Assembly: GCA_902523635.1 (NCBI GenBank)
Contig: CABZAE010000001.1
Coordinates: forward strand, 124,001-188,000
Origin: an uncultured Bacteroidota bacterium
Lineage (GTDB): Bacteria > Bacteroidota > Bacteroidia > Flavobacteriales > Flavobacteriaceae
Reading direction: 5' to 3'
Length of the DNA stretch: 64,000 bases
A program made the translations under genes and the position numbers. Below, in pieces: positions 1-64,000 of the stretch (positions are counted from its first letter, which is position 1; the number at the start of each line of letters is the position of its first letter). Below the pieces are notes generated by a model that worked only from the letters and a program-made list of their open reading frames with translations, had not been told where the DNA came from and ran no database searches.

Positions 1-900
1 AAAAATAAATTAATTGGACTGATTACTTTTCGAGATATTCAAAAGATTTTTTTAAAACCAGTTTCTAATAAAGACAAATTTGGAAGGCTTAAAGTTGCTG
101 CTGCTGTCGGAGTCTCCGATGATGCTATCGAAAGATGTGAATCACTTGTAAGTGCAGGGGTGGATGCTCTAGTTGTTGATACTGCTCATGGACACACCCG
201 TGGTGTCATTTCTGTATTAAAAAAAATAAAAAGCAAATTTCCTGAAATCGATGTTGTCGTTGGTAATATTGCAACAAAAGAAGCCGCCCAGTTTCTTGTA
301 AAAGCTGGTGCTGATGGAGTAAAAGTTGGTATTGGTCCTGGGTCTATATGTACAACTCGAATAATAGCTGGAGTTGGCTATCCACAACTTTCTGCCATTT
401 TTGATGTTTCAAGTGCATTGAAAGGAACTGATGTTGCTTTGATAGCAGATGGTGGAATAAAATATACTGGAGATATTACAAAAGCAATTGCTGCTGGAGC
501 TGATTGTGTTATGTTGGGTTCTCTTTTGGCAGGAACAAAAGAATCACCTGGTGAAACAATAATTTACGAAGGAAGAAAATATAAAACCTATCGAGGAATG
601 GGATCAATTGAAGCAATGGAAAAAGGAAGTAAAGAGCGTTATTTTCAAAACAAGGTTAATGATTCAACAAAATTAGTTCCAGAGGGTGTGGTTGGACGAG
701 TTCCATACAAAGGAGATCTTTTTGAAAGCATACATCAATTCACTGGAGGTATTCGATCTGGAATGGGCTATTGTGGATGTGAGAATATTAATGATTTGAA
801 AAACAATTCAAAGTTTGTTCAAATTACAGGATCCGGTCTACAAGAAAGCCATCCGCATAATGTTATGATTACAAAAGAGTCTCCTAATTATTCTAGATAA
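1..900 (+). CDS. guaB: IMP dehydrogenase, 5'-truncated at window edge
   Basis: Open frame from base 1 ([15 protein letters not shown]..., end of a CBS domain) into [32 protein letters not shown] and [10 protein letters not shown]; the track start at 160 is an internal codon. Confidence 0.96.
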
Positions 901-910
901 ACATTATATT

Positions 911-1765
911 TTGAAATTTAAGCGCTTCATAGTTTATCTTATTGTTTTTTTAATTTCAAGTTGTAATTTATTTGAAAATAAACCAGTACGCGCAATCGCA
1001 AAGTATAAATCAAATTATCTTTTTTTTGAGGATATTAAAAAATACATACCAAAAAATTTATCTGAAAAAGAAAGTTTAGTTTTGATCGAAAACGAGATAG
1101 CGAAGTGGGCAAAAAATCACATTTTGATTGAACAGGCCAATATAAATCTTGATAATGAAAAGAAAAATCAATTGTTGGTGATGGCAAAAGAATACAGTGA
1201 CGAATTATTTTCATTTCACTACAAAGAAAAAATTGTTAAATCTTTAATGGATACAGTTGTCAATCAAAATAGTATTGATGAATATTACAAACAAAATAAA
1301 ATTAACTATAAATTAAACGAGGATATAGTTAAGGCTAGATTTATTAAAATTTCAAATGAAAACTTTGAAATCCCAAATATTCGTAACAGATTTAGAAGGT
1401 TTAACAAATCAGATATTTCTTTTTTAGATTCCATATCACTACAATTCTCATCATATTCATTTAATGATTCAATATGGATTAACAAAGATGTTTTTTTTTC
1501 AAAATTCCCCGAAGTTAGAGATTATGTGAAAAATAATATTGTAAAAAAAAATTTATTTTACCAACTTGAAGACTCTTTGGAACTATATTTGATAAAAGTT
1601 AGTGAATCTGCTTTGAGAAATAACATCGCTCCCATAGATTATTTAGAGCCGACACTCAGACAGATTTTAGTAAATAAAAGAAAACTTGAATTCATAAGAA
1701 ATTTCGAAAATGAATTATACATCGACGCTATTCAAACTAAAGAACTTGAAATTTATGAGCAGTAA
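911..1765 (+). CDS. Lipoprotein, probable parvulin/SurA-type companion PPIase
   Basis: TTG start; lipobox-like LISSC; directly upstream of and overlapping a SurA-like gene. Confidence 0.7.
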   Translation: MKFKRFIVYLIVFLISSCNLFENKPVRAIAKYKSNYLFFEDIKKYIPKNLSEKESLVLIENEIAKWAKNHILIEQANINLDNEKKNQLLVMAKEYSDELFSFHYKEKIVKSLMDTVVNQNSIDEYYKQNKINYKLNEDIVKARFIKISNENFEIPNIRNRFRRFNKSDISFLDSISLQFSSYSFNDSIWINKDVFFSKFPEVRDYVKNNIVKKNLFYQLEDSLELYLIKVSESALRNNIAPIDYLEPTLRQILVNKRKLEFIRNFENELYIDAIQTKELEIYEQ

Positions 1766-3125
1766 CAATTTTAATATTGTTTTCTCTGTGATTATTTGTT
1801 TACTCTGTCAATCAGTGTTTTATGCTCAGGTTTCAAAATCCATCAAAATTGATGGAGTAGCTGCTGTTGTTGGAGATTATGTAATTCTTGAATCCGATGT
1901 GGATAAAACTTTGATTGACTTACAGTCTCAAGGAGTTTCGACAGAAAATATTGGAAGATGTAGTTTATTAGGAAAGTTGATGGAAGATAAATTATATGCT
2001 CATCACGCTGAACAAGACAGTCTAGAGGTTGATAATGGTCAAATTTATTCATATGTAGACAGGACAATCGAGTACTTTGTAGATCAACTGGGAAGCTTAG
2101 AAAAAGTTCTTGATTTTTATAAAAAATCCGATGAACAATCATTCAGAACTGAATTGTTCGAGATAAATAAATTAAACCAGTTATCACAAAAAATGCAGTC
2201 TCAAATAGTTGATGAAGTTGAAATAACACCTGAAGAAGTTAGACAATTTTTTAACTCAATACCTAAGTACGAAAGGCCAGTATTTGGTGCAGAGCTTGAA
2301 TTAGCACAGATTGTCATTAAGCCTCAAGTTTCAGAGGTAGACGAAAATAAAGTAGTCAAAAGGCTTGAAACAATCAAGTATGATATTGAATTTAATGGGT
2401 CTTCATTTGCAACAAAAGCAATATTATATTCCCAAGATCCAGGCTCAAGGTCTACAGGTGGCAAATACACATTGAATCGCAACCGCCCAAGATACGATAA
2501 GGACTTAAGAGATGTAGCATACAGACTTCGTGAAGGTGAGATTTCTGATCCTTTTCGAACTCAGTTTGGATGGCATATAGTTAAAGTAGAAAAAATAAGA
2601 GGTCAAGAGGTTGACATAAGACATATTTTATTGATTCCTGAAATTACAAATCAAGCTCTTATGGAAGCAAAAAGAAAAATTGATATAGTCAGAAAGAGAA
2701 TCGTTGATGGAGAGATTACATTTGAGGAAGCTGCAAAATCTGTTTCAGATGAAATAGAAACAAGAAATAATGGTGGCGTTTTGATTAACCCAACCACTGG
2801 TGACACAAGATTTGAACTCACTAAAATGGATCCAGTTTTGTACGGTCAGGCTCAAAGATTGAGAGATGGAGAAATAAGTGCACCACTTCTTGAAAAAGAT
2901 GAAAGAGGTATTCAAAAATATAAAATAATTAAGGTTAGTAACAGGTTTGATGAACACATTGCTGATTACTCTAAGGATTATATCAAAATAAAAGAGCTTG
3001 CACTTAGGGAAAAACAGTTAAAAGAAATTCAAGAATGGATGGCTGAAAAAATTGACGAAACTTACATAAACATTAATCAAGATAATCAGAATTGTAATTT
3101 TACTAACAAATGGGTAAAAAATTAG
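1755..3125 (+). CDS. SurA-like periplasmic peptidyl-prolyl isomerase
   Basis: Start moved to ATG 1755 (signal peptide); two parvulin-like segments (FGWHIVKVEKIRGQEVDIRHILLIP). Confidence 0.88.
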   Translation: MSSNNFNIVFSVIICLLCQSVFYAQVSKSIKIDGVAAVVGDYVILESDVDKTLIDLQSQGVSTENIGRCSLLGKLMEDKLYAHHAEQDSLEVDNGQIYSYVDRTIEYFVDQLGSLEKVLDFYKKSDEQSFRTELFEINKLNQLSQKMQSQIVDEVEITPEEVRQFFNSIPKYERPVFGAELELAQIVIKPQVSEVDENKVVKRLETIKYDIEFNGSSFATKAILYSQDPGSRSTGGKYTLNRNRPRYDKDLRDVAYRLREGEISDPFRTQFGWHIVKVEKIRGQEVDIRHILLIPEITNQALMEAKRKIDIVRKRIVDGEITFEEAAKSVSDEIETRNNGGVLINPTTGDTRFELTKMDPVLYGQAQRLRDGEISAPLLEKDERGIQKYKIIKVSNRFDEHIADYSKDYIKIKELALREKQLKEIQEWMAEKIDETYININQDNQNCNFTNKWVKN

Positions 3126-6100
3126 TATCCTTTTTAATCTCTACAAAATTCACCGCCATCTTATTTGTTTTATTTCCTCTTTCCATGGGAATTGGAACTT
3201 TTGTTGAGAGCTACTATAACACAACAACTGCAAAAATACTAATATACAATGCTTGGTGGTTTGAATTAATGATGGTTTTTTTTGTTATTAATTTTGCATT
3301 TAACATCAAGAGATACAATTTACTTACTTTCAAAAAATGGCCAATTTTATTGTTACACCTATCTTGGATATTGATAATTTTAGGTGCAGGTGTAACAAGA
3401 TATATAGGTTATGAAGGTGTAATGCCGATAAGAGAGAATACCTCTTCCAATAAATTTCTTTCTGAAGAAACATATCTTACAGTTTTAGTTGATGGAGAAC
3501 TTAATGGAGTGCCTGTGAGAAGAGGTCTTGAAGATGAGTTTTTATTTTCAGAAGCAACCAACAATTATTTTATTTGGAATTACGATTTTCAGGGTCAGGA
3601 CTTTTCAATAGAATTTGAGGACTTTTATGAAAATGCAAAAGAGGATGTAATAGAAAAAGAAAGTGGTGAGCAGTATTTAAAAATTGTTGAAGCGAGTGAT
3701 GGTACAAGGCATGAACATTTTTTGAAATCTGGCCAAGTAACAAGTTTACACAATATCTTATTTGCATTAGATAAACAAACTGAGGGAGCGATAAATATTA
3801 CAACCAAAAATGGGAAATTATTCATAGAAAGTCCATTTGAGGGAAGTTATATGAAAATGTCTGATCAAAGTCAAGGAACTTTAATTAAAGATCAAGATGA
3901 AGTTTTAATGCTTAGATCTTTATATAATGTTGCAGGCTTACAGTTTGTTTTTCCAGATGGAATAATTGAGGGTGATTTTGAAGTGGTTCGTTCAAATGAG
4001 GAATCTTCTCAACAGGGTCTTGTTGTAAGAATTTCCACTATGAATCAATCCAAAGTAATTGGTATACTTGGAGGAAAAGGAATTGTAAATATTCCAAAAA
4101 AAATAAATGTTGGAAACCTTGACTTTTCATTAACATATGGGTCTTTAGAAAAGACATTACCATTTAATATCAGACTTAATGATTTTATTGCTGAAAAGTA
4201 TCCTGGAACTGAAAAAAGCTATAGTAGTTTCAAAAGTAAAGTCAGTGTAATAGATGAAACAAATTTTGATTATGAAATTTATATGAACCATATTTTAAAT
4301 TATAAGGGATATAGATTTTTTCAAGCATCTTTTGATCCTGATGAGAAGGGGACGGTGCTATCGGTGAACCACGACTTTTACGGTACCTTGTTAACTTATG
4401 TAGGCTATATTTTACTATATGCCGGATTAATGGGAGTTATGTTCTTTGGAAAAACTAGGTTTATAGATTTAGCTAAAAAGTTAGAGAAATTAAGACTTAG
4501 AAAAAAGGCATTATATTTTATTATTGGATTAGTTTCTTTACAATCAATATCTCAAGAAAATCACTCCCACAGTCAAAGTCAACTAAAAACTTTAGATCTT
4601 TTTAACTCAGATACTCAAGTTTCTTATGAACATGCTGCAGAATTCGGAAGTTTAGTGATACAGGATGCCGGAGGTCGTATGAAACCACTTAATACTTTTG
4701 CCTCTGAACTTTTGAGAAAGGTTAGCAAATCTGATACTTTCAAAGATTTAAGTGCAGATCAGGTACTAATTTCGATTTTAAAAAACCCTCTTTCATGGTA
4801 CAATACACCTATTATTTATCTAAAAAGAGGAAACGATAGTTTGAGAAAAATTGTTGGTAGGGAAAAGAAAGATAAATATGCTGCATTCGTTGATTTTTTT
4901 GATGAAAATGGAAATTATAAAATTTCATCACAGCTAGAAAGTGCATATAAGGCTTCATTGCCAAATCAGTTTCAAAAAGATTTTATTGAAACTGATAGAA
5001 AAGTAAATTTACTATTTTCAGCTTTTGAGGGTAAAATTCTAAGAATTTTCCCAATACCTAATCATCCAAACAATAAGTGGATTTCTTTTTCTGAAAATGA
5101 TACAGATCAGTTTCAGGGAGTTGATTCTTTGTATGTAAAAAATGTTCTACCATTATACTTTTCAACCTTAGACAGTGACATAAAGACAGGAGATTATGAA
5201 AACTCAAAAAAACTAATTGAAAGTATAAAAGGTTTTCAAACTAAATATGGTTCACAAGTTTTACCAAGCGAGGATAAAATCAAAGCAGAAATTTACTATA
5301 ATAAATATGATATTTTTAAAAGACTTTTTAGCTGGTACATGTATGCAGGTGTTTTAATGTTTGTTTTTTTGATTTTCCAAATATTCTATGAAAATTCATA
5401 TTTGAAGTATTTAATAAATTTTTCGAAGTATTCAATCATTGCTTTATTCATTATTCATACAGTCGGCTTAATAGCCAGAGCTTATGTTTCTGGTCATGCA
5501 CCATGGAGTGATGCTTACGAGTCCATGATTTATGTTGCCTGGGCGACAGTTGGTATTGGTCTAGCATTCGGAAGAAAGTCTGATTTAACTATTGCAGCTA
5601 CTTCTTTTGTTTCCTCAATGATATTAATGATTGCTCATTGGAATTGGATGGATCCTGAAATAGCCAATCTTGTTCCAGTATTGGATAGTTATTGGTTAAT
5701 GATCCATGTTTCTGTTATTGTTGGAAGCTACGGGCCATTTACCCTGAGCATGATTCTGGGAATTGTATCATTAATTTTGATAATGATAACCAACCAAAAA
5801 AACAAAAAGAAAATTGATTTAAACCTTCAGGAACTAACCATTATTAATGAACTCTCTTTAACAGTTGGATTGATTATGTTAACAATTGGAAATTTTCTTG
5901 GTGGACAATGGGCTAATGAAAGTTGGGGTAGATATTGGGGTTGGGACCCCAAAGAAACTTGGGCGCTTATAAGTATAATGATTTATGCATTTGTTCTGCA
6001 TATGAGGTTAATACCAGGTTTAAAAGGGAAGTGGATTTTTAATTTAATGTCAATAGTAGCCTTTGCATCAATTATGATGACATATTTTGGTGTTAATTTT

Positions 6101-6232
6101 TACTTAACTGGCCTTCATTCATATGCGAGTGGAGATAAGGTAATCACACCAGATTTTGTTTATTATTCAATGCTATTTGTTTTTATATTAGGAACATTCT
6201 CTTTTTTGAAATACAAAAAATATTATAAATGA
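3110..6232 (+). CDS. Fused CcsBA-type cytochrome c biogenesis protein
   Basis: 1040 aa, multiple TM segments, C-terminal WWD-like motif GGQWANESWGRYWGWDPKETWALI. Confidence 0.92.
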   Translation: MGKKLVSFLISTKFTAILFVLFPLSMGIGTFVESYYNTTTAKILIYNAWWFELMMVFFVINFAFNIKRYNLLTFKKWPILLLHLSWILIILGAGVTRYIGYEGVMPIRENTSSNKFLSEETYLTVLVDGELNGVPVRRGLEDEFLFSEATNNYFIWNYDFQGQDFSIEFEDFYENAKEDVIEKESGEQYLKIVEASDGTRHEHFLKSGQVTSLHNILFALDKQTEGAINITTKNGKLFIESPFEGSYMKMSDQSQGTLIKDQDEVLMLRSLYNVAGLQFVFPDGIIEGDFEVVRSNEESSQQGLVVRISTMNQSKVIGILGGKGIVNIPKKINVGNLDFSLTYGSLEKTLPFNIRLNDFIAEKYPGTEKSYSSFKSKVSVIDETNFDYEIYMNHILNYKGYRFFQASFDPDEKGTVLSVNHDFYGTLLTYVGYILLYAGLMGVMFFGKTRFIDLAKKLEKLRLRKKALYFIIGLVSLQSISQENHSHSQSQLKTLDLFNSDTQVSYEHAAEFGSLVIQDAGGRMKPLNTFASELLRKVSKSDTFKDLSADQVLISILKNPLSWYNTPIIYLKRGNDSLRKIVGREKKDKYAAFVDFFDENGNYKISSQLESAYKASLPNQFQKDFIETDRKVNLLFSAFEGKILRIFPIPNHPNNKWISFSENDTDQFQGVDSLYVKNVLPLYFSTLDSDIKTGDYENSKKLIESIKGFQTKYGSQVLPSEDKIKAEIYYNKYDIFKRLFSWYMYAGVLMFVFLIFQIFYENSYLKYLINFSKYSIIALFIIHTVGLIARAYVSGHAPWSDAYESMIYVAWATVGIGLAFGRKSDLTIAATSFVSSMILMIAHWNWMDPEIANLVPVLDSYWLMIHVSVIVGSYGPFTLSMILGIVSLILIMITNQKNKKKIDLNLQELTIINELSLTVGLIMLTIGNFLGGQWANESWGRYWGWDPKETWALISIMIYAFVLHMRLIPGLKGKWIFNLMSIVAFASIMMTYFGVNFYLTGLHSYASGDKVITPDFVYYSMLFVFILGTFSFLKYKKYYK

Positions 6233-6417
6233 CAAATAATAGAAATTGGTTTTTGAAATCTTTGTTGGGAATTATAGTTTTTAGTGCTGGATTGTGTGTT
6301 TTTGGAGAGGCCCTAACATTGAAAAATTCTGAGCAATCTTGGTTTTTAATAGGTACATTAGCACTGGTAATGATTAATTCGGGGTTATGTATAATGATCT
6401 CAGCTAATTTGAAATAA
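6229..6417 (+). CDS. Small two-TM membrane protein
   Basis: 62 aa, overlaps flanking CDS stops by a few bases on the same strand. Confidence 0.65.
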   Translation: MTNNRNWFLKSLLGIIVFSAGLCVFGEALTLKNSEQSWFLIGTLALVMINSGLCIMISANLK

Positions 6418-7055
6418 TGACAAGTCTTATTTTTTTTAAAAGATTCATCTTTATTGCTTTAATACTTTTTTGTATAGAAAACACATATGGTCAGATTGAA
6501 AATACACAAAGAAAAATCCAGTTACTTCCTCCACTGTCAACTGGAATTAATAATTTAAAAATATCTCCAGTTAATCCTAACTATTTTTCACCAACTGAGG
6601 TTTCCTTGGATAAAAAACAAGATAAAAAGTCAATATTTGAAAGTGAAACTTTTTTAGATCCTGCTGATATTTATTTAAAAAGAAATAAAAAGAATGAAAA
6701 AAAATCAAATCAAGGATATAGTAAAAAAGAGTATTTAGGTGATGTTAAAACTAGGTCTGATGATGTTAATATAATTTGTAGAGACTTTGAATATGTAGAT
6801 GGTGATCGTGTTAGAATCTTAGTTAATGATTCAATAGTTATAAATAATTTAATGCTTGATTCAGACTTCTCGGGTTTTAAATTACCTCTTATCAAAGGTT
6901 TTAATAAAATTGATTTTACTGCGCTCAACCAGGGAAGTTCGGGTCCTAATACTGCTGAACTTAGATTATATGATGATAAAAATCAGATGATCTCTTCTAA
7001 TAAATGGAATCTTGCTACTGGAGGAACAGCAACATTTATTATAGTTAAAGAGTAA
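6417..7055 (+). CDS. Secreted hypothetical protein
   Basis: N-terminal signal peptide; coupled to upstream gene. Confidence 0.75.
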   Translation: MTSLIFFKRFIFIALILFCIENTYGQIENTQRKIQLLPPLSTGINNLKISPVNPNYFSPTEVSLDKKQDKKSIFESETFLDPADIYLKRNKKNEKKSNQGYSKKEYLGDVKTRSDDVNIICRDFEYVDGDRVRILVNDSIVINNLMLDSDFSGFKLPLIKGFNKIDFTALNQGSSGPNTAELRLYDDKNQMISSNKWNLATGGTATFIIVKE

Positions 7056-7056
7056 G

Positions 7057-8115
7057 TCAATAGTAATGTTCAATTTTGTTTTTTTGAATTGCTTGCCAAC
7101 CAAGTTTAAATAATAATCTTGTCATTAAATTTAGGTCTTTAAATTTCTCATCTTTGGTGTGACCTTTTTTATATCTGTAAAATATTTGTTGTACGATAAC
7201 AGATAATTTGAAAAGTCCATAAACATAATAAAAAATTAAATCTTTAATTTTAATCTTTCTCCTAGATTCGTACATACTTACAAGCTCCATTCTAGTGGGA
7301 TTTCCAGCGTTTACAGTAGGGTAATCTAAAATACCTTTAATATTTTTATGATCCGATTCGATAGTCCAATAAGCAAGTGATGTTCCAAAATCCATTAAAG
7401 GATCACCGATTGTACACATTTCCCAATCTAAAATTGCATTAACTGAATTAAATGATTTATCGAAAACTATATTATCATATTTGTAATCATTGTGAATTAG
7501 ACAATGATCATATTTTCTTGGTTTATTCCTATCTAACCAACCTATGATTTTTCTTGACTCATCAATGTTTTCTGTTTCAGATTTAATATACTGTGTACTC
7601 CAATTTTTAATTTGTCTTTCAACGTATCCATTGGGTTTTCCAATCTTATCTAAACCCATTTTCTTGAAATTAATTTCATGAATTTGTACAATGTTTTCAA
7701 TCCACATCTTAGAAATAAACTGGTATTGCTGCGCTGTTAGATTTTTAGAAAGAGGATTATTTTTTGTGAGGATAATTCCATTTATATTTTCCATCAAATA
7801 AAATGGAGCACCTAAAATTGAAATATCTTTTGAAAAAAAATAAACTTTTGGGATCTTTAGCGAACTGTTTCTTAATGACGATAGTACCCTAAACTCCCTT
7901 TCCATATCATGTCCAAATCTCGCTCCTTTGGGAGGCATTCTCAAAACTAATTCTTTGTTTTCAAATTTTATAAGATATGTGAGATTTGAGAATCCATTAT
8001 TAAATTGTAAAATTTTTAATTTGTTATAATGATTTGAAAGAAGTCCACTTTCAAATAAAAATTTTTTTAGAGACTCACTATTTATTTCCTCTCCCTTTCT
8101 TACCTCTTGTATCAT
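7057..8115 (-). CDS. APH-family phosphotransferase (ACAD10/11 kinase-domain-like, LvaA-like)
   Basis: VRKGEE N-terminus, GFSNLTYLI...[20 protein letters not shown] and [15 protein letters not shown] kinase motifs. Confidence 0.88.
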
Positions 8116-9325
8116 TTTTTTGATTGTACAATTTTATTAGATTTCTTCCTAGTTGGTACATATGTACTTCATCTGGTCCATCAGCAAGTCTAATTGCTCT
8201 AGCATATACGTAAAATGATGCCAAGGGAGTATCTTGAGAAACGCCTAAACCTCCGTGCGCTTGGATTGATCTATCAATAACTTTACAAGCCATTTTTGGA
8301 ATTGCAATTTTAATCATTGAAATTTGATTCATGGCTGCCTTAGCACCAAATCTATCAATCTTATATGCTGTTGACAATGTTAGTAATCTGGCTTGATCAA
8401 TTTCACATGCTGATTTTGCAATGTCTTGACGAATACTACTGTAATCTTTTAATTTTTTTCCAAAGGTTTGTCTTTCATTAACCCTTGAACACATTAACTC
8501 AAGTGATCTTTGCGCTGCTCCTATAAGTCTCATACAATGATGAATTCTTCCAGGGCCAAGCCTTCCTTGAGCTATTTCAAAACCTCTCCCTTCACCAAGT
8601 ATTAAATTCTCTTTCGGAACTTTTACATTATTCAATTCGATCTCAGCGTGACCCTCTGGAGAGTCAAAATAGCCAAAAACACTCAACGGTCTTAAAATTT
8701 TTATTCCCTTGGCATCCGACGGAATAATTATCATACTTTGTTGAGAGTGTCTCTCAGCATTAAAATCTGTTTTACCCATAAGAATATAAAAAGATGTCTT
8801 AGGATTCATTCCCCCGGAAGACCACCATTTTTTTCCATTAATAACATATTCATTTCCATTTCTAATTATTGAAGTTTCGATATTTGTTGCGTCTGAGGAA
8901 GCTACATCAGGTTCTGTCATAAGGAAAGCAGATCTAATATCACCGTTCATGAGTGGTTCAAGCCATTTCTTTTTTTGAAAACCATTACCATACTTTGCAA
9001 GAACTTCCATGTTTCCGGTATCTGGGGCTGAACAATTGAATATCTCCGATGAAAATGAACATCTACCCATTATTTCAGCAAGTGGAGCATACTCAAGATT
9101 GGTCAGCCCTGGACTTAATTTACCATACTCAACTGGAAGAAAAAGATTCCAAAGTCCTTCTTTTTTGGCAATCTTTTTGAGTTCTTCAATTTTTACTGAA
9201 TTTTTCCAATCATTTTTTGTTCTATGTTCAATAATTTCTTTTTCTATGGGAAGTATATTTTTATCCATGAACAATTTCAAATGTTCTTGAATTTTTAAAG
9301 ATTTTTCAGAATATTCAAAATTCAT
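8078..9325 (-). CDS. Acyl-CoA dehydrogenase (ACAD10/11-like)
   Basis: ACAD motifs [41 protein letters not shown]. Confidence 0.93.
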
Positions 9326-9423
9326 ATTTTGACTTTTCTTGGTTTGTTTAATATTTATTTATTTATTGAGAGAATTGATAACTATATTAGCCTCTCACTA
9401 AAATACCCTTTTAATCTTAAATT

Positions 9424-11295
9424 TTGAAATCAATACTATCCAAGTTTAATGATTACGTTAATAAACGCTACAATCAAAATCTTGTAAAATATGATGATCT
9501 ACACCTTTGGAGCATTTCAAATCTCTCTTATTTTTGGAAATCAATTGTTGATTTTTTTAAAATAGAATTCGATTCTAAACCAAAATCAGTGTTTCAAAAT
9601 AATAAAGATTTTTTAAATGTGAATTGGTTTCAAGGTTCCAAAATAAGTTATTCAAAAAATGTTTTTAGAAATACTAACAATTCTAAGCCCGCCATAAAAT
9701 TTCAAGATGAGAGTGGGTTTTACACTGAAATATCTTGGGATTCATTAAAATCAAAAACTCTTGAGTTTCAAAAAGTTTTAATAAATAATAATATCAAAAA
9801 AGGGGATAGGGTTGTGGCTTATTGTTCAAATAGACCCGAGGTCATTGCTGCCTTTTTGGCTGTTAATTCATTGGGTGCAATCTGGTCATCATGTTCCCCT
9901 GATTTCGGTTTTGAATCTGTTAAAGAACGTTTTAATCAACTACAACCAAAACTTCTATTATATCATGAAGAGTATAAATACAAAGGAAATAGTTATAGTT
10001 TGAAATATAAAGCAGATAAAATAAAAAATTCCATCAGATCAATTCAGGCTAAGATTAATCTTAATGAATTTTCAACTTTTAAAACAAAGGTTGAAATATA
10101 TGAGTTTCATTATGAGTCTGTTGATTTCAATCATCCTATTTGGATATTATTTTCATCAGGTACCACAGGAAAACCTAAAGCCATTACCCATGGTACGGGA
10201 ATGATGATATTAGAACACTGTAAGGCTCTGGGTATACACCAAAATGTATCCAAATCAGATAATTTTTTTTGGTATTCAACAACTGGGTGGATGATGTGGA
10301 ATTATTCCCTGAGCTGTCTCTTGTTAGGCACAACACTCTGTTTGTATGATGGACCATCAAATTTTCCTGACTCGGGTGTAATATGGAGATTTGCTGAGAA
10401 ATCACAAATTAATCATTTTGGTCATGGTGCAACCTATTTCCAAAATTTGGTTAATAACGTTCCGGTTGAAGTTGAAAGTCAAGGTTCAGCAAATTTGAAA
10501 TCAATTGGTTCCACAGGTTCCCCGCTATTTGCTGAAACCCATTTGAAACTGAATAACTTATTCCCTATGAGTCATATAATTTCTCTTAGCGGCGGAACCG
10601 ATGTTTGCACTGCTTTTATTGGAGGAAATCCCAACAAAAAATCAAAACCTGGAGAAATACAATGTAAAATGCTTGGAGCTAGTATTGAAGTTTGGGATCA
10701 TAATGGAAAAAAAATTATAAATAAAATGGGTGAATTAGTTATTACAAAGCCATTAATTAGTATGCCTTTATTTTTCTGGGATGACCCTAAAAATAAAAGG
10801 ATCAATGAAAGTTATTTTTCAAAATTTTCTGGGATTTGGAATCATGGAGATTGGGCTACAGAGACAAAATCTGGTAGTTTTATTGTTCATGGCAGGTCAG
10901 ATTCTACATTAAATAGGTTTGGAGTTAGAATCGGTACATCTGAAATATACAGTACACTTGAAAATTTAGATTACATAAATGATAGTTTGGTTATTCATCT
11001 TGATTCAGAAATCGACAAGTTATTACTGTTTATTCAAACAGGATCTAAAATAGATAAAGTTAATATTAAAAAAGTAATAAGAGATAAATGCTCGCCAAGA
11101 CATGTACCTGATCTCATATTTGAGGTTCCACAAATTCCTTATACGATAAGTGGAAAAAAAGTGGAAGTTCCAATAAAAAAATTACTTATGGGGTACAATC
11201 CAAATCTGGCATTAAGTTTGGATTCACTTAGAAACCCTGAATCAATTGATTGGTTTACTGATTTTTATTTAAATTTCTTTAATAGTTCAGCTTGA
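9424..11295 (+). CDS. Acetoacetyl-CoA synthetase
   Basis: AMP-ligase motif ILFSSGTTGKPKAITHG, FFWYSTTGWMMWN, ISLSGGTDVCTAFIGG; TTG start. Confidence 0.88.
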   Translation: MKSILSKFNDYVNKRYNQNLVKYDDLHLWSISNLSYFWKSIVDFFKIEFDSKPKSVFQNNKDFLNVNWFQGSKISYSKNVFRNTNNSKPAIKFQDESGFYTEISWDSLKSKTLEFQKVLINNNIKKGDRVVAYCSNRPEVIAAFLAVNSLGAIWSSCSPDFGFESVKERFNQLQPKLLLYHEEYKYKGNSYSLKYKADKIKNSIRSIQAKINLNEFSTFKTKVEIYEFHYESVDFNHPIWILFSSGTTGKPKAITHGTGMMILEHCKALGIHQNVSKSDNFFWYSTTGWMMWNYSLSCLLLGTTLCLYDGPSNFPDSGVIWRFAEKSQINHFGHGATYFQNLVNNVPVEVESQGSANLKSIGSTGSPLFAETHLKLNNLFPMSHIISLSGGTDVCTAFIGGNPNKKSKPGEIQCKMLGASIEVWDHNGKKIINKMGELVITKPLISMPLFFWDDPKNKRINESYFSKFSGIWNHGDWATETKSGSFIVHGRSDSTLNRFGVRIGTSEIYSTLENLDYINDSLVIHLDSEIDKLLLFIQTGSKIDKVNIKKVIRDKCSPRHVPDLIFEVPQIPYTISGKKVEVPIKKLLMGYNPNLALSLDSLRNPESIDWFTDFYLNFFNSSA

Positions 11296-12242
11296 TTTTC
11301 TATTGATGAAATGAATTCTTTTTTAAGTCTTTCGATTAAATCTTTGGTACTTGGACAATCTTCGATAGATGTGACACCCTGACCAGCTGACCATATTGTT
11401 TTCCAGGCTTTAGCTTCAGCTTGCGCAGCATCTAATTCATCTCCGAAATTAATTTTTTTTGAGTCTCCCCACATGTCTTCGGTTATTCCCATTGCCTCCA
11501 AACTTGGTCTTAAGAAATTTGCATTAACTCCGGAAACAGCAGCGGTGTATACAATATCACCTGCTTTTGATTCAATTATCATTTCTTTATATTTTTCATC
11601 AGCTTTACTTTCTGTTGTATTGATAAATCTTGTACCGAGGTAGGCTAGGTCCGCACCCATTTGAAGAGCGGATGCTATGTCCCTTCCTGAACTTATACAA
11701 CCTGAGAGTAAAATTGTTTTTTTAAAAAATTTTTTAATTTCGGCAATAAATGGTATTGGATTGAGAGTTCCGCCATGTCCACCAGCTCCAGCTGCAACTA
11801 AAATGAGACCATCTACGCCAGCTTCAGATGCTTTCTCAGCGTGTCGTTTTTTTATAACATCATGAAAAACAAGTCCACCATATGAGTGAACTGCGCTAAC
11901 GAGTTGACTTACAGCCCCGAGAGAGGTTATAATTATTGGAACTTTATGTTTAATACATATTGATAAGTCTTTTCTTACCCTGGGGTTTGTTGGATGTACA
12001 ATTAAATTTACACCGAAGGGTGCCGGTTTTTTACCTGTTTCAGTTTCAAATTTTTCTAAATCTTTCTTGATCTCAATTATCCACTCTTCAAAACCTTCAC
12101 TTGTTCGTTGATTTAATGCAGGAAAAGTTCCAACAATTCCATTTTTACAACACTCAGTAACTAATTTTGGACCTGATATTAAAAACATTGGAGCTGCAAT
12201 AGCAGGAATATTGAGTTCATCTATAAATTTTGGTTTTTTCAT
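11265..12242 (-). CDS. Nitronate monooxygenase / NPD-type flavin oxidoreductase
   Basis: Start trimmed to ATG at 12242 (MKKPKFIDELNIPAIAAPMFLISGP); VAAGAGGHGGT, LLSGCISSGRDIASALQMGADLAYLGTRF. Confidence 0.9.
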   Translation of the reverse strand: MKKPKFIDELNIPAIAAPMFLISGPKLVTECCKNGIVGTFPALNQRTSEGFEEWIIEIKKDLEKFETETGKKPAPFGVNLIVHPTNPRVRKDLSICIKHKVPIIITSLGAVSQLVSAVHSYGGLVFHDVIKKRHAEKASEAGVDGLILVAAGAGGHGGTLNPIPFIAEIKKFFKKTILLSGCISSGRDIASALQMGADLAYLGTRFINTTESKADEKYKEMIIESKAGDIVYTAAVSGVNANFLRPSLEAMGITEDMWGDSKKINFGDELDAAQAEAKAWKTIWSAGQGVTSIEDCPSTKDLIERLKKEFISSIENQAELLKKFK

Positions 12243-12252
12243 ATTTAAATTA

Positions 12253-13002
12253 TTATAAGCTTCCATATCCTCCATCAATTGAAATTGAATGTCCATTAAC
12301 AAAAGACGATTTTTCCGACAGAAGCCACAAAATACTGTCTGCAACTTCTTTAGTTTTTCCTATTCTTTTCATTGGATTAATTTTCATGTTGAAGTCGATT
12401 ACATTCTTGGGGACATTCTGAATCAGTTTCGTATCAATAAAACCTGGACAAACAGAATTTACTCTTATATTATGGTCACCATATTCAATTGCAGCAGATT
12501 TAGTTAGACCAATAACTCCATGTTTTGAGGCACTATAAGAGGCACCTCCTCCCACACCTTTAAGTCCAGCCATTGAGGATACGTTAACTATTCTTCCGAA
12601 TCTATTTCTTAACATATACTTAATTTGATACTTCATGCAAAGAAAAACCCCATTTAAATTAATATTTAAAGTACTATTCCAATCTGAAAGGTCTGTTTTA
12701 TGAATAGATTCAAAATCCCCTCCTACACCTGCATTATTGATAGCTAAATCAATTTTTTTGTTTTCCTCAACAACAATTTCAGTAATACTTTTAACTTCAG
12801 TTTCAACTGAAACATCCATTTTGAAGAAAGATGCTTCATTTCCCATGGATTTGATTTGGTCTACCGTTTGCTTACCCATTTTTTCATTGATATCAGTAAC
12901 AATTACCTTGGCACCACATGCAGAAAGAGCAACTGACGTTGCTCTTCCAATTCCATCACCTCCGCCAGTGACGAAAGCTATTTTTTTATTAAAATCAGAC
13001 AC
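12253..13002 (-). CDS. SDR-family oxidoreductase
   Basis: TGGGDGIG, NNAGVGG, YSASKHGVIGLTK. Confidence 0.92.
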   Translation of the reverse strand: MSDFNKKIAFVTGGGDGIGRATSVALSACGAKVIVTDINEKMGKQTVDQIKSMGNEASFFKMDVSVETEVKSITEIVVEENKKIDLAINNAGVGGDFESIHKTDLSDWNSTLNINLNGVFLCMKYQIKYMLRNRFGRIVNVSSMAGLKGVGGGASYSASKHGVIGLTKSAAIEYGDHNIRVNSVCPGFIDTKLIQNVPKNVIDFNMKINPMKRIGKTKEVADSILWLLSEKSSFVNGHSISIDGGYGSL

Positions 13003-13026
13003 TTATAAAATTGTCTATGCGTATTT

Positions 13027-15795
13027 CTACAGTTGAATTTTCAATGTAGCAACACCACTCATACCAATTAATGGCATTCCAGGGAAAACGCTGTATTTTT
13101 CACCACCAATGTTGTATAGAGAAATATCTAGGTTTGTATTGGAGTTAACATTCAATCCTAAACTGAAATCAATAATATTTCTTTGTGGAACAACACCAGA
13201 GTAAAAAGGACCCATTAGTGAATTAAATCCACTGTCATATTTGTGAGCCAATCCGAAATTAAATTTTCCAGTTGAGTAACTAAGACCAGTTTTTAATCTA
13301 TGCTTTGAATGGTTCAAATAATAACTAGCAGTTTCATTATAATCACCAAGATCTCCTCTGCTAAATTCAGTTTCACTGACAACAGAATAGTTGGCATAAA
13401 CATTTAAATCTTCAGAAACATTCCACTCAGCGGCTGTGTCAAATCCCCAGTAACTTATTTTTCCAAAATTCCTGTAACCCATCATGATGTGAGGATTTCC
13501 GTCTTGTGGAGCTTGATCACTTTGAACAACTCCAACAACACCATTTAAACCTTGTCCTACTGCAGCACCAACCATAAGTGCAGTCATGTTGTTTGCGAGT
13601 GCAGCTGCTACTGGCGCAGGGTTACCAAGACTTGTTGCAAATGCTTGAAACAGTGGCTGCATAGTACCTGCAAAATCAGTTCCCAAAGAAGGAAGAGCAA
13701 CTAGAGGACTCAATACTGTTTGTGTAGTAAAGTTTTCTTTAGTTGTTTGGTAAATGTCAAAACTCCAAGAAATATCATCTCCAAACATCGTTTTGTATCC
13801 AATCTCATATGTAGTGTCGACTTGTAAAGTTGCCTGATCTCCCCCAACTAAATCTCCAAAAGGATTACCATTTTGATCAACTTTAACTCCTGTAGTGTAA
13901 CCTCCTGTACCAAGCACTAAAGCAGGAGATGTTTGAGCCGTCAAAAAGGGTAAAAATGGTTTCAAAGCAGCATATGCAGGGTTTAAATTAACTGCCTGAG
14001 CAATTCCAGGGGCCAACACCCCATAAAGAATAGCATGTGACATTCCTATTCCACTGCTATCTGGGACAAGCCCTCCACCAAACAAAAACTTGGTTTTAAC
14101 ATTATCAAAAGTTTGTGCATGTCTGTTACCGTAAAGGTGCATGTTCAAACCTGCTGACAAACTTGATAGATCGGCAACCGGTAAATCCATAAACATATCA
14201 ACAGCTGATGGCGGCGTATGAGATCTGTTAAAACTCAATCTAATAATATCTTTTGGACTGGCTTTTAATACCAAACCAATTCTTGGTGAAAAAGCAGACT
14301 CGTCAAGCATTGCAAATCTGTCATATCTACCTGCAAGAGATAAAATCAAATTATCGGACAAGTCAGTTTTGGCAGATAAATATGTACCATAAATTCTGTA
14401 ATCATCATTATTTTCATTTCGACCGTGAGTTCTGGTGAATGATTCAAACTGAGCAAGTTTATGTTCAAAACCAACAGATAAAGAAGTGTTGAGTTTATCC
14501 AAAGAAATTTCTTGCTGAACTTGAAGTTGTGATTGTGAACTTTCAATATAGCTGACTAAACCGGTTCTGTAATTGTATCCAATCTCATCTCCTTCATTTC
14601 CAGGAATATTTTTGGTGTAATTATATTGAGCAAAAAGATCATTAGATTTGACTTTAAACTGCACAAAATGATTATTTTGATCTCCAAAAACTTCACCGGT
14701 CCCAGAGGTCCAAGCATTACCAACTGTACTTCCCATACCAGCGACAGCTGTAAATGAGAAATTATTGTTCGGTCTATAATATATAGATGCATCGGCTCCT
14801 TTGGATTCTATATCATGTATCTGATCAGAAGTTCCAACCGTTTGGCCAGTTAATGGGTCAACAATGTTCCTAGAACCACTGGCACCAAAAACACCAAGAT
14901 TTTGGTTGTCACTAAGACTCCAAGTTCCATTCTCAGAATATCTCAAATTAAATTTGTAACCAAATGTTTTGTCATCATTACTCACAGCATGTCTAAAGTA
15001 TACAGATTTCATATTGAAATTACCTCCGCTTAATAACGATCCACTGTTGGCGATCGCTCCACCTTGAAGTTGTAGTGTGCTTCCTTCGTGACTGAAAGGG
15101 TCTTTACTTATGTAATGAATAACTCCAGATCCAACTCCTGCACCATACAAAGAAGCTTGAGGTCCTCTAACAATCTCGACCTTTTCAAGGTCAATCATAC
15201 TCAAGTTAGTATTACCTGAGTCGAACAGGTTCAATCCAGCTTGAGATAAATCTCTATGATCAAGCATTACCAAAGCTGATGTCTGAAAAATATCAACTCT
15301 GTCTCTTAGTGTTATATTGGTTCTGTTGGCCCCTTGTCTGTCAACTTGCACGCCTACAACATTTTCTAAAAGATTTGTTGCATTAAAGCTGGCGTTTTTT
15401 TCAATTTGGTCAAGTTTAACAGTCGAAACGGATGCAAATACATCGGAAATTTTTTCTGCTTTTCTAGAAGCAACTATAACAACTTCATCTAGTAATTCTC
15501 CTGATTCCAATGTCACTGAAACCAATTGAGTGGAAGAAAGAACTTGTAAAGTTGTATTGGCATATCCTACCGAACTAAACTCAAGAGTCCATGGGAAATC
15601 TTGTTCGGAGTTCAAGGTAAACATTCCATTGTTGTCTGTTGAAACTCCGGTGTTTGTTCCTTGTAAAATTACATTGGCACCAGCAACTGATTCAACTCCG
15701 TCAGTTACTTTACCAGAAATCGAGTTTTGAGCGTTGACCACAAAAGCGGTGGTTAATATCAAACTTATACTAATCAATAAAGATTTAAAATTCAT
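13027..15795 (-). CDS. TonB-dependent receptor with carboxypeptidase-like N-terminal domain
   Basis: Signal peptide, SGKVTDGVESVAGANVILQGTNTGVSTDNNG, plug RGPQASLYGAGVGSGVIHYISK, terminal beta strand. Confidence 0.95.
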   Translation of the reverse strand: MNFKSLLISISLILTTAFVVNAQNSISGKVTDGVESVAGANVILQGTNTGVSTDNNGMFTLNSEQDFPWTLEFSSVGYANTTLQVLSSTQLVSVTLESGELLDEVVIVASRKAEKISDVFASVSTVKLDQIEKNASFNATNLLENVVGVQVDRQGANRTNITLRDRVDIFQTSALVMLDHRDLSQAGLNLFDSGNTNLSMIDLEKVEIVRGPQASLYGAGVGSGVIHYISKDPFSHEGSTLQLQGGAIANSGSLLSGGNFNMKSVYFRHAVSNDDKTFGYKFNLRYSENGTWSLSDNQNLGVFGASGSRNIVDPLTGQTVGTSDQIHDIESKGADASIYYRPNNNFSFTAVAGMGSTVGNAWTSGTGEVFGDQNNHFVQFKVKSNDLFAQYNYTKNIPGNEGDEIGYNYRTGLVSYIESSQSQLQVQQEISLDKLNTSLSVGFEHKLAQFESFTRTHGRNENNDDYRIYGTYLSAKTDLSDNLILSLAGRYDRFAMLDESAFSPRIGLVLKASPKDIIRLSFNRSHTPPSAVDMFMDLPVADLSSLSAGLNMHLYGNRHAQTFDNVKTKFLFGGGLVPDSSGIGMSHAILYGVLAPGIAQAVNLNPAYAALKPFLPFLTAQTSPALVLGTGGYTTGVKVDQNGNPFGDLVGGDQATLQVDTTYEIGYKTMFGDDISWSFDIYQTTKENFTTQTVLSPLVALPSLGTDFAGTMQPLFQAFATSLGNPAPVAAALANNMTALMVGAAVGQGLNGVVGVVQSDQAPQDGNPHIMMGYRNFGKISYWGFDTAAEWNVSEDLNVYANYSVVSETEFSRGDLGDYNETASYYLNHSKHRLKTGLSYSTGKFNFGLAHKYDSGFNSLMGPFYSGVVPQRNIIDFSLGLNVNSNTNLDISLYNIGGEKYSVFPGMPLIGMSGVATLKIQL

Positions 15796-15855
15796 AATTG
15801 TTGTTTTGGTTATTTTTTTTATCTGCTAATTGATAAATTTCCATATTTCAAAATG

Positions 15856-15889
15856 CAAATTTAAGAATTTCTTAAAATATGTGGCAAAA
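15856..15889 (-). promoter_or_regulatory. Bacteroidetes-type promoter for the TonB receptor with an inverted repeat in the spacer
   Basis: Minus strand: TTTTG - 21 nt - TAAATTTG; IR TTTAAGAA-n-TTCTTAAA at 15860-15876. Confidence 0.5.
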
Positions 15890-15916
15890 TAATATTATTT
15901 ATTCGGTTTTTAAAAT

Positions 15917-17584
15917 TTATTCCCAAATCACATCATTATCTCTTTTTTCCCAATCTTTGTAAAAAATTGAAAATTTTTCATCAATCTTAGCCCTCTTTAT
16001 TTTTAGTGTTGGGGTTGTCATTTCATTTTCAGGTGTCCAATCATCTTTGACAAGAATAATCTTAGATATTTTTTTGTAATTATCAAGTTCATGATTAACA
16101 TCATTTAAAATTTTAGAAATTTTTTGGGTTGTCGATTCGACATTATTTTTGGCAAGTTCTGTGGGAACTGCTAATAAAATAGGCTGAACACAATTTAACC
16201 CTACCAAACATAATTGAGAAAATTCATCAACATTACCAAACTTACTTTCAATTGCTGCAGGTTCAATATATTTTCCTTTGGTTGTTTTAAAAATATCTTT
16301 AACTCTTCCTGTTACATAAAGATAACCCTGATCATCAATGTACCCTTTATCACCGGTGTGCAACCATCCATCTTGAAGAGTTGATGTAGTCATTTCCACA
16401 TTTTTATAGTAACAGTCCATCAAAAACGGACCTTTCATACAAATTTCACCCTCATCTGTAATTTTTAAACTCACATCAGGACTTGAAATTTTTCCGACGG
16501 ATCCAATTCCATTATTTTGATATGGATTTAAATTTGTACACACACAACAATTTTCTGTCATTCCATAACCATTGGTTATGTAAATTCCGATTGTTTTAAA
16601 CCAATCAATAAGCTCTACAGGAAGTGCTGCTGCACCTGAAATAATGACCTTTGCCTTAGAAAGTCCTAACGCTGCTTTTAATTTTCTCTTTATTATCCAT
16701 GAAATTACAGGGATTTTTAAAAGTTTTGTTAACTTTTCTTGGGGCATTTTCAATAAAATTTTTTCTTGAAATTTAGAGTAAATCCGTGGTACCCCTTGAA
16801 AAGCTGTAGGACTTACACTTTTTAAATTTTCTGCATAACTATCAAGAGATTCAACAAATGATAGATTTCCACCATACCTTAGACAGGTCCATTCAATACA
16901 AACTCTTTCAAAAATGTGATTTAGTGGTAAATATGAAATAAATCTATTGTTACCTCCTTCGTCAATTCCTAGTGGATTATAATCTTCGTGGACATTTTTG
17001 GTGTTGTAAAGAGATTTGTATTTAATCACAGCTCCTTTTGGATCTCCTGTAGTACCTGAGGTAAAAATTATTGTCCAAATATCATCGTTTTTAGGATAAA
17101 AGTCTTCAGACTGAGGCTCGAACTTATTAATAAATTCAAACCATTTCTCTCCCTTATCAATTTTTGAATGATTTTGGTAGTGAGGAAATGAAATAATTGG
17201 CATTTCTTTAGGCACTCCCTTTTTCATTTCTTCCCAATTTTCAAGCTTACCTACAAATAAGGCCTCAACATCTCCAAAATTTAATAAATTTTTTATTTCA
17301 TTTGATTTTAGAGTTGGAAAAAATGGAACAGAAATATATCCAGCAATTGTAATCGCAAGATCTGCAATAATCCACTCTCTGCAATTTTTAGAAACTAGAC
17401 CAATATGGCTTTTTTCTTTTAATCCCAAACTTTTTAGTCCTGTTGCTAATTTACGAGCCATCATGCCTGCTTCAGACCATGTGTAGGTCTCCCAATTATC
17501 ACCAAATGGTTGTCTCAAAAAAGGGTTGTTGGAAAGTTCTTTTTCCCATTTATAGAAAGGAAAATCAAAATATTCATTTAGCAT
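15917..17584 (-). CDS. Long-chain acyl-CoA synthetase (AMP-forming)
   Basis: TIIFTSGTTGDPKGAVI, YGMTENCCVCT, DGWLHTGDKGYID. Confidence 0.92.
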   Translation of the reverse strand: MLNEYFDFPFYKWEKELSNNPFLRQPFGDNWETYTWSEAGMMARKLATGLKSLGLKEKSHIGLVSKNCREWIIADLAITIAGYISVPFFPTLKSNEIKNLLNFGDVEALFVGKLENWEEMKKGVPKEMPIISFPHYQNHSKIDKGEKWFEFINKFEPQSEDFYPKNDDIWTIIFTSGTTGDPKGAVIKYKSLYNTKNVHEDYNPLGIDEGGNNRFISYLPLNHIFERVCIEWTCLRYGGNLSFVESLDSYAENLKSVSPTAFQGVPRIYSKFQEKILLKMPQEKLTKLLKIPVISWIIKRKLKAALGLSKAKVIISGAAALPVELIDWFKTIGIYITNGYGMTENCCVCTNLNPYQNNGIGSVGKISSPDVSLKITDEGEICMKGPFLMDCYYKNVEMTTSTLQDGWLHTGDKGYIDDQGYLYVTGRVKDIFKTTKGKYIEPAAIESKFGNVDEFSQLCLVGLNCVQPILLAVPTELAKNNVESTTQKISKILNDVNHELDNYKKISKIILVKDDWTPENEMTTPTLKIKRAKIDEKFSIFYKDWEKRDNDVIWE

Positions 17585-17666
17585 ATAAAAGTTTTTATAG
17601 TTTGGTATTAAGTTTTAGTCAGTTTCGATTTGTATTTGTTGTTTATTAACAAACAAGTTAATAAAA

Positions 17667-19073
17667 TTAATTTTTTTGATCCAATATGGTTCTAATCTTT
17701 TTGTATTCATGGTGATTTAATGGGTACTGATACATAAATATTAATGAAGAAATGTAAACAAAAAATAGTACGGGTCCTCCAATAAAAGTTAAAGAATTAA
17801 TAATATCATTTGAAATTTGAATTGAGTTAGCCTGAGTGGGGAATGAAATAATTTTAAGTAATAATCCACCACCTAAATATCCTATACCAACAGTACATTT
17901 ATACGCAAAAGACAGAGTTGAAAAAAATATACCTTCATTTCTTTTCCCTGATTTTAATTCGTATTCATCAACAACATCTGCCATCATGGATGATGATAGG
18001 CTCATGGCACACCAAAGAAAAGTAAAAGCAAATAAATATAAAAAGAAGACAATAAAAATAATTATCGGGTTTTCATTGTTAGGAATCAGATTTAATAGTC
18101 TTAGAAAATATGGTAATGTCATCCCTAAACTAAATAAAATCGTACAAATTATTGTTGCCTTTTTTTTATCAAAAATTTCTCCCAGTTTGGGTCCAAAATA
18201 AGCAGAGAATATACCACCAAATGCTCCCGCAACAAGTATTGAAACAATTTCAAACTCATTAAAACCAAAAACGTAAGTTAAAAGATAGGTTGTAATTGTA
18301 TTTCCAATTCCAAAGGCAATGTAAACTAGTGCTGTGAAACATAAAACAGTAGAAAATGATTTTAAATTTAAGGCACTTTTTATTATTTGTATTGTTGATA
18401 TCAATGATTCCCTTTTTGAATTTATTGGTAGAAAAGGAATTGAGTTTTTGGTACCGTACGAGCTAATTAAAATACTTAATGCCATAATTATTCCACAATA
18501 AATTGAAAAAGGTCTGTAAGCTAGTGGATCCTGAAGTGCTGTATCAAAACTATTTTCCGAGTCGAAAAAAAAGTAAATTGCAATAAAAAAAATAAGAGGT
18601 TGTAATGCAGTTGTAAAACTCAATCTAAAACTTGTCAAAACAGTCCGTTCGTTGTAATTTGTACTAAGTTCAGCTCCAAGAGACATTGCAGGAACAATGT
18701 ACATAGTAAGAAAAAACCTTATGAATATTGAAAAGATGGTGAGCCAACAGAACAATTCAAAGTTGTTTAAGTTGGCTGATGGATTAAATAACAACCATAT
18801 TGATATTCCCAAAGGTAAAGCAGACAAAAACATGAATGGGTGACGACGTCCCCATTTTCTGTTTTGAGAATTATCCGATAATGCTCCAATAATGGGATCT
18901 GAAAATGCATCAAAAAAAAGAGAAATAAATGTGGCCAGCCCAGTATACAATGGATCTAGTCCCAAAACTTGATTATAATAGAAAAATACAAATAGCGTGT
19001 ATAGAACGTCTTTAATTCCAACAGAAACAAAACCAAGTCCATAGAAAACTTTAGTCCTAACTGATAAATTCAT
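17667..19073 (-). CDS. MFS transporter, GPH/MelB-like
   Basis: 12-TM-like protein, DAFSDPIIGALSDNSQNRKWGRRHPFMF motif. Confidence 0.88.
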   Translation of the reverse strand: MNLSVRTKVFYGLGFVSVGIKDVLYTLFVFFYYNQVLGLDPLYTGLATFISLFFDAFSDPIIGALSDNSQNRKWGRRHPFMFLSALPLGISIWLLFNPSANLNNFELFCWLTIFSIFIRFFLTMYIVPAMSLGAELSTNYNERTVLTSFRLSFTTALQPLIFFIAIYFFFDSENSFDTALQDPLAYRPFSIYCGIIMALSILISSYGTKNSIPFLPINSKRESLISTIQIIKSALNLKSFSTVLCFTALVYIAFGIGNTITTYLLTYVFGFNEFEIVSILVAGAFGGIFSAYFGPKLGEIFDKKKATIICTILFSLGMTLPYFLRLLNLIPNNENPIIIFIVFFLYLFAFTFLWCAMSLSSSMMADVVDEYELKSGKRNEGIFFSTLSFAYKCTVGIGYLGGGLLLKIISFPTQANSIQISNDIINSLTFIGGPVLFFVYISSLIFMYQYPLNHHEYKKIRTILDQKN

Positions 19074-19153
19074 TATAAGTTATAATATAGGTAAAACTTC
19101 TAATTTAATTTATTTATTCGAACCAAATATTCATTTATGAGCTTTAATAGGTC

Positions 19154-19182
19154 TCATTAATTTTCATTAATTTTATTAATGA
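19154..19182. promoter_or_regulatory. Operator-like cluster of three ATTAAT half-sites
   Basis: TCATTAATTT TCATTAATTT TATTAATGA: 10-nt tandem repeat plus an inverted copy, in a divergent intergenic region. Confidence 0.4.
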
Positions 19183-19215
19183 TTTAGTGGAGAATATTTT
19201 CAATTTTTTTTTAAC

Positions 19216-20814
19216 ATGAAAGTCAAAAAGTCGAATGTTGATATTTTAAGCCCAGGTTTTATAGAAAACGAAATTTCAATGAAAAAATTGTTGAAAGAAC
19301 TAAATTCCTATACAAAATTATCCAAGTCAGAGGGTACAAATGAACAAATAAAAAGGTCAAAAAAAAGAAAAAAACTTCTCGCAAGAGATAAGATTGATTT
19401 ACTTCTTGACAAAGGTAAACCCTATGTAGAATTGATGCCATTTGCGGGGCTGAAACATGAAAATGGTTTTGGTGCTGGAGGAACTACAGTTGTTGTTTTA
19501 GGTTATGTTTCAAATATTTTGTGCCTGGTAAATGCTAATGTTGCTACGCGAAAGGCAGGCGCTATTGATTATGCAACCAGTCTTAAAAATTTAAGGTTGT
19601 CTCAAATTGCCTCTGAAAACAGACTATTAACAATTAACTTAGTTGAAAGTGGTGGTGCAAATTTGCCTGATCAGGATAGAGTTTTTAATAATTATGGCAA
19701 GTTTTTTAAAGAAATGTCGATAAGATCAAAAAAAGGAATTCCAACGATTTCTGTTGTTTTTGGAAATGCGACAGCTGGAGGTGCTTATGTTCCTGGAATG
19801 TCAGATTATTCAATTTTTCAAAAGAATAATGCAAAAGTTTTTTTAGCTGGTCCACCACTTGTTAAGATGGCTACAAATGAGGATGCAAATGATGAAGAGT
19901 TAGGTGGTGCGCAAATGCACAGTAGTATTTCAGGTGTTTCAGATTTCCTAGCCTCAGATGAAAAGGATGCGATAGCAATAACCAAAAAACTGGTTAAAAA
20001 AATTTGTGAGCCTGTAATAAACAAAACTAGTGAAGAGCAAATTCAACCTATATTTAATCAAAAGGAAATTTTGGGTATTATACCTTCAAATCTTAAAAAA
20101 CCGTTTGATATTAGAGAATTAGTTAAAAGATTTGTAGATAAATCAGAATTTTTAGAATTTAAGGCGAACTACGGAAGAACAATGTTTTGTAGTTGGACAA
20201 AAATAGGCGGTTATCCTGTTGGAATTATAGCTAACAATGGTGTTATTTTTATTGAGTCTGCGAGAAAAGCTACTCACTTCATACAATTGGCCAATAAATC
20301 CAATCTTCCACTTTTATTTATTCACAATACGACAGGTTTCATGGTTGGAAAAAGATATGAGCAAAATGGAATGATCAATAGTGGATCTCAATTAATCCAT
20401 GCTGTAGCTGGAAGCAATGTTCCACATATAGGTTTACAGGTTGGGAATTCTTATGGTGCTGGAAATTATGCAATGTGTGGTAGGTCATTTGACCCAAGGT
20501 TTCTTTTTTCTTATCCAAATGTTAAGTCAGGTGTAATGGGTGCAGATCAGTTGTCCGGAGTAATGGAGATAATAAAAAGGAATAAGGCTAAAGTAAATAG
20601 TGAAGTTATTGATGAAGATCAACTTAAAAAAGAAAAAACTAAACTAGCTAATGAAGCTGACGAAAAAGCAAGTGTGTGGCATACAACATCCGAAGTGTGG
20701 GATGATGGTGTAATAGATCCCTCTGAAACTAGAAAATATTTAAAAATGGCTTTAGCAGCGGTGTACAACTCAGAAATTAAGGGATCTGATTCATTCGGAG
20801 TCTTTAGAATGTGA
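19216..20814 (+). CDS. Acyl-CoA carboxylase carboxyltransferase (beta) subunit, MCC/geranyl-CoA carboxylase-like
   Basis: LVESGGANLPDQ, FGNATAGGAYVPGMSDY, FIHNTTGFMVG, SYGAGNYAMCGRSFDPRF. Confidence 0.93.
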   Translation: MKVKKSNVDILSPGFIENEISMKKLLKELNSYTKLSKSEGTNEQIKRSKKRKKLLARDKIDLLLDKGKPYVELMPFAGLKHENGFGAGGTTVVVLGYVSNILCLVNANVATRKAGAIDYATSLKNLRLSQIASENRLLTINLVESGGANLPDQDRVFNNYGKFFKEMSIRSKKGIPTISVVFGNATAGGAYVPGMSDYSIFQKNNAKVFLAGPPLVKMATNEDANDEELGGAQMHSSISGVSDFLASDEKDAIAITKKLVKKICEPVINKTSEEQIQPIFNQKEILGIIPSNLKKPFDIRELVKRFVDKSEFLEFKANYGRTMFCSWTKIGGYPVGIIANNGVIFIESARKATHFIQLANKSNLPLLFIHNTTGFMVGKRYEQNGMINSGSQLIHAVAGSNVPHIGLQVGNSYGAGNYAMCGRSFDPRFLFSYPNVKSGVMGADQLSGVMEIIKRNKAKVNSEVIDEDQLKKEKTKLANEADEKASVWHTTSEVWDDGVIDPSETRKYLKMALAAVYNSEIKGSDSFGVFRM

Positions 20815-20823
20815 TTTTCTATT

Positions 20824-21636
20824 ATGAATGTATTTGAAAATTGTGACATAAAAAAAATCAATTCACTAGTTTTTGATTTTATGGATTACAAATATGAGGA
20901 TCATGTTTTTTCCATAATTTTAAATCGTCCCCAAAAGAAAAATGCACTTCATCCTCAAATGATTAACGAGTTGGCATTTTTATGCCAATATGCTCAATTT
21001 GAAAAGAAAGTCAAGGTTGTATTGATTAAAGCAGTTGGGGATGTTTTTTGTGCTGGTTTTGATCTTTCCTCTATGTCAGGAAAAACTGCAAAGACAAAGT
21101 CTACAGTTCCTAATCCCAAAATAAAAATTATTCTAGGTGAGATTTTAAATAAGCTATACAAGCCAAAAATTTGTCAACTCGATGGCGATCTTTATGCCGG
21201 AGGACTATTGATTGTTTCTTCTTGTAATTATGTGGTTTCAACCCAAAATATTATCATAGGTCTCCCAGAAGTCAAAAGAGGAATTTTCCCATTTCAAGTT
21301 ATGGAATCCTTATTTAAAGTTATTAATTACAAAAAATTAATTGACTGGTGTATTCGTGGTTATAATTTGGATGCTTCCAAAGCAAAAGATTTTGGTTTGA
21401 TTGATGAAATTGTTGATTCTGATGAATTGGAAAAATCAATTAAATCATGGATTTCAGAAATTATTCAAAATTCAACTCAAGCAATTTCATTAGGGCTAGA
21501 GTGTGCTGACAACTTGTACAATTCATCAAATAATCACAAGTATTTATCCAAAATGTTAAAAAAGTCCTCTGAATCTAAAGATGCTAAAGAGGGAATTAAA
21601 GCTTTTTTTGATGGTAGGAAACCCAAATGGGATTAA
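20824..21636 (+). CDS. Enoyl-CoA hydratase/isomerase (crotonase) family
   Basis: RPQKKNALHPQM, GDVFCAGFDLSSM, GLPEVKRGIFPF; true start possibly 20881. Confidence 0.88.
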   Translation: MNVFENCDIKKINSLVFDFMDYKYEDHVFSIILNRPQKKNALHPQMINELAFLCQYAQFEKKVKVVLIKAVGDVFCAGFDLSSMSGKTAKTKSTVPNPKIKIILGEILNKLYKPKICQLDGDLYAGGLLIVSSCNYVVSTQNIIIGLPEVKRGIFPFQVMESLFKVINYKKLIDWCIRGYNLDASKAKDFGLIDEIVDSDELEKSIKSWISEIIQNSTQAISLGLECADNLYNSSNNHKYLSKMLKKSSESKDAKEGIKAFFDGRKPKWD

Positions 21637-21648
21637 TTTAAAAAAAAC

Positions 21649-22650
21649 ATGAAGCCCCTAAAAAATAAACTAATTAGATTAGTTAAAAGGCCAGTCGGAT
21701 TTCCCTCCGAAGACACATGGGAATATGATTTTGAAACCATCGATGAGTTGTGCGATGGTGAAATTATAATACAAAATTTGTATATATCGGTAGATCCTGC
21801 TATGCGTGGATGGATGAACGAAGTTAAATCCTATATAAAGCCCATTGAAATTGGAGATGTGATGAGAGCTGGCTCAATAGGAAAAATCATATACTCAAAA
21901 AATAAATTGTTCAAAGAGGGTGATTTTGTTTCAGGCTGGGGTGGAGTTCAAAAATACTGCAGGACTAATTCCAAAAGTGTTATTAAAATAAAAGCTGAAA
22001 TCAATGATTTACCTAAACACCTTGGATCATTAGGTATGACAGGAATGACTGCATATTTTGGAATTTTGGAGGTTGCAAAAATTAGACAAGGAGAAACTGT
22101 TTTAGTCTCAGCTGCAGCAGGGTCAGTTGGTAGTATTGCTGGACAAATTGCAAAAATAAAGGGATGTAAGGTGATTGGAATTGCAGGTGGAAAAGGTAAA
22201 TGTGACTATGTTAAGAATGAGTTAGGTTTTGATGGGTGTATTGACTATAAAAATGAAAGTGTAACTAGATCTATAAGAAGAGAATGTCCTGAGGGTATTG
22301 ATGTTTTTTTCGATAATGTTGGAGGAACAATACTTGACTCAGCTTTGATTTTTATTAATAGAAATGCAAGAGTTGTTGTTTGCGGAGCGATTTCACAGTA
22401 TAATAGTACTTCAATAGTAGGTCCAAAAAACTATTTGTCATTATTAGTCAACAGAGCTCAAATGATTGGTATGGTTGTATTCGACTACAAAGAAAGATAT
22501 CAGCATGCTAGCGAGGAAATTATAGGTTGGATTGAAAGTGGAAAATTAAAATCCAAAGAAGATATCTATTTTGGATTAGATAACTTTTACAATGTTTTTC
22601 AAAAGTTGTTCAACGGAAACAAACAAGGGAAATTAATTTTAAAGGTGTAA
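21649..22650 (+). CDS. Zinc-free MDR NADP-dependent oxidoreductase (CurA/PTGR-like)
   Basis: VDPAMRGWM, VSAAAGSVGSIAGQIAKIKG, FDNVGG. Confidence 0.9.
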   Translation: MKPLKNKLIRLVKRPVGFPSEDTWEYDFETIDELCDGEIIIQNLYISVDPAMRGWMNEVKSYIKPIEIGDVMRAGSIGKIIYSKNKLFKEGDFVSGWGGVQKYCRTNSKSVIKIKAEINDLPKHLGSLGMTGMTAYFGILEVAKIRQGETVLVSAAAGSVGSIAGQIAKIKGCKVIGIAGGKGKCDYVKNELGFDGCIDYKNESVTRSIRRECPEGIDVFFDNVGGTILDSALIFINRNARVVVCGAISQYNSTSIVGPKNYLSLLVNRAQMIGMVVFDYKERYQHASEEIIGWIESGKLKSKEDIYFGLDNFYNVFQKLFNGNKQGKLILKV

Positions 22651-22683
22651 TTTTTTAAATTTAATTAATTAGATAAAACTAAA

Positions 22684-23424
22684 ATGAGGAGTTTAGATGG
22701 ACAATTGGCTATTGTAACAGGTGGGGCAAGAGGAATAGGAGAGGGTGTTTGTGAGGTTTTTTGTAAAGAGGGGGCTACAGTAGCCCTATGGGATGTCTTA
22801 GATGGATCGAAAGTTGTTGATAGAATTTCTAAAGATGGGGGTAAAATTTTTTATCAAAAAGTTGATGTAACATCCACTGAGTCTGTTAAAAATGCCGTTG
22901 AGTACATCATTGATAATTATGGAAAGATCGAAATTTTGATTAATAATGCGGGAATCATCAGAGACAGATCATTTATGAATATGAGTGAAAAGGAGTGGGA
23001 TGAAGTTGTAAATGTTAATCTTAAATCATTATTTATAGTTTGTAAAGCGGTATTACCTCACATGAAAGCTAATGGTTACGGAAGAATTGTTTCAGCATCC
23101 TCTGTAAATGGATTTCAAGGTGCTTTTGGACAAACCAACTATAGTGCAACAAAGGCAGGTATCTCAGGATTTACGAGATCACTTTGTAAAGAAGTAGGAA
23201 AATATGGAATCACAGTTAACGCATTAGCTCCTGGATTCATAAAATCTGTTATGACAGAAAGCATGCCAGACGAAATAATAGAGGCAGGAATTAAAATGAT
23301 TCCAGTCAAAAGAATTGGAACACCTCAGGACATGGGTTATGCATATTTATTTTTAGCATCCAGAGAGGCAGGTTTTATAAGTGGAATCACTTTGCATGCT
23401 AATGGTGGTGCAATGCCAAATTAA
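22684..23424 (+). CDS. SDR 3-oxoacyl reductase (FabG-like)
   Basis: TGGARGIG, NNAGIIRD, YSATKAGISGFTR. Confidence 0.92.
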   Translation: MRSLDGQLAIVTGGARGIGEGVCEVFCKEGATVALWDVLDGSKVVDRISKDGGKIFYQKVDVTSTESVKNAVEYIIDNYGKIEILINNAGIIRDRSFMNMSEKEWDEVVNVNLKSLFIVCKAVLPHMKANGYGRIVSASSVNGFQGAFGQTNYSATKAGISGFTRSLCKEVGKYGITVNALAPGFIKSVMTESMPDEIIEAGIKMIPVKRIGTPQDMGYAYLFLASREAGFISGITLHANGGAMPN

Positions 23425-23427
23425 AAT

Positions 23428-23910
23428 TTGATTATGGAAGAAAAACAAAATTATAGTACTAGCTTCAATACCTTAAATGACATGAAAAAAAATGTTGGTA
23501 AAGAGTTAGGAATAAGTAACTGGATAGAAATATCACAGGACAAAATAAAACAATTTGCTGAAATAACTCAAGATGAACAGTGGATACATTTGGATAAAGA
23601 AAAATCAAAATTACATTCACCTTACAAAACAACTGTTGCCCATGGTTTTATGATTTTGTCTCTTGCTACCAGATTCTCATACGATACGTTTGATGTCAAA
23701 AGTGTCAAAATGGGTGTCAATTATGGGGTTGATAGAGTTAGATTTATGAGCGCAACTCCCTCAGGTGGTATGGTTCGAGGAAAAGTTTCTCTTCTAGAGT
23801 TTGAGCCAACAACAAAGGGAGCAAAATACAAACTTTGTGTAACAGTTGAGCTAAAAGGTCAGGAAAAGCCAGTCTGCGTGGCTGAAACATTGGCCATTGC
23901 CTATGAATAA
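23428..23910 (+). CDS. MaoC-family (R)-hydratase
   Basis: FAEITQDEQWIHLD and TTVAHGFMILSLA hotdog hydratase motifs. Confidence 0.92.
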   Translation: MIMEEKQNYSTSFNTLNDMKKNVGKELGISNWIEISQDKIKQFAEITQDEQWIHLDKEKSKLHSPYKTTVAHGFMILSLATRFSYDTFDVKSVKMGVNYGVDRVRFMSATPSGGMVRGKVSLLEFEPTTKGAKYKLCVTVELKGQEKPVCVAETLAIAYE

Positions 23911-23917
23911 AAAATAA

Positions 23918-25120
23918 ATGTTTATGGAAACTAAAATTAATACAGATCTCACAAGTTTTAGAATTGAAACAAGAAACTGGCTTGAAAAAAACTGTCCTGA
24001 ATCAATGAGAGGACCTGCTAAAGATCCATCACAATTGTTTTGGGGGGGGAGAAATGGTAAATTTTCAAGTAAAGATCAGGAAATATGGTTTAAAAATATG
24101 CTAAAAAAGAAATGGATTGCTCCGAATTGGGAGGTTAAATATGGAGGTGGAGGATTGAGTATTGAGCAAAACAATATTTTGAATCAAGAAATGGCAAGGC
24201 TGGGTTGTAGAAAACCACATTATAATTTTGGTATTTCTATGTTGGGTCCAGCTTTACTCAAATTTGCCTCAGAGGAGCAAAAACTTAGATATTTACCTGA
24301 AATCGCTCAGGCAAAAATCCGTTGGTGTCAAGGTTATAGTGAACCTAATGCTGGAAGTGATTTGGCAAACTTACAAACGAAAGCAATAGATTGTGGTGAT
24401 CACTTTTTAGTTACGGGATCAAAAGTTTGGACATCTTATGCAGATAAATCCGATTGGATTTTTTGTTTAGTTAGGACGGATTCATCTCAAAGTAAACACA
24501 TTGGAATAAGCTTTTTACTTATTGATATGGAATCTATTGGAATATCAACAAGACCTATCAAACTTATTAGTGGAAAGTCTCCCTTTTGTGAAACATTTTT
24601 TGATAAAGTTAAAGTTCCAAAAGAAAACCTAGTTGGTAAGTTGAATGAAGGTTGGACAATCGCTAAATACCTATTAACCCATGAACGTAAAATGATAGGC
24701 GGAGTTGGAGAAACAGATAAAAAAGAGTCCATCAAAGATGAAGCATTAAATAAACTGACTCTAACTAATGGTGTACTTGATGACAAAATTTTAAGATCAA
24801 AAATTTCTGAATTTGAGATGAATGAACATATTTTTAACCTTACTATACAAAGATCTATGGATGAGGAAAAAGAGGGTAAAAATCCTGGGGCTGTTTCATC
24901 ATTTTTCAAATATTATGGAACTGAATTAAATATACAAAGAGAAGAGCTGCGCCTCAGTATCAATGGTTTTTCAGGACTAGAATGGAATTCAAAGGTTTCA
25001 GAAAATGGTAAATTAGCCCGCTATTTTTGTAGAACAAAAGGGAATTCAATTGAAGGTGGTACTCATGAAGTTCAACTCAATATAATTGCTAAAAGAGTAC
25101 TTGGTTTACCATCAAAATAA
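23918..25120 (+). CDS. Acyl-CoA dehydrogenase (first of tandem pair)
   Basis: WCQGYSEPNAGSDLA, GSKVWTSYAD, EGGTHEVQLNIIAKRVLGLP. Confidence 0.93.
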   Translation: MFMETKINTDLTSFRIETRNWLEKNCPESMRGPAKDPSQLFWGGRNGKFSSKDQEIWFKNMLKKKWIAPNWEVKYGGGGLSIEQNNILNQEMARLGCRKPHYNFGISMLGPALLKFASEEQKLRYLPEIAQAKIRWCQGYSEPNAGSDLANLQTKAIDCGDHFLVTGSKVWTSYADKSDWIFCLVRTDSSQSKHIGISFLLIDMESIGISTRPIKLISGKSPFCETFFDKVKVPKENLVGKLNEGWTIAKYLLTHERKMIGGVGETDKKESIKDEALNKLTLTNGVLDDKILRSKISEFEMNEHIFNLTIQRSMDEEKEGKNPGAVSSFFKYYGTELNIQREELRLSINGFSGLEWNSKVSENGKLARYFCRTKGNSIEGGTHEVQLNIIAKRVLGLPSK

Positions 25121-25127
25121 ATTATTT

Positions 25128-26249
25128 ATGAGTCTTGTATTAAATGAAGAACAAAAAATGCTAAAAACTTCAGCTAAAGAGTTTTTAGATAATAAATTTC
25201 CACTTTCAAACTTTCGTAAATACAGAGACAATGATTTCAAAAGTGTTGATTTTGATTTATGGACTGAGATGGCTGAAATGGGATGGACAGCACTCATAAT
25301 TCCTGAAAAATATAACGGATTAAATTTTGGATATGTTGGATTGGGTCAGGTTATTGAAGAAATGGGTAAAAGGCTAACCGTATGTCCAATAATGTCAACC
25401 GTTTTAATATCAACATCAGTTATTTCTTCATCAAAAAATGAGTTTTTGAAATCAAAACTTTTCTCTGGAATAATGAATGGATCAGTTTTAATATGTTTAG
25501 CCCATGAGGAAGGTAATCAACATCATCCAGAAAATATACAAACATCTCTAAAGAGAGAAAATGGTAATTTAATTTTAAATGGAAAAAAGAATTTTGTTAT
25601 TGACGCGAATATTTCTGACTATTTTATTGTTAGTGCAAAAGATGTATCATCCTCCAATACTATATTGGCATTAGTTGAAAAAAATCAAAAAGGTGTTTCT
25701 GTAAATAGTAAGACCTTAATGGATTCCAGATCTTACTCTGAAATAATTTTTAAAAATGTTGAAATAAAAAATGATTATTTGCTTTCAAATACAGATGATG
25801 GAAAAAACATATTAGAAAAAGTGTTTGAAATTGCCAGAATTGGATATGCAGCTGAAATGTTAGGAGGAATTCAACAAGCTTTCGATATGACTATGTCTTA
25901 TTTAAAAACTCGTGAACAATTTGGTGTTAAAATAGGATCATTTCAATCACTCCAACATAGATCGGCCTTAATGTTTGCTGAAATAGAATTGTGTAAATCC
26001 ATTGTTTTGAAAGCATTACAGTCTATTGATGCAGGTGAGGAACTTTCAAAAAATGCAAGTTTGGCTAAAGCTAAACTCGGTCTTACATATAAATTAATTA
26101 GTAATGAAGCTATTCAAATGCATGGCGGTATTGGAGTTACAGATGATTCAGACGTAGGGTTTTTTCTGAAAAGGTCTCGAGTAATTGAAAAAGCATTTGG
26201 AGATTCCAATTTTCATTTAGATAGACTTTCCAAAATAGGTGGTTATTAG
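25128..26249 (+). CDS. Acyl-CoA dehydrogenase (second of tandem pair)
   Basis: Start trimmed to ATG 25128; LNGKKNFVIDA, REQFGVKIGSFQSLQH, QMHGGIGVTDD. Confidence 0.9.
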   Translation: MSLVLNEEQKMLKTSAKEFLDNKFPLSNFRKYRDNDFKSVDFDLWTEMAEMGWTALIIPEKYNGLNFGYVGLGQVIEEMGKRLTVCPIMSTVLISTSVISSSKNEFLKSKLFSGIMNGSVLICLAHEEGNQHHPENIQTSLKRENGNLILNGKKNFVIDANISDYFIVSAKDVSSSNTILALVEKNQKGVSVNSKTLMDSRSYSEIIFKNVEIKNDYLLSNTDDGKNILEKVFEIARIGYAAEMLGGIQQAFDMTMSYLKTREQFGVKIGSFQSLQHRSALMFAEIELCKSIVLKALQSIDAGEELSKNASLAKAKLGLTYKLISNEAIQMHGGIGVTDDSDVGFFLKRSRVIEKAFGDSNFHLDRLSKIGGY

Positions 26250-27793
26250 TTATCTAAATTAAAGTTTATCCCTTGAGCCAAAGGAATTTCTGAAGAGTAG
26301 TTGATTGTATTTGTTTGTCTTCTCATGTAAATTTTCCAAGAATCAGATCCGCTTTCTCTACCACCACCAGTTTCCTTTTCTCCTCCAAATGCACCTCCAA
26401 TTTCTGCACCTGATGTGCCTATATTCACATTAGCAATTCCACAATCACTTCCAATTTGAGAAAGAAACTTTTCGGATTCTTTAAGATCTTGGGTGAAAAT
26501 TGATGATGACAAGCCTTGTTTAACATTATTGGAGATTTTAATTGCATTTTCCACACCTCCCTCGTAACAAATTAAATAGAGAATAGGGGCAAAAGTTTCT
26601 TTCTGGACAATTTCATACTCATTTTTTACTTCCGCTATAACAGGCTTTACATAATTGCTACTATTGTATTTTTTTCCCTCTAAAACTCCACCCTCAATCA
26701 CAAATTTACCTCCTTGATCTTTTATATCATTAATTGCTTGCATGTATTGTTCAACAGCATTTTGATCAATTAGTGGTCCCATGTGGTTTGATTCGTCAAG
26801 TGGACTACCAATTTTAATTTGATTATATGCTTTTATTAATTCTTTTTTAATATGATCAAATATTGTACTATGAACAATAACTCTTCTCGTTGAAGTGCAG
26901 CGCTGACCAGAGGTTCCAATGGCACCAAAAACCAAATTATTAATTGCGTGTTTTATATCGGCATTTTCTGTAATAATCATTGCATTATTACCTCCTAGCT
27001 CAAGTAAAGTTTTCCCAAGCCTTTTTCCGACTCTCATAGCAACGTCTTTACCCATTTTCGTTGAACCAGTAGCTGACAATAAATTGATGTTATTATCCTC
27101 AGATAACAATTGACCTAAGCTTTTGTCACCTATTAACAAACATGAAACACCAGAATTAATATTGTTTTTTTTCAAAATGTCTGAAACTAGTTTTTGACAA
27201 GCAAGGCTGCAAAATGGAGTTTTTTCGGAGGGCTTCCAAATGCAAACATTTCCACAAACCCAAGCCAAAGTTACATTCCAACTCCAAACAGCTACAGGAA
27301 AATTAAATGCAGAAATAATTCCAATAATACCTAAAGGATGATATTGTTCGTACATTCTGTGATCTGGTCTTTCGGAGTGCATTGTCAATCCGTACAATTG
27401 CCTAGAAAGCCCAGTTGCGAAATCACAGATATCAATCATTTCTTGAACTTCTCCTAAACCTTCCTGTAATGATTTACCCATTTCCCAGGACACTAGAGCT
27501 CCTAAATCAGATTTGTTTTTCCTCAGACTATTCCCAAGTTGTCTAACTAATTCACCTCTTTTTGGTGCGGGTATTTTAGTGAAAGATTTAAAGGCTTTTT
27601 TTGCGTCTTTGATCACAATGTTATAATCAGATTTATTGGCCATTCGTACCTCACCAATTAGGCTATTGTCAACTGGGCTGAAAGACTTCAATGTTTCACC
27701 TGATGAAAACCATTTTTCACCATTTGAGCATCCCTTTTGCTTGCTAGTTAAACCAAGATTTTTTAAAATTATTTTTATTTCTTTGTTTACCAT
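26246..27793 (-). CDS. ALDH7-type aldehyde dehydrogenase (alpha-aminoadipic semialdehyde dehydrogenase-like)
   Basis: LLELGGNNAMII, GTSGQRCTSTRR, AFGGEKETGGGRESGSDSWKIYMRRQTNTINYS. Confidence 0.88.
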   Translation of the reverse strand: MVNKEIKIILKNLGLTSKQKGCSNGEKWFSSGETLKSFSPVDNSLIGEVRMANKSDYNIVIKDAKKAFKSFTKIPAPKRGELVRQLGNSLRKNKSDLGALVSWEMGKSLQEGLGEVQEMIDICDFATGLSRQLYGLTMHSERPDHRMYEQYHPLGIIGIISAFNFPVAVWSWNVTLAWVCGNVCIWKPSEKTPFCSLACQKLVSDILKKNNINSGVSCLLIGDKSLGQLLSEDNNINLLSATGSTKMGKDVAMRVGKRLGKTLLELGGNNAMIITENADIKHAINNLVFGAIGTSGQRCTSTRRVIVHSTIFDHIKKELIKAYNQIKIGSPLDESNHMGPLIDQNAVEQYMQAINDIKDQGGKFVIEGGVLEGKKYNSSNYVKPVIAEVKNEYEIVQKETFAPILYLICYEGGVENAIKISNNVKQGLSSSIFTQDLKESEKFLSQIGSDCGIANVNIGTSGAEIGGAFGGEKETGGGRESGSDSWKIYMRRQTNTINYSSEIPLAQGINFNLDN

Positions 27794-27795
27794 TA

Positions 27796-28707
27796 TTAAT
27801 TGTTTTTTTCAACTTGTTTATTGAATGTACTTTCAAAAATTTTATCAGCATTTGAGGTTTCAAAACCATCACGACGATGTTCTTGTTTTAAAAATTTTTT
27901 TTGAATAGACTGAAACTCGGGTAAAACTTTTCTCTCTGCAAATTCTACGTAGCTTCCCGAGATCCATTTTTTCTCGTTTTTTGCAAATTTTGCTTTGATC
28001 TTATTGGCAACAGAGCTACTTTGAAGTAACAAACCATCTCTGCTTTTCTTTATCACTCCACCAGAGTCATTAAGTATTATTCCCAAACCTTCCACAAGTT
28101 TATTAAACTTTTTGAGTGTGTTGTATTCATTACATAATTCATGAACACTTATAGTGTAATGGTTCAAATAGTATCGATTATAGATAACCCAAGATGCGTA
28201 TTCACTTTCTTTTAAAAGTAAGTTATAATCCTTTAAAGTAGGTAAGTTCCAAAGTGGACTACTTAAAAATTCTGTAACTTCATTAGAATTATCGAGGTCA
28301 AGTCTGTCAACTGGATCAGAACAAACTTTATCAGTGTATTTGTAGATTATTTGTTGAGTTTTTTTAGATAATTCATTAACTCGAAGTTCACTAATGAAAA
28401 TTCTTGGCATATTTTTTTGGGAGTGTGAGTACCAGAAAGCATTCAATTTTTTTTTCTCAAATGAATAAAAATCTCGTTTGGTGTAGCCGTGGTGTAAAAA
28501 AATTTTTTCAAAAGATTTTATACCAAGATTTTTAACTCCCATAGTTCGAAAAGCAATGTGATCATTTATGATGTCGTGTTGACTTTTAATAATGTTTTTT
28601 TTTATTAATGCATTAGTTATTTTTTTTACGTCAGGAACTCTTTCAGAGTAAGTTTTGAAAAGTGATTTTAAAATTTTATGAATGGTTTTTTTTTCTTTAA
28701 ATATCAT
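27796..28707 (-). CDS. DUF1338 protein (HglS/YdcJ-like 2-oxoadipate dioxygenase/decarboxylase)
   Basis: INDHIAFRTMG, FWYSH...PRIFISELRV, NHYTISV. Confidence 0.82.
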   Translation of the reverse strand: MIFKEKKTIHKILKSLFKTYSERVPDVKKITNALIKKNIIKSQHDIINDHIAFRTMGVKNLGIKSFEKIFLHHGYTKRDFYSFEKKKLNAFWYSHSQKNMPRIFISELRVNELSKKTQQIIYKYTDKVCSDPVDRLDLDNSNEVTEFLSSPLWNLPTLKDYNLLLKESEYASWVIYNRYYLNHYTISVHELCNEYNTLKKFNKLVEGLGIILNDSGGVIKKSRDGLLLQSSSVANKIKAKFAKNEKKWISGSYVEFAERKVLPEFQSIQKKFLKQEHRRDGFETSNADKIFESTFNKQVEKNN

Positions 28708-29777
28708 TTTTTAAAGTTATTTAAAAATAATTTGCCAGATTCGGTTTTCAAAAATTCTGAGTATGCTATTTCTTCCTGCTTAATAAAACCCTTTGAGGGA
28801 ATTTTACCTGAGGCTACCATTTCAATAACACCTACTACTGATGCTGCTGTAGTCCAAGATATTGCTCTCCATTTTTTTCCCTGTATTTTCAATGGATAAT
28901 AAGCCTTAAAAAATTCACTGCGAGATATTTTTTTCTTTTTCCATCCCTCAACAACCGCATAAACATATACAACATCATCATCGACAGGAGGCTTTGCATT
29001 ACTCAAAATTTTTTCGAGTTGATCTTTATCATTTTTTAAAATTAACTCGTACATTAAAAATCTCATAAGTTTCCCATGGCCTGGGTATCTAATGGTTTTG
29101 TAATTTAAGGTATCTAATTTTCCTTCAAACGTATCACACATGGTCCCCAAACCACCCGAAGTAGTAAACGCTTCAAATTCTTGTCCTTCAATATTAATGT
29201 GCTCAAAACCATCAAGAGAGGGGACTTTTTTTTTAATTCCATTTTGTATTACTTCTGCATCATTTAAATATTCATTGATTACACCATGTGGTGACCAAGT
29301 AAAAGAGTATGCCAATTGGCCATTAGGGTATCTTGGTAACGCTCCAACTCTTAATTCAATGTCTCTAAGTTCATCAAAACTTTTGGTTAGTTCGCTTCCA
29401 ATTATACCAATTAATCCTGGTGCTAAGCCACATTGTGGTGCCATAACTTTTTCAGATGATTTACTTAATTCTTGTATGTATTTTGTTGTTTCAACATCCT
29501 CAGTCAAGTCAAAGTAGTGCATGCTCAAATCATGAGCAATTTTTGCAATGCCCCTATTCATAAAAAAAGGAAGTGCTGAAACAACAGCGTCATAATCTTT
29601 CATAATTAAATACATTTTTTCTGAATTTGAAACATCAGCCTTGATTGTTTCATAAGGAAGCTTGTAATTGTAATGTGGTTCCTTTTGATCGATACCTGTT
29701 ACCGAAAAGTTTTCGGATAAAAGTGTGCCAACTAACGAACCAACCTTGCCAAGACCTAAAACTAAAATTTCTTTCAT
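28704..29777 (-). CDS. Saccharopine dehydrogenase / lysine 6-dehydrogenase family
   Basis: LGLGKVGSLVGTLL, APQCGLAPGLIGIIG, TSGGLGTMCDT, RYPGHGKLMRFL. Confidence 0.88.
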   Translation of the reverse strand: MKEILVLGLGKVGSLVGTLLSENFSVTGIDQKEPHYNYKLPYETIKADVSNSEKMYLIMKDYDAVVSALPFFMNRGIAKIAHDLSMHYFDLTEDVETTKYIQELSKSSEKVMAPQCGLAPGLIGIIGSELTKSFDELRDIELRVGALPRYPNGQLAYSFTWSPHGVINEYLNDAEVIQNGIKKKVPSLDGFEHINIEGQEFEAFTTSGGLGTMCDTFEGKLDTLNYKTIRYPGHGKLMRFLMYELILKNDKDQLEKILSNAKPPVDDDVVYVYAVVEGWKKKKISRSEFFKAYYPLKIQGKKWRAISWTTAASVVGVIEMVASGKIPSKGFIKQEEIAYSEFLKTESGKLFLNNFKK

Positions 29778-29795
29778 TTACAACAATTTGATTGC

Positions 29796-29819
29796 TTATT
29801 GTTATAAATATAACAATAA
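29796..29819. promoter_or_regulatory. Perfect palindrome upstream of the lysine-catabolism operon
   Basis: TTATTGTTATA-AA-TATAACAATAA, 11-bp arms, 19 nt upstream of the ATG at 29777. Confidence 0.45.
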
Positions 29820-29878
29820 TATAAAGTACAGTTTTAATTAATTTTTACATATCCAATATTCTATCTAAATTTACTTTA

Positions 29879-30751
29879 ATGCATTGGCTAACAATATTTC
29901 TGCTTATTATTTTTTCATGTTCCTCGTCAGATATAGATCAAAATAATCTAGATTACAATTACATATACTCTGCTACAATTCCTCAGCTAATTGAAAACAA
30001 TAATGTTGATAGGCCCTTTTGGGTTAGAGCACCCAAAAAATTAAAGAAAAATAAATATCCCATTATTTTTTTTCTTCACGGTAATGGTGGAGACGCATAC
30101 AAGTTCTATCAAAATTCAACTGAAATTGTAAATCTAATTGATGATGGCCACTTTATTGGAATTTTTCCTCAAGGTTATTTAAAAAGTTGGAACTGTGGAA
30201 ATGAGAAATCAAAAGCTGATGATGTTGTTTTTATTCAAAAAATAGTTGATTTTATAAAGCAAAATACCCTGCCTAATGATTTAATGGATTTTGACAATAT
30301 CTATGGTGTAGGAATTTCCAATGGTGCATTAATGATTAATAAAATCGCAAAAGAAACGCCGATTTTTAAAGGTATAGCTCCTATAATAAGTCAACAATCT
30401 AATTTAATTGGAAATGTTGTTACTAAAAGACCAATCTCACTTTATCAAATAAATGGTACAGATGATAATCTAATTCCAGTAGGAGGAGGTATTTCTGGAG
30501 TTGGACATGTTTTTTTGTCGGCAAAGCAAAGTGCAGAAAATTGGGCATCAAGTTCTAATTGTCAGCTTAATAATGTTATCAAAACAAATGATACGTGGGG
30601 AAACTATGAAATTGATTCTTATGCTTATCGTGATTGTGATGATAATCGCATTGTAACCTATCATTTGGTAAATGGGGCAGGCCACATTGCCAAATTTGGA
30701 CCCAATGATAAATTGTATGCAAGAATTTGGAATTTCTTTAAAGAAAATTGA
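29879..30751 (+). CDS. Secreted esterase, PHB depolymerase/LpqC-like lipoprotein
   Basis: Lipobox FSCSS; FFLHGNGGDAYKFYQ; GxSxG GISNGALM; GAGH. Confidence 0.82.
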   Translation: MHWLTIFLLIIFSCSSSDIDQNNLDYNYIYSATIPQLIENNNVDRPFWVRAPKKLKKNKYPIIFFLHGNGGDAYKFYQNSTEIVNLIDDGHFIGIFPQGYLKSWNCGNEKSKADDVVFIQKIVDFIKQNTLPNDLMDFDNIYGVGISNGALMINKIAKETPIFKGIAPIISQQSNLIGNVVTKRPISLYQINGTDDNLIPVGGGISGVGHVFLSAKQSAENWASSSNCQLNNVIKTNDTWGNYEIDSYAYRDCDDNRIVTYHLVNGAGHIAKFGPNDKLYARIWNFFKEN

Positions 30752-30753
30752 AT

Positions 30754-31161
30754 TTAACTAACTTCTTTCTCAACTTTAACCCACTTATTATCTGAATCCA
30801 ATTTAAATGCACCAATGAAAACTTTGTCCCACATATCGGGCTCTATGATTGATAAAAATAAACTTTCATCCTGCTTTTGATATAGAAAGTAAATTCTACC
30901 AATATCAGGCTCAAACTTGAAGTCTGACGCGTAAACTAACTTATTCCATTCATAATTCTCAATTAGTTTTTTGTATTCATCTTTAATTTCATTGAATTTA
31001 GCTTCGAAGAATTTATTTGTTTTAAAAACCTTTTCGTTTTTCCATAAACTTATGTTTTCAGCCTTTATTGCAGGAGCCCCGACATTTGATGCGTATGGAA
31101 GCAGGTTTGGGTTATCCGCAACATTATCAGGCTTTTTCTTTTTTTTCATAACGATTTGCAA
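30754..31161 (-). CDS. DUF2452-like conserved Bacteroidetes protein
   Basis: KKPDNVADNPNLLPYASNVGAPAIK N-terminus; YLFY-type core. Confidence 0.72.
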   Translation of the reverse strand: MQIVMKKKKKPDNVADNPNLLPYASNVGAPAIKAENISLWKNEKVFKTNKFFEAKFNEIKDEYKKLIENYEWNKLVYASDFKFEPDIGRIYFLYQKQDESLFLSIIEPDMWDKVFIGAFKLDSDNKWVKVEKEVS

Positions 31162-31258
31162 ATATATACAACTAGATTAAAATAAAAATTTTTTATATGT
31201 TGACTTAAAAATAAATGTTGAAATATATTTCAAAATAAAGCTATATTTAGTTTCTATT

Positions 31259-31360
31259 ATGAGTAAAGAATTTATAAAACAATATATTTTTGTAGCATTA
31301 ATAGTAATTATTGGAATTTTATTAGGAATATTGATTTATCCATACATTGAAAAATTATAA
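31259..31360 (+). CDS. Putative 33-aa single-TM peptide
   Basis: MSKEFIKQYIFVALIVIIGILLGILIYPYIEKL; not in the supplied track. Confidence 0.45.
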   Translation: MSKEFIKQYIFVALIVIIGILLGILIYPYIEKL

Positions 31361-31383
31361 ATCTGTCAGTCTATTTTTATTTA

Positions 31384-31614
31384 TTGTTGATATGGGGAAT
31401 ACCAAGCACTTACTTTCGAAGTAAGTTTAGAAAAATTGTATATAAAACAGATGATTGGAAAATAAATATCAAGCCTCTATTTATTAAAGAAATTAGAGGC
31501 TTAATTTTTAATATCTACCCAAAAAATAAGGATTACATAAAGATTAGAAATTATTACAGAGTTTATTTGTTTATATACATGATAATTTTTATTGCTTATT
31601 GCGTTGAAAACTAA
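31384..31614 (+). CDS. Small hypothetical protein
   Basis: 76-aa ORF with C-terminal hydrophobic segment. Confidence 0.4.
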   Translation: MLIWGIPSTYFRSKFRKIVYKTDDWKINIKPLFIKEIRGLIFNIYPKNKDYIKIRNYYRVYLFIYMIIFIAYCVEN

Positions 31615-31617
31615 ATT

Positions 31618-32829
31618 ATGGCCTATAATAAGTTTGATATAATTGTGTGGGGAAGTACTGGTTTCACAGGAAAATTAGTGGTTGAATATTTGATTAATAA
31701 ATATGGTGTTTCTAAGGAATTGAATTGGGCTATAGCTGGTAGAAATATTGATAAATTAAATGCAATTAGAGCTAATTTTTTAGTTCCAAATTTACCAATT
31801 GTCGTTGCAGACTCTAATGATTTGGATAGCATTGATGAAATGACTAAGAAAGCTAATGTAATATGCACTACTGTTGGTCCTTATGCCAAGCTTGGTACTG
31901 GCTTGGTAAAAATGTGTATTAAAAATGGTACTCACTATTGTGATTTAGCTGGTGAGGTTCAGTGGATTAGAAAAATAATTGATAATTATCATTTGGAGGC
32001 CCAACAAAAGAAAATAAAAATTGTTAATTCTTGTGGTTTTGATTCTATACCCTCTGATGTAGGTGTTTATTATATTGAAAAACAACTGTCAGCTAAAAAG
32101 CAGAAACTAAAAAGTATTAATATGAGATTAGCAGGAGCTAAGGGAGGAATCAGTGGAGGAACCTATGCAAGTTTGAGTAACGTGAGAATCGAAGCTTTAA
32201 AGGACAAAAAAATATTTCAGATTTTAAAAAACCCATATGGTTTAAATCCCAAAGGTAGTATGCATGGAAACGATGAAAAAGATTTAAAAAAAATAGTTTT
32301 TGATAAAATTTCTAATAATTGGATTGCCCCTTTTGTTATGGCATCTATAAATACTAAAATTGTTAGAAGAAGTAATGCACTATCAAATTTTAAATATGGA
32401 AAAGATTTTTTGTATAGTGAGGCAACTCTCTGTGGAAAGGGATATTTTGGTATGATCAAGGCCTATTTGATTTCATTTCCCTTTTTAATTTTGACTCTGG
32501 CTAAACCAGGCACTTTTTTAAAGAAAATATTAGACTGGATTTTACCCAAACCGGGTCAAGGACCAAATAAAAAAAATCGAGAAACAGGATTTTTTAATTT
32601 TAGGTTTTATATTGAAACCAACGAAGGTGATAATAAAATTGCTACGGTAACTGGGGATATGGATCCTGGATACGGCTCAACTTCAAAAATGTTAGCCGAA
32701 TGTGCTGTGTGTCTAGCAAAAGACAATCTAGATGAACTAGGTGGGGTATTGACTCCCTCAGTTGCTATGGGAGATTTCTTGCTCGAAAGATTACAAAATT
32801 TCGCTGGAATTACTTTTAAACTTAAATAA
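31618..32829 (+). CDS. Saccharopine dehydrogenase-like oxidoreductase (trans-acting enoyl reductase family)
   Basis: VWGSTGFTGKLVVEYL, CTTVGPYAKLG, SCGFDSIPSDVG. Confidence 0.9.
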   Translation: MAYNKFDIIVWGSTGFTGKLVVEYLINKYGVSKELNWAIAGRNIDKLNAIRANFLVPNLPIVVADSNDLDSIDEMTKKANVICTTVGPYAKLGTGLVKMCIKNGTHYCDLAGEVQWIRKIIDNYHLEAQQKKIKIVNSCGFDSIPSDVGVYYIEKQLSAKKQKLKSINMRLAGAKGGISGGTYASLSNVRIEALKDKKIFQILKNPYGLNPKGSMHGNDEKDLKKIVFDKISNNWIAPFVMASINTKIVRRSNALSNFKYGKDFLYSEATLCGKGYFGMIKAYLISFPFLILTLAKPGTFLKKILDWILPKPGQGPNKKNRETGFFNFRFYIETNEGDNKIATVTGDMDPGYGSTSKMLAECAVCLAKDNLDELGGVLTPSVAMGDFLLERLQNFAGITFKLK

Positions 32830-32836
32830 ATATGAC

Positions 32837-33643
32837 ATGAAAAAACAACTCCGAACAGTATTTTATTTTCTATTTTCCTTATTTTTTTTACTAATATTTG
32901 GAAACTTTATTTCAAAAAATATGATGCACAGTGATGATAAAAACTGGATATCAATATTTAACGGACAAGACCTAAGTGGGTGGAACATGAAGGTTAGATA
33001 TTTTGATTACGGAGATAATCATCTTAACACATTCAAGGTAGAAAATGGAAATTTAAAGGTTTCCTATGAAAATTATGATTCATTTGATGATAAGTTTGGA
33101 CACATTTTTTACACCAAAAGAAAATTTAAAAATTATCACTTGAGTCTTGAATACAAGTTTAGTGGAAAACATTTAAAAGGAGCCCCTGGTTGGTCTGTAA
33201 AAAACAGTGGGATTATGTTACATTGTCAAGATCCTTCAACCATGTTAATTGATCAGGAATTCCCCGTAAGTGCTGAAGTGCAATTACTTGGTGGATTAAA
33301 TAAAGGTGAAAGAACAACAGCTAATGTATGCAGCCCTGGAACGGATGTTGATATCGATAATAAACTAGCAAAAAAACATTGTAATAATTCCAATTCAAGA
33401 ACATTCCACAATGATGACTGGGTAAAAGTTGAAGTTATTGTTAATTCTAATAAAAAAGTTCAACACATTGTTGAGGGTGATACAGTACTTTCATACACTA
33501 ATATCAAGGTTGGAGGTAACAAGGTTCCATCTAATTACTTAGTCAAAATTGGTGAATCAATATACGAGGGATATATTTCATTGCAATCTGAGGGACATCC
33601 AGTTGAATTCAGAAATATAAAAATAAAAGAAATTGACTTTTAA
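32837..33643 (+). CDS. DUF1080 (3-keto-disaccharide hydrolase) family protein
   Basis: Start at MKKQLRTVFYF; ISIFNGQDLSGWNMK; GWSVKNSGIMLHCQ; YISLQSEGHPVEFRNIKI. Confidence 0.88.
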   Translation: MKKQLRTVFYFLFSLFFLLIFGNFISKNMMHSDDKNWISIFNGQDLSGWNMKVRYFDYGDNHLNTFKVENGNLKVSYENYDSFDDKFGHIFYTKRKFKNYHLSLEYKFSGKHLKGAPGWSVKNSGIMLHCQDPSTMLIDQEFPVSAEVQLLGGLNKGERTTANVCSPGTDVDIDNKLAKKHCNNSNSRTFHNDDWVKVEVIVNSNKKVQHIVEGDTVLSYTNIKVGGNKVPSNYLVKIGESIYEGYISLQSEGHPVEFRNIKIKEIDF

Positions 33644-33691
33644 AATATCAAATTTTGCGGAATATTAATTTTATGTAATAATTATAATCGT

Positions 33692-34432
33692 CTATTTGTC
33701 TCTCTCTAGATTGTAAAGATCAAGATCAATATCATCAATACCTTCTTTGTCAAATGGATACTCCATTTGATCTTGTATATTGTATAGTGATATTAAAATA
33801 AATTGACTTAAAACAACTATAAAATAGGTTAGGTAGGGAGGATTTTCAATACCAATTTTATTTATAATGGTAGGGGTGTAAATTAGAGGAAATATGTAAA
33901 CAAAAATTAGACAGTATGCTTTTAAACTTATTGGGGTGCGGTGCGTGTGGATTCCTACAAGATTATCTGCACTATCATAAGTGTCTTTTAAAAATCTGGA
34001 GACCTTTTGTAAGGTGCCACCGCCAATAATATCCCTTTTAGATAACAAAAAACTATAAAGCTCTTCGATGTTTTTATCATGAGACTTTGTTGTGCTAACT
34101 ACATCACTTAAGTAATCAATTAAACCTTGGCTACATTTGTATATTAAGTCCTTTGTGGTTTTAATATCTTTTTCTTCTAATTTTGACCCCTTAACGATAT
34201 TTTCAACAGTTTTTAAACTTCCCCTAAAGAGACTTAGGTGTTCCAAGGCTTTTTCTCTTCTTCGAAAAGCACCTCTAATTGTAAATACCAGAGGGAATAT
34301 TATAGCTATACTAATTAGTGTTAAATCAATATTGTAAGTAATTGAAAACTTGTATGAAATCAAGGTAACCAAGAAAGAAATGAAAACAGCAATGAGAGTT
34401 TTTCTATTTAAAATTACAAGGTAACTTGACAT
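33692..34432 (-). CDS. Membrane protein, possibly bestrophin-like
   Basis: Four hydrophobic segments plus C-terminal NIQDQMEYPFDKEGIDDIDLD. Confidence 0.55.
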   Translation of the reverse strand: MSSYLVILNRKTLIAVFISFLVTLISYKFSITYNIDLTLISIAIIFPLVFTIRGAFRRREKALEHLSLFRGSLKTVENIVKGSKLEEKDIKTTKDLIYKCSQGLIDYLSDVVSTTKSHDKNIEELYSFLLSKRDIIGGGTLQKVSRFLKDTYDSADNLVGIHTHRTPISLKAYCLIFVYIFPLIYTPTIINKIGIENPPYLTYFIVVLSQFILISLYNIQDQMEYPFDKEGIDDIDLDLYNLERDK

Positions 34433-34499
34433 TTAAAAATATTTTATTACATTTCGAATAATAAACGAAAATATAAAAAAAATTCTACACTAAATTATT

Positions 34500-35522
34500 A
34501 TGAAAAAGTTAATCAACTCAATTATTTCCTTTTTAATTTTCTTTATCGGTTTTTCTCAAAAGGAACTAGATTCAGATCAATTTTACGCTGACCAAACTCC
34601 GATGGAAATTAAACTAAACTATTCTAACAAAAGCATGAAGAAAAATACAAATGACTCAATTTATGTTAAAACAGATTTAGCTTATAATTACCAAAATGAA
34701 TGGAAAAGTATACCAGTTGAGCTGAGAGCTCGAGGTAATTTTAGAAGAGCAAAGTGTTATTTTCCACCTATAAAAATGAAAATTAAAAAAAGTAATTATA
34801 AAAACACCATTTTTGATGGTAACAAAAAGATGAAGCTTGTTTTACCGTGTAGGACTGATGATGAAAAAAATGATAACATTTTAAAAGAATATCTTGCTTA
34901 TAAGGTCTATGAGTTAGTTTCACCATATCACTTCAAAACCAGGAGAGTTAATATAGAATTTACTGAGCCAAAAGGAAAAAAAGAAAAAAAATATTCTTTA
35001 AAAGGTTTTTTAATTGAAGACGATAGTAAATTAGAGAAAAGATTTGGTGGTAGAGTTGTAGAACAATTTGTTCATCCACTAGCTATGGACGGAGCAGGCT
35101 CAGTCCAACACGCAATTTTTCAATACATGATCGGTAACACTGACTTCTCTGTTGCATACCAGCATAATGGTAAATTATTGTATAATGCTGAAAAGAAGTT
35201 TATCCCTCTTCCATACGATTTTGACATGACAGGATGGGTGGATCCCAGTTATGGTTTTGGAAACCCAACACTTAATTTAAGCTCCCTGACTGAACGTCAA
35301 TACAGAGGATTCAAAAGGGATACAGAATTAATGAATGAAATTAGAGATCAGTTTTTAACAAAAAAGGATCAAATCATTTCTATTGTTAATTCGATGAAGT
35401 CTGAATTTGACAATGAATCAGCATTTGACGAAATGAATGAATTTATGATGAGCTTTTTTTCTATTATTGAGGATGATAATAAATTCAACAAGGAAATTGT
35501 TGCTCAGGCAAGAACAAAATAA
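34500..35522 (+). CDS. Secreted protein with distant CotH-kinase-like features
   Basis: Signal peptide; VELRARGNFRR...PPIKMKIKK; FQYMIGNTDFSVAYQHNGKLLY; LPYDFDMTGWV. Confidence 0.65.
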   Translation: MKKLINSIISFLIFFIGFSQKELDSDQFYADQTPMEIKLNYSNKSMKKNTNDSIYVKTDLAYNYQNEWKSIPVELRARGNFRRAKCYFPPIKMKIKKSNYKNTIFDGNKKMKLVLPCRTDDEKNDNILKEYLAYKVYELVSPYHFKTRRVNIEFTEPKGKKEKKYSLKGFLIEDDSKLEKRFGGRVVEQFVHPLAMDGAGSVQHAIFQYMIGNTDFSVAYQHNGKLLYNAEKKFIPLPYDFDMTGWVDPSYGFGNPTLNLSSLTERQYRGFKRDTELMNEIRDQFLTKKDQIISIVNSMKSEFDNESAFDEMNEFMMSFFSIIEDDNKFNKEIVAQARTK

Positions 35523-35601
35523 ATAACTTTATAATTCTGATTTTCATTTATTCAAATTTGTTTTACTCAATTTTTAAATTCTTTTTTGTTTTTAGTTTTA
35601 T

Positions 35602-36471
35602 ATGAGAGGTGTTTTCATAAATGTAATAATATTTGTAGTCTTAGTTTCATGTAAAACTGTTGAGGAAAATGGATCATTTGTCAATGGGGTTACAAATCAA
35701 ATAATCAATCATGATGGCTCTGATAGGGAGTATATTCAATATATTCCTAGTGATTATGATGGATCTGAGAAATTACCGTTACTAATTAATTTTCATGGAT
35801 TTGGAGGACAGGCAAGAGGCCACATGCAGGCTGCTGATTTGAGAAGTTTAGCCGAATCAAATGGTTTTGTATTGGTTTACCCTCAAGGAAGTGATTTAAA
35901 TGGCTTCTCCCACTGGAATGCAGCCCTGAAGGGCGGAGACAATAAAAGTGATGTGGATGACTTGGGATTTATTGAGGCTTTAATAAATAAATTAATATCC
36001 CAGAATTTAATTGATGATGAAAGAGTGTATGCGATAGGATACTCAAATGGTGGAATGATGAGTTATGCTTTAGGATGTTACAAAAGCAATTTAATTGCTG
36101 CTATTGGTTCGGTTTCAGGTTACATGCTTCAAAATGATTGTACTCCATCGCATTCGATTCCACTTATAAAACTTCACGGAACTAATGATTATTATGATGG
36201 TGGAGGAGTTTACAATTCTGTAGAATTTGTTGTTAATTTTTGGAAAAATTTTAATAATATCAGTGCAGATCCTTTAATAGACTCTTATAATGATAATGGT
36301 ATGTTAATTGAAAAATATAGTTACAGAAATGATAGTAATATTTTAGTTGAACATTACAAAGTTAATGATGGCGATCATGTATGGTTTGATTTTAATTATA
36401 AGGGGAAAAAAACAAATGAAATAATTTGGGACTTTTTCTCACAGTTTGATATTGAGGGCTACAGAAATTAA
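35602..36471 (+). CDS. Secreted PHB depolymerase/feruloyl-esterase-like lipoprotein
   Basis: Lipobox LVSC; LINFHGFGGQARGHMQ; AIGYSNGGMMSYAL; GDHVWF. Confidence 0.85.
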   Translation: MRGVFINVIIFVVLVSCKTVEENGSFVNGVTNQIINHDGSDREYIQYIPSDYDGSEKLPLLINFHGFGGQARGHMQAADLRSLAESNGFVLVYPQGSDLNGFSHWNAALKGGDNKSDVDDLGFIEALINKLISQNLIDDERVYAIGYSNGGMMSYALGCYKSNLIAAIGSVSGYMLQNDCTPSHSIPLIKLHGTNDYYDGGGVYNSVEFVVNFWKNFNNISADPLIDSYNDNGMLIEKYSYRNDSNILVEHYKVNDGDHVWFDFNYKGKKTNEIIWDFFSQFDIEGYRN

Positions 36472-36472
36472 C

Positions 36473-36943
36473 TTAATTTTTAATAATCACACCATCAGCT
36501 AAGAAGGATAAAGTAATTTCAGGTTCATTAATCTGTGAGATTTCCAAATTAGATTTTCCTGCATCCTCAGCATAATGTCTGAGTTGAGCTACACTTAAGG
36601 TATCTACAGAAATTTTACCATTAATTACGGCAGATTTTCCAACTGATCCATTTTTAGGGACAAAAAAACCATAGTTTTTAAACCGAACTAATATGGTATC
36701 TTTTTCAACATTTAATCGCATCCAGCAGCCTTTCATGGGACAAGTAGATAAAATTTTACCTTCAATTTTGATGTCATCTTTATTATTTTTTAGAAAATCA
36801 ATTTTATTTTCTTGAAAACTTTGAATATTATTATCTGTAATTTTTTTTCCATGAAAACTAATGTTTCGAGAATTATTTTCGGAAAAGATTTGGCCATGCA
36901 ACAAAATAGGAATTAAAAAAAGTGGATAAAGAATATGTTTCAT
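36473..36943 (-). CDS. DUF4920-like secreted protein
   Basis: EGKILSTCPMKGCWMRL, VRFKNYGFFVPKN. Confidence 0.8.
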   Translation of the reverse strand: MKHILYPLFLIPILLHGQIFSENNSRNISFHGKKITDNNIQSFQENKIDFLKNNKDDIKIEGKILSTCPMKGCWMRLNVEKDTILVRFKNYGFFVPKNGSVGKSAVINGKISVDTLSVAQLRHYAEDAGKSNLEISQINEPEITLSFLADGVIIKN

Positions 36944-37000
36944 TTCATAAATTTACAATATGTTTTTAAACATTTATAAAATACAATTAAATCCAGTGCC

Positions 37001-37129
37001 GTGAAAAAAGAGTATTTGATAGCATTAATGATTTTGGTTCCTCTCATTGGATTTTGGTTTAACATATACGCCCTTTTCCTTGTTTTGCCTCTGGGTTTAT
37101 ATTTTAACAATAAAAATGCCAAAAAATAA
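37001..37129 (+). CDS. Putative 42-aa two-TM protein
   Basis: GTG start; [42 protein letters not shown]; overlaps the next CDS by 14 nt; not in the track. Confidence 0.55.
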
Positions 37130-37250
37130 ATTTGACGATAAAATATGTCCAGTATGTAATAGACCTTTTGAGTGGAGAAAAAAATGGAAAAAGGATTGGG
37201 ATAATGTAAAATATTGTAGCAAAAGGTGTAGAATGAATAAAAGTTCCTAA
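37116..37250 (+). CDS. DUF2256 zinc-ribbon protein
   Basis: [44 protein letters not shown]; start trimmed from track ORF 37047. Confidence 0.88.
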
Positions 37251-37307
37251 GACGATGTCATACTTATAAGAATGTTTTGTTATTTTTATTAGTAAAATCT
37301 AAATATT

Positions 37308-38045
37308 ATGAAAAAATTATTTGTCTACTTTTTTTCTTTGAGTTTTTTTTGTTCGTTTTCTCAAGAAGAAATTTATGTAGGTTTACATTATTTTAAAGTT
37401 AAAACTGAACATGCAGCTGAATTTGTAGAAGCCGAAAAAAATTATTTCTCAAAAATTCACAAAGCTAGAATCGATGCAGGTGAAAAGATTGGTTGGGATA
37501 TGTGGAGAGCTGTTGATCCTGAAATGACAAACTCAGAACATACAACTTTTATTTTTGCCCATTTACAAGGCCTAGATCAAACCTTGAGAGTAGGAAACCC
37601 TAATAATATGTTTCCACAGTCTGAAATGAATTTAATTCGAAAAGACAGAGGAAAAATGGTTTTAAGCACTCATTTTGTGCAAACAGTTCTCAAAGGCGGG
37701 TTTGCTCCAGTTGATGGTAAACCCTCTCAAATAGTTGTTTTAAATTTTCTTGATATTAAAGCGGGGAAAGATTATGATTATGAACAATTTATGAATAGTA
37801 GAGTATCGTCAATGAAAAACAATAAACTTTTAAAAGGATATGGACTACACAAAATTGTTTCACCTGAAAATGACGGTAGTGATTATATAAGTGCTAGGTT
37901 CTTTGATTCTCAACAGGATTTACACAAAAACAATGTGAGCACTACAAAATCAACAAAAGAGAGGTTGAGTAGAATTAAGAAGTGGTATAGCATGGCTAGT
38001 CGGGTAAAAACTCAAATGTTTCAGCTTGTACTATCAGAAAGATAA
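37308..38045 (+). CDS. Secreted hypothetical protein
   Basis: Signal peptide, full-length ORF followed by a terminator. Confidence 0.78.
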   Translation: MKKLFVYFFSLSFFCSFSQEEIYVGLHYFKVKTEHAAEFVEAEKNYFSKIHKARIDAGEKIGWDMWRAVDPEMTNSEHTTFIFAHLQGLDQTLRVGNPNNMFPQSEMNLIRKDRGKMVLSTHFVQTVLKGGFAPVDGKPSQIVVLNFLDIKAGKDYDYEQFMNSRVSSMKNNKLLKGYGLHKIVSPENDGSDYISARFFDSQQDLHKNNVSTTKSTKERLSRIKKWYSMASRVKTQMFQLVLSER

Positions 38046-38053
38046 AATTCATC

Positions 38054-38085
38054 AAAAAAAGCTCTCAATTTTGAGAGCTTTTTTA
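38054..38085. terminator. Rho-independent bidirectional terminator
   Basis: AAAAAAAGCTCTCAATTTTGAGAGCTTTTTTA. Confidence 0.88.
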
Positions 38086-38139
38086 TTTTAATTAAATCAA
38101 TACAGTCACCATATCATCAGGGGAGGTGGAATTGAGTAT

Positions 38140-39291
38140 TTAGTCAGTTTTCCAAAATGCAATACCACCAGCTTGTTTACCTACTTCAACAGAGGAAATC
38201 AACTTTGAATCATTTAAATTAATAACATCAACAATTCCAGGTTCTCCACCGACACCTTCGACTGAGATAAAAGCATATTTGCTATCATTTGAAATTGCAA
38301 TTCCATGAGAAACCGTAGTTGAATTTTTAATAACGTTGGTCTTGTAATTATTTTCTAAATCCCAAATCGCAGTGCTTCCCTCACCTTTCAAGGTGGCAAC
38401 AAGATACTTTCCATTTGGGGAAACCTCAACATTGTATGGACCCTTCTGAGTTTTGATTCTTTTAGAAATTTTCCATTTATCAGAATCTATTTCTATGATT
38501 TCGTTTGAACCATTTCCAGCAACATAAAGAGTTTTTTTGTTGGGGTGATGAATGACCCAAGTAGGTTTGACATCTGACATGTGCATGCTATTTTTCATTT
38601 CCATTACATGTTCTTTCATATTGTTGGAGTAATTTATCTCCTTTGTCGAATTCATCATTTTTTTATTATCCATGGAATGATTCATACTCATCTTTTTTTT
38701 CTCAGAGATTTTATTTTCTAAATTCATTTTCCTCGAGACACTTAGATCAAGAGCATCAATTTCATATAATTCTGATGACATCATCGAAACAGAATACTGT
38801 TTGAGTCCATCGGGTGACATACGTGAACCGTGCGGCATGGCTCCAGTAGTTATTTTTTTTATTTCTGTCATTGTTTCTGGGTCTACAACTGATACAGTAC
38901 TCGGTGACATTTTACCATGAAGGTTGAAGTTCACACAATATAAAAGTCCAGTCACAGAGGATATTTGCATGGTTGCAGGAAACAATCCTAATGAAGTTTC
39001 CCCTACAACTTTATTATCCTTAGTTGAATATTTAATCAATTTTCCAAAAGGATTTCCGTGAGCTAAAGATAAATACCAATAGTCTCCGTTAGGACCAACA
39101 GTTATTCCATGAGGACCTTCAATTTCTGTGGGGTAATATCCAACATCGAATCTTTCCAGCTCAGAAATATTATCTCCATCAAATTTTAATAGAGAAACTG
39201 TATCATCAGATTCTGCCGCTACGTACACGAAATAATTTTGTGCTTGTGTTTGAGCTGCAAAAAGATATAAAAATATAAGAAGCTTTTTCAT
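38140..39291 (-). CDS. YVTN-type beta-propeller protein with Met/His-rich insert
   Basis: Signal peptide; repeated blades (GPYNVEVSPNGKYLVATLKGEG); MSMNHSMDNKKMMN...MEMKNSMHMSD insert. Confidence 0.82.
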   Translation of the reverse strand: MKKLLIFLYLFAAQTQAQNYFVYVAAESDDTVSLLKFDGDNISELERFDVGYYPTEIEGPHGITVGPNGDYWYLSLAHGNPFGKLIKYSTKDNKVVGETSLGLFPATMQISSVTGLLYCVNFNLHGKMSPSTVSVVDPETMTEIKKITTGAMPHGSRMSPDGLKQYSVSMMSSELYEIDALDLSVSRKMNLENKISEKKKMSMNHSMDNKKMMNSTKEINYSNNMKEHVMEMKNSMHMSDVKPTWVIHHPNKKTLYVAGNGSNEIIEIDSDKWKISKRIKTQKGPYNVEVSPNGKYLVATLKGEGSTAIWDLENNYKTNVIKNSTTVSHGIAISNDSKYAFISVEGVGGEPGIVDVINLNDSKLISSVEVGKQAGGIAFWKTD

Positions 39292-41327
39292 TAATCTAAA
39301 ACACGTCTGTTGGTTTTCGAATTGTCAGGTTTGACTGGTGCAACTTTAGCAGCACCTAGCCCAGTATTAAAATCAGAGTAAAATACATATCCTTTATACA
39401 ATTGAGCTCCCCAAACCATTGTGTCGTTTGGAATGTAACCATCAGAACTACCAGTTAGAAGGTAGCCAATTTCTCTACCTTGCTTGTATAGGTCACCCAA
39501 AAGATCACCACTTATATCAACGACTCTCACACCAGCAGTATACATACCAATGTATAGTATGTCATCTTCAATCCAGTAATTGTGTGAACCATGTGTAGGC
39601 ACTTCGTAACGAGCAACCTCTTTGGGATTATTTAAATCATCGAAGTCAACAAAATGAAGAAAACCAGCAGTTTCACTTGTTCCATTCGGATTGACTCCAT
39701 TGGGAAATATCTCATCCCCAAGAATTGTATAAAATTTACCTGTAGATTTACTCTTGAACGGAAAAGTTGCGTGGTGAGCACCACTGTCATATGTGTAATT
39801 TCCAAAAGCAACTGGGTTTGATGGAGAGCCACCAACAACACCATTTCCTACATCGATAAGGTACACACCATCTCTCCAATTTGAAGAGTAAGCAATACCA
39901 TCTTCAACCCAAACATCATGGATCGCTTGGCCTTCCTTACCAATTTCGAACATACCTACTTCATATGGATTTTTAGGATCGTCAATATTTATAATATAAA
40001 ACCTCTCTCCATTGCTAAGAGCATAAACGTGATTTTCATAAATGAAGACATTGTGTACTCCACCAGTAAGGTTTTTAGTGTACTCAGAAATTATTTCAAC
40101 TTCATAAGGGTTTGATACATCAATAATAATGATTCCATTTTTTCTATTGGATGCACCCTCACGACTAATTACACAAATTTTACCGTCTTTGGAAACCTTA
40201 ACATCGTTTACAGTCCTTGCATCAACCTGAACACTATCAATTTTTTTGATATTATTAGGTTCGGTTACATCCCAAAAATAAGATGTACCGTCAGCTCCCC
40301 AAGTTCCTGTTACTGCATAGTCATTTCCATCTACTCCTTCAAAAACCCAAAAGTCAGAGGTATGTTTATCTCCAACCAGACCAGTCCCAACAGTTGTAAT
40401 TTCTCTTTTGACATTTCTTTGAAAAATGTTTACCACTTTAGAAGCAGTAACGTTTCCAACTTTTGCATTTACTGTGTATTTGCCTGCAACATCACCAACA
40501 AACCTACCATCATCCAAAACTAATCCAGATGCAGTATTACTTTTGTCAAAGGACTTTCCTGTAAATGAATAATCAATAGGAACATCATCAAGAACATTAC
40601 CTCTTTTATCTTTCACAATAGCTTGAAATTGGATGACATCTCCAGTTCTTGCTGTCGACATATTTGAAACAAGATCAATTTTTGATGCAGGGTTTTTAGA
40701 AATTTTTACACTAATAGATCCTTTAACTCCACCAATATTAGCTTCGATAGTTGAAACACCCTCTTTCAGTGCAAGTATGTTATTTGCCGGATCAATTTCA
40801 ATTTTATCACTTGATGATTTGATTGAAAAGCTTATTTTAGAAAAATACTTAGCTGCAACATCAGCACTCCAGTAATCTATTGTTCTCGTTACGTTGTTTT
40901 CGTCAGTAATTTCATAGACAACAGGAATGTAATTACCAACATAAATTGGGGAATTATCAAGTTTTAGATTAACCTTTGCAACATCAGGATAATTAACAAA
41001 AACTTCAAAAGTTTTACTGTGTCTTTTACCTCCTTCCCCTATACAAATTGCTACAACTTCATGAGTTCCGGGTTCATTGGCTTCTAAGCTACCAGCTGCG
41101 CGATCAATTTTTATTGCATTAGCAGTAGAAAAAACTCCCCTTTTGTTGTAGTAAATAATGAAATTGCAATCAGATTTTTCTCCATCCGAATTTGCAACAT
41201 ATGTTGTTGGGTTGAATACGTCACCTATGTTCATTTCTAACCCATCAAGGTCAGAAACTAATGTTTTTTGAGAGAACAAACTCAAGCTGAACATTACAGC
41301 TGTAAATGTAAAAATTGTGTTTTTCAT
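39291..41327 (-). CDS. Secreted LVIVD-repeat protein with Ig-like domains
   Basis: Repeats such as GIIIIDVSNPYEVEIISEY and FYIINIDDPKNPYEVGMFEIG; start abuts 39291 CDS. Confidence 0.85.
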   Translation of the reverse strand: MKNTIFTFTAVMFSLSLFSQKTLVSDLDGLEMNIGDVFNPTTYVANSDGEKSDCNFIIYYNKRGVFSTANAIKIDRAAGSLEANEPGTHEVVAICIGEGGKRHSKTFEVFVNYPDVAKVNLKLDNSPIYVGNYIPVVYEITDENNVTRTIDYWSADVAAKYFSKISFSIKSSSDKIEIDPANNILALKEGVSTIEANIGGVKGSISVKISKNPASKIDLVSNMSTARTGDVIQFQAIVKDKRGNVLDDVPIDYSFTGKSFDKSNTASGLVLDDGRFVGDVAGKYTVNAKVGNVTASKVVNIFQRNVKREITTVGTGLVGDKHTSDFWVFEGVDGNDYAVTGTWGADGTSYFWDVTEPNNIKKIDSVQVDARTVNDVKVSKDGKICVISREGASNRKNGIIIIDVSNPYEVEIISEYTKNLTGGVHNVFIYENHVYALSNGERFYIINIDDPKNPYEVGMFEIGKEGQAIHDVWVEDGIAYSSNWRDGVYLIDVGNGVVGGSPSNPVAFGNYTYDSGAHHATFPFKSKSTGKFYTILGDEIFPNGVNPNGTSETAGFLHFVDFDDLNNPKEVARYEVPTHGSHNYWIEDDILYIGMYTAGVRVVDISGDLLGDLYKQGREIGYLLTGSSDGYIPNDTMVWGAQLYKGYVFYSDFNTGLGAAKVAPVKPDNSKTNRRVLD

Positions 41328-41337
41328 GATATATTAA

Positions 41338-41889
41338 TTATTGATATAATGCTTTTATGTACTTGATTTCAAGTTTAAATGATCCTTCTTGCTTATCAGA
41401 AATTTGCAAACCTAAAGAATTAACTTTTTCTAAATCAATTTTTGGATAGTCTTTGTAGGTATAACCCCTCCATGTAGGTTTGAAGTCATCAATTGGTATA
41501 CTGATTTCGTCCCAAGCATCTTTCTTTGATTTAAAATCACAAGAATATGAAACTCGTCTATTTTTTTGACTTAATCTTAGTTTATAAGTGTTTCCATCAC
41601 CTTTAAATTTTATTTTTACAGATTTGACACCTTTTAAATCTTCATCACTCATTAACATTCTAGATGATGCAAATCCACCATTATTTGCTAAAGATAAATT
41701 CCCATTAAAAATCAAATTTTTTTGATCATTTAGTGAAAGATTGGAAGTGGAAACTCCACCCATAACATCGTCATTAACGATAGCCCAATTATCCATACCT
41801 ATTTTTTTTTCAGGGTTAACTAAGTCTTTAACCTGGCCTACCATAATACTAGAAACAAGAAAAAATATATTAAATACTACTTTATTCAT
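41338..41889 (-). CDS. CIA30-like domain protein
   Basis: WAIVNDDVMGGVSTSNL, GFASSRM, KFKGDGNTYKLRL. Confidence 0.85.
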   Translation of the reverse strand: MNKVVFNIFFLVSSIMVGQVKDLVNPEKKIGMDNWAIVNDDVMGGVSTSNLSLNDQKNLIFNGNLSLANNGGFASSRMLMSDEDLKGVKSVKIKFKGDGNTYKLRLSQKNRRVSYSCDFKSKKDAWDEISIPIDDFKPTWRGYTYKDYPKIDLEKVNSLGLQISDKQEGSFKLEIKYIKALYQ

Positions 41890-41954
41890 TAGGAATCTAC
41901 AAATGTAATATAATTTAGGTTTTTAACAAGAAATGCTTAATTTAAAAAGCTTAT

Positions 41955-41962
41955 TATATTTG
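41955..41962 (+). promoter_or_regulatory. -7 box (TAnnTTTG) upstream of tRNA-Arg
   Basis: TATATTTG ending 10 nt before the tRNA 5' end. Confidence 0.5.
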
Positions 41963-41972
41963 TTTAAAATTT

Positions 41973-42046
41973 GGCCTCGTAGCTCAACTGAATAGAGCAT
42001 CTGATTACGGCTCAGAAGGTTGCAGGTTTGAATCCTGCCGTGGTCA
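41973..42046 (+). tRNA. tRNA-Arg (anticodon ACG)
   Basis: Cloverleaf by eye: anticodon arm CTGA-TTACGGC-TCAG, T arm GCAGG-TTTGAAT-CCTGC, acceptor GGCCTCG/CGTGGTC with one U-U mismatch. Confidence 0.93.
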
Positions 42047-42047
42047 C

Positions 42048-42078
42048 AAAGGGAATAAATCTTTTATTTATTCCCTTT
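42048..42078 (+). terminator. Terminator after tRNA-Arg
   Basis: AAAGGGAATAAAT-C-TTTT-ATTTATTCCCTTT then T-rich. Confidence 0.85.
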
Positions 42079-42135
42079 ATTTTTTCCAAAATAAATTTTA
42101 ATTTAAACAAATAAACTAATGTGTAATATGGTTCC

Positions 42136-43617
42136 ATGAAATCAATTTTTAAAATCCTTTTTTTTGTTTTTTTAATCCTCTCATGCACATCTCCGGAAAA
42201 AAATAATGATAATAAAAAATTAAATGTTCTTTTCATTGTAGCTGATGATTTAAATTGTGCAATAGGTGCATATGGTGATAAGCAGGCCATAACACCAAAT
42301 ATTGACAAGCTGGCTAGAAAAGGATTAATTTTTACAGATGCACACAACCAATATCCTCACTGTGGACCCTCACGGGTTTCATTTATGACTGGTTTGTATC
42401 CTGATCAAACAAAATCCAAGCAATTAAGACTATATGTAAGACAGACAATTCCAGATGTAGTAACATTGGGTCAAAAGTTCAGATCTGAAAATTATCATTC
42501 AGTAAGAGTGGGAAAAATTTATCATTATCACAATCCAAGAGACATTGGAACTGCTGGTCACGATGATCCTTTTACATGGGATAGGACTTTCAACCCATGG
42601 GGAAGAGACAAAAAAGAGGAGTATAAAATAAACACATTGATGGAAGGCGAATACGGAGGGACTTTAAGTTGGTTAGAGGCAGATGGAACAGATGAGGAGC
42701 AGACTGATGGTGTCGGAGCAAATCAAACAATCAGTTTACTAGATGAATTTTCCAAAACAGGAGAAAATTTCTTTTTGGCTTATGGACTTTTTAGACCACA
42801 CGTGCCATTCGTTGCCCCAAAAAAATATTATGACATGTTTGAAACGAATGATTTTACAATACCATTTAGCGATGAAGAATATTTAAAAACTATCCCTATG
42901 CCTGCAGCTCGTTCTGTGAGAGAAAAAAAAGTACAAAATTATTTAGAAGAAGATTTGGCAAAAATCATTAAGGAAGCATATTATGCAACCACAAGTTTTG
43001 TTGATGCTCAAATTGGGAGAGTTTTGGATAAACTTGAGGAAACAGGTCTTGATAAAAATACTATTGTAATACTCACTTCTGATCATGGTTATCATTTAGG
43101 AGAACATGGTCACTGGCAAAAAAGGACTTTATTTAACCACGCTACGAGAGTTCCTCTAATATTTTCTGGTCCTGGAATCAATAATCAAAATGGTGATGTA
43201 GATGACCCTGTCGAGCTTGTTGACCTTTATCCAACTATAATGGATTTTTTAGGAATGAATCCACCAGAATTTTTAAGTGGAAAAAGTTTAAAATCATATC
43301 TAGATGGTGAAAGAGTTGAAATCAGGAAAAATGCTCTAACTGAACTTCGTGTGTGGACTCCTTCCGGAATAGCTCAAGGTTATTCACTAAAGACCAAAGA
43401 TTATCGATTTACAAAGTGGTTGCATAATGATAGTTTAGACTTTGAGCTATATGACCTTAAGAATGACTCAGCTGAACTAAATAATCTAGCTAACAACAGT
43501 TCATATAAAAAAGTGAAGGATTCTCTTTTGGTTACCATTAACAATCGGATATTTGAAGCTAATAATTACCCAGAGAGTTTGGGTAGACAAATAGAAAATG
43601 TCACACCAGTAAACTAG
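42136..43617 (+). CDS. Sulfatase, iduronate-2-sulfatase-like
   Basis: Lipobox LSC; VLFIVADDLNCAIGAYG; PHCGPSRVSFMTG (CxPSR formylglycine motif); TSDHGYHLGEHGHWQKRTLF. Confidence 0.94.
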   Translation: MKSIFKILFFVFLILSCTSPEKNNDNKKLNVLFIVADDLNCAIGAYGDKQAITPNIDKLARKGLIFTDAHNQYPHCGPSRVSFMTGLYPDQTKSKQLRLYVRQTIPDVVTLGQKFRSENYHSVRVGKIYHYHNPRDIGTAGHDDPFTWDRTFNPWGRDKKEEYKINTLMEGEYGGTLSWLEADGTDEEQTDGVGANQTISLLDEFSKTGENFFLAYGLFRPHVPFVAPKKYYDMFETNDFTIPFSDEEYLKTIPMPAARSVREKKVQNYLEEDLAKIIKEAYYATTSFVDAQIGRVLDKLEETGLDKNTIVILTSDHGYHLGEHGHWQKRTLFNHATRVPLIFSGPGINNQNGDVDDPVELVDLYPTIMDFLGMNPPEFLSGKSLKSYLDGERVEIRKNALTELRVWTPSGIAQGYSLKTKDYRFTKWLHNDSLDFELYDLKNDSAELNNLANNSSYKKVKDSLLVTINNRIFEANNYPESLGRQIENVTPVN

Positions 43618-43772
43618 TTATTTTCTTCAAAGGCCCTTTTTAAATAAGGGAAAAAGAATATTATTAGTATTGAATTCAATATTATTAACGCCCATTCAAG
43701 AGAGGCAATACCATAGGTTAATCCAATAAAATAACAGATGTAACAAAGTGAATGAATCCATTTTTTTTTCAT
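43614..43772 (-). CDS. Putative 52-aa membrane protein
   Basis: MKKKWIHSLCYICYFIGLTYGIASLEWALIILNSILIIFFFPYLKRAFEENN; convergent with the sulfatase; not in the track. Confidence 0.5.
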   Translation of the reverse strand: MKKKWIHSLCYICYFIGLTYGIASLEWALIILNSILIIFFFPYLKRAFEENN

Positions 43773-43910
43773 AAATCTGATATAAAATTAGATGTTCTAA
43801 ACTTCTTATCTAAATCAATAATTTTGATAAACTTAAAACTAATCATAAATTATTAAATCAATAAAATAAAGACCTTTAATTGTTATATTAATATTTTTTA
43901 GTACTTTATT

Positions 43911-43940
43911 TTGTCAATAACGTATTTTTTAATAATTTAG
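43911..43940 (+). promoter_or_regulatory. Bacteroidetes-type promoter for the 44041 small gene
   Basis: TTG (43911) - 19 nt - TAATTTAG (43933-43940), one mismatch to TAnnTTTG. Confidence 0.5.
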
Positions 43941-43944
43941 TTGT

Positions 43945-44015
43945 ACTATCCCGTGTAGACTGGGATTCATAATATAGTCGCGGGTGGAGAGAACGCATCC
44001 TAAAAAAACGTTACA
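43945..44015 (+). ncRNA. Structured 5' leader with possible H-type pseudoknot
   Basis: GGGTG(43982)/CATCC(43996) stem; loop AACG (43992) can pair with CGTT (44009) across a TAAAAAAA linker; upstream ATCCC/GGGAT versus CCCG...GACT/AGTC...CGGG alternatives. Confidence 0.45.
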
Positions 44016-44040
44016 TATGTTTAACATTTAAAATGAATGT

Positions 44041-44184
44041 ATGAAAAGTTCTAACGTAAATAAAGACACGCAATTAACTTACAGAGGGGTTAAGTACAAT
44101 CCTTTAAACTCTGAAAAAAATAAAGAGGTTAATAGTTCTTCAAAACTTTTTGGTACTTACAGAGGAGTAAAGTACGCTATCTAA
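44041..44184 (+). CDS. Small DUF4278-like protein, 47 aa
   Basis: MKSSNVNKDTQLTYRGVKYNPLNSEKNKEVNSSSKLFGTYRGVKYAI; two YRGVKY motifs; own promoter and terminator; below track cutoff. Confidence 0.72.
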   Translation: MKSSNVNKDTQLTYRGVKYNPLNSEKNKEVNSSSKLFGTYRGVKYAI

Positions 44185-44190
44185 AAAAAA

Positions 44191-44222
44191 TTGATGGGCT
44201 TATAAATTTATAAGCCCATCAA
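44191..44222. terminator. Perfect 32-nt terminator palindrome
   Basis: TTGATGGGCTTATAAATTTATAAGCCCATCAA flanked by A and T tracts. Confidence 0.88.
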
Positions 44223-44338
44223 CTTCATTTTTTTATTCTTTAAAATGGTATGAATTTACCTAATTAATGTCCGTCAAAGACTAAGGTTAATAATGATTAC
44301 ATAAATATGGGTTTACCAATTTGTTGTATATTTAAGAA

Positions 44339-44494
44339 ATGAGGAAGATCTTGTTCTTTTTTGTTGGTGGAATCATAGGGTTTTTATTTTCAATATTTGT
44401 TAAATATAGATTTCACCTCGATTGGGATTTAGACATGCTTTTTCCAACATTGTTATTTGCTTTTTGTGCTGTAGCTGTTGAAAAATATTACTAA
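44339..44494 (+). CDS. Putative 51-aa membrane protein
   Basis: MRKILFFFVGGIIGFLFSIFVKYRFHLDWDLDMLFPTLLFAFCAVAVEKYY; stop overlaps convergent gene; not in the track. Confidence 0.5.
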   Translation: MRKILFFFVGGIIGFLFSIFVKYRFHLDWDLDMLFPTLLFAFCAVAVEKYY

Positions 44495-45408
44495 AATTTT
44501 AGCGATTTTTTTACTGTCTCTTCAAAACCTATTTGAGCACTCCATCCCCAGTCTAGTTTAGCTTTTGAATCATCAATTTTTTTTGGCCATGTATTTGCAA
44601 TTTCTTGTCTGAAGTCAGGTTTGAATTCAACGTCAATTTTAAAACCATTTTTCAAAATTTGTTTTTTTAAAATTTCTGGTGTAATACTAAACCCTGCCAC
44701 GTTGTATGAATCTTTCACAGATAGTTTTGATTTATCAGCCCTCATTAATTGAATTGCACTGGAAACAGCGTCGTCTATGTACATCATCGGTAATTCTGTA
44801 TTTTTAGATAAAAAACAAACGTATTTGGATTTATTAATAGCAGAATCCATCATTTCAATGACATAATCAGTAGTTCCACCTCCTGGTTTTGTTGACATTG
44901 ATATGATTCCAGGATACCTAATTGATCGAATATCAATATTAAATTTTTTATTTGAATATTCTAATAATTTTTCACCTGCTAACTTTGTGATCCCGTATAT
45001 CGAAGAAGGGTTTAAAATTGGATTTTGTGGAACACAACCTAACTTTGAATCAGTTCCAAAAACAGCGATTGAACTTGGCCAAAAAACTTTTTTTATCTCA
45101 TTATCTACACAAACTTCGATTATGTTTTGAAAACTATCAATGTTTAATTTCCAGGATTTAAAAGGATGTTTTTCTGCCTTTGCTGACAGCATAGCTACAA
45201 GATGAAAAATCGTGTCAATTTTGTAACTTTTTACAAGTTGATTTAGCTTATTTTTTTCTAATACATCACACTGAATAAACTCACATGGTATTTCATTTTT
45301 ACATTCCCTAATGTCGGTTGCTAAAACGAAAATATTTGATTTTGTAAAATATTTTATGAATTCGATTCCTAACTGTCCAAGTGCGCCTGTTATTAATATA
45401 CGATTCAT
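44491..45408 (-). CDS. Short-chain (epimerase-type) L-threonine 3-dehydrogenase
   Basis: TGALGQLGIEF, FWPSSIAVFG, SIYGITKLAGE, IRYPGIIS...PGGGTTDYVIE; divergent from the KBL gene. Confidence 0.88.
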   Translation of the reverse strand: MNRILITGALGQLGIEFIKYFTKSNIFVLATDIRECKNEIPCEFIQCDVLEKNKLNQLVKSYKIDTIFHLVAMLSAKAEKHPFKSWKLNIDSFQNIIEVCVDNEIKKVFWPSSIAVFGTDSKLGCVPQNPILNPSSIYGITKLAGEKLLEYSNKKFNIDIRSIRYPGIISMSTKPGGGTTDYVIEMMDSAINKSKYVCFLSKNTELPMMYIDDAVSSAIQLMRADKSKLSVKDSYNVAGFSITPEILKKQILKNGFKIDVEFKPDFRQEIANTWPKKIDDSKAKLDWGWSAQIGFEETVKKSLKF

Positions 45409-45429
45409 TAATTTTTTAAATTATAATAG

Positions 45430-45449
45430 ATTAATTTTACAAAATTAAT
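45430..45449. promoter_or_regulatory. Palindrome in the divergent threonine-degradation promoter region
   Basis: ATTAATTTT-AC-AAAATTAAT, 9-bp arms. Confidence 0.3.
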
Positions 45450-45457
45450 TATGACTA

Positions 45458-46645
45458 ATGTACAAATCTATACAGAAAAGACTTACAAACGAGCTATTAG
45501 AAATAAAAAAAACTGGTTTATTTAAAGATGAAAGAATAATAAGTTCTAAACAAGGTTCAAGTATTGAAGTTGATAACAAGAATGAAGTTCTTAATTTTTG
45601 TGCTAACAATTACCTAGGTCTGGCATCTCACCCTGATGTAATTAAAAAATCAAAAGAGTTCATGGATTCCCACGGATTTGGTATGGCATCAGTTAGATTT
45701 ATTTGTGGAACTCAAAATATTCACAAACAATTAGAACAAAAAATATCAAATTTTTTGGGCAAAGAAGATACTATTTTGTATGCTGCTGCTTTCGACGCCA
45801 ATGGTGGATTTTTTGAACCACTATTCAACAATCAGGATGCTATAATTAGTGACCAACTTAATCATGCTTCGTTAATTGATGGTATCAGACTTTGTAAAGC
45901 CCAAAGGTTTAGATATTTACATAATAATATGTTGGATTTAGAAAAGAAATTGATTGAATCTCAAAATTGCAGAAACAGGATTATTGTTACGGATGCTGTT
46001 TTTTCAATGGATGGCACAATCGCCCAAATGGATAAAATTTGTCATTTGGCTAAAAAGTATGATGCCCTAGTTATGTCTGACGAGTGTCATTCAACAGGCT
46101 TCATAGGTCCGAGTGGGAGAGGAGTTCATGAAGAGTTCGGAGTAATGGATGATGTTGACATTATCACAGGAACTTTAGGTAAAGCTTTAGGGGGGGCTTC
46201 TGGTGGATTTACCAGTGGTCCTAAAGAAATCATCGAAATTTTACGTCAAAAATCTAGACCTTACCTTTTCTCGAACACATTAGCACCTTCAATAGTGGGA
46301 GCTTGTCTAGCGGTTATGGAAATCATTGAATCGGATAACTCACATTTAAATCGATTAAAAAAAAATACAGAAAAATTTAGAGAAGGAATTCAAAAAATTG
46401 GATTTGATATAAAGCCAGGCACACACCCAATTGTACCTATCATGTTATATGATGCAAATTTAGCTCAAAAAATGTCAAGGGAGCTTATGGCCCATGGTAT
46501 TTATGTGATAGGTTTCTTCTATCCTGTGGTTCCAAAAGGAGAGGCACGAATTAGAGTTCAGTTATCATCTTCACATACTGAAAAGCAAATAAAATATGCC
46601 CTTAATGCTTTTGAGAGCGTAGGTAAAAAACTTAATATAATATAA
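45458..46645 (+). CDS. kbl: Glycine C-acetyltransferase (2-amino-3-ketobutyrate CoA ligase)
   Basis: FCANNYLGLASHPDV, FDANGGFFEPL, SDECHSTGFIGPSGRG, TLGKALGGASGGF. Confidence 0.94.
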   Translation: MYKSIQKRLTNELLEIKKTGLFKDERIISSKQGSSIEVDNKNEVLNFCANNYLGLASHPDVIKKSKEFMDSHGFGMASVRFICGTQNIHKQLEQKISNFLGKEDTILYAAAFDANGGFFEPLFNNQDAIISDQLNHASLIDGIRLCKAQRFRYLHNNMLDLEKKLIESQNCRNRIIVTDAVFSMDGTIAQMDKICHLAKKYDALVMSDECHSTGFIGPSGRGVHEEFGVMDDVDIITGTLGKALGGASGGFTSGPKEIIEILRQKSRPYLFSNTLAPSIVGACLAVMEIIESDNSHLNRLKKNTEKFREGIQKIGFDIKPGTHPIVPIMLYDANLAQKMSRELMAHGIYVIGFFYPVVPKGEARIRVQLSSSHTEKQIKYALNAFESVGKKLNII

Positions 46646-46646
46646 A

Positions 46647-48308
46647 TTAAAATATTGAAGTTATGATGCTAAAGGTTATCCCGGTGCTTTCAGGAACATA
46701 TCTGCAGATACCTCCAGTACAAACTAATCCACCTCTTTGTCTACCATAATTTACTGCCAATCTATTCATACCCATTGTATAGCTTCCTCCAAAATTATAG
46801 TAGTTAATTTTTTTGTCTTCGTCAGGGTTTTGGTAATTATATAGGTTATTATAATATATAGAAAAACTAGAACTTATATTATATTCAATTCCATATGCGT
46901 ACCAATTTTTGTTGTCATTTTTAGTAGAAAGATGTTGCAGTTCAAGTCTGAAAGATTTTTTGTCGTTGATCTTGAATGTATTGTCCACTACAAAAATATT
47001 GGACTTTACCTGACCCGACTCAAATTCAATCATCCTCTTATCATAGTATTGGTTTACATATAAGAAAATATTTTCAAAACTTTTAGACCATTTTTTTCTA
47101 ATTTCAAAACTTAATTCTGAAAAATACTTTTCACCAAAACTCAAGAAATCTGTTTTATATGATTGATTTAAAAAATCATATTTGCCCCCCAGATTATTCC
47201 AAAGTGAAAAATTAGCTGATATGCTAGTCCCATATTTTCCACCTAAAAAGCTTTCTTTTTTAAATGAATAATAAAGATCAGTTTGAAAACCAATTTCGCC
47301 TGCTTTTGTTAAGTCCTCAACATAAAAGTTAACGTCAGGTTGTGCGGCATACACATAAAGATTAGTCAAAGAATAATCATGTTGTTTTGTCAAAGCAGGT
47401 AAATAATTAACGATACTTTCGTTAAACTCATTCCCAGCTGCGGAAATTTCAGAGTATAAAGTCATGTTTTCTAGTCTTCTGAAAGTAAAATCCAAGCCCA
47501 ATCCTTTATTAAAAAAACCAGTATTTAAGAGATATGCAGAGCCCTTTTTAATAAATGTATCAGAGGGTGTACCAAAAACTAAAATTGGATTATTTGATTT
47601 TTGTGTTATTTCAAGATTTGTATAAAATGAATTACCAGAATAATCAATTCTTGCAGAGTAAAGATTTGTTAAATTATCAAATGATTCACTTTTAATTTCT
47701 TGATCGTTTCTTCCAACATAGCTTAAACCAAATAAAAATGTTGAATTGGAATCAATCAATTGTGAAATATCAATTTCCGAATCTAGTCCGAAAACAAAAC
47801 CTTTTGAATATTTGAAACCTTTTTTTTGTTGTCCTATGAGCGAAGTTAAATTTATTTCATCAGATAATTTATAATTTACATTTAAACCAAGCAAAGAGTT
47901 GTTGATTCCTAAACTTTTATCTTCCCAGGTTCTCAAACTGGTCCCAGAACCGAATTGTTCATAAATGCTACCAAAAACAACATTCAAATCTTTGATATTA
48001 TACTCAAATTTCAATGTTGAAATATTAGTATTTTCGAAGTTTGGAGAATAATTAAGCAGAGGTTTTGGCATGTAAGATTCTATTTGTAATTCAAAATTCC
48101 AGTTTTTAGCAAAAATTGATTTTAGATTTAAATAATTATTGGATCGGAATCTATTTTCCAACTTAAAATCGCCTGTTTTTTTGTCATCGAGATAATATGC
48201 TGAATATGACTCAAAAGAGACATTCATATTTTCTAAAAATTGTGAATAATTTACAAAGTAGAACAAAAATAAAATTGAAAAAAAAAGGTAGTTCTTAAAT
48301 TTTTTCAT
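46647..48308 (-). CDS. DUF6029-like outer membrane protein
   Basis: Likely start at MKKFKNYLFF; GSIYEQFGSGTSLRTWEDKSLGINNSLLG; ends in a beta-rich strand. Confidence 0.72.
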   Translation of the reverse strand: MKKFKNYLFFSILFLFYFVNYSQFLENMNVSFESYSAYYLDDKKTGDFKLENRFRSNNYLNLKSIFAKNWNFELQIESYMPKPLLNYSPNFENTNISTLKFEYNIKDLNVVFGSIYEQFGSGTSLRTWEDKSLGINNSLLGLNVNYKLSDEINLTSLIGQQKKGFKYSKGFVFGLDSEIDISQLIDSNSTFLFGLSYVGRNDQEIKSESFDNLTNLYSARIDYSGNSFYTNLEITQKSNNPILVFGTPSDTFIKKGSAYLLNTGFFNKGLGLDFTFRRLENMTLYSEISAAGNEFNESIVNYLPALTKQHDYSLTNLYVYAAQPDVNFYVEDLTKAGEIGFQTDLYYSFKKESFLGGKYGTSISANFSLWNNLGGKYDFLNQSYKTDFLSFGEKYFSELSFEIRKKWSKSFENIFLYVNQYYDKRMIEFESGQVKSNIFVVDNTFKINDKKSFRLELQHLSTKNDNKNWYAYGIEYNISSSFSIYYNNLYNYQNPDEDKKINYYNFGGSYTMGMNRLAVNYGRQRGGLVCTGGICRYVPESTGITFSIITSIF

Positions 48309-48801
48309 CAAACTTTTTGTTTTGGGACAAAATAAATTCATATAAGTTCCTTTCATCACCAGGTTTGTATCCAATCCTTCTATATATTATTTTATTTCCT
48401 CTAACTACAATAGTATGAGGAATTCCAGAAATATTGAGGGCTCTTTTTAAATCCTGATTTTCATCAAGATAGATAGCAAAATCCCAGTTCTTTCCGTTAA
48501 TCATGGGTCTAACTCTTCTTTTAGTTCTAGAGTCATCTGTTGAAACAGCCACAATGTTCACTTTAGCCTCTTTCCATTTATCAATTTCTTTATCTATGTC
48601 GTCAAGTTCATTGATACAAGGGACACACCAGGTTGCCCAAAAACTATAAACTGTTAAACCATTTTTATTTGACAAGCTTTTGGTGTTAATAGTTTTTCCA
48701 TCAATTGTTTTTAAATTCATTGAGGGAATTCTATCTTGAGATAATAAAAAACTGAAATTAAATATTGAGAGACAAATAAAATAGATTTTTAAATTTTTCA
48801 C
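48295..48801 (-). CDS. TlpA/ResA-like thioredoxin-family protein
   Basis: Likely GTG start at 48801 (VKNLKIYFICL signal); VYSFWATWCVPC; ISGIPHTIVV. Confidence 0.85.
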   Translation of the reverse strand: MKNLKIYFICLSIFNFSFLLSQDRIPSMNLKTIDGKTINTKSLSNKNGLTVYSFWATWCVPCINELDDIDKEIDKWKEAKVNIVAVSTDDSRTKRRVRPMINGKNWDFAIYLDENQDLKRALNISGIPHTIVVRGNKIIYRRIGYKPGDERNLYEFILSQNKKFDEKI

Positions 48802-48862
48802 GTTTTTTAGATGAATTGATAAGTTAAATTTAAAATTTTTAAATTTGATTGAGAAATATTTT

Positions 48863-49945
48863 ATGAAAGACTTAAAAAAACTTGTTCCCATAATTTTCAC
48901 TACTCTGTTTTTTTTGTCATGTTCTGGTGACTTTGAAGGATACGGAGATGATAGCCCTGAAATTAGTGCTGAAGTTAAGAGTTTGAATTTGTCTTTTACT
49001 GAAGGTACAATCACCGTTAATCAAGAGGTTATTTTTCAAGTCTTAAGTGATCTTAATAATGATATCACTTCATTATGTAAAATATTTGTAAATGATATAG
49101 AAATTTCAGGGAATAAATTCATTCCTGATAAAGTTGGTGAGTATTCAGTTTATGTTACATATAATACCTTAAAAAGTGAAATCAAAAAATTCACTGTGAT
49201 TACGTCTACTTCATCTGAAGTTAAAGATTTTAAAATTAATGTTTTAATCGAAGATATTACCGGAGCTTGGTGTAAACATTGCCCAAGAGTGTCTTACAAA
49301 TTAGAACAGTTAAAAAAACAAACTGACCAGGTGGTTGTCGTTGCAGCACATTATGGGGATGCTCTTCAATTTGCAAAGGTTTCCGAAATGTCAAACCTTT
49401 TTGGATTAACTGGATATCCTTGGGCCCAAGTTAATAGAACAAATAGGTGGAATGAATCGGCCAGTGCTATTACATCATTATTAAATGACAAAGCAAAAGC
49501 TGGCGTCGCTATAGAATCCTCAGTTTCTGGAAATACACTTTCTGTTAATTTCAAAGCAAAATTTGCTGAAGATTTTTCTGATTTAAAGTATGTTGTTTTT
49601 CTATTAGAGGATGATATTAAACTGGATCAAAGACAATGGGAAGGAGGGGATTATGGATATGGTAGAGGAACTGACAGAGATGGTGATGGTCGTATTTGGC
49701 TTGTTAATTTCAATCATACCGACGTCTTAAGACATTCTTTCACAAGTAGTCCTTTGGGCGAATCAATTCCGTCGTCATCATCGAAGAAAGGGAGTACTTT
49801 CGAAAAATCTCTTAGTTTTGAAATACCATCAACTTACAATAAGGATAAACTAAAACTGGTTGGTATTGTTGTCAAAAAAGATAACAAAGTAATTAATTCC
49901 AGATTGTCTGAGTTGAGCAAAACACAAAGCTTTGAAGAGCTTTAG
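48863..49945 (+). CDS. Omp28-related lipoprotein with thioredoxin-like CxxC
   Basis: Start at MKDLKKLVPII; lipobox FLSC; EDITGAWCKHCPRVSYKLE; GLTGYPWAQVNR. Confidence 0.85.
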   Translation: MKDLKKLVPIIFTTLFFLSCSGDFEGYGDDSPEISAEVKSLNLSFTEGTITVNQEVIFQVLSDLNNDITSLCKIFVNDIEISGNKFIPDKVGEYSVYVTYNTLKSEIKKFTVITSTSSEVKDFKINVLIEDITGAWCKHCPRVSYKLEQLKKQTDQVVVVAAHYGDALQFAKVSEMSNLFGLTGYPWAQVNRTNRWNESASAITSLLNDKAKAGVAIESSVSGNTLSVNFKAKFAEDFSDLKYVVFLLEDDIKLDQRQWEGGDYGYGRGTDRDGDGRIWLVNFNHTDVLRHSFTSSPLGESIPSSSSKKGSTFEKSLSFEIPSTYNKDKLKLVGIVVKKDNKVINSRLSELSKTQSFEEL

Positions 49946-49954
49946 CAATCTTTT

Positions 49955-50104
49955 CTAATCTAAACTGTTTTTTGTAATAAAGTATCTGTAACCTAAAAGT
50001 AGCAGTTGAAATTTACTAGCTCTCGCTGGTTCCACTTTTTTTTTTGTTAGACTGGGTAAAATAAGTTTATTTAAATGTGCAATAATCTTAAAAAAAAATT
50101 TCAT
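49955..50104 (-). CDS. Small conserved-looking protein, 49 aa
   Basis: MKFFFKIIAHLNKLILPSLTKKKVEPARASKFQLLLLGYRYFITKNSLD; missed by the track cutoff. Confidence 0.7.
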   Translation of the reverse strand: MKFFFKIIAHLNKLILPSLTKKKVEPARASKFQLLLLGYRYFITKNSLD

Positions 50105-50153
50105 TTAAACACAATATACAATACAAATACTATCTTTACAAACTTATTTTGAG

Positions 50154-51095
50154 ATGGGTATAAGTACTTTTTTAATGTTATTTTTTGGATTAGCATTACT
50201 CATATTAGGTGGGAATTTGTTGTTAAAATCTGCCGTTTCAATTTCTTTAAAATTCAATATCGCCAAAATACTAATTGGTATGACTGTTGTTTCTTTTGCA
50301 ACATCTGCACCGGAGCTGATTGTAAGTATTAAGTCTGCCCTACTTGGTTCGTCTGATCTAGCAGTATCAAATGTCTTGGGTTCAAATATCGCAAACATCG
50401 GTCTGGTGTTGGGTCTAATAATTTTAATATCTCCGATTCAAATTCCAAAAGATATATATAGACTTGATTGGCCAGTTATGATGATTTCTGCAATTTTATT
50501 CTACATATTTATTTTGGATTTAAAGATTCAAAGATATGAAGGAGCAATACTTTTCTTGAGTCTAATAGTATCAATCATAATATTAATAAAACAACGGTCA
50601 AAGAATAATCAAGATATTGAGCTGGATAGTGAGAAAACTGATACAGTCATTAAATCAATTTCAATTTTAATATTAGGTGCTTTTTTTCTTTATTTAGGTT
50701 CTGAGTGGTTTGTTATGGCGGCAATTGATATTGCGAATTATTTTAATATTAGTCAGAGAATAATAGGTATTAGTGTTGTTTCTGTTGGGACAAGTATTCC
50801 TGAACTAGCAACCTCACTTGTAGCAATCCTAAAAAAAGAAAAAAACATTTCAATCGGAAATTTAATTGGGTCTAATATATTTAATGTTTTCGCAGTTTTG
50901 GGAATAACATCAATACTAATTCCACTTAATGTAGTTGATTTAAACTTGATTCAATTTGACATCTACATTATGATTTTCTTTGCATTTGTAATATTTCCAC
51001 TTATATTTTTTCCAAAAAGATTGGTTTTAGGTAGACTGGAGGGGTCAGTTATTTTCGGTTGTTACATAGTTTATATTTATAGTATTATAAATTAA
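50154..51095 (+). CDS. Calcium/sodium antiporter (CaCA family)
   Basis: Paired alpha repeats GMTVVSFATSAPELIVSI...GSNIANIGLVLG and GISVVSVGTSIPELATSLV...GSNIFNVFAVLG. Confidence 0.94.
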   Translation: MGISTFLMLFFGLALLILGGNLLLKSAVSISLKFNIAKILIGMTVVSFATSAPELIVSIKSALLGSSDLAVSNVLGSNIANIGLVLGLIILISPIQIPKDIYRLDWPVMMISAILFYIFILDLKIQRYEGAILFLSLIVSIIILIKQRSKNNQDIELDSEKTDTVIKSISILILGAFFLYLGSEWFVMAAIDIANYFNISQRIIGISVVSVGTSIPELATSLVAILKKEKNISIGNLIGSNIFNVFAVLGITSILIPLNVVDLNLIQFDIYIMIFFAFVIFPLIFFPKRLVLGRLEGSVIFGCYIVYIYSIIN

Positions 51096-51122
51096 AAAAG
51101 CACCTCAATTTGAGGTGCTTTT
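51094..51122. terminator. Rho-independent terminator between convergent genes
   Basis: AAAAAAGCACCTCAATTTGAGGTGCTTTT. Confidence 0.9.
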
Positions 51123-51145
51123 GAATTTAAAAATTGGGTATAAAT

Positions 51146-52153
51146 TTAAACTTTTGCTGATTTTACAGTTTTAATAATTCTTCCAGCAATTTTATATGGA
51201 TCACCATTGGATGCTGGTCTTCTGTCCTCAAGCCATCCCTTGTAACCATTCTCTACAGTCATTATAGGTATTCTGATTGATGCCCCACGATCAGAGACAC
51301 CATAGCTAAACTCAGTAATTGACTGAGTCTCGTGATCACCTGTAAGTCTTTGGTCATTAAATGCTCCATAAACATCTATGTGCTCCTTGACTACAGGTCT
51401 AAAAGCTTCACAAATTTTTTCGTATGTAGCTTTTGATCCGCATGTTCTTAAAGTTGTATTTGAAAAATTCGCATGCATACCACTTCCGTTCCAATCTGTA
51501 GCACCTAAAGGTTTGGGGTGATATTCAATTGCCAAGCCATATTCTTCAGCAACTCTTTCAAGTAGATATCTAGCGACCCACATTTCGTCTCCCGCTTTTG
51601 CAGCTCCTTTAGCAAATGTTTGAAACTCCCATTGACCTGCTGCTACCTCGGCATTTGTTCCTTCGACATTTATACCTGCATCTAAACAAATATCCAAGTG
51701 TTTATCCATAATTTCTCTACCAAATGCATTTTTACCTCCAACGGAGCAATAGAATTGGCCTTGGGGTGTTTGGTCTTTGGGAAATCCTAGTGGTAAGTTT
51801 GTTTCAGGATCCCATAAGAAGTACTCCTGCTCAAATCCAAACCAAAAGTCATCGTCGTCGTCATCAATCGTGGCTCTTCCATTGGATTCGTGAGGTGAAC
51901 CATCTGCATTTAAAACTTCATTCATCACAAGCCATCCATTTTTACGTACAGGATCTGGATAAATAGCAACGGGTTTTAGCAAGCAGTCGGATGAACCGCC
52001 TTCCGCTTGGAGAGTTGAACTTCCATCAAATCCCCACATAGGACAATCTTTTAATTTACCAGAAAAATTTTCGATGATTTTAGTTTTCCCTCTTAAATTG
52101 GCTGTTGGTTTGTAACCATCTAACCATAAATATTCTAATTTTGATTTACTCAT
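51146..52153 (-). CDS. Glutamine synthetase, GSII (eukaryotic-like) type
   Basis: EYLWLDGYKPTANLRGKTKI, MWGFDGSST, GIPNVEG-equivalent AGINVEGTNAEVAAGQWEFQ, ETQSITEFSYGVSDRGASIRIP. Confidence 0.95.
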   Translation of the reverse strand: MSKSKLEYLWLDGYKPTANLRGKTKIIENFSGKLKDCPMWGFDGSSTLQAEGGSSDCLLKPVAIYPDPVRKNGWLVMNEVLNADGSPHESNGRATIDDDDDDFWFGFEQEYFLWDPETNLPLGFPKDQTPQGQFYCSVGGKNAFGREIMDKHLDICLDAGINVEGTNAEVAAGQWEFQTFAKGAAKAGDEMWVARYLLERVAEEYGLAIEYHPKPLGATDWNGSGMHANFSNTTLRTCGSKATYEKICEAFRPVVKEHIDVYGAFNDQRLTGDHETQSITEFSYGVSDRGASIRIPIMTVENGYKGWLEDRRPASNGDPYKIAGRIIKTVKSAKV

Positions 52154-52380
52154 TTTTGTTTGTTTTATATTTAAAATTATGATATAAAATATTTAAAAGT
52201 GTGATCAATTATTAAAAGAAATCCATAGTTATTAACATTTATTAATTATGTATTTTTTTATGTTAAAAAATATTATTTTATAAATTTTAGTCACTTCAAA
52301 TTGCATATCCTTTAAAATGATTTGAACAATTATTTATAATTTTTATTTATTGAATTTTAATAACATTATCTTTGTCATAA

Positions 52381-53550
52381 ATGGATTCAAATAGATATTA
52401 TCAAAGGGGAGTTTCCGCCGATAAAGAAGATGTTCATAATGCCATTAAAAATATTGAAAAAGGATTATTTCCAAAAGCCTTTTGCAAAGTGGTTCCAGAT
52501 GTTTTAACAAATGACCCTGAGTATTGTATTGTAATGCATGCTGATGGCGCAGGAACAAAATCTTCTCTAGCATATATGTATTGGAAAGAAACAGGAGACC
52601 TTTCTGTTTGGAAAGGTATTGCTCAGGATGCTTTGGTAATGAATTTAGATGATTTGTTGTGTGTAGGAATAACCAATAATATTTTATTGTCATCAACAAT
52701 TGGAAGAAATAAAAATGTTATTGACGGATCTGTCATAAAATCAATTATTGAAGGTACTCAAGAATTAATTAATGAAATGTCAAAATTTGGTGTTAATATT
52801 ATTTCTACTGGTGGTGAAACGGCAGATGTGGGTGATCTGGTAAGAACCATCATTGTAGATTCAACTGTGACAGCAAGAATCAAAAGAAAAGATGTTATTG
52901 ATAATGCTAATATCTCAGAGGGTGACGTGATTGTAGGTTTGGAATCATCTGGAATTTCAACTTACGAAAAATCTTACAATGGAGGTATGGGCAGCAATGG
53001 TTTGACTTCTGCCAGACATGATCTTTTTCATAAATACCTTGCCAAAAAATTTCCTGAAAGTTATGATCCTGCTATTGATAACAGTTTAGTTTACACAGGT
53101 AAATTAAAAATCACGGATCAAATCAAGGAATTGAATTTAGATGTAGGAAAACTTGTGCTATCTCCTACAAGAACTTACGCTCCAATTATTAAAAGTGTTC
53201 TGGATATCTATAATAACAGTGATATACATGGCATTATCCATTGCAGTGGAGGAGCACAAACTAAGGTTTTACATTTTATAGAAAATTTACATATTATCAA
53301 AGACAATCTTTTTCCTACACCTCCTTTATTCAAATTAATTCATAGACAGTCAAACACTTCGATGAAAGAAATGTTCAAGGTTTTCAATATGGGTCATCGC
53401 ATGGAGTTATATGTAAATCCGAAGGTTGCTGATGACATTATTGATATTTCAAAATCATTTGGGGTTGATGCAAAAAAAATTGGTTATGTTGAAAAATACT
53501 CAAAAAAGAAACTTACCATATACTCAGAAAATGAAGTTTTACAGTACTAA
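52381..53550 (+). CDS. purM: Phosphoribosylformylglycinamidine cyclo-ligase (AIR synthetase)
   Basis: HADGAGTKSSLAYMYW, NLDDLLCVGI, STGGETADVGDLVRT. Confidence 0.92.
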   Translation: MDSNRYYQRGVSADKEDVHNAIKNIEKGLFPKAFCKVVPDVLTNDPEYCIVMHADGAGTKSSLAYMYWKETGDLSVWKGIAQDALVMNLDDLLCVGITNNILLSSTIGRNKNVIDGSVIKSIIEGTQELINEMSKFGVNIISTGGETADVGDLVRTIIVDSTVTARIKRKDVIDNANISEGDVIVGLESSGISTYEKSYNGGMGSNGLTSARHDLFHKYLAKKFPESYDPAIDNSLVYTGKLKITDQIKELNLDVGKLVLSPTRTYAPIIKSVLDIYNNSDIHGIIHCSGGAQTKVLHFIENLHIIKDNLFPTPPLFKLIHRQSNTSMKEMFKVFNMGHRMELYVNPKVADDIIDISKSFGVDAKKIGYVEKYSKKKLTIYSENEVLQY

Positions 53551-53589
53551 ATTTTCAAAACTGAAATATTTTATTATTATTGCGCTATA

Positions 53590-54669
53590 ATGATTGATAA
53601 ATTAAACATAGTTGAACAACGCTTCAATGAAGTATCCGATTTAATCATCCAGCCAGATATCATTACAGATAAAAAACGATATGTGTCTCTCAATAAGGAA
53701 TATAAAGACCTTGGTTTGATCATTGAAAAGAAAAAAATTTTTGAAGAACTTTTAAGTAATGTTGAAGAAGCTGAAAAAATGAGTAAAAGTGAAAAAGATG
53801 AAGAATTAATTCAAATGGCTAATGAACAGCTTTTTGAATCCAAAGAAAAAATAAAAGTTTTAGAGGAAGAAATAAGATTATTATTAATCCCAAAAGATCC
53901 TGATGATTCAAAAAATGTAGTCATTGAACTCAGAGCAGGAACGGGAGGGGACGAAGCCAGTATTTTTGCAGGAGACTTGTTTAGAATGTATACAAAATTT
54001 TGTGAAGGAAGAGGTTGGAAAGTTAGCTTGGTTGACTCCAGTCCTGGAACTGCAGGTGGTTTTAAAGAAATTATTTTTGAAGTTTCAGGTGTTGATGATG
54101 TGTATGGAATATTAAAATTTGAATCAGGTGTACATCGAGTTCAAAGAGTACCACAAACCGAAACTCAAGGAAGAGTTCATACATCTGCTGCCACAGTTAT
54201 GGTTTTGCCCGAAGCAGAGGAGTTTGATATTGAAATCAATATGAACGATGTGAGGATAGATTATTTTTGCTCATCTGGTCCAGGGGGTCAATCTGTAAAT
54301 ACCACCTACTCTGCGGTCAGACTTACTCATGAACCAACTGGAATAGTTGCACAATGTCAAGATCAAAAATCACAACATAAAAATAAAGATAAAGCTTTAA
54401 AAGTCTTAAGATCTAGGTTATATGAACTTGAGTTAAACAAAAAATTAGAGGAAGATTCAAAAAAAAGAAGTTCTCTCGTTTCCTCTGGGGATCGTTCAGC
54501 TAAAATAAGAACATACAATTATCCACAAGGTAGAGTTACCGACCACCGCATTGGGTTGACCTTGTATGATCTTCAAAATATTGTAAATGGTGATATCGAT
54601 AAAATTATTGATGAGTTAAAATTGGTTCAGAATAATGAACTGTTAAAAAATACCAAAGAAATTTTTTAA
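53590..54669 (+). CDS. prfA: Peptide chain release factor 1
   Basis: [43 protein letters not shown] (GGQ), [14 protein letters not shown]. Confidence 0.97.
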
Positions 54670-54671
54670 TC

Positions 54672-55493
54672 GTGGATAAACAACTTTTAGTTGAAGAAAT
54701 ATACAGAAAAAGTTCTTTTTTATGTTTGGGCTTAGATACTGATCTAACTAAGATTCCAAAACATCTCTTAGTTAACCCTGATCCTGTATTTGCATTTAAT
54801 AAGTTAATGATTGACTCACTATGTAATCTTGTTGTAGCTGTTAAAATTAATACTGCTTTTTACGAGGTAAATGGTGCTGATGGTTGGGTATCTCTGGAAA
54901 AAACAATAGAATATTTAAATTCAAACTATCCAAAAATATTCACAATAGCTGATGCAAAAAGAGGTGATATTGGAAATACATCAGATAAATATGCAAAAGC
55001 ATTTTTCGAAAATCTAGGTTTTGATTCTGTCACTGTTTCACCATATATGGGGAAAGACTCAATTGAACCTTTTTTAAATTACAAAGAAAAGAAAACTATT
55101 CTATTAGCATTAACCTCTAATATTGGAAGTGAAGATTTTCAGTTTTTAAATACCAATGATTTGAAACTTTATGAACAAGTTATTATTAAATCTAAGACAT
55201 GGGAGGGTTTTGAAAATTTGATGTTTGTTGTTGGTGCAACTAAATCTGAATACATCAAAAGTATTAGAGAGTTAGTACCGAAAAGTTTTCTTTTGGTTCC
55301 AGGTGTAGGAGCTCAAGGTGGTAGTATCTCAGAAGTTTTCAAAAATGCTGCTAACGATCACATTGGAATTTTAATTAACTCCTCAAGAGCGATTCTTTAT
55401 GCAGGATCTGGAAAAGATTTTTTGGAGAAATCAATCTTGAGTGCAAAGTCTTATCAAAGAGAAATGAGTGAATTAATTAATTTTAAAATATGA
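54672..55493 (+). CDS. pyrF: Orotidine 5'-phosphate decarboxylase
   Basis: LCLGLDTDLTKIP, ADAKRGDIGNTSDKYA, VPGVGAQGG; GTG start. Confidence 0.95.
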   Translation: MDKQLLVEEIYRKSSFLCLGLDTDLTKIPKHLLVNPDPVFAFNKLMIDSLCNLVVAVKINTAFYEVNGADGWVSLEKTIEYLNSNYPKIFTIADAKRGDIGNTSDKYAKAFFENLGFDSVTVSPYMGKDSIEPFLNYKEKKTILLALTSNIGSEDFQFLNTNDLKLYEQVIIKSKTWEGFENLMFVVGATKSEYIKSIRELVPKSFLLVPGVGAQGGSISEVFKNAANDHIGILINSSRAILYAGSGKDFLEKSILSAKSYQREMSELINFKI

Positions 55494-56278
55494 TTAATTA
55501 TACCATATATAATAATAAAAACTCATCTGAATGGGTTACATTTGTTCATGGTGCTGGAGGAAGTTCTTCTATTTGGTTTAAACAAATTCGTGACTTTAAA
55601 AAACATTTTAATATTCTTTTGTTAGATCTTCGTGGTCATGGAAAATCAAATTACAGGCTGAAAAATGTATTTAAAAAAAAATACACATTTTCTTCTATTT
55701 CAGAAGATATAATTGATATTCTTGACAAGGAAAAAATAAAGAAATCCCATTTTATTGGTATTTCTCTTGGAACAATACTTATTAGAAAAATAGCTGAAAT
55801 GAACCCTAAAATGGTTAAAAGCATGATTATGGGAGGAGCGATAATGAAGCTTAATTTAAGATCTGTTTTTTTAATAAAATTAAGTTCAGTTTTTAAGTCT
55901 ATTGTTCCTTACATGTGGATTTATCGTGCACTCGCTTTTATTATAATGCCATATAAAAACCATCAAGAGTCCAGAAATTTATTTATCAAAGAGGCAAAAA
56001 AATTATATCAAAAAGAGTTTTTACGTTGGTTTAGACTAACAGCAGAGGTGAATCCATTGTTACGTCTTTTCAGGCAAATTGAACTACCAATACCAACTCT
56101 TTACGTGATGGGAGCAGAGGACTACATGTTCTTAGAGTCAATAAAGATCTTAACAAAAAAACATAGACACTCAAAATTGCATATCATTCCAAAATGTGGT
56201 CATGTTGTGAATGTAGAAAAGCCATCAGATTTTAATGAATCTTCAATTTCATTTTTAAAATCTGTTGTCAAGAAATAA
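55490..56278 (+). CDS. Alpha/beta hydrolase
   Basis: FVHGAGGSSSIW, LLDLRGHGKS, GISLGTILI. Confidence 0.9.
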   Translation: MINYTIYNNKNSSEWVTFVHGAGGSSSIWFKQIRDFKKHFNILLLDLRGHGKSNYRLKNVFKKKYTFSSISEDIIDILDKEKIKKSHFIGISLGTILIRKIAEMNPKMVKSMIMGGAIMKLNLRSVFLIKLSSVFKSIVPYMWIYRALAFIIMPYKNHQESRNLFIKEAKKLYQKEFLRWFRLTAEVNPLLRLFRQIELPIPTLYVMGAEDYMFLESIKILTKKHRHSKLHIIPKCGHVVNVEKPSDFNESSISFLKSVVKK

Positions 56279-56280
56279 TT

Positions 56281-57846
56281 TTAAAGACCAGGTTGAACAA
56301 TTTTAAAATTATTTTTTAACTTGGCTTTAGCCACTGTATTTTTAACATTTTCCAGGAGTTTTTTTGAGTCGTATATAATACCATCTTTTACAGTGAATTT
56401 AACACCTCCAACTCTCATGATTTCATTTTTATCATTTAGTTTGATGGCACCTGTACCATATAAGACTTTAAGGTTTTCTAATGGGTTTTCCTCAACGATA
56501 AGAAAGTCAGCTAATTTGCCTACTTCAATACTTCCAATTTTATCTGTTGCACCTAAAGCTTCCGCAGCATCAAGTGTAGCAGATTTTATTATTTCTAAAG
56601 GGTAAAAACCAGCCTCTCTTAAAAGTTCCAGTTCTCTGATGAATCCAAAACCATAAAGTTGATATATAAATCCTGAGTCTGAACCTGCAACGACTCTACC
56701 ACCCCTATTTTTGAATTCATTAACAAAAGTCATCCAAAGATCATAATTGTTTTTCCATGCAACTTCTTGTTCAGTTCCCCAGTAATGCCAGTATGATCCA
56801 TGCGAGATTTTACTTGGTTCATAAAATTTCCATAGAGAGGGCAACGTATAAGTTTCATGCCATTCTGCTCTTCGAGCTCTGTGTAAATCCCGACTGGCTT
56901 CGTAAATATTGAATGTTGGAACAATTGTAAAGTCCAGTTCAATTAGTTCATTCATTACATCATTCCATTTTTCAGAAAACGGTGGGGCAGCTTGATTCCA
57001 AAGCTTACCGGCTTCCTCAAACCTATGTTGTTCATTTTGGTAGTTGTAGTTTGGTGGGTAATTTTGAATTGTTCTGTCTTCAAAAAGTGCTTCAGGAAGA
57101 CCATACCAATGTTCCATACTGGTCAATCCAGCTCTAGCTGAATTAAGAACATTCCAACCGACAACTCTCATTTGGGCATGGTGCATTGCTGATCTTAACC
57201 CAATTTTTTTATTTTCGCTCAAAGCAGCTTTCATGATTTTTGGGTCTGAACCAAAAAATTTAATCCCATCAAATCCCATCTTTGCATTTTTTCTAACCCA
57301 TTCTTTGGCTTCCTCAGGAGTATTTATTTCTGATCCTGAGCCAAATCCACTGTATGCATAAATTCTTGGAGCGATAATAGAGTTTTCTTCACTTTGTTTT
57401 TTTAAGCTTAAAGTTAGTTCAGGTGTTAATCCACTAGGTTGTCGAATTGTTGTAATTCCATGCGCCATCCACAACTTGAAAACATAGTCAGGATCTGCAC
57501 CTTGTGATTTTCCTCCAATATGTCCGTGCATATCGATCAAACCTGGAAGAATATACATCCCACTTCCATCTATTTCCTTTCCACCACTTTTTAGAATAGG
57601 ACCACTACTTCTTTTTTTAATTCCTGGGTATCCAACTACTTGTACTTTGGTTATTATATTTTTTTTTACTTCAATATCAACGGGTCCAATTGGTGGAGCA
57701 CCATTTCCATTGATTAAAGTGATACCTCTAATTATCAGCTGATCGTATGGTCCCTCTGATAAATCATTTGCTTGAGGGAAAGCATAAAAAAACTGCAATG
57801 TGATAAGTAATGCACATTGCAGTTTATAAAAACTAGGTATTTTCAT
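56281..57846 (-). CDS. Secreted amidohydrolase
   Basis: LPGLIDMHGHIG, VVAGSDSGF, ATLDAAEALGATDKIGSIEVGKLADFLIV. Confidence 0.93.
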   Translation of the reverse strand: MKIPSFYKLQCALLITLQFFYAFPQANDLSEGPYDQLIIRGITLINGNGAPPIGPVDIEVKKNIITKVQVVGYPGIKKRSSGPILKSGGKEIDGSGMYILPGLIDMHGHIGGKSQGADPDYVFKLWMAHGITTIRQPSGLTPELTLSLKKQSEENSIIAPRIYAYSGFGSGSEINTPEEAKEWVRKNAKMGFDGIKFFGSDPKIMKAALSENKKIGLRSAMHHAQMRVVGWNVLNSARAGLTSMEHWYGLPEALFEDRTIQNYPPNYNYQNEQHRFEEAGKLWNQAAPPFSEKWNDVMNELIELDFTIVPTFNIYEASRDLHRARRAEWHETYTLPSLWKFYEPSKISHGSYWHYWGTEQEVAWKNNYDLWMTFVNEFKNRGGRVVAGSDSGFIYQLYGFGFIRELELLREAGFYPLEIIKSATLDAAEALGATDKIGSIEVGKLADFLIVEENPLENLKVLYGTGAIKLNDKNEIMRVGGVKFTVKDGIIYDSKKLLENVKNTVAKAKLKNNFKIVQPGL

Positions 57847-57875
57847 GAATTTTTTTTCATGAAAGTATGAAAAAT

Positions 57876-59105
57876 TTAGGCTTTAGAAAAGTCAGCATAT
57901 GCACCAGTTCCGTGTTCAGCGATATCCAGACCTTTTTCTTCTTCTTCATCACTGACTCTTAAACCAGCAACAGCTTTAACAACCTGCACAATTATTACGC
58001 CCATAACTACACAGAATAAGCCAGCAATACCTACACAGGCTAGTTGAACCATAAATTGGTCAAAACCTTTCATTGCCCCAAAACAACCTACAGCTAGGGT
58101 ACCCCAAATACCACAAAATAAGTGAACTGGGATGGCACCAACTGGGTCATCTAATTTACATTTGTCAAGAAAAGCCACTCCAAATACTACAATTGGCCCA
58201 GCAATGATTCCAATGAGCATTGCATCATAAACTCCCATTTGATCAGCCCCAGCAGTAATACCTACTAAACCACCAAGAACGCCATTCATGAACATTGTTA
58301 GATCTAAATTACCATAAGCAATTTTTGAAGTAACAGCAGCAGAAATTCCCCCTGCAGCAGCAGCAAGACAAGTGGTAACTAATGTTAAGGATGTTAGTGC
58401 TGGATCTGCAGATAATACTGATCCTCCATTGAATCCAAACCAACCTAACCAGAGGATCAATACACCTGCAGCTGAGAGTGGAATATTCGATCCTGGGATA
58501 GCAACAGGATTACCACTGGAGTCAAACTTTCCTTTTCTAGCTCCGAGAAAGTAAATAACTATCAGTGCACCCCATCCACCAACTGAATGAACAAGAGTTG
58601 ATCCTGCAAAATCATAAAAACCAAAGTAGCTATCAAAAAAACCACCTCCCCATTGCCAAGAACCTACGATAGGATAAACAAAAACAACAAATAAAATAGC
58701 AATTAAGATAAAGGAGGTGATTTTAATTCTTTCGGCCACAGCACCTGAGATAATGGTTGCCGCAGTTGCTGCGAACATCGCTTGAAAAAGATAATCTGTC
58801 CAATATGTGTAACCACCATCAGCATACGTAAGCTGATCATAATCTGCTCCAGGATTTAATCCAGGACCAGGAAAACCTAGTACTTTGTCGATTATACCAA
58901 ACTCACCAGGATACATTAAGTTGAATCCAATGAGACAATATGTTATGATCCCCATTGTGATTACAAAGAAATTTTTAAATAGTATGTTAACTGTGTTTTT
59001 TTGCCTAGTGAGGCCTATCTCTAAAAAAGAGAAGCCCAAGTGCATGAAGAACACAAGAAATGTACAGACCATCATCCATACATTGTTAGCTGTTAATAAT
59101 TCCAT
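57876..59105 (-). CDS. amt: Ammonium transporter
   Basis: FVYPIVGSWQWGGGFF, DFAGSTLVHSVGGWGALI, LWLGWFGFNGGS, GIWGTLAVGCFG. Confidence 0.96.
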   Translation of the reverse strand: MELLTANNVWMMVCTFLVFFMHLGFSFLEIGLTRQKNTVNILFKNFFVITMGIITYCLIGFNLMYPGEFGIIDKVLGFPGPGLNPGADYDQLTYADGGYTYWTDYLFQAMFAATAATIISGAVAERIKITSFILIAILFVVFVYPIVGSWQWGGGFFDSYFGFYDFAGSTLVHSVGGWGALIVIYFLGARKGKFDSSGNPVAIPGSNIPLSAAGVLILWLGWFGFNGGSVLSADPALTSLTLVTTCLAAAAGGISAAVTSKIAYGNLDLTMFMNGVLGGLVGITAGADQMGVYDAMLIGIIAGPIVVFGVAFLDKCKLDDPVGAIPVHLFCGIWGTLAVGCFGAMKGFDQFMVQLACVGIAGLFCVVMGVIIVQVVKAVAGLRVSDEEEEKGLDIAEHGTGAYADFSKA

Positions 59106-59135
59106 AGTTAATAATTTTTTTTTAGTTAGATTAAT

Positions 59136-59807
59136 TTAAAAACTAGCTCCAAAGACTAAAAATGCAGCCTCACTGTCGGGATTATAAATAAAAGACCCAA
59201 ATACTGGTAGAGAATATTCTTCAGTAATTTTAATGTCTTTAGAACCACCAAAAGAAAGATTCACCAAACCGCTATCTCCTCCAGCATAAAAAGCTGCATC
59301 ACCGTCACTACCAAAGCCAATACCGATATCAACAGCTCCAGCAGAGAAACCAGCTTCAACGTAAAGAGCCTCAGCATCAGTAAAATATCCAACGGTTAGG
59401 TCCAAACCACCCAAACTTGTTGATCCAGAAATTTCCATCCAATCACTGTCGAAAAGTCCAGGGTTACCAGCACCATAAGTACCATTGTTGGTTGGGAAAG
59501 AATAATTTGTCAAAGTAAGTGCCAATGGCCCGAAGTCATATGAAACCCATAGGTCTAATTCGTTACCACCACCACTCGCAGTAGTAGGGAAGCTACCCCA
59601 AACACCTCCAGTTAAGGAACCAGAACCAAGTTCCATCCAGGGTTGAATGTGAGCTCCTGATCCAAATTGTGTACCTCTCCATACATATGAACTAACCACA
59701 TCGGCTCCAAAATCTTGGGCCTGTAAAGTACTTGTTTTAATACCGACGACTATCGTAGCAAAGGGAACAAGCAAACCAATTAAAAGTTTATTTATATTTT
59801 TTTTCAT
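59136..59807 (-). CDS. TorF-like outer membrane beta-barrel protein
   Basis: Signal peptide; FGADVVSSYVWRGTQFGSGAHIQPWMELG; short amphipathic strands. Confidence 0.75.
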   Translation of the reverse strand: MKKNINKLLIGLLVPFATIVVGIKTSTLQAQDFGADVVSSYVWRGTQFGSGAHIQPWMELGSGSLTGGVWGSFPTTASGGGNELDLWVSYDFGPLALTLTNYSFPTNNGTYGAGNPGLFDSDWMEISGSTSLGGLDLTVGYFTDAEALYVEAGFSAGAVDIGIGFGSDGDAAFYAGGDSGLVNLSFGGSKDIKITEEYSLPVFGSFIYNPDSEAAFLVFGASF

Positions 59808-60012
59808 TTTGTTTTGCGTTATAATTAGTAAATAGTTGAATTTGTTAAATATTATATATCGAATTTACATTTTTAGTAAATTAAATTCATAGAAAATATC
59901 AATATTCACATCATTTTTTCTGATTTGATAATTTATGTATTATAAAATTTTTAAATGATTAAAATTGAGATGCTTAAATTATGAATTTGAACAATTTTGT
60001 TTTAAACGGATT

Positions 60013-60378
60013 TTACTTTGCAAGTTGTAATCCTAAATACATAGAAATAAAACACAGCACAATTGTTAAAGTTGTGTAAGAAATTGATTCTATAAAACTT
60101 CCATTTTTTAACATCTCTATGTTTTCATAAGTAAAAGTGGAAAATGTTGTTAATCCACCGCAAAATCCTGTTCCAATCAAAATTGATGATGTAGACTCAA
60201 TCTGATTACTTTTTACAAGGTGTCCCATCAATAATCCCAATATTAAACATCCAATTATATTAGAAAAAGAAGTTGTTATCGGGTACTTATGTATGTTAAG
60301 AATTGGAATGGAATTTAACAAGAATCTTAATATACTTCCAAAACCCCCACCAATAAAAACCAGTATTAAATTTTTCAT
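60013..60378 (-). CDS. crcB: Fluoride channel CrcB/Fluc
   Basis: Start trimmed to MKNLILVFIGGGFGSILRFLL; GTGFCGGLTTFSTFTYE. Confidence 0.93.
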   Translation of the reverse strand: MKNLILVFIGGGFGSILRFLLNSIPILNIHKYPITTSFSNIIGCLILGLLMGHLVKSNQIESTSSILIGTGFCGGLTTFSTFTYENIEMLKNGSFIESISYTTLTIVLCFISMYLGLQLAK

Positions 60379-60563
60379 GAAACACTTATCCTTTTTAAAA
60401 TTACCAATAATGATACAAATAAGATAAATCCAAAAAACACCCATTTTACGTCAGAATAAATTCCTTTAAGACGTTTAAGATCCTTGTTGTAACTAATAAT
60501 TACCAACAATAAAAAACTAACAAAAAAAAGTATTGCGAATATTATTTGTCCAGTACTAAACAT
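60375..60563 (-). CDS. Small membrane protein upstream of crcB
   Basis: 62 aa, two hydrophobic segments, overlaps crcB start. Confidence 0.6.
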   Translation of the reverse strand: MFSTGQIIFAILFFVSFLLLVIISYNKDLKRLKGIYSDVKWVFFGFILFVSLLVILKRISVS

Positions 60564-60597
60564 AAATATTTAAATTCGATAAATAAATAATTAATAT

Positions 60598-60981
60598 ATG
60601 AAACATCAATTAAATTCCGTTAAAAAATTTCATCAAGTTTATAAACTTACATATTCAGAATTACCAATTGCGAAAATTAAAAAAGAGACCATTAAATTGA
60701 GATACAATTTGATGGCTGAGGAAAATCAAGAATATTTTGACGCAGCTAACAACGATGATTTGGTAGAAGTTGCTGATGCATTAGGAGATATGTTATACAT
60801 TTTGTGTGGGACAATAATAGAACATGGTTTTCAACACAAAATTGAAGAGATCTTTGACGAGATACAAAGAAGTAATATGAGCAAATTAGATAGTAACGGA
60901 TTACCAATTTATAGAGATGATGGAAAGGTGATGAAAGGTCCAAATTATTTTAAGCCCGATATTTCAGGAATACTTGGTTAA
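60598..60981 (+). CDS. MazG/PRA-PH-superfamily nucleotide pyrophosphohydrolase
   Basis: LMAEENQEYFDAANNDDLVEVADALGDMLYI metal-binding helices. Confidence 0.85.
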   Translation: MKHQLNSVKKFHQVYKLTYSELPIAKIKKETIKLRYNLMAEENQEYFDAANNDDLVEVADALGDMLYILCGTIIEHGFQHKIEEIFDEIQRSNMSKLDSNGLPIYRDDGKVMKGPNYFKPDISGILG

Positions 60982-62024
60982 ACTTCGACTCTCCAATTAA
61001 AAGGATCCTTAGAGATATTATATTGAATCTCATTAAGTTTCTTTTTTAAAGTAGCAGACCAAGAATTTTTAATTTCCTTCATTTCATAATAGTTGTCTTC
61101 GTGACCAAAGCCGGCAATGGGTAGAACAACAACTGCTGTACCACAACCAAAAATTTCTTTTAAATTTCCTGATGAGTGTGCATTCACTATCTCTTTAACA
61201 GAAAGTGGTCTAATCTTAACTTTTATGCCGCTATTTTTAGCAATTTCGATTAGACTTTTCCTGGTTATGCCATCAAGAATACTGTCACTTGTTGGAGGGG
61301 TAATTAAAGTATCGTCAATTCTGAAAAAAAGATTCATTGTACCAGCCTCTTCAATATATTCATGGCTTGAAGAGTCAGTCCAAATTATTTGTTGAAAACC
61401 CCGATCTCTGGCAAGCATAGTGGGATAAAATTGAGCTGCATAATTTCCAGCAGCTTTTGCATATCCAACTCCACCTTTAGCGGCTCGGCTGTAAGATTTT
61501 TCAATTTTAACTTTAACTTTTCCTGAATAGTATAGTTTTGCTGGAGTACAAATGATCATAAACTTATACTGGTTAGCTTCATTTGCGTTGATACTTGGTT
61601 GATCAGCAAAAATAAATGGTCTTATGTATAAGGAATTTCCTAAACCAGGTTTAACCCAGTCCTTATCTAATTCTACTAATTTTCTTATTCCTTCTATAAA
61701 AATTTCTTTATTTGGAACGGGCATGGCAAGTCGTTCACATGATTTTGAAATTCTTTTGTAGTTTTCTAATGGTCTGAAGAGCCATGTCTTTCCATTTTTG
61801 TCTTTGTATGCTTTCATTCCTTCGAAACAAGCTTGTCCATAGTGAAGGGAACGTGCAGATGGATCTATTAATATGGGTTTATATGGTTCAATCATCCCAT
61901 TATTCCATTTTCCATCAACATATGAACAGCTAAACATATGATCACTAAAAACAGAACCAAAATCTAAATTTTCAAAATCTATATTTCTGATTTTTGATTT
62001 TTTAATTTTGAAAATTTTCATCAT
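60978..62024 (-). CDS. ilvE: Branched-chain amino acid aminotransferase
   Basis: LHYGQACFEGMKAY, VKIEKSYSRAAKGGVGYAKAAGNYAA, IEEAGTMNLFF, GCGTAVVV. Confidence 0.93.
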   Translation of the reverse strand: MMKIFKIKKSKIRNIDFENLDFGSVFSDHMFSCSYVDGKWNNGMIEPYKPILIDPSARSLHYGQACFEGMKAYKDKNGKTWLFRPLENYKRISKSCERLAMPVPNKEIFIEGIRKLVELDKDWVKPGLGNSLYIRPFIFADQPSINANEANQYKFMIICTPAKLYYSGKVKVKIEKSYSRAAKGGVGYAKAAGNYAAQFYPTMLARDRGFQQIIWTDSSSHEYIEEAGTMNLFFRIDDTLITPPTSDSILDGITRKSLIEIAKNSGIKVKIRPLSVKEIVNAHSSGNLKEIFGCGTAVVVLPIAGFGHEDNYYEMKEIKNSWSATLKKKLNEIQYNISKDPFNWRVEV

Positions 62025-62034
62025 GCAAATTATT

Positions 62035-62052
62035 ATTTGTAAAATTACAAAT
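62035..62052. promoter_or_regulatory. Palindrome in the divergent ilvE/epimerase intergenic region
   Basis: ATTTGTAA-AA-TTACAAAT, 8-bp arms. Confidence 0.35.
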
Positions 62053-62077
62053 TAACTTTAATCATTGAACGTAAACA

Positions 62078-62992
62078 ATGAGATTTTTAATAACCGGAGG
62101 CACTGGACTTATTGGAAAACAGATTGTAAGATTATTAGAAAAAAGGGGAGATGAAGTTCATGTTTTGTCAAGAGGAAAAAAATATTTCAAAAATTCAAAT
62201 AAGGTCAAATTTTTTCATTGGGATCCTGAAGTTGGTTCGATTGATCTCAATTCACTAGACGGTGTTGACACTGTTATTAATCTAGCCGGTACACCTATCG
62301 CTCAGTTTTGGACCAACAAAATTAAAAGATCAATATTAAATAGCAGGATCAACTCAGTGAAATTATTGACAGATGCTGTAAATAATCATAATAGAAACAA
62401 CATTAAGTTGTTTCTAAATGCATCAGCTATTGGAATTTACCCATCAAACAGTGGTCTGCTCATTGACGAAAGTTTCGAGTATAAATCTGAATCTTTTCTA
62501 GGAAATGTGGTTGATTCCTGGGAAAAAAGCACCGAAAGCATTAAGGATTTGAAAATTAAAACTTCCATATTGAGAATTGGTCTTGTTTTGTCAAATGAAT
62601 CAGGATTTTTTAAATCAATATGTTTTCCAACAAGGTTTTATTTGGGTTGTTGGTTTGGAGATGGTAACAATTATTATTCATGGATTCACTTAGATGATCT
62701 TGTAAGTTCCATAATTTACATTGCAGATAAAAATCTAACAGGAAAATTTAATTTAGTTTCCCCAGAACCAGTTACTAGTAAATTTTTTATGAAAAAATTA
62801 GCTTTTCTATTAGAAAAAAAAATTGTATTACCATCAATTCCAGTAAAAATTATCAAATGTTTGCCCAGTGGAATGTCAGAATTATTTCTTTTTGACCAAA
62901 AGGTAAGTTGTGATAAATTATTAAAAAATGGATTTACTTTTAAATATGGAAATTTAGAGATTGCTTTAAAAAATTTGCTAAATAAATTATGA
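62078..62992 (+). CDS. TIGR01777-type NAD-dependent epimerase
   Basis: ITGGTGLIGKQIVRLL, GVDTVINLAGTPIA, NASAIGIYPSN, WGDG-type FGDGNNYYSWIHLDD. Confidence 0.92.
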   Translation: MRFLITGGTGLIGKQIVRLLEKRGDEVHVLSRGKKYFKNSNKVKFFHWDPEVGSIDLNSLDGVDTVINLAGTPIAQFWTNKIKRSILNSRINSVKLLTDAVNNHNRNNIKLFLNASAIGIYPSNSGLLIDESFEYKSESFLGNVVDSWEKSTESIKDLKIKTSILRIGLVLSNESGFFKSICFPTRFYLGCWFGDGNNYYSWIHLDDLVSSIIYIADKNLTGKFNLVSPEPVTSKFFMKKLAFLLEKKIVLPSIPVKIIKCLPSGMSELFLFDQKVSCDKLLKNGFTFKYGNLEIALKNLLNKL

Positions 62993-63041
62993 CATTTTGA
63001 CAAATTCAATTTTTTGGCAGTACTTTTGAACAGTTATTTGC

Positions 63042-63539
63042 ATGACAAAAAAATCCAAAAATAGTACAAAGAAGAAACCTTCCTTAAAAGATAAAATAAC
63101 TGAACTTGAGTCAGTTATAAAAGATGAAAAAGATAAATTTCTAAGGTTGTTTGCTGAATTTGAAAATTACAAGAGGCGTACATCCAAAGAGAGGTTAGAA
63201 CTTTATAAAACAGCCTCAATGGAGCTTATGACCTCTTTGTTACCCATCATTGATGACCTTGAAAGAGCATCAGCTGAATTTTCCAGATCCAAAGACAAAC
63301 AATTAACTGAAGGTTTTTCCATTATAAAAAATAAGTTTAATGAAACGTTAAAATCTCAAGGCCTAAGTGAGATTGAAGTAAAAAGTGGAGACGAATTTGA
63401 CGTTGAAAAACATGAAGCCATTACACAGATAACTGCACAGAGTAACAAAATGAAAGGAAAAGTTGTTGATGTCACTGAAAAAGGTTTCAAACTTGGAGAA
63501 AAAATTATTAGATATCCAAAAGTGGTTGTAGGTAAATAG
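63042..63539 (+). CDS. grpE: Nucleotide exchange factor GrpE
   Basis: [48 protein letters not shown]; followed by dnaJ. Confidence 0.95.
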
Positions 63540-63541
63540 TA

Positions 63542-64000
63542 ATGAAAGAGGATTATTATGACATACTTGGAATAAGTAAATCAGCTTCTGAAAGCGAAAT
63601 CAAAAAAGCTTACAGAAAGCTTGCGATTAAATATCACCCTGACAAAAATCCAGGCGATAAGAATGCTGAAGAAAAATTCAAAAAAGCTGCAGAAGCCTAT
63701 GAAGTTTTAGGAAACAGTGAAAAAAGATCGAAATATGATCAGTTTGGTCACTCAGCATTTGATGGAGCCGGTGGATTTGGTGCTGGGGGGATGAACATGG
63801 ATGATATTTTTAGTCAATTTGGTGATATTTTTGGTGGTGCATTTAGTGGTTTTGGCGGATTTGGTGGTTCAGGTCAAAGAACAATCAAGGGTAGTAACCT
63901 CAGAATTAGGGTGAAGCTGGATCTTAAGGAAATTGTATTGGGCTGTGAAAAGAAGATTAAAGTTAAAAGAAAAATTAAAGCACCAGGTGTTACTTACAAA
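63542..64000 (+). CDS. dnaJ: Chaperone DnaJ, 3'-truncated at window edge
   Basis: [40 protein letters not shown] region; runs off the window. Confidence 0.97.

Follow-up and report, generated by a model that had tools for sequence, protein, structure and literature searches.

Which kind of regulatory element, if any, stands in front of the microprotein gene in the unit at 43911-44222 of a 64,000-nucleotide stretch of flavobacterial DNA (hereafter the window)? An earlier note had described this unit as self-contained, with a promoter, a structured leader, a DUF4278-like microprotein gene and a terminator of its own, and each of the four elements was indeed found where it had been placed. The leader, which the note had recognized, was nevertheless underrated, for it is a separate RNA class common to three unrelated microprotein families and to phages. 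We are highly confident that this class of conserved, structured leaders, absent from Rfam and tied to microproteins, is real.

Architecture and conservation of the unit

The promoter (43911-43940, forward strand) was read from direct sequence. It consists of a TTG at 43911-43913, a gap of 19 nt and the -7 box TAATTTAG at 43933-43940, as the earlier note had claimed. The box fits the TAnnTTTG consensus of flavobacterial sigma-A, whose place in F. psychrophilum is -12 to -5 (PMC9723704); this promoter type lies outside the coverage of a generic sigma-70 scan. Given that position of the box, the transcription start is predicted near 43945 on the forward strand, 3 nt ahead of the first leader stem, in agreement with the proposal that the leader begins at the predicted start site. 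At the other end of the unit, an intrinsic terminator (44191-44222, forward strand) forms the perfect 32-nt element that had been described, with a 14-bp stem and a 4-nt loop.

The gene order at the window locus is shared with a sister genome of the same genus (G003), in which 66 of the 67 nucleotides of the leader core at 43948-44014 are the same (98.5%). The corresponding identities are 73% for the promoter, 81% for the ORF, 70% for the terminator and 85% for the neighbouring sulfatase gene. Although the promoter region (43911-43947) is only 73% identical, its -7 box is kept, and the terminator stem is altered on both sides in a compensatory manner, from GGGC..GCCC to GGGT..ACCC. The spacer at 44015-44040 is 92% identical to that of G003 and variable among wider relatives; folding places a small hairpin, ACATTTAAAATGAATGT, at 44013-44040 on the forward strand, abutting the AUG. 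The absence of conservation of both leader and ORF in relatives would have refuted the initial reading, but both are conserved, and selection on the ORF is purifying. The description of the surrounding 870-nt gap as gene-poor was wrong: it holds two more small ORFs conserved in G003, one of 52 residues at 43614-43772 on the reverse strand and one of 51 residues at 44339-44494 on the forward strand. Both probably encode membrane proteins, and neither gave a Pfam family above the cut-off.

Inferred tandem pseudoknot structure of the leader

The evidence for structure is covariation, not thermodynamic folding; minimum-free-energy folding of the leader by itself was not significant (z=-0.36). In an alignment of 82 loci, 62 of them distinct in sequence, the leader is consistent with two H-type pseudoknots in tandem that share one geometry. 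In pseudoknot 1 (43948-43979, forward strand), stem S1a pairs ATCCC at 43948-43952 with GGGAT at 43962-43966, and helix S2a is inferred to pair GACT at 43958-43961 with AGTC at 43976-43979. In pseudoknot 2 (43982-44012, forward strand), stem S1b pairs GGGTG at 43982-43986 with CATCC at 43996-44000, and the inferred helix S2b pairs AACG at 43992-43995 with CGTT at 44009-44012, across an A-rich crossing loop at 44001-44008. Each knot comprises a 5-bp stem, a 5-nt loop, a 4-bp second helix without linker and an A/U-rich crossing loop. Equal geometry and the similar loops GUGURGACU (knot 1) and GAGWGAACG (knot 2) suggest, at the level of sequence, a tandem duplication.

Among the 62 distinct rows, S1a is paired in 96.8% of cells and changes on both sides at three of its five pairs; pair 2 reads UA 31, AU 23, GC 5 and GU 2 times, and pair 3 reads CG 46, UA 9, AU 5 and UG 2 times. 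Double changes occupy 49 cells, compared with 16.9 upon shuffling, and none of 500 shuffles reached 49. S1b is paired throughout (100%), with G-U/G-C exchange in 20 rows; nearly all of this stem is invariant, so that it too is largely inferred. The helices S2a (GACU/AGUC) and S2b (AACG/CGUU) are paired in 62/62 rows and never vary; being invariant, they are beyond the reach of covariation and thus only inferred. Since S1a and S1b guided the fitting of the alignments, the counts lean towards these two stems. For S1a, whose arms enclose a loop of constant length (9 nt), an alignment-free check was feasible and is free of this bias. Across the distinct rows, invariant columns make up about half of the alignment, loops included.

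In every row a further pairing, CCGUG/CGCGG, could also form; it draws on nucleotides of both knots and is possibly a switch partner. A long nested hairpin built on it in place of pseudoknot 1 fits the invariant columns but leaves the S1a covariation unexplained, and was rejected. Translation of the leader is likewise disfavoured, by 1-nt length variation in the crossing loop between rows. That S1a doubles as an inverted repeat in DNA raises the question of whether the conserved block is an operator for a transcription factor and not an RNA. We consider this highly improbable, as the arms covary around a nearly invariant 9-nt loop, the block is found past the -7 box in the window, its orientation to the gene is fixed, and both non-palindromic halves are needed, neither knot having been found alone on any viral contig in IMG/VR. 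Viral sequences L186-L208 match the pattern of pseudoknot 2 without pseudoknot 1; they do so in unrelated sequence and were discarded as chance.

Microproteins encoded behind the leader

The 47-codon ORF with its duplicated YRGVKY is present at 44041-44184 (forward strand), and its assignment as DUF4278-like holds, with 31.1 bits against Pfam PF14105 (cut-off 25.3, E=3.1e-7). Comparison with G003 gave 80% amino acid identity, with a dN of 0.144 and a dS of 0.463, indicating purifying selection.

Downstream genes were read at 71 loci, some of which were fetched twice, and the motif stands in fixed orientation upstream of three unrelated microprotein families. Class 1, the DUF4278 type, follows at 15 of the 71 loci with proteins of 45-69 residues, and as a 22-residue peptide in phage that is too short to match Pfam; three further flavobacterial members also pass the DUF4278 threshold. 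Class 2 (ALEPNQGHA; 33 loci) comprises proteins of 22-47 residues, two of them cut off, and class 3 (KYYNKTRT; 20 loci) comprises proteins of about 41 residues that begin 107-202 nt past the core. No credible Pfam match was obtained for classes 2 and 3. For classes 1 and 2 the distance of the start codon from the core is near-constant. Median dN/dS values, all from short sequences, were 0.24 and 0.37 in class 1, 0.24 for the 25- and 33-residue members of class 2 and 0.64 in its few 47-residue members, and 0.16 in class 3, where dS was saturated in half of the pairs.

Across 400 Flavobacteriaceae, DUF4278 occurs in three genomes, and every gene found lies directly behind the motif; with about 10 motif-bearing genomes in 400, the chance of this for all three is about 1e-5. 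BLAST against 22 genomes of the genus detected the leader in G010 and G015, where the DUF4278 gene is absent and the leader instead precedes a 25-residue ORF, MSEEIMLALxQNNxHANAMNEIWK(D/E), with its own terminator.

Three of the 71 loci depart from the microprotein context. One (L095, contig PBHD01000001, SP3040) has the motif within a hydrogenase maturation operon, after hypF and before hypDE, and this genome holds two additional copies; another (L138) has it ahead of a SusC-like receptor. At the third (L111:4720-4830) the motif is followed by an intrinsic terminator without an ORF, possibly a stand-alone RNA of about 110 nt.

Such a copy, running directly into a terminator, would suit a regulatory small RNA or a dual-function RNA, in which the core would bind a protein or work in trans, with the ORF of lesser importance. 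The very high invariance of the single-stranded segments and the differing downstream ORFs would suit it as well. This explanation remains unlikely in our view, given that nearly all copies precede an ORF under purifying selection and that the near-constant start codon distance in classes 1 and 2 is typical of a 5' UTR element.

At several class 2 loci (e.g., L053, L123 and L099), an extra inverted repeat lies upstream of the motif, between the likely -7 box and the motif. It reads GTGAAA..TTTCAC, ACGAAT..ATTCGT or GCGAAA..TTTCGC, its arms changing together.

Distribution in Flavobacteriaceae and phages

A covariance model built from two sequences (R1) matched about 10 of 400 Flavobacteriaceae genomes strongly (E<1e-11); these genomes are all small (1.2-2.1 Mb). 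When one genome per GTDB species was searched with an IUPAC pattern for the core, 88 stretches were returned. About 22 chance matches were dropped by demanding the upstream GTGTRGACTGG, and the remaining 66 or so, which we assign to streamlined marine Flavobacteriaceae, either have the upstream half or are genuine but cut at a contig end. Where titled, these loci are labelled as Flavobacteriales, Bacteroidetes or lineages therein, with the exception of one contig labelled Bdellovibrionota, which closely resembles a Bacteroidetes contig. A search of 348 genomes of the order and 396 of the phylum with the model of the new motif (R2) returned the own genome only; few candidates were scored per genome and complete genomes were favoured, so that distant members may have been missed.

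The motif is usually present in one copy per genome. This bears on another explanation, namely a passive or protein-bound 5' element, such as an mRNA stabiliser or a translation enhancer of short ORFs, without a small-molecule ligand. A knot that starts about 3 nt into the predicted transcript and serves unrelated small genes, in phages too, is in keeping with such a role, whereas an element typically found once per genome does not front many mRNAs, and the invariance of about half of the columns, loops included, exceeds what a stability stem requires. We regard a passive or protein-bound element of this kind as improbable.

The leader is also carried by 17 uncultivated phage contigs (IMG/VR), nearly always with a microprotein; none of the isolate phages matched the RNA. 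Three of these contigs encode a YRG peptide near structural, GroES and GroEL genes. Most of the other 14, some of which are cut off, encode a class 2 peptide; their core reads GGAGUGAACG, and in many the next gene is a distant relative of a Flavobacterium myophage immuto gene (37% identity). The presence of the same RNA and microproteins in phages suggests that they are useful during infection, as for the cyanophage copies behind glutamine riboswitches. An 18-mer match in viral contig L016 was a single chance match in coding sequence and was discarded. On a further viral contig (L183:4400-4480), the class 2-like peptide MTKLEILEALEPNQGHLNAINNEVK occurs with no leader upstream.

Comparison with known riboswitches

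Against Rfam 15 at E up to 10, the leader matched nothing beyond a terminator hairpin and low-scoring noise, and our literature search found no account of it. Cyanobacterial glutamine riboswitches of types I and II are mainly tied to DUF4278 genes, and type II to short peptides (PMC6316151, PMC2864571). Glutamine-II (Downstream-peptide motif, RF01704) of marine picocyanobacteria is likewise a compact pseudoknotted leader right before an ORF of 17-100 residues, which encodes a YRG-repeat DUF4278 protein or an unrelated short peptide with its own terminator (PMC2864571, PMC6316151). In a marine Synechococcus genome, for instance, we found RF01704 ahead of two peptides, one with YRG repeats and one of 32 residues. 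Both RNAs have an AACG/CGUU helix; unlike RF01704, the new leader has CGUU 3' of AACG, consists of two tandem pseudoknots and is hosted by Flavobacteriaceae. Glutamine-I (glnA motif, RF01739) also controls DUF4278 genes, in cyanobacteria, and shares with the new leader a short similarity seen by eye (GAAGGAACGCAUC / GAGAGAACGCAUC), but its GGAAGUAGG core is missing from the leader.

Three members of the motif searched against the covariance models of RF01704 and RF01739 gave no match at E up to 10. RF01739 was not found above its cut-off in the leader or among 120 relatives, nor was RF01704 found in the own genome. In the reverse direction, R2 run on glutamine-riboswitch loci gave nothing below E=0.8. 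With no covariance match either way, the sequence comparisons assign the new leader to neither the glutamine-I nor the glutamine-II family: it is a different RNA that shares the layout and one partner gene family with them. Divergent glutamine-I and glutamine-II were rejected on the same grounds, and a circularly permuted glutamine-I, which AACG/CGUU and GAACGCAUC had brought to mind, was ruled out by the absence of the GGAAGUAGG core.

H-type pseudoknot riboswitches such as preQ1-I and SAM-II/SAM-V are small aptamers too, and have an A-rich crossing loop near the start codon. The new leader resembles them in these respects and differs in its invariant nucleotides; cmscan, run at E up to 10, reported none of them.

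A DUF4278 search of IMG/VR yielded uncultivated phage contigs (L037-L046) with DUF4278 microproteins. On four of them, which are cyanophage-like, glutamine-I lies directly upstream of the DUF4278 ORF: RF01739 is over the cut-off in L038, L039 and L046, and just under it in L041. L041 also carries a manA RNA (RF01745) at 5623-5818.

Proposed function

Being conserved and structured, and lying in the 5' UTRs of one class of genes with covariation in S1a and a fixed orientation, the leader fulfils one general criterion for a riboswitch. It is best read as a new class of riboswitch-like RNA that parallels the glutamine-II/microprotein cassette of cyanobacteria. That it is a cis-regulatory RNA, most likely a riboswitch controlling small-protein production, is a proposal to which we give about even weight. 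Conservation, S1a covariation, gene association and coding selection are observed, but transcription, ligand binding, the direction of switching and the regulation itself, like helices S2a and S2b, are deduced from sequence.

In the putative mechanism, the transcript would start at the first stem and fold into two consecutive H-type pseudoknots, whose invariant loops GUGURGACU and GAGWGAACG may provide one ligand site or two. Once bound, the ligand would favour the pseudoknot fold over the competing CCGUG/CGCGG pairing, and this change would alter how readily ribosomes reach the start codon, which lies about 28 nt past the last helix. The output would be a monocistronic microprotein message that stops at the terminator of the unit; judging from its cyanobacterial DUF4278 counterparts, the microprotein is probably an effector of nitrogen metabolism. 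A possible link of DUF4278 to glutamine synthetase regulation through IF17 rests on literature about the N-terminus of IF17 alone (PMC6316151).

Because the DUF4278 partner is shared with cyanobacterial glutamine riboswitches, the first candidate for the ligand, although a tentative one, is glutamine or some other nitrogen-status metabolite. More doubtful still is the full proposal of a two-copy pseudoknot aptamer class, also borne by phages, with which streamlined marine Flavobacteriaceae would detect glutamine or a close nitrogen-status metabolite and control DUF4278 and other nitrogen-steering microproteins, as an independent counterpart of the cyanobacterial system. Against the riboswitch reading stand the contexts of L095 (hypF/hypDE) and L138 (SusC-like), which are not clearly related to nitrogen, and the L111 copy that leads directly to a terminator without an ORF. 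Simple occlusion of the start codon is at odds with class 3, whose ORF lies too far from the core.

Should the leader sense a metabolite, it would be a new class of riboswitch, found in bacteria that abound in the ocean, and one more RNA architecture wired to DUF4278 microproteins, whose role could then be tested in a second phylum. The motif is sufficiently well delimited for direct biochemical testing.

The longer spacer of class 3 (e.g., L087, L121 and L052) often opens with a variable hairpin, and at several class 3 loci a small lipoprotein-like ORF comes next after the KYYNKTRT microprotein.
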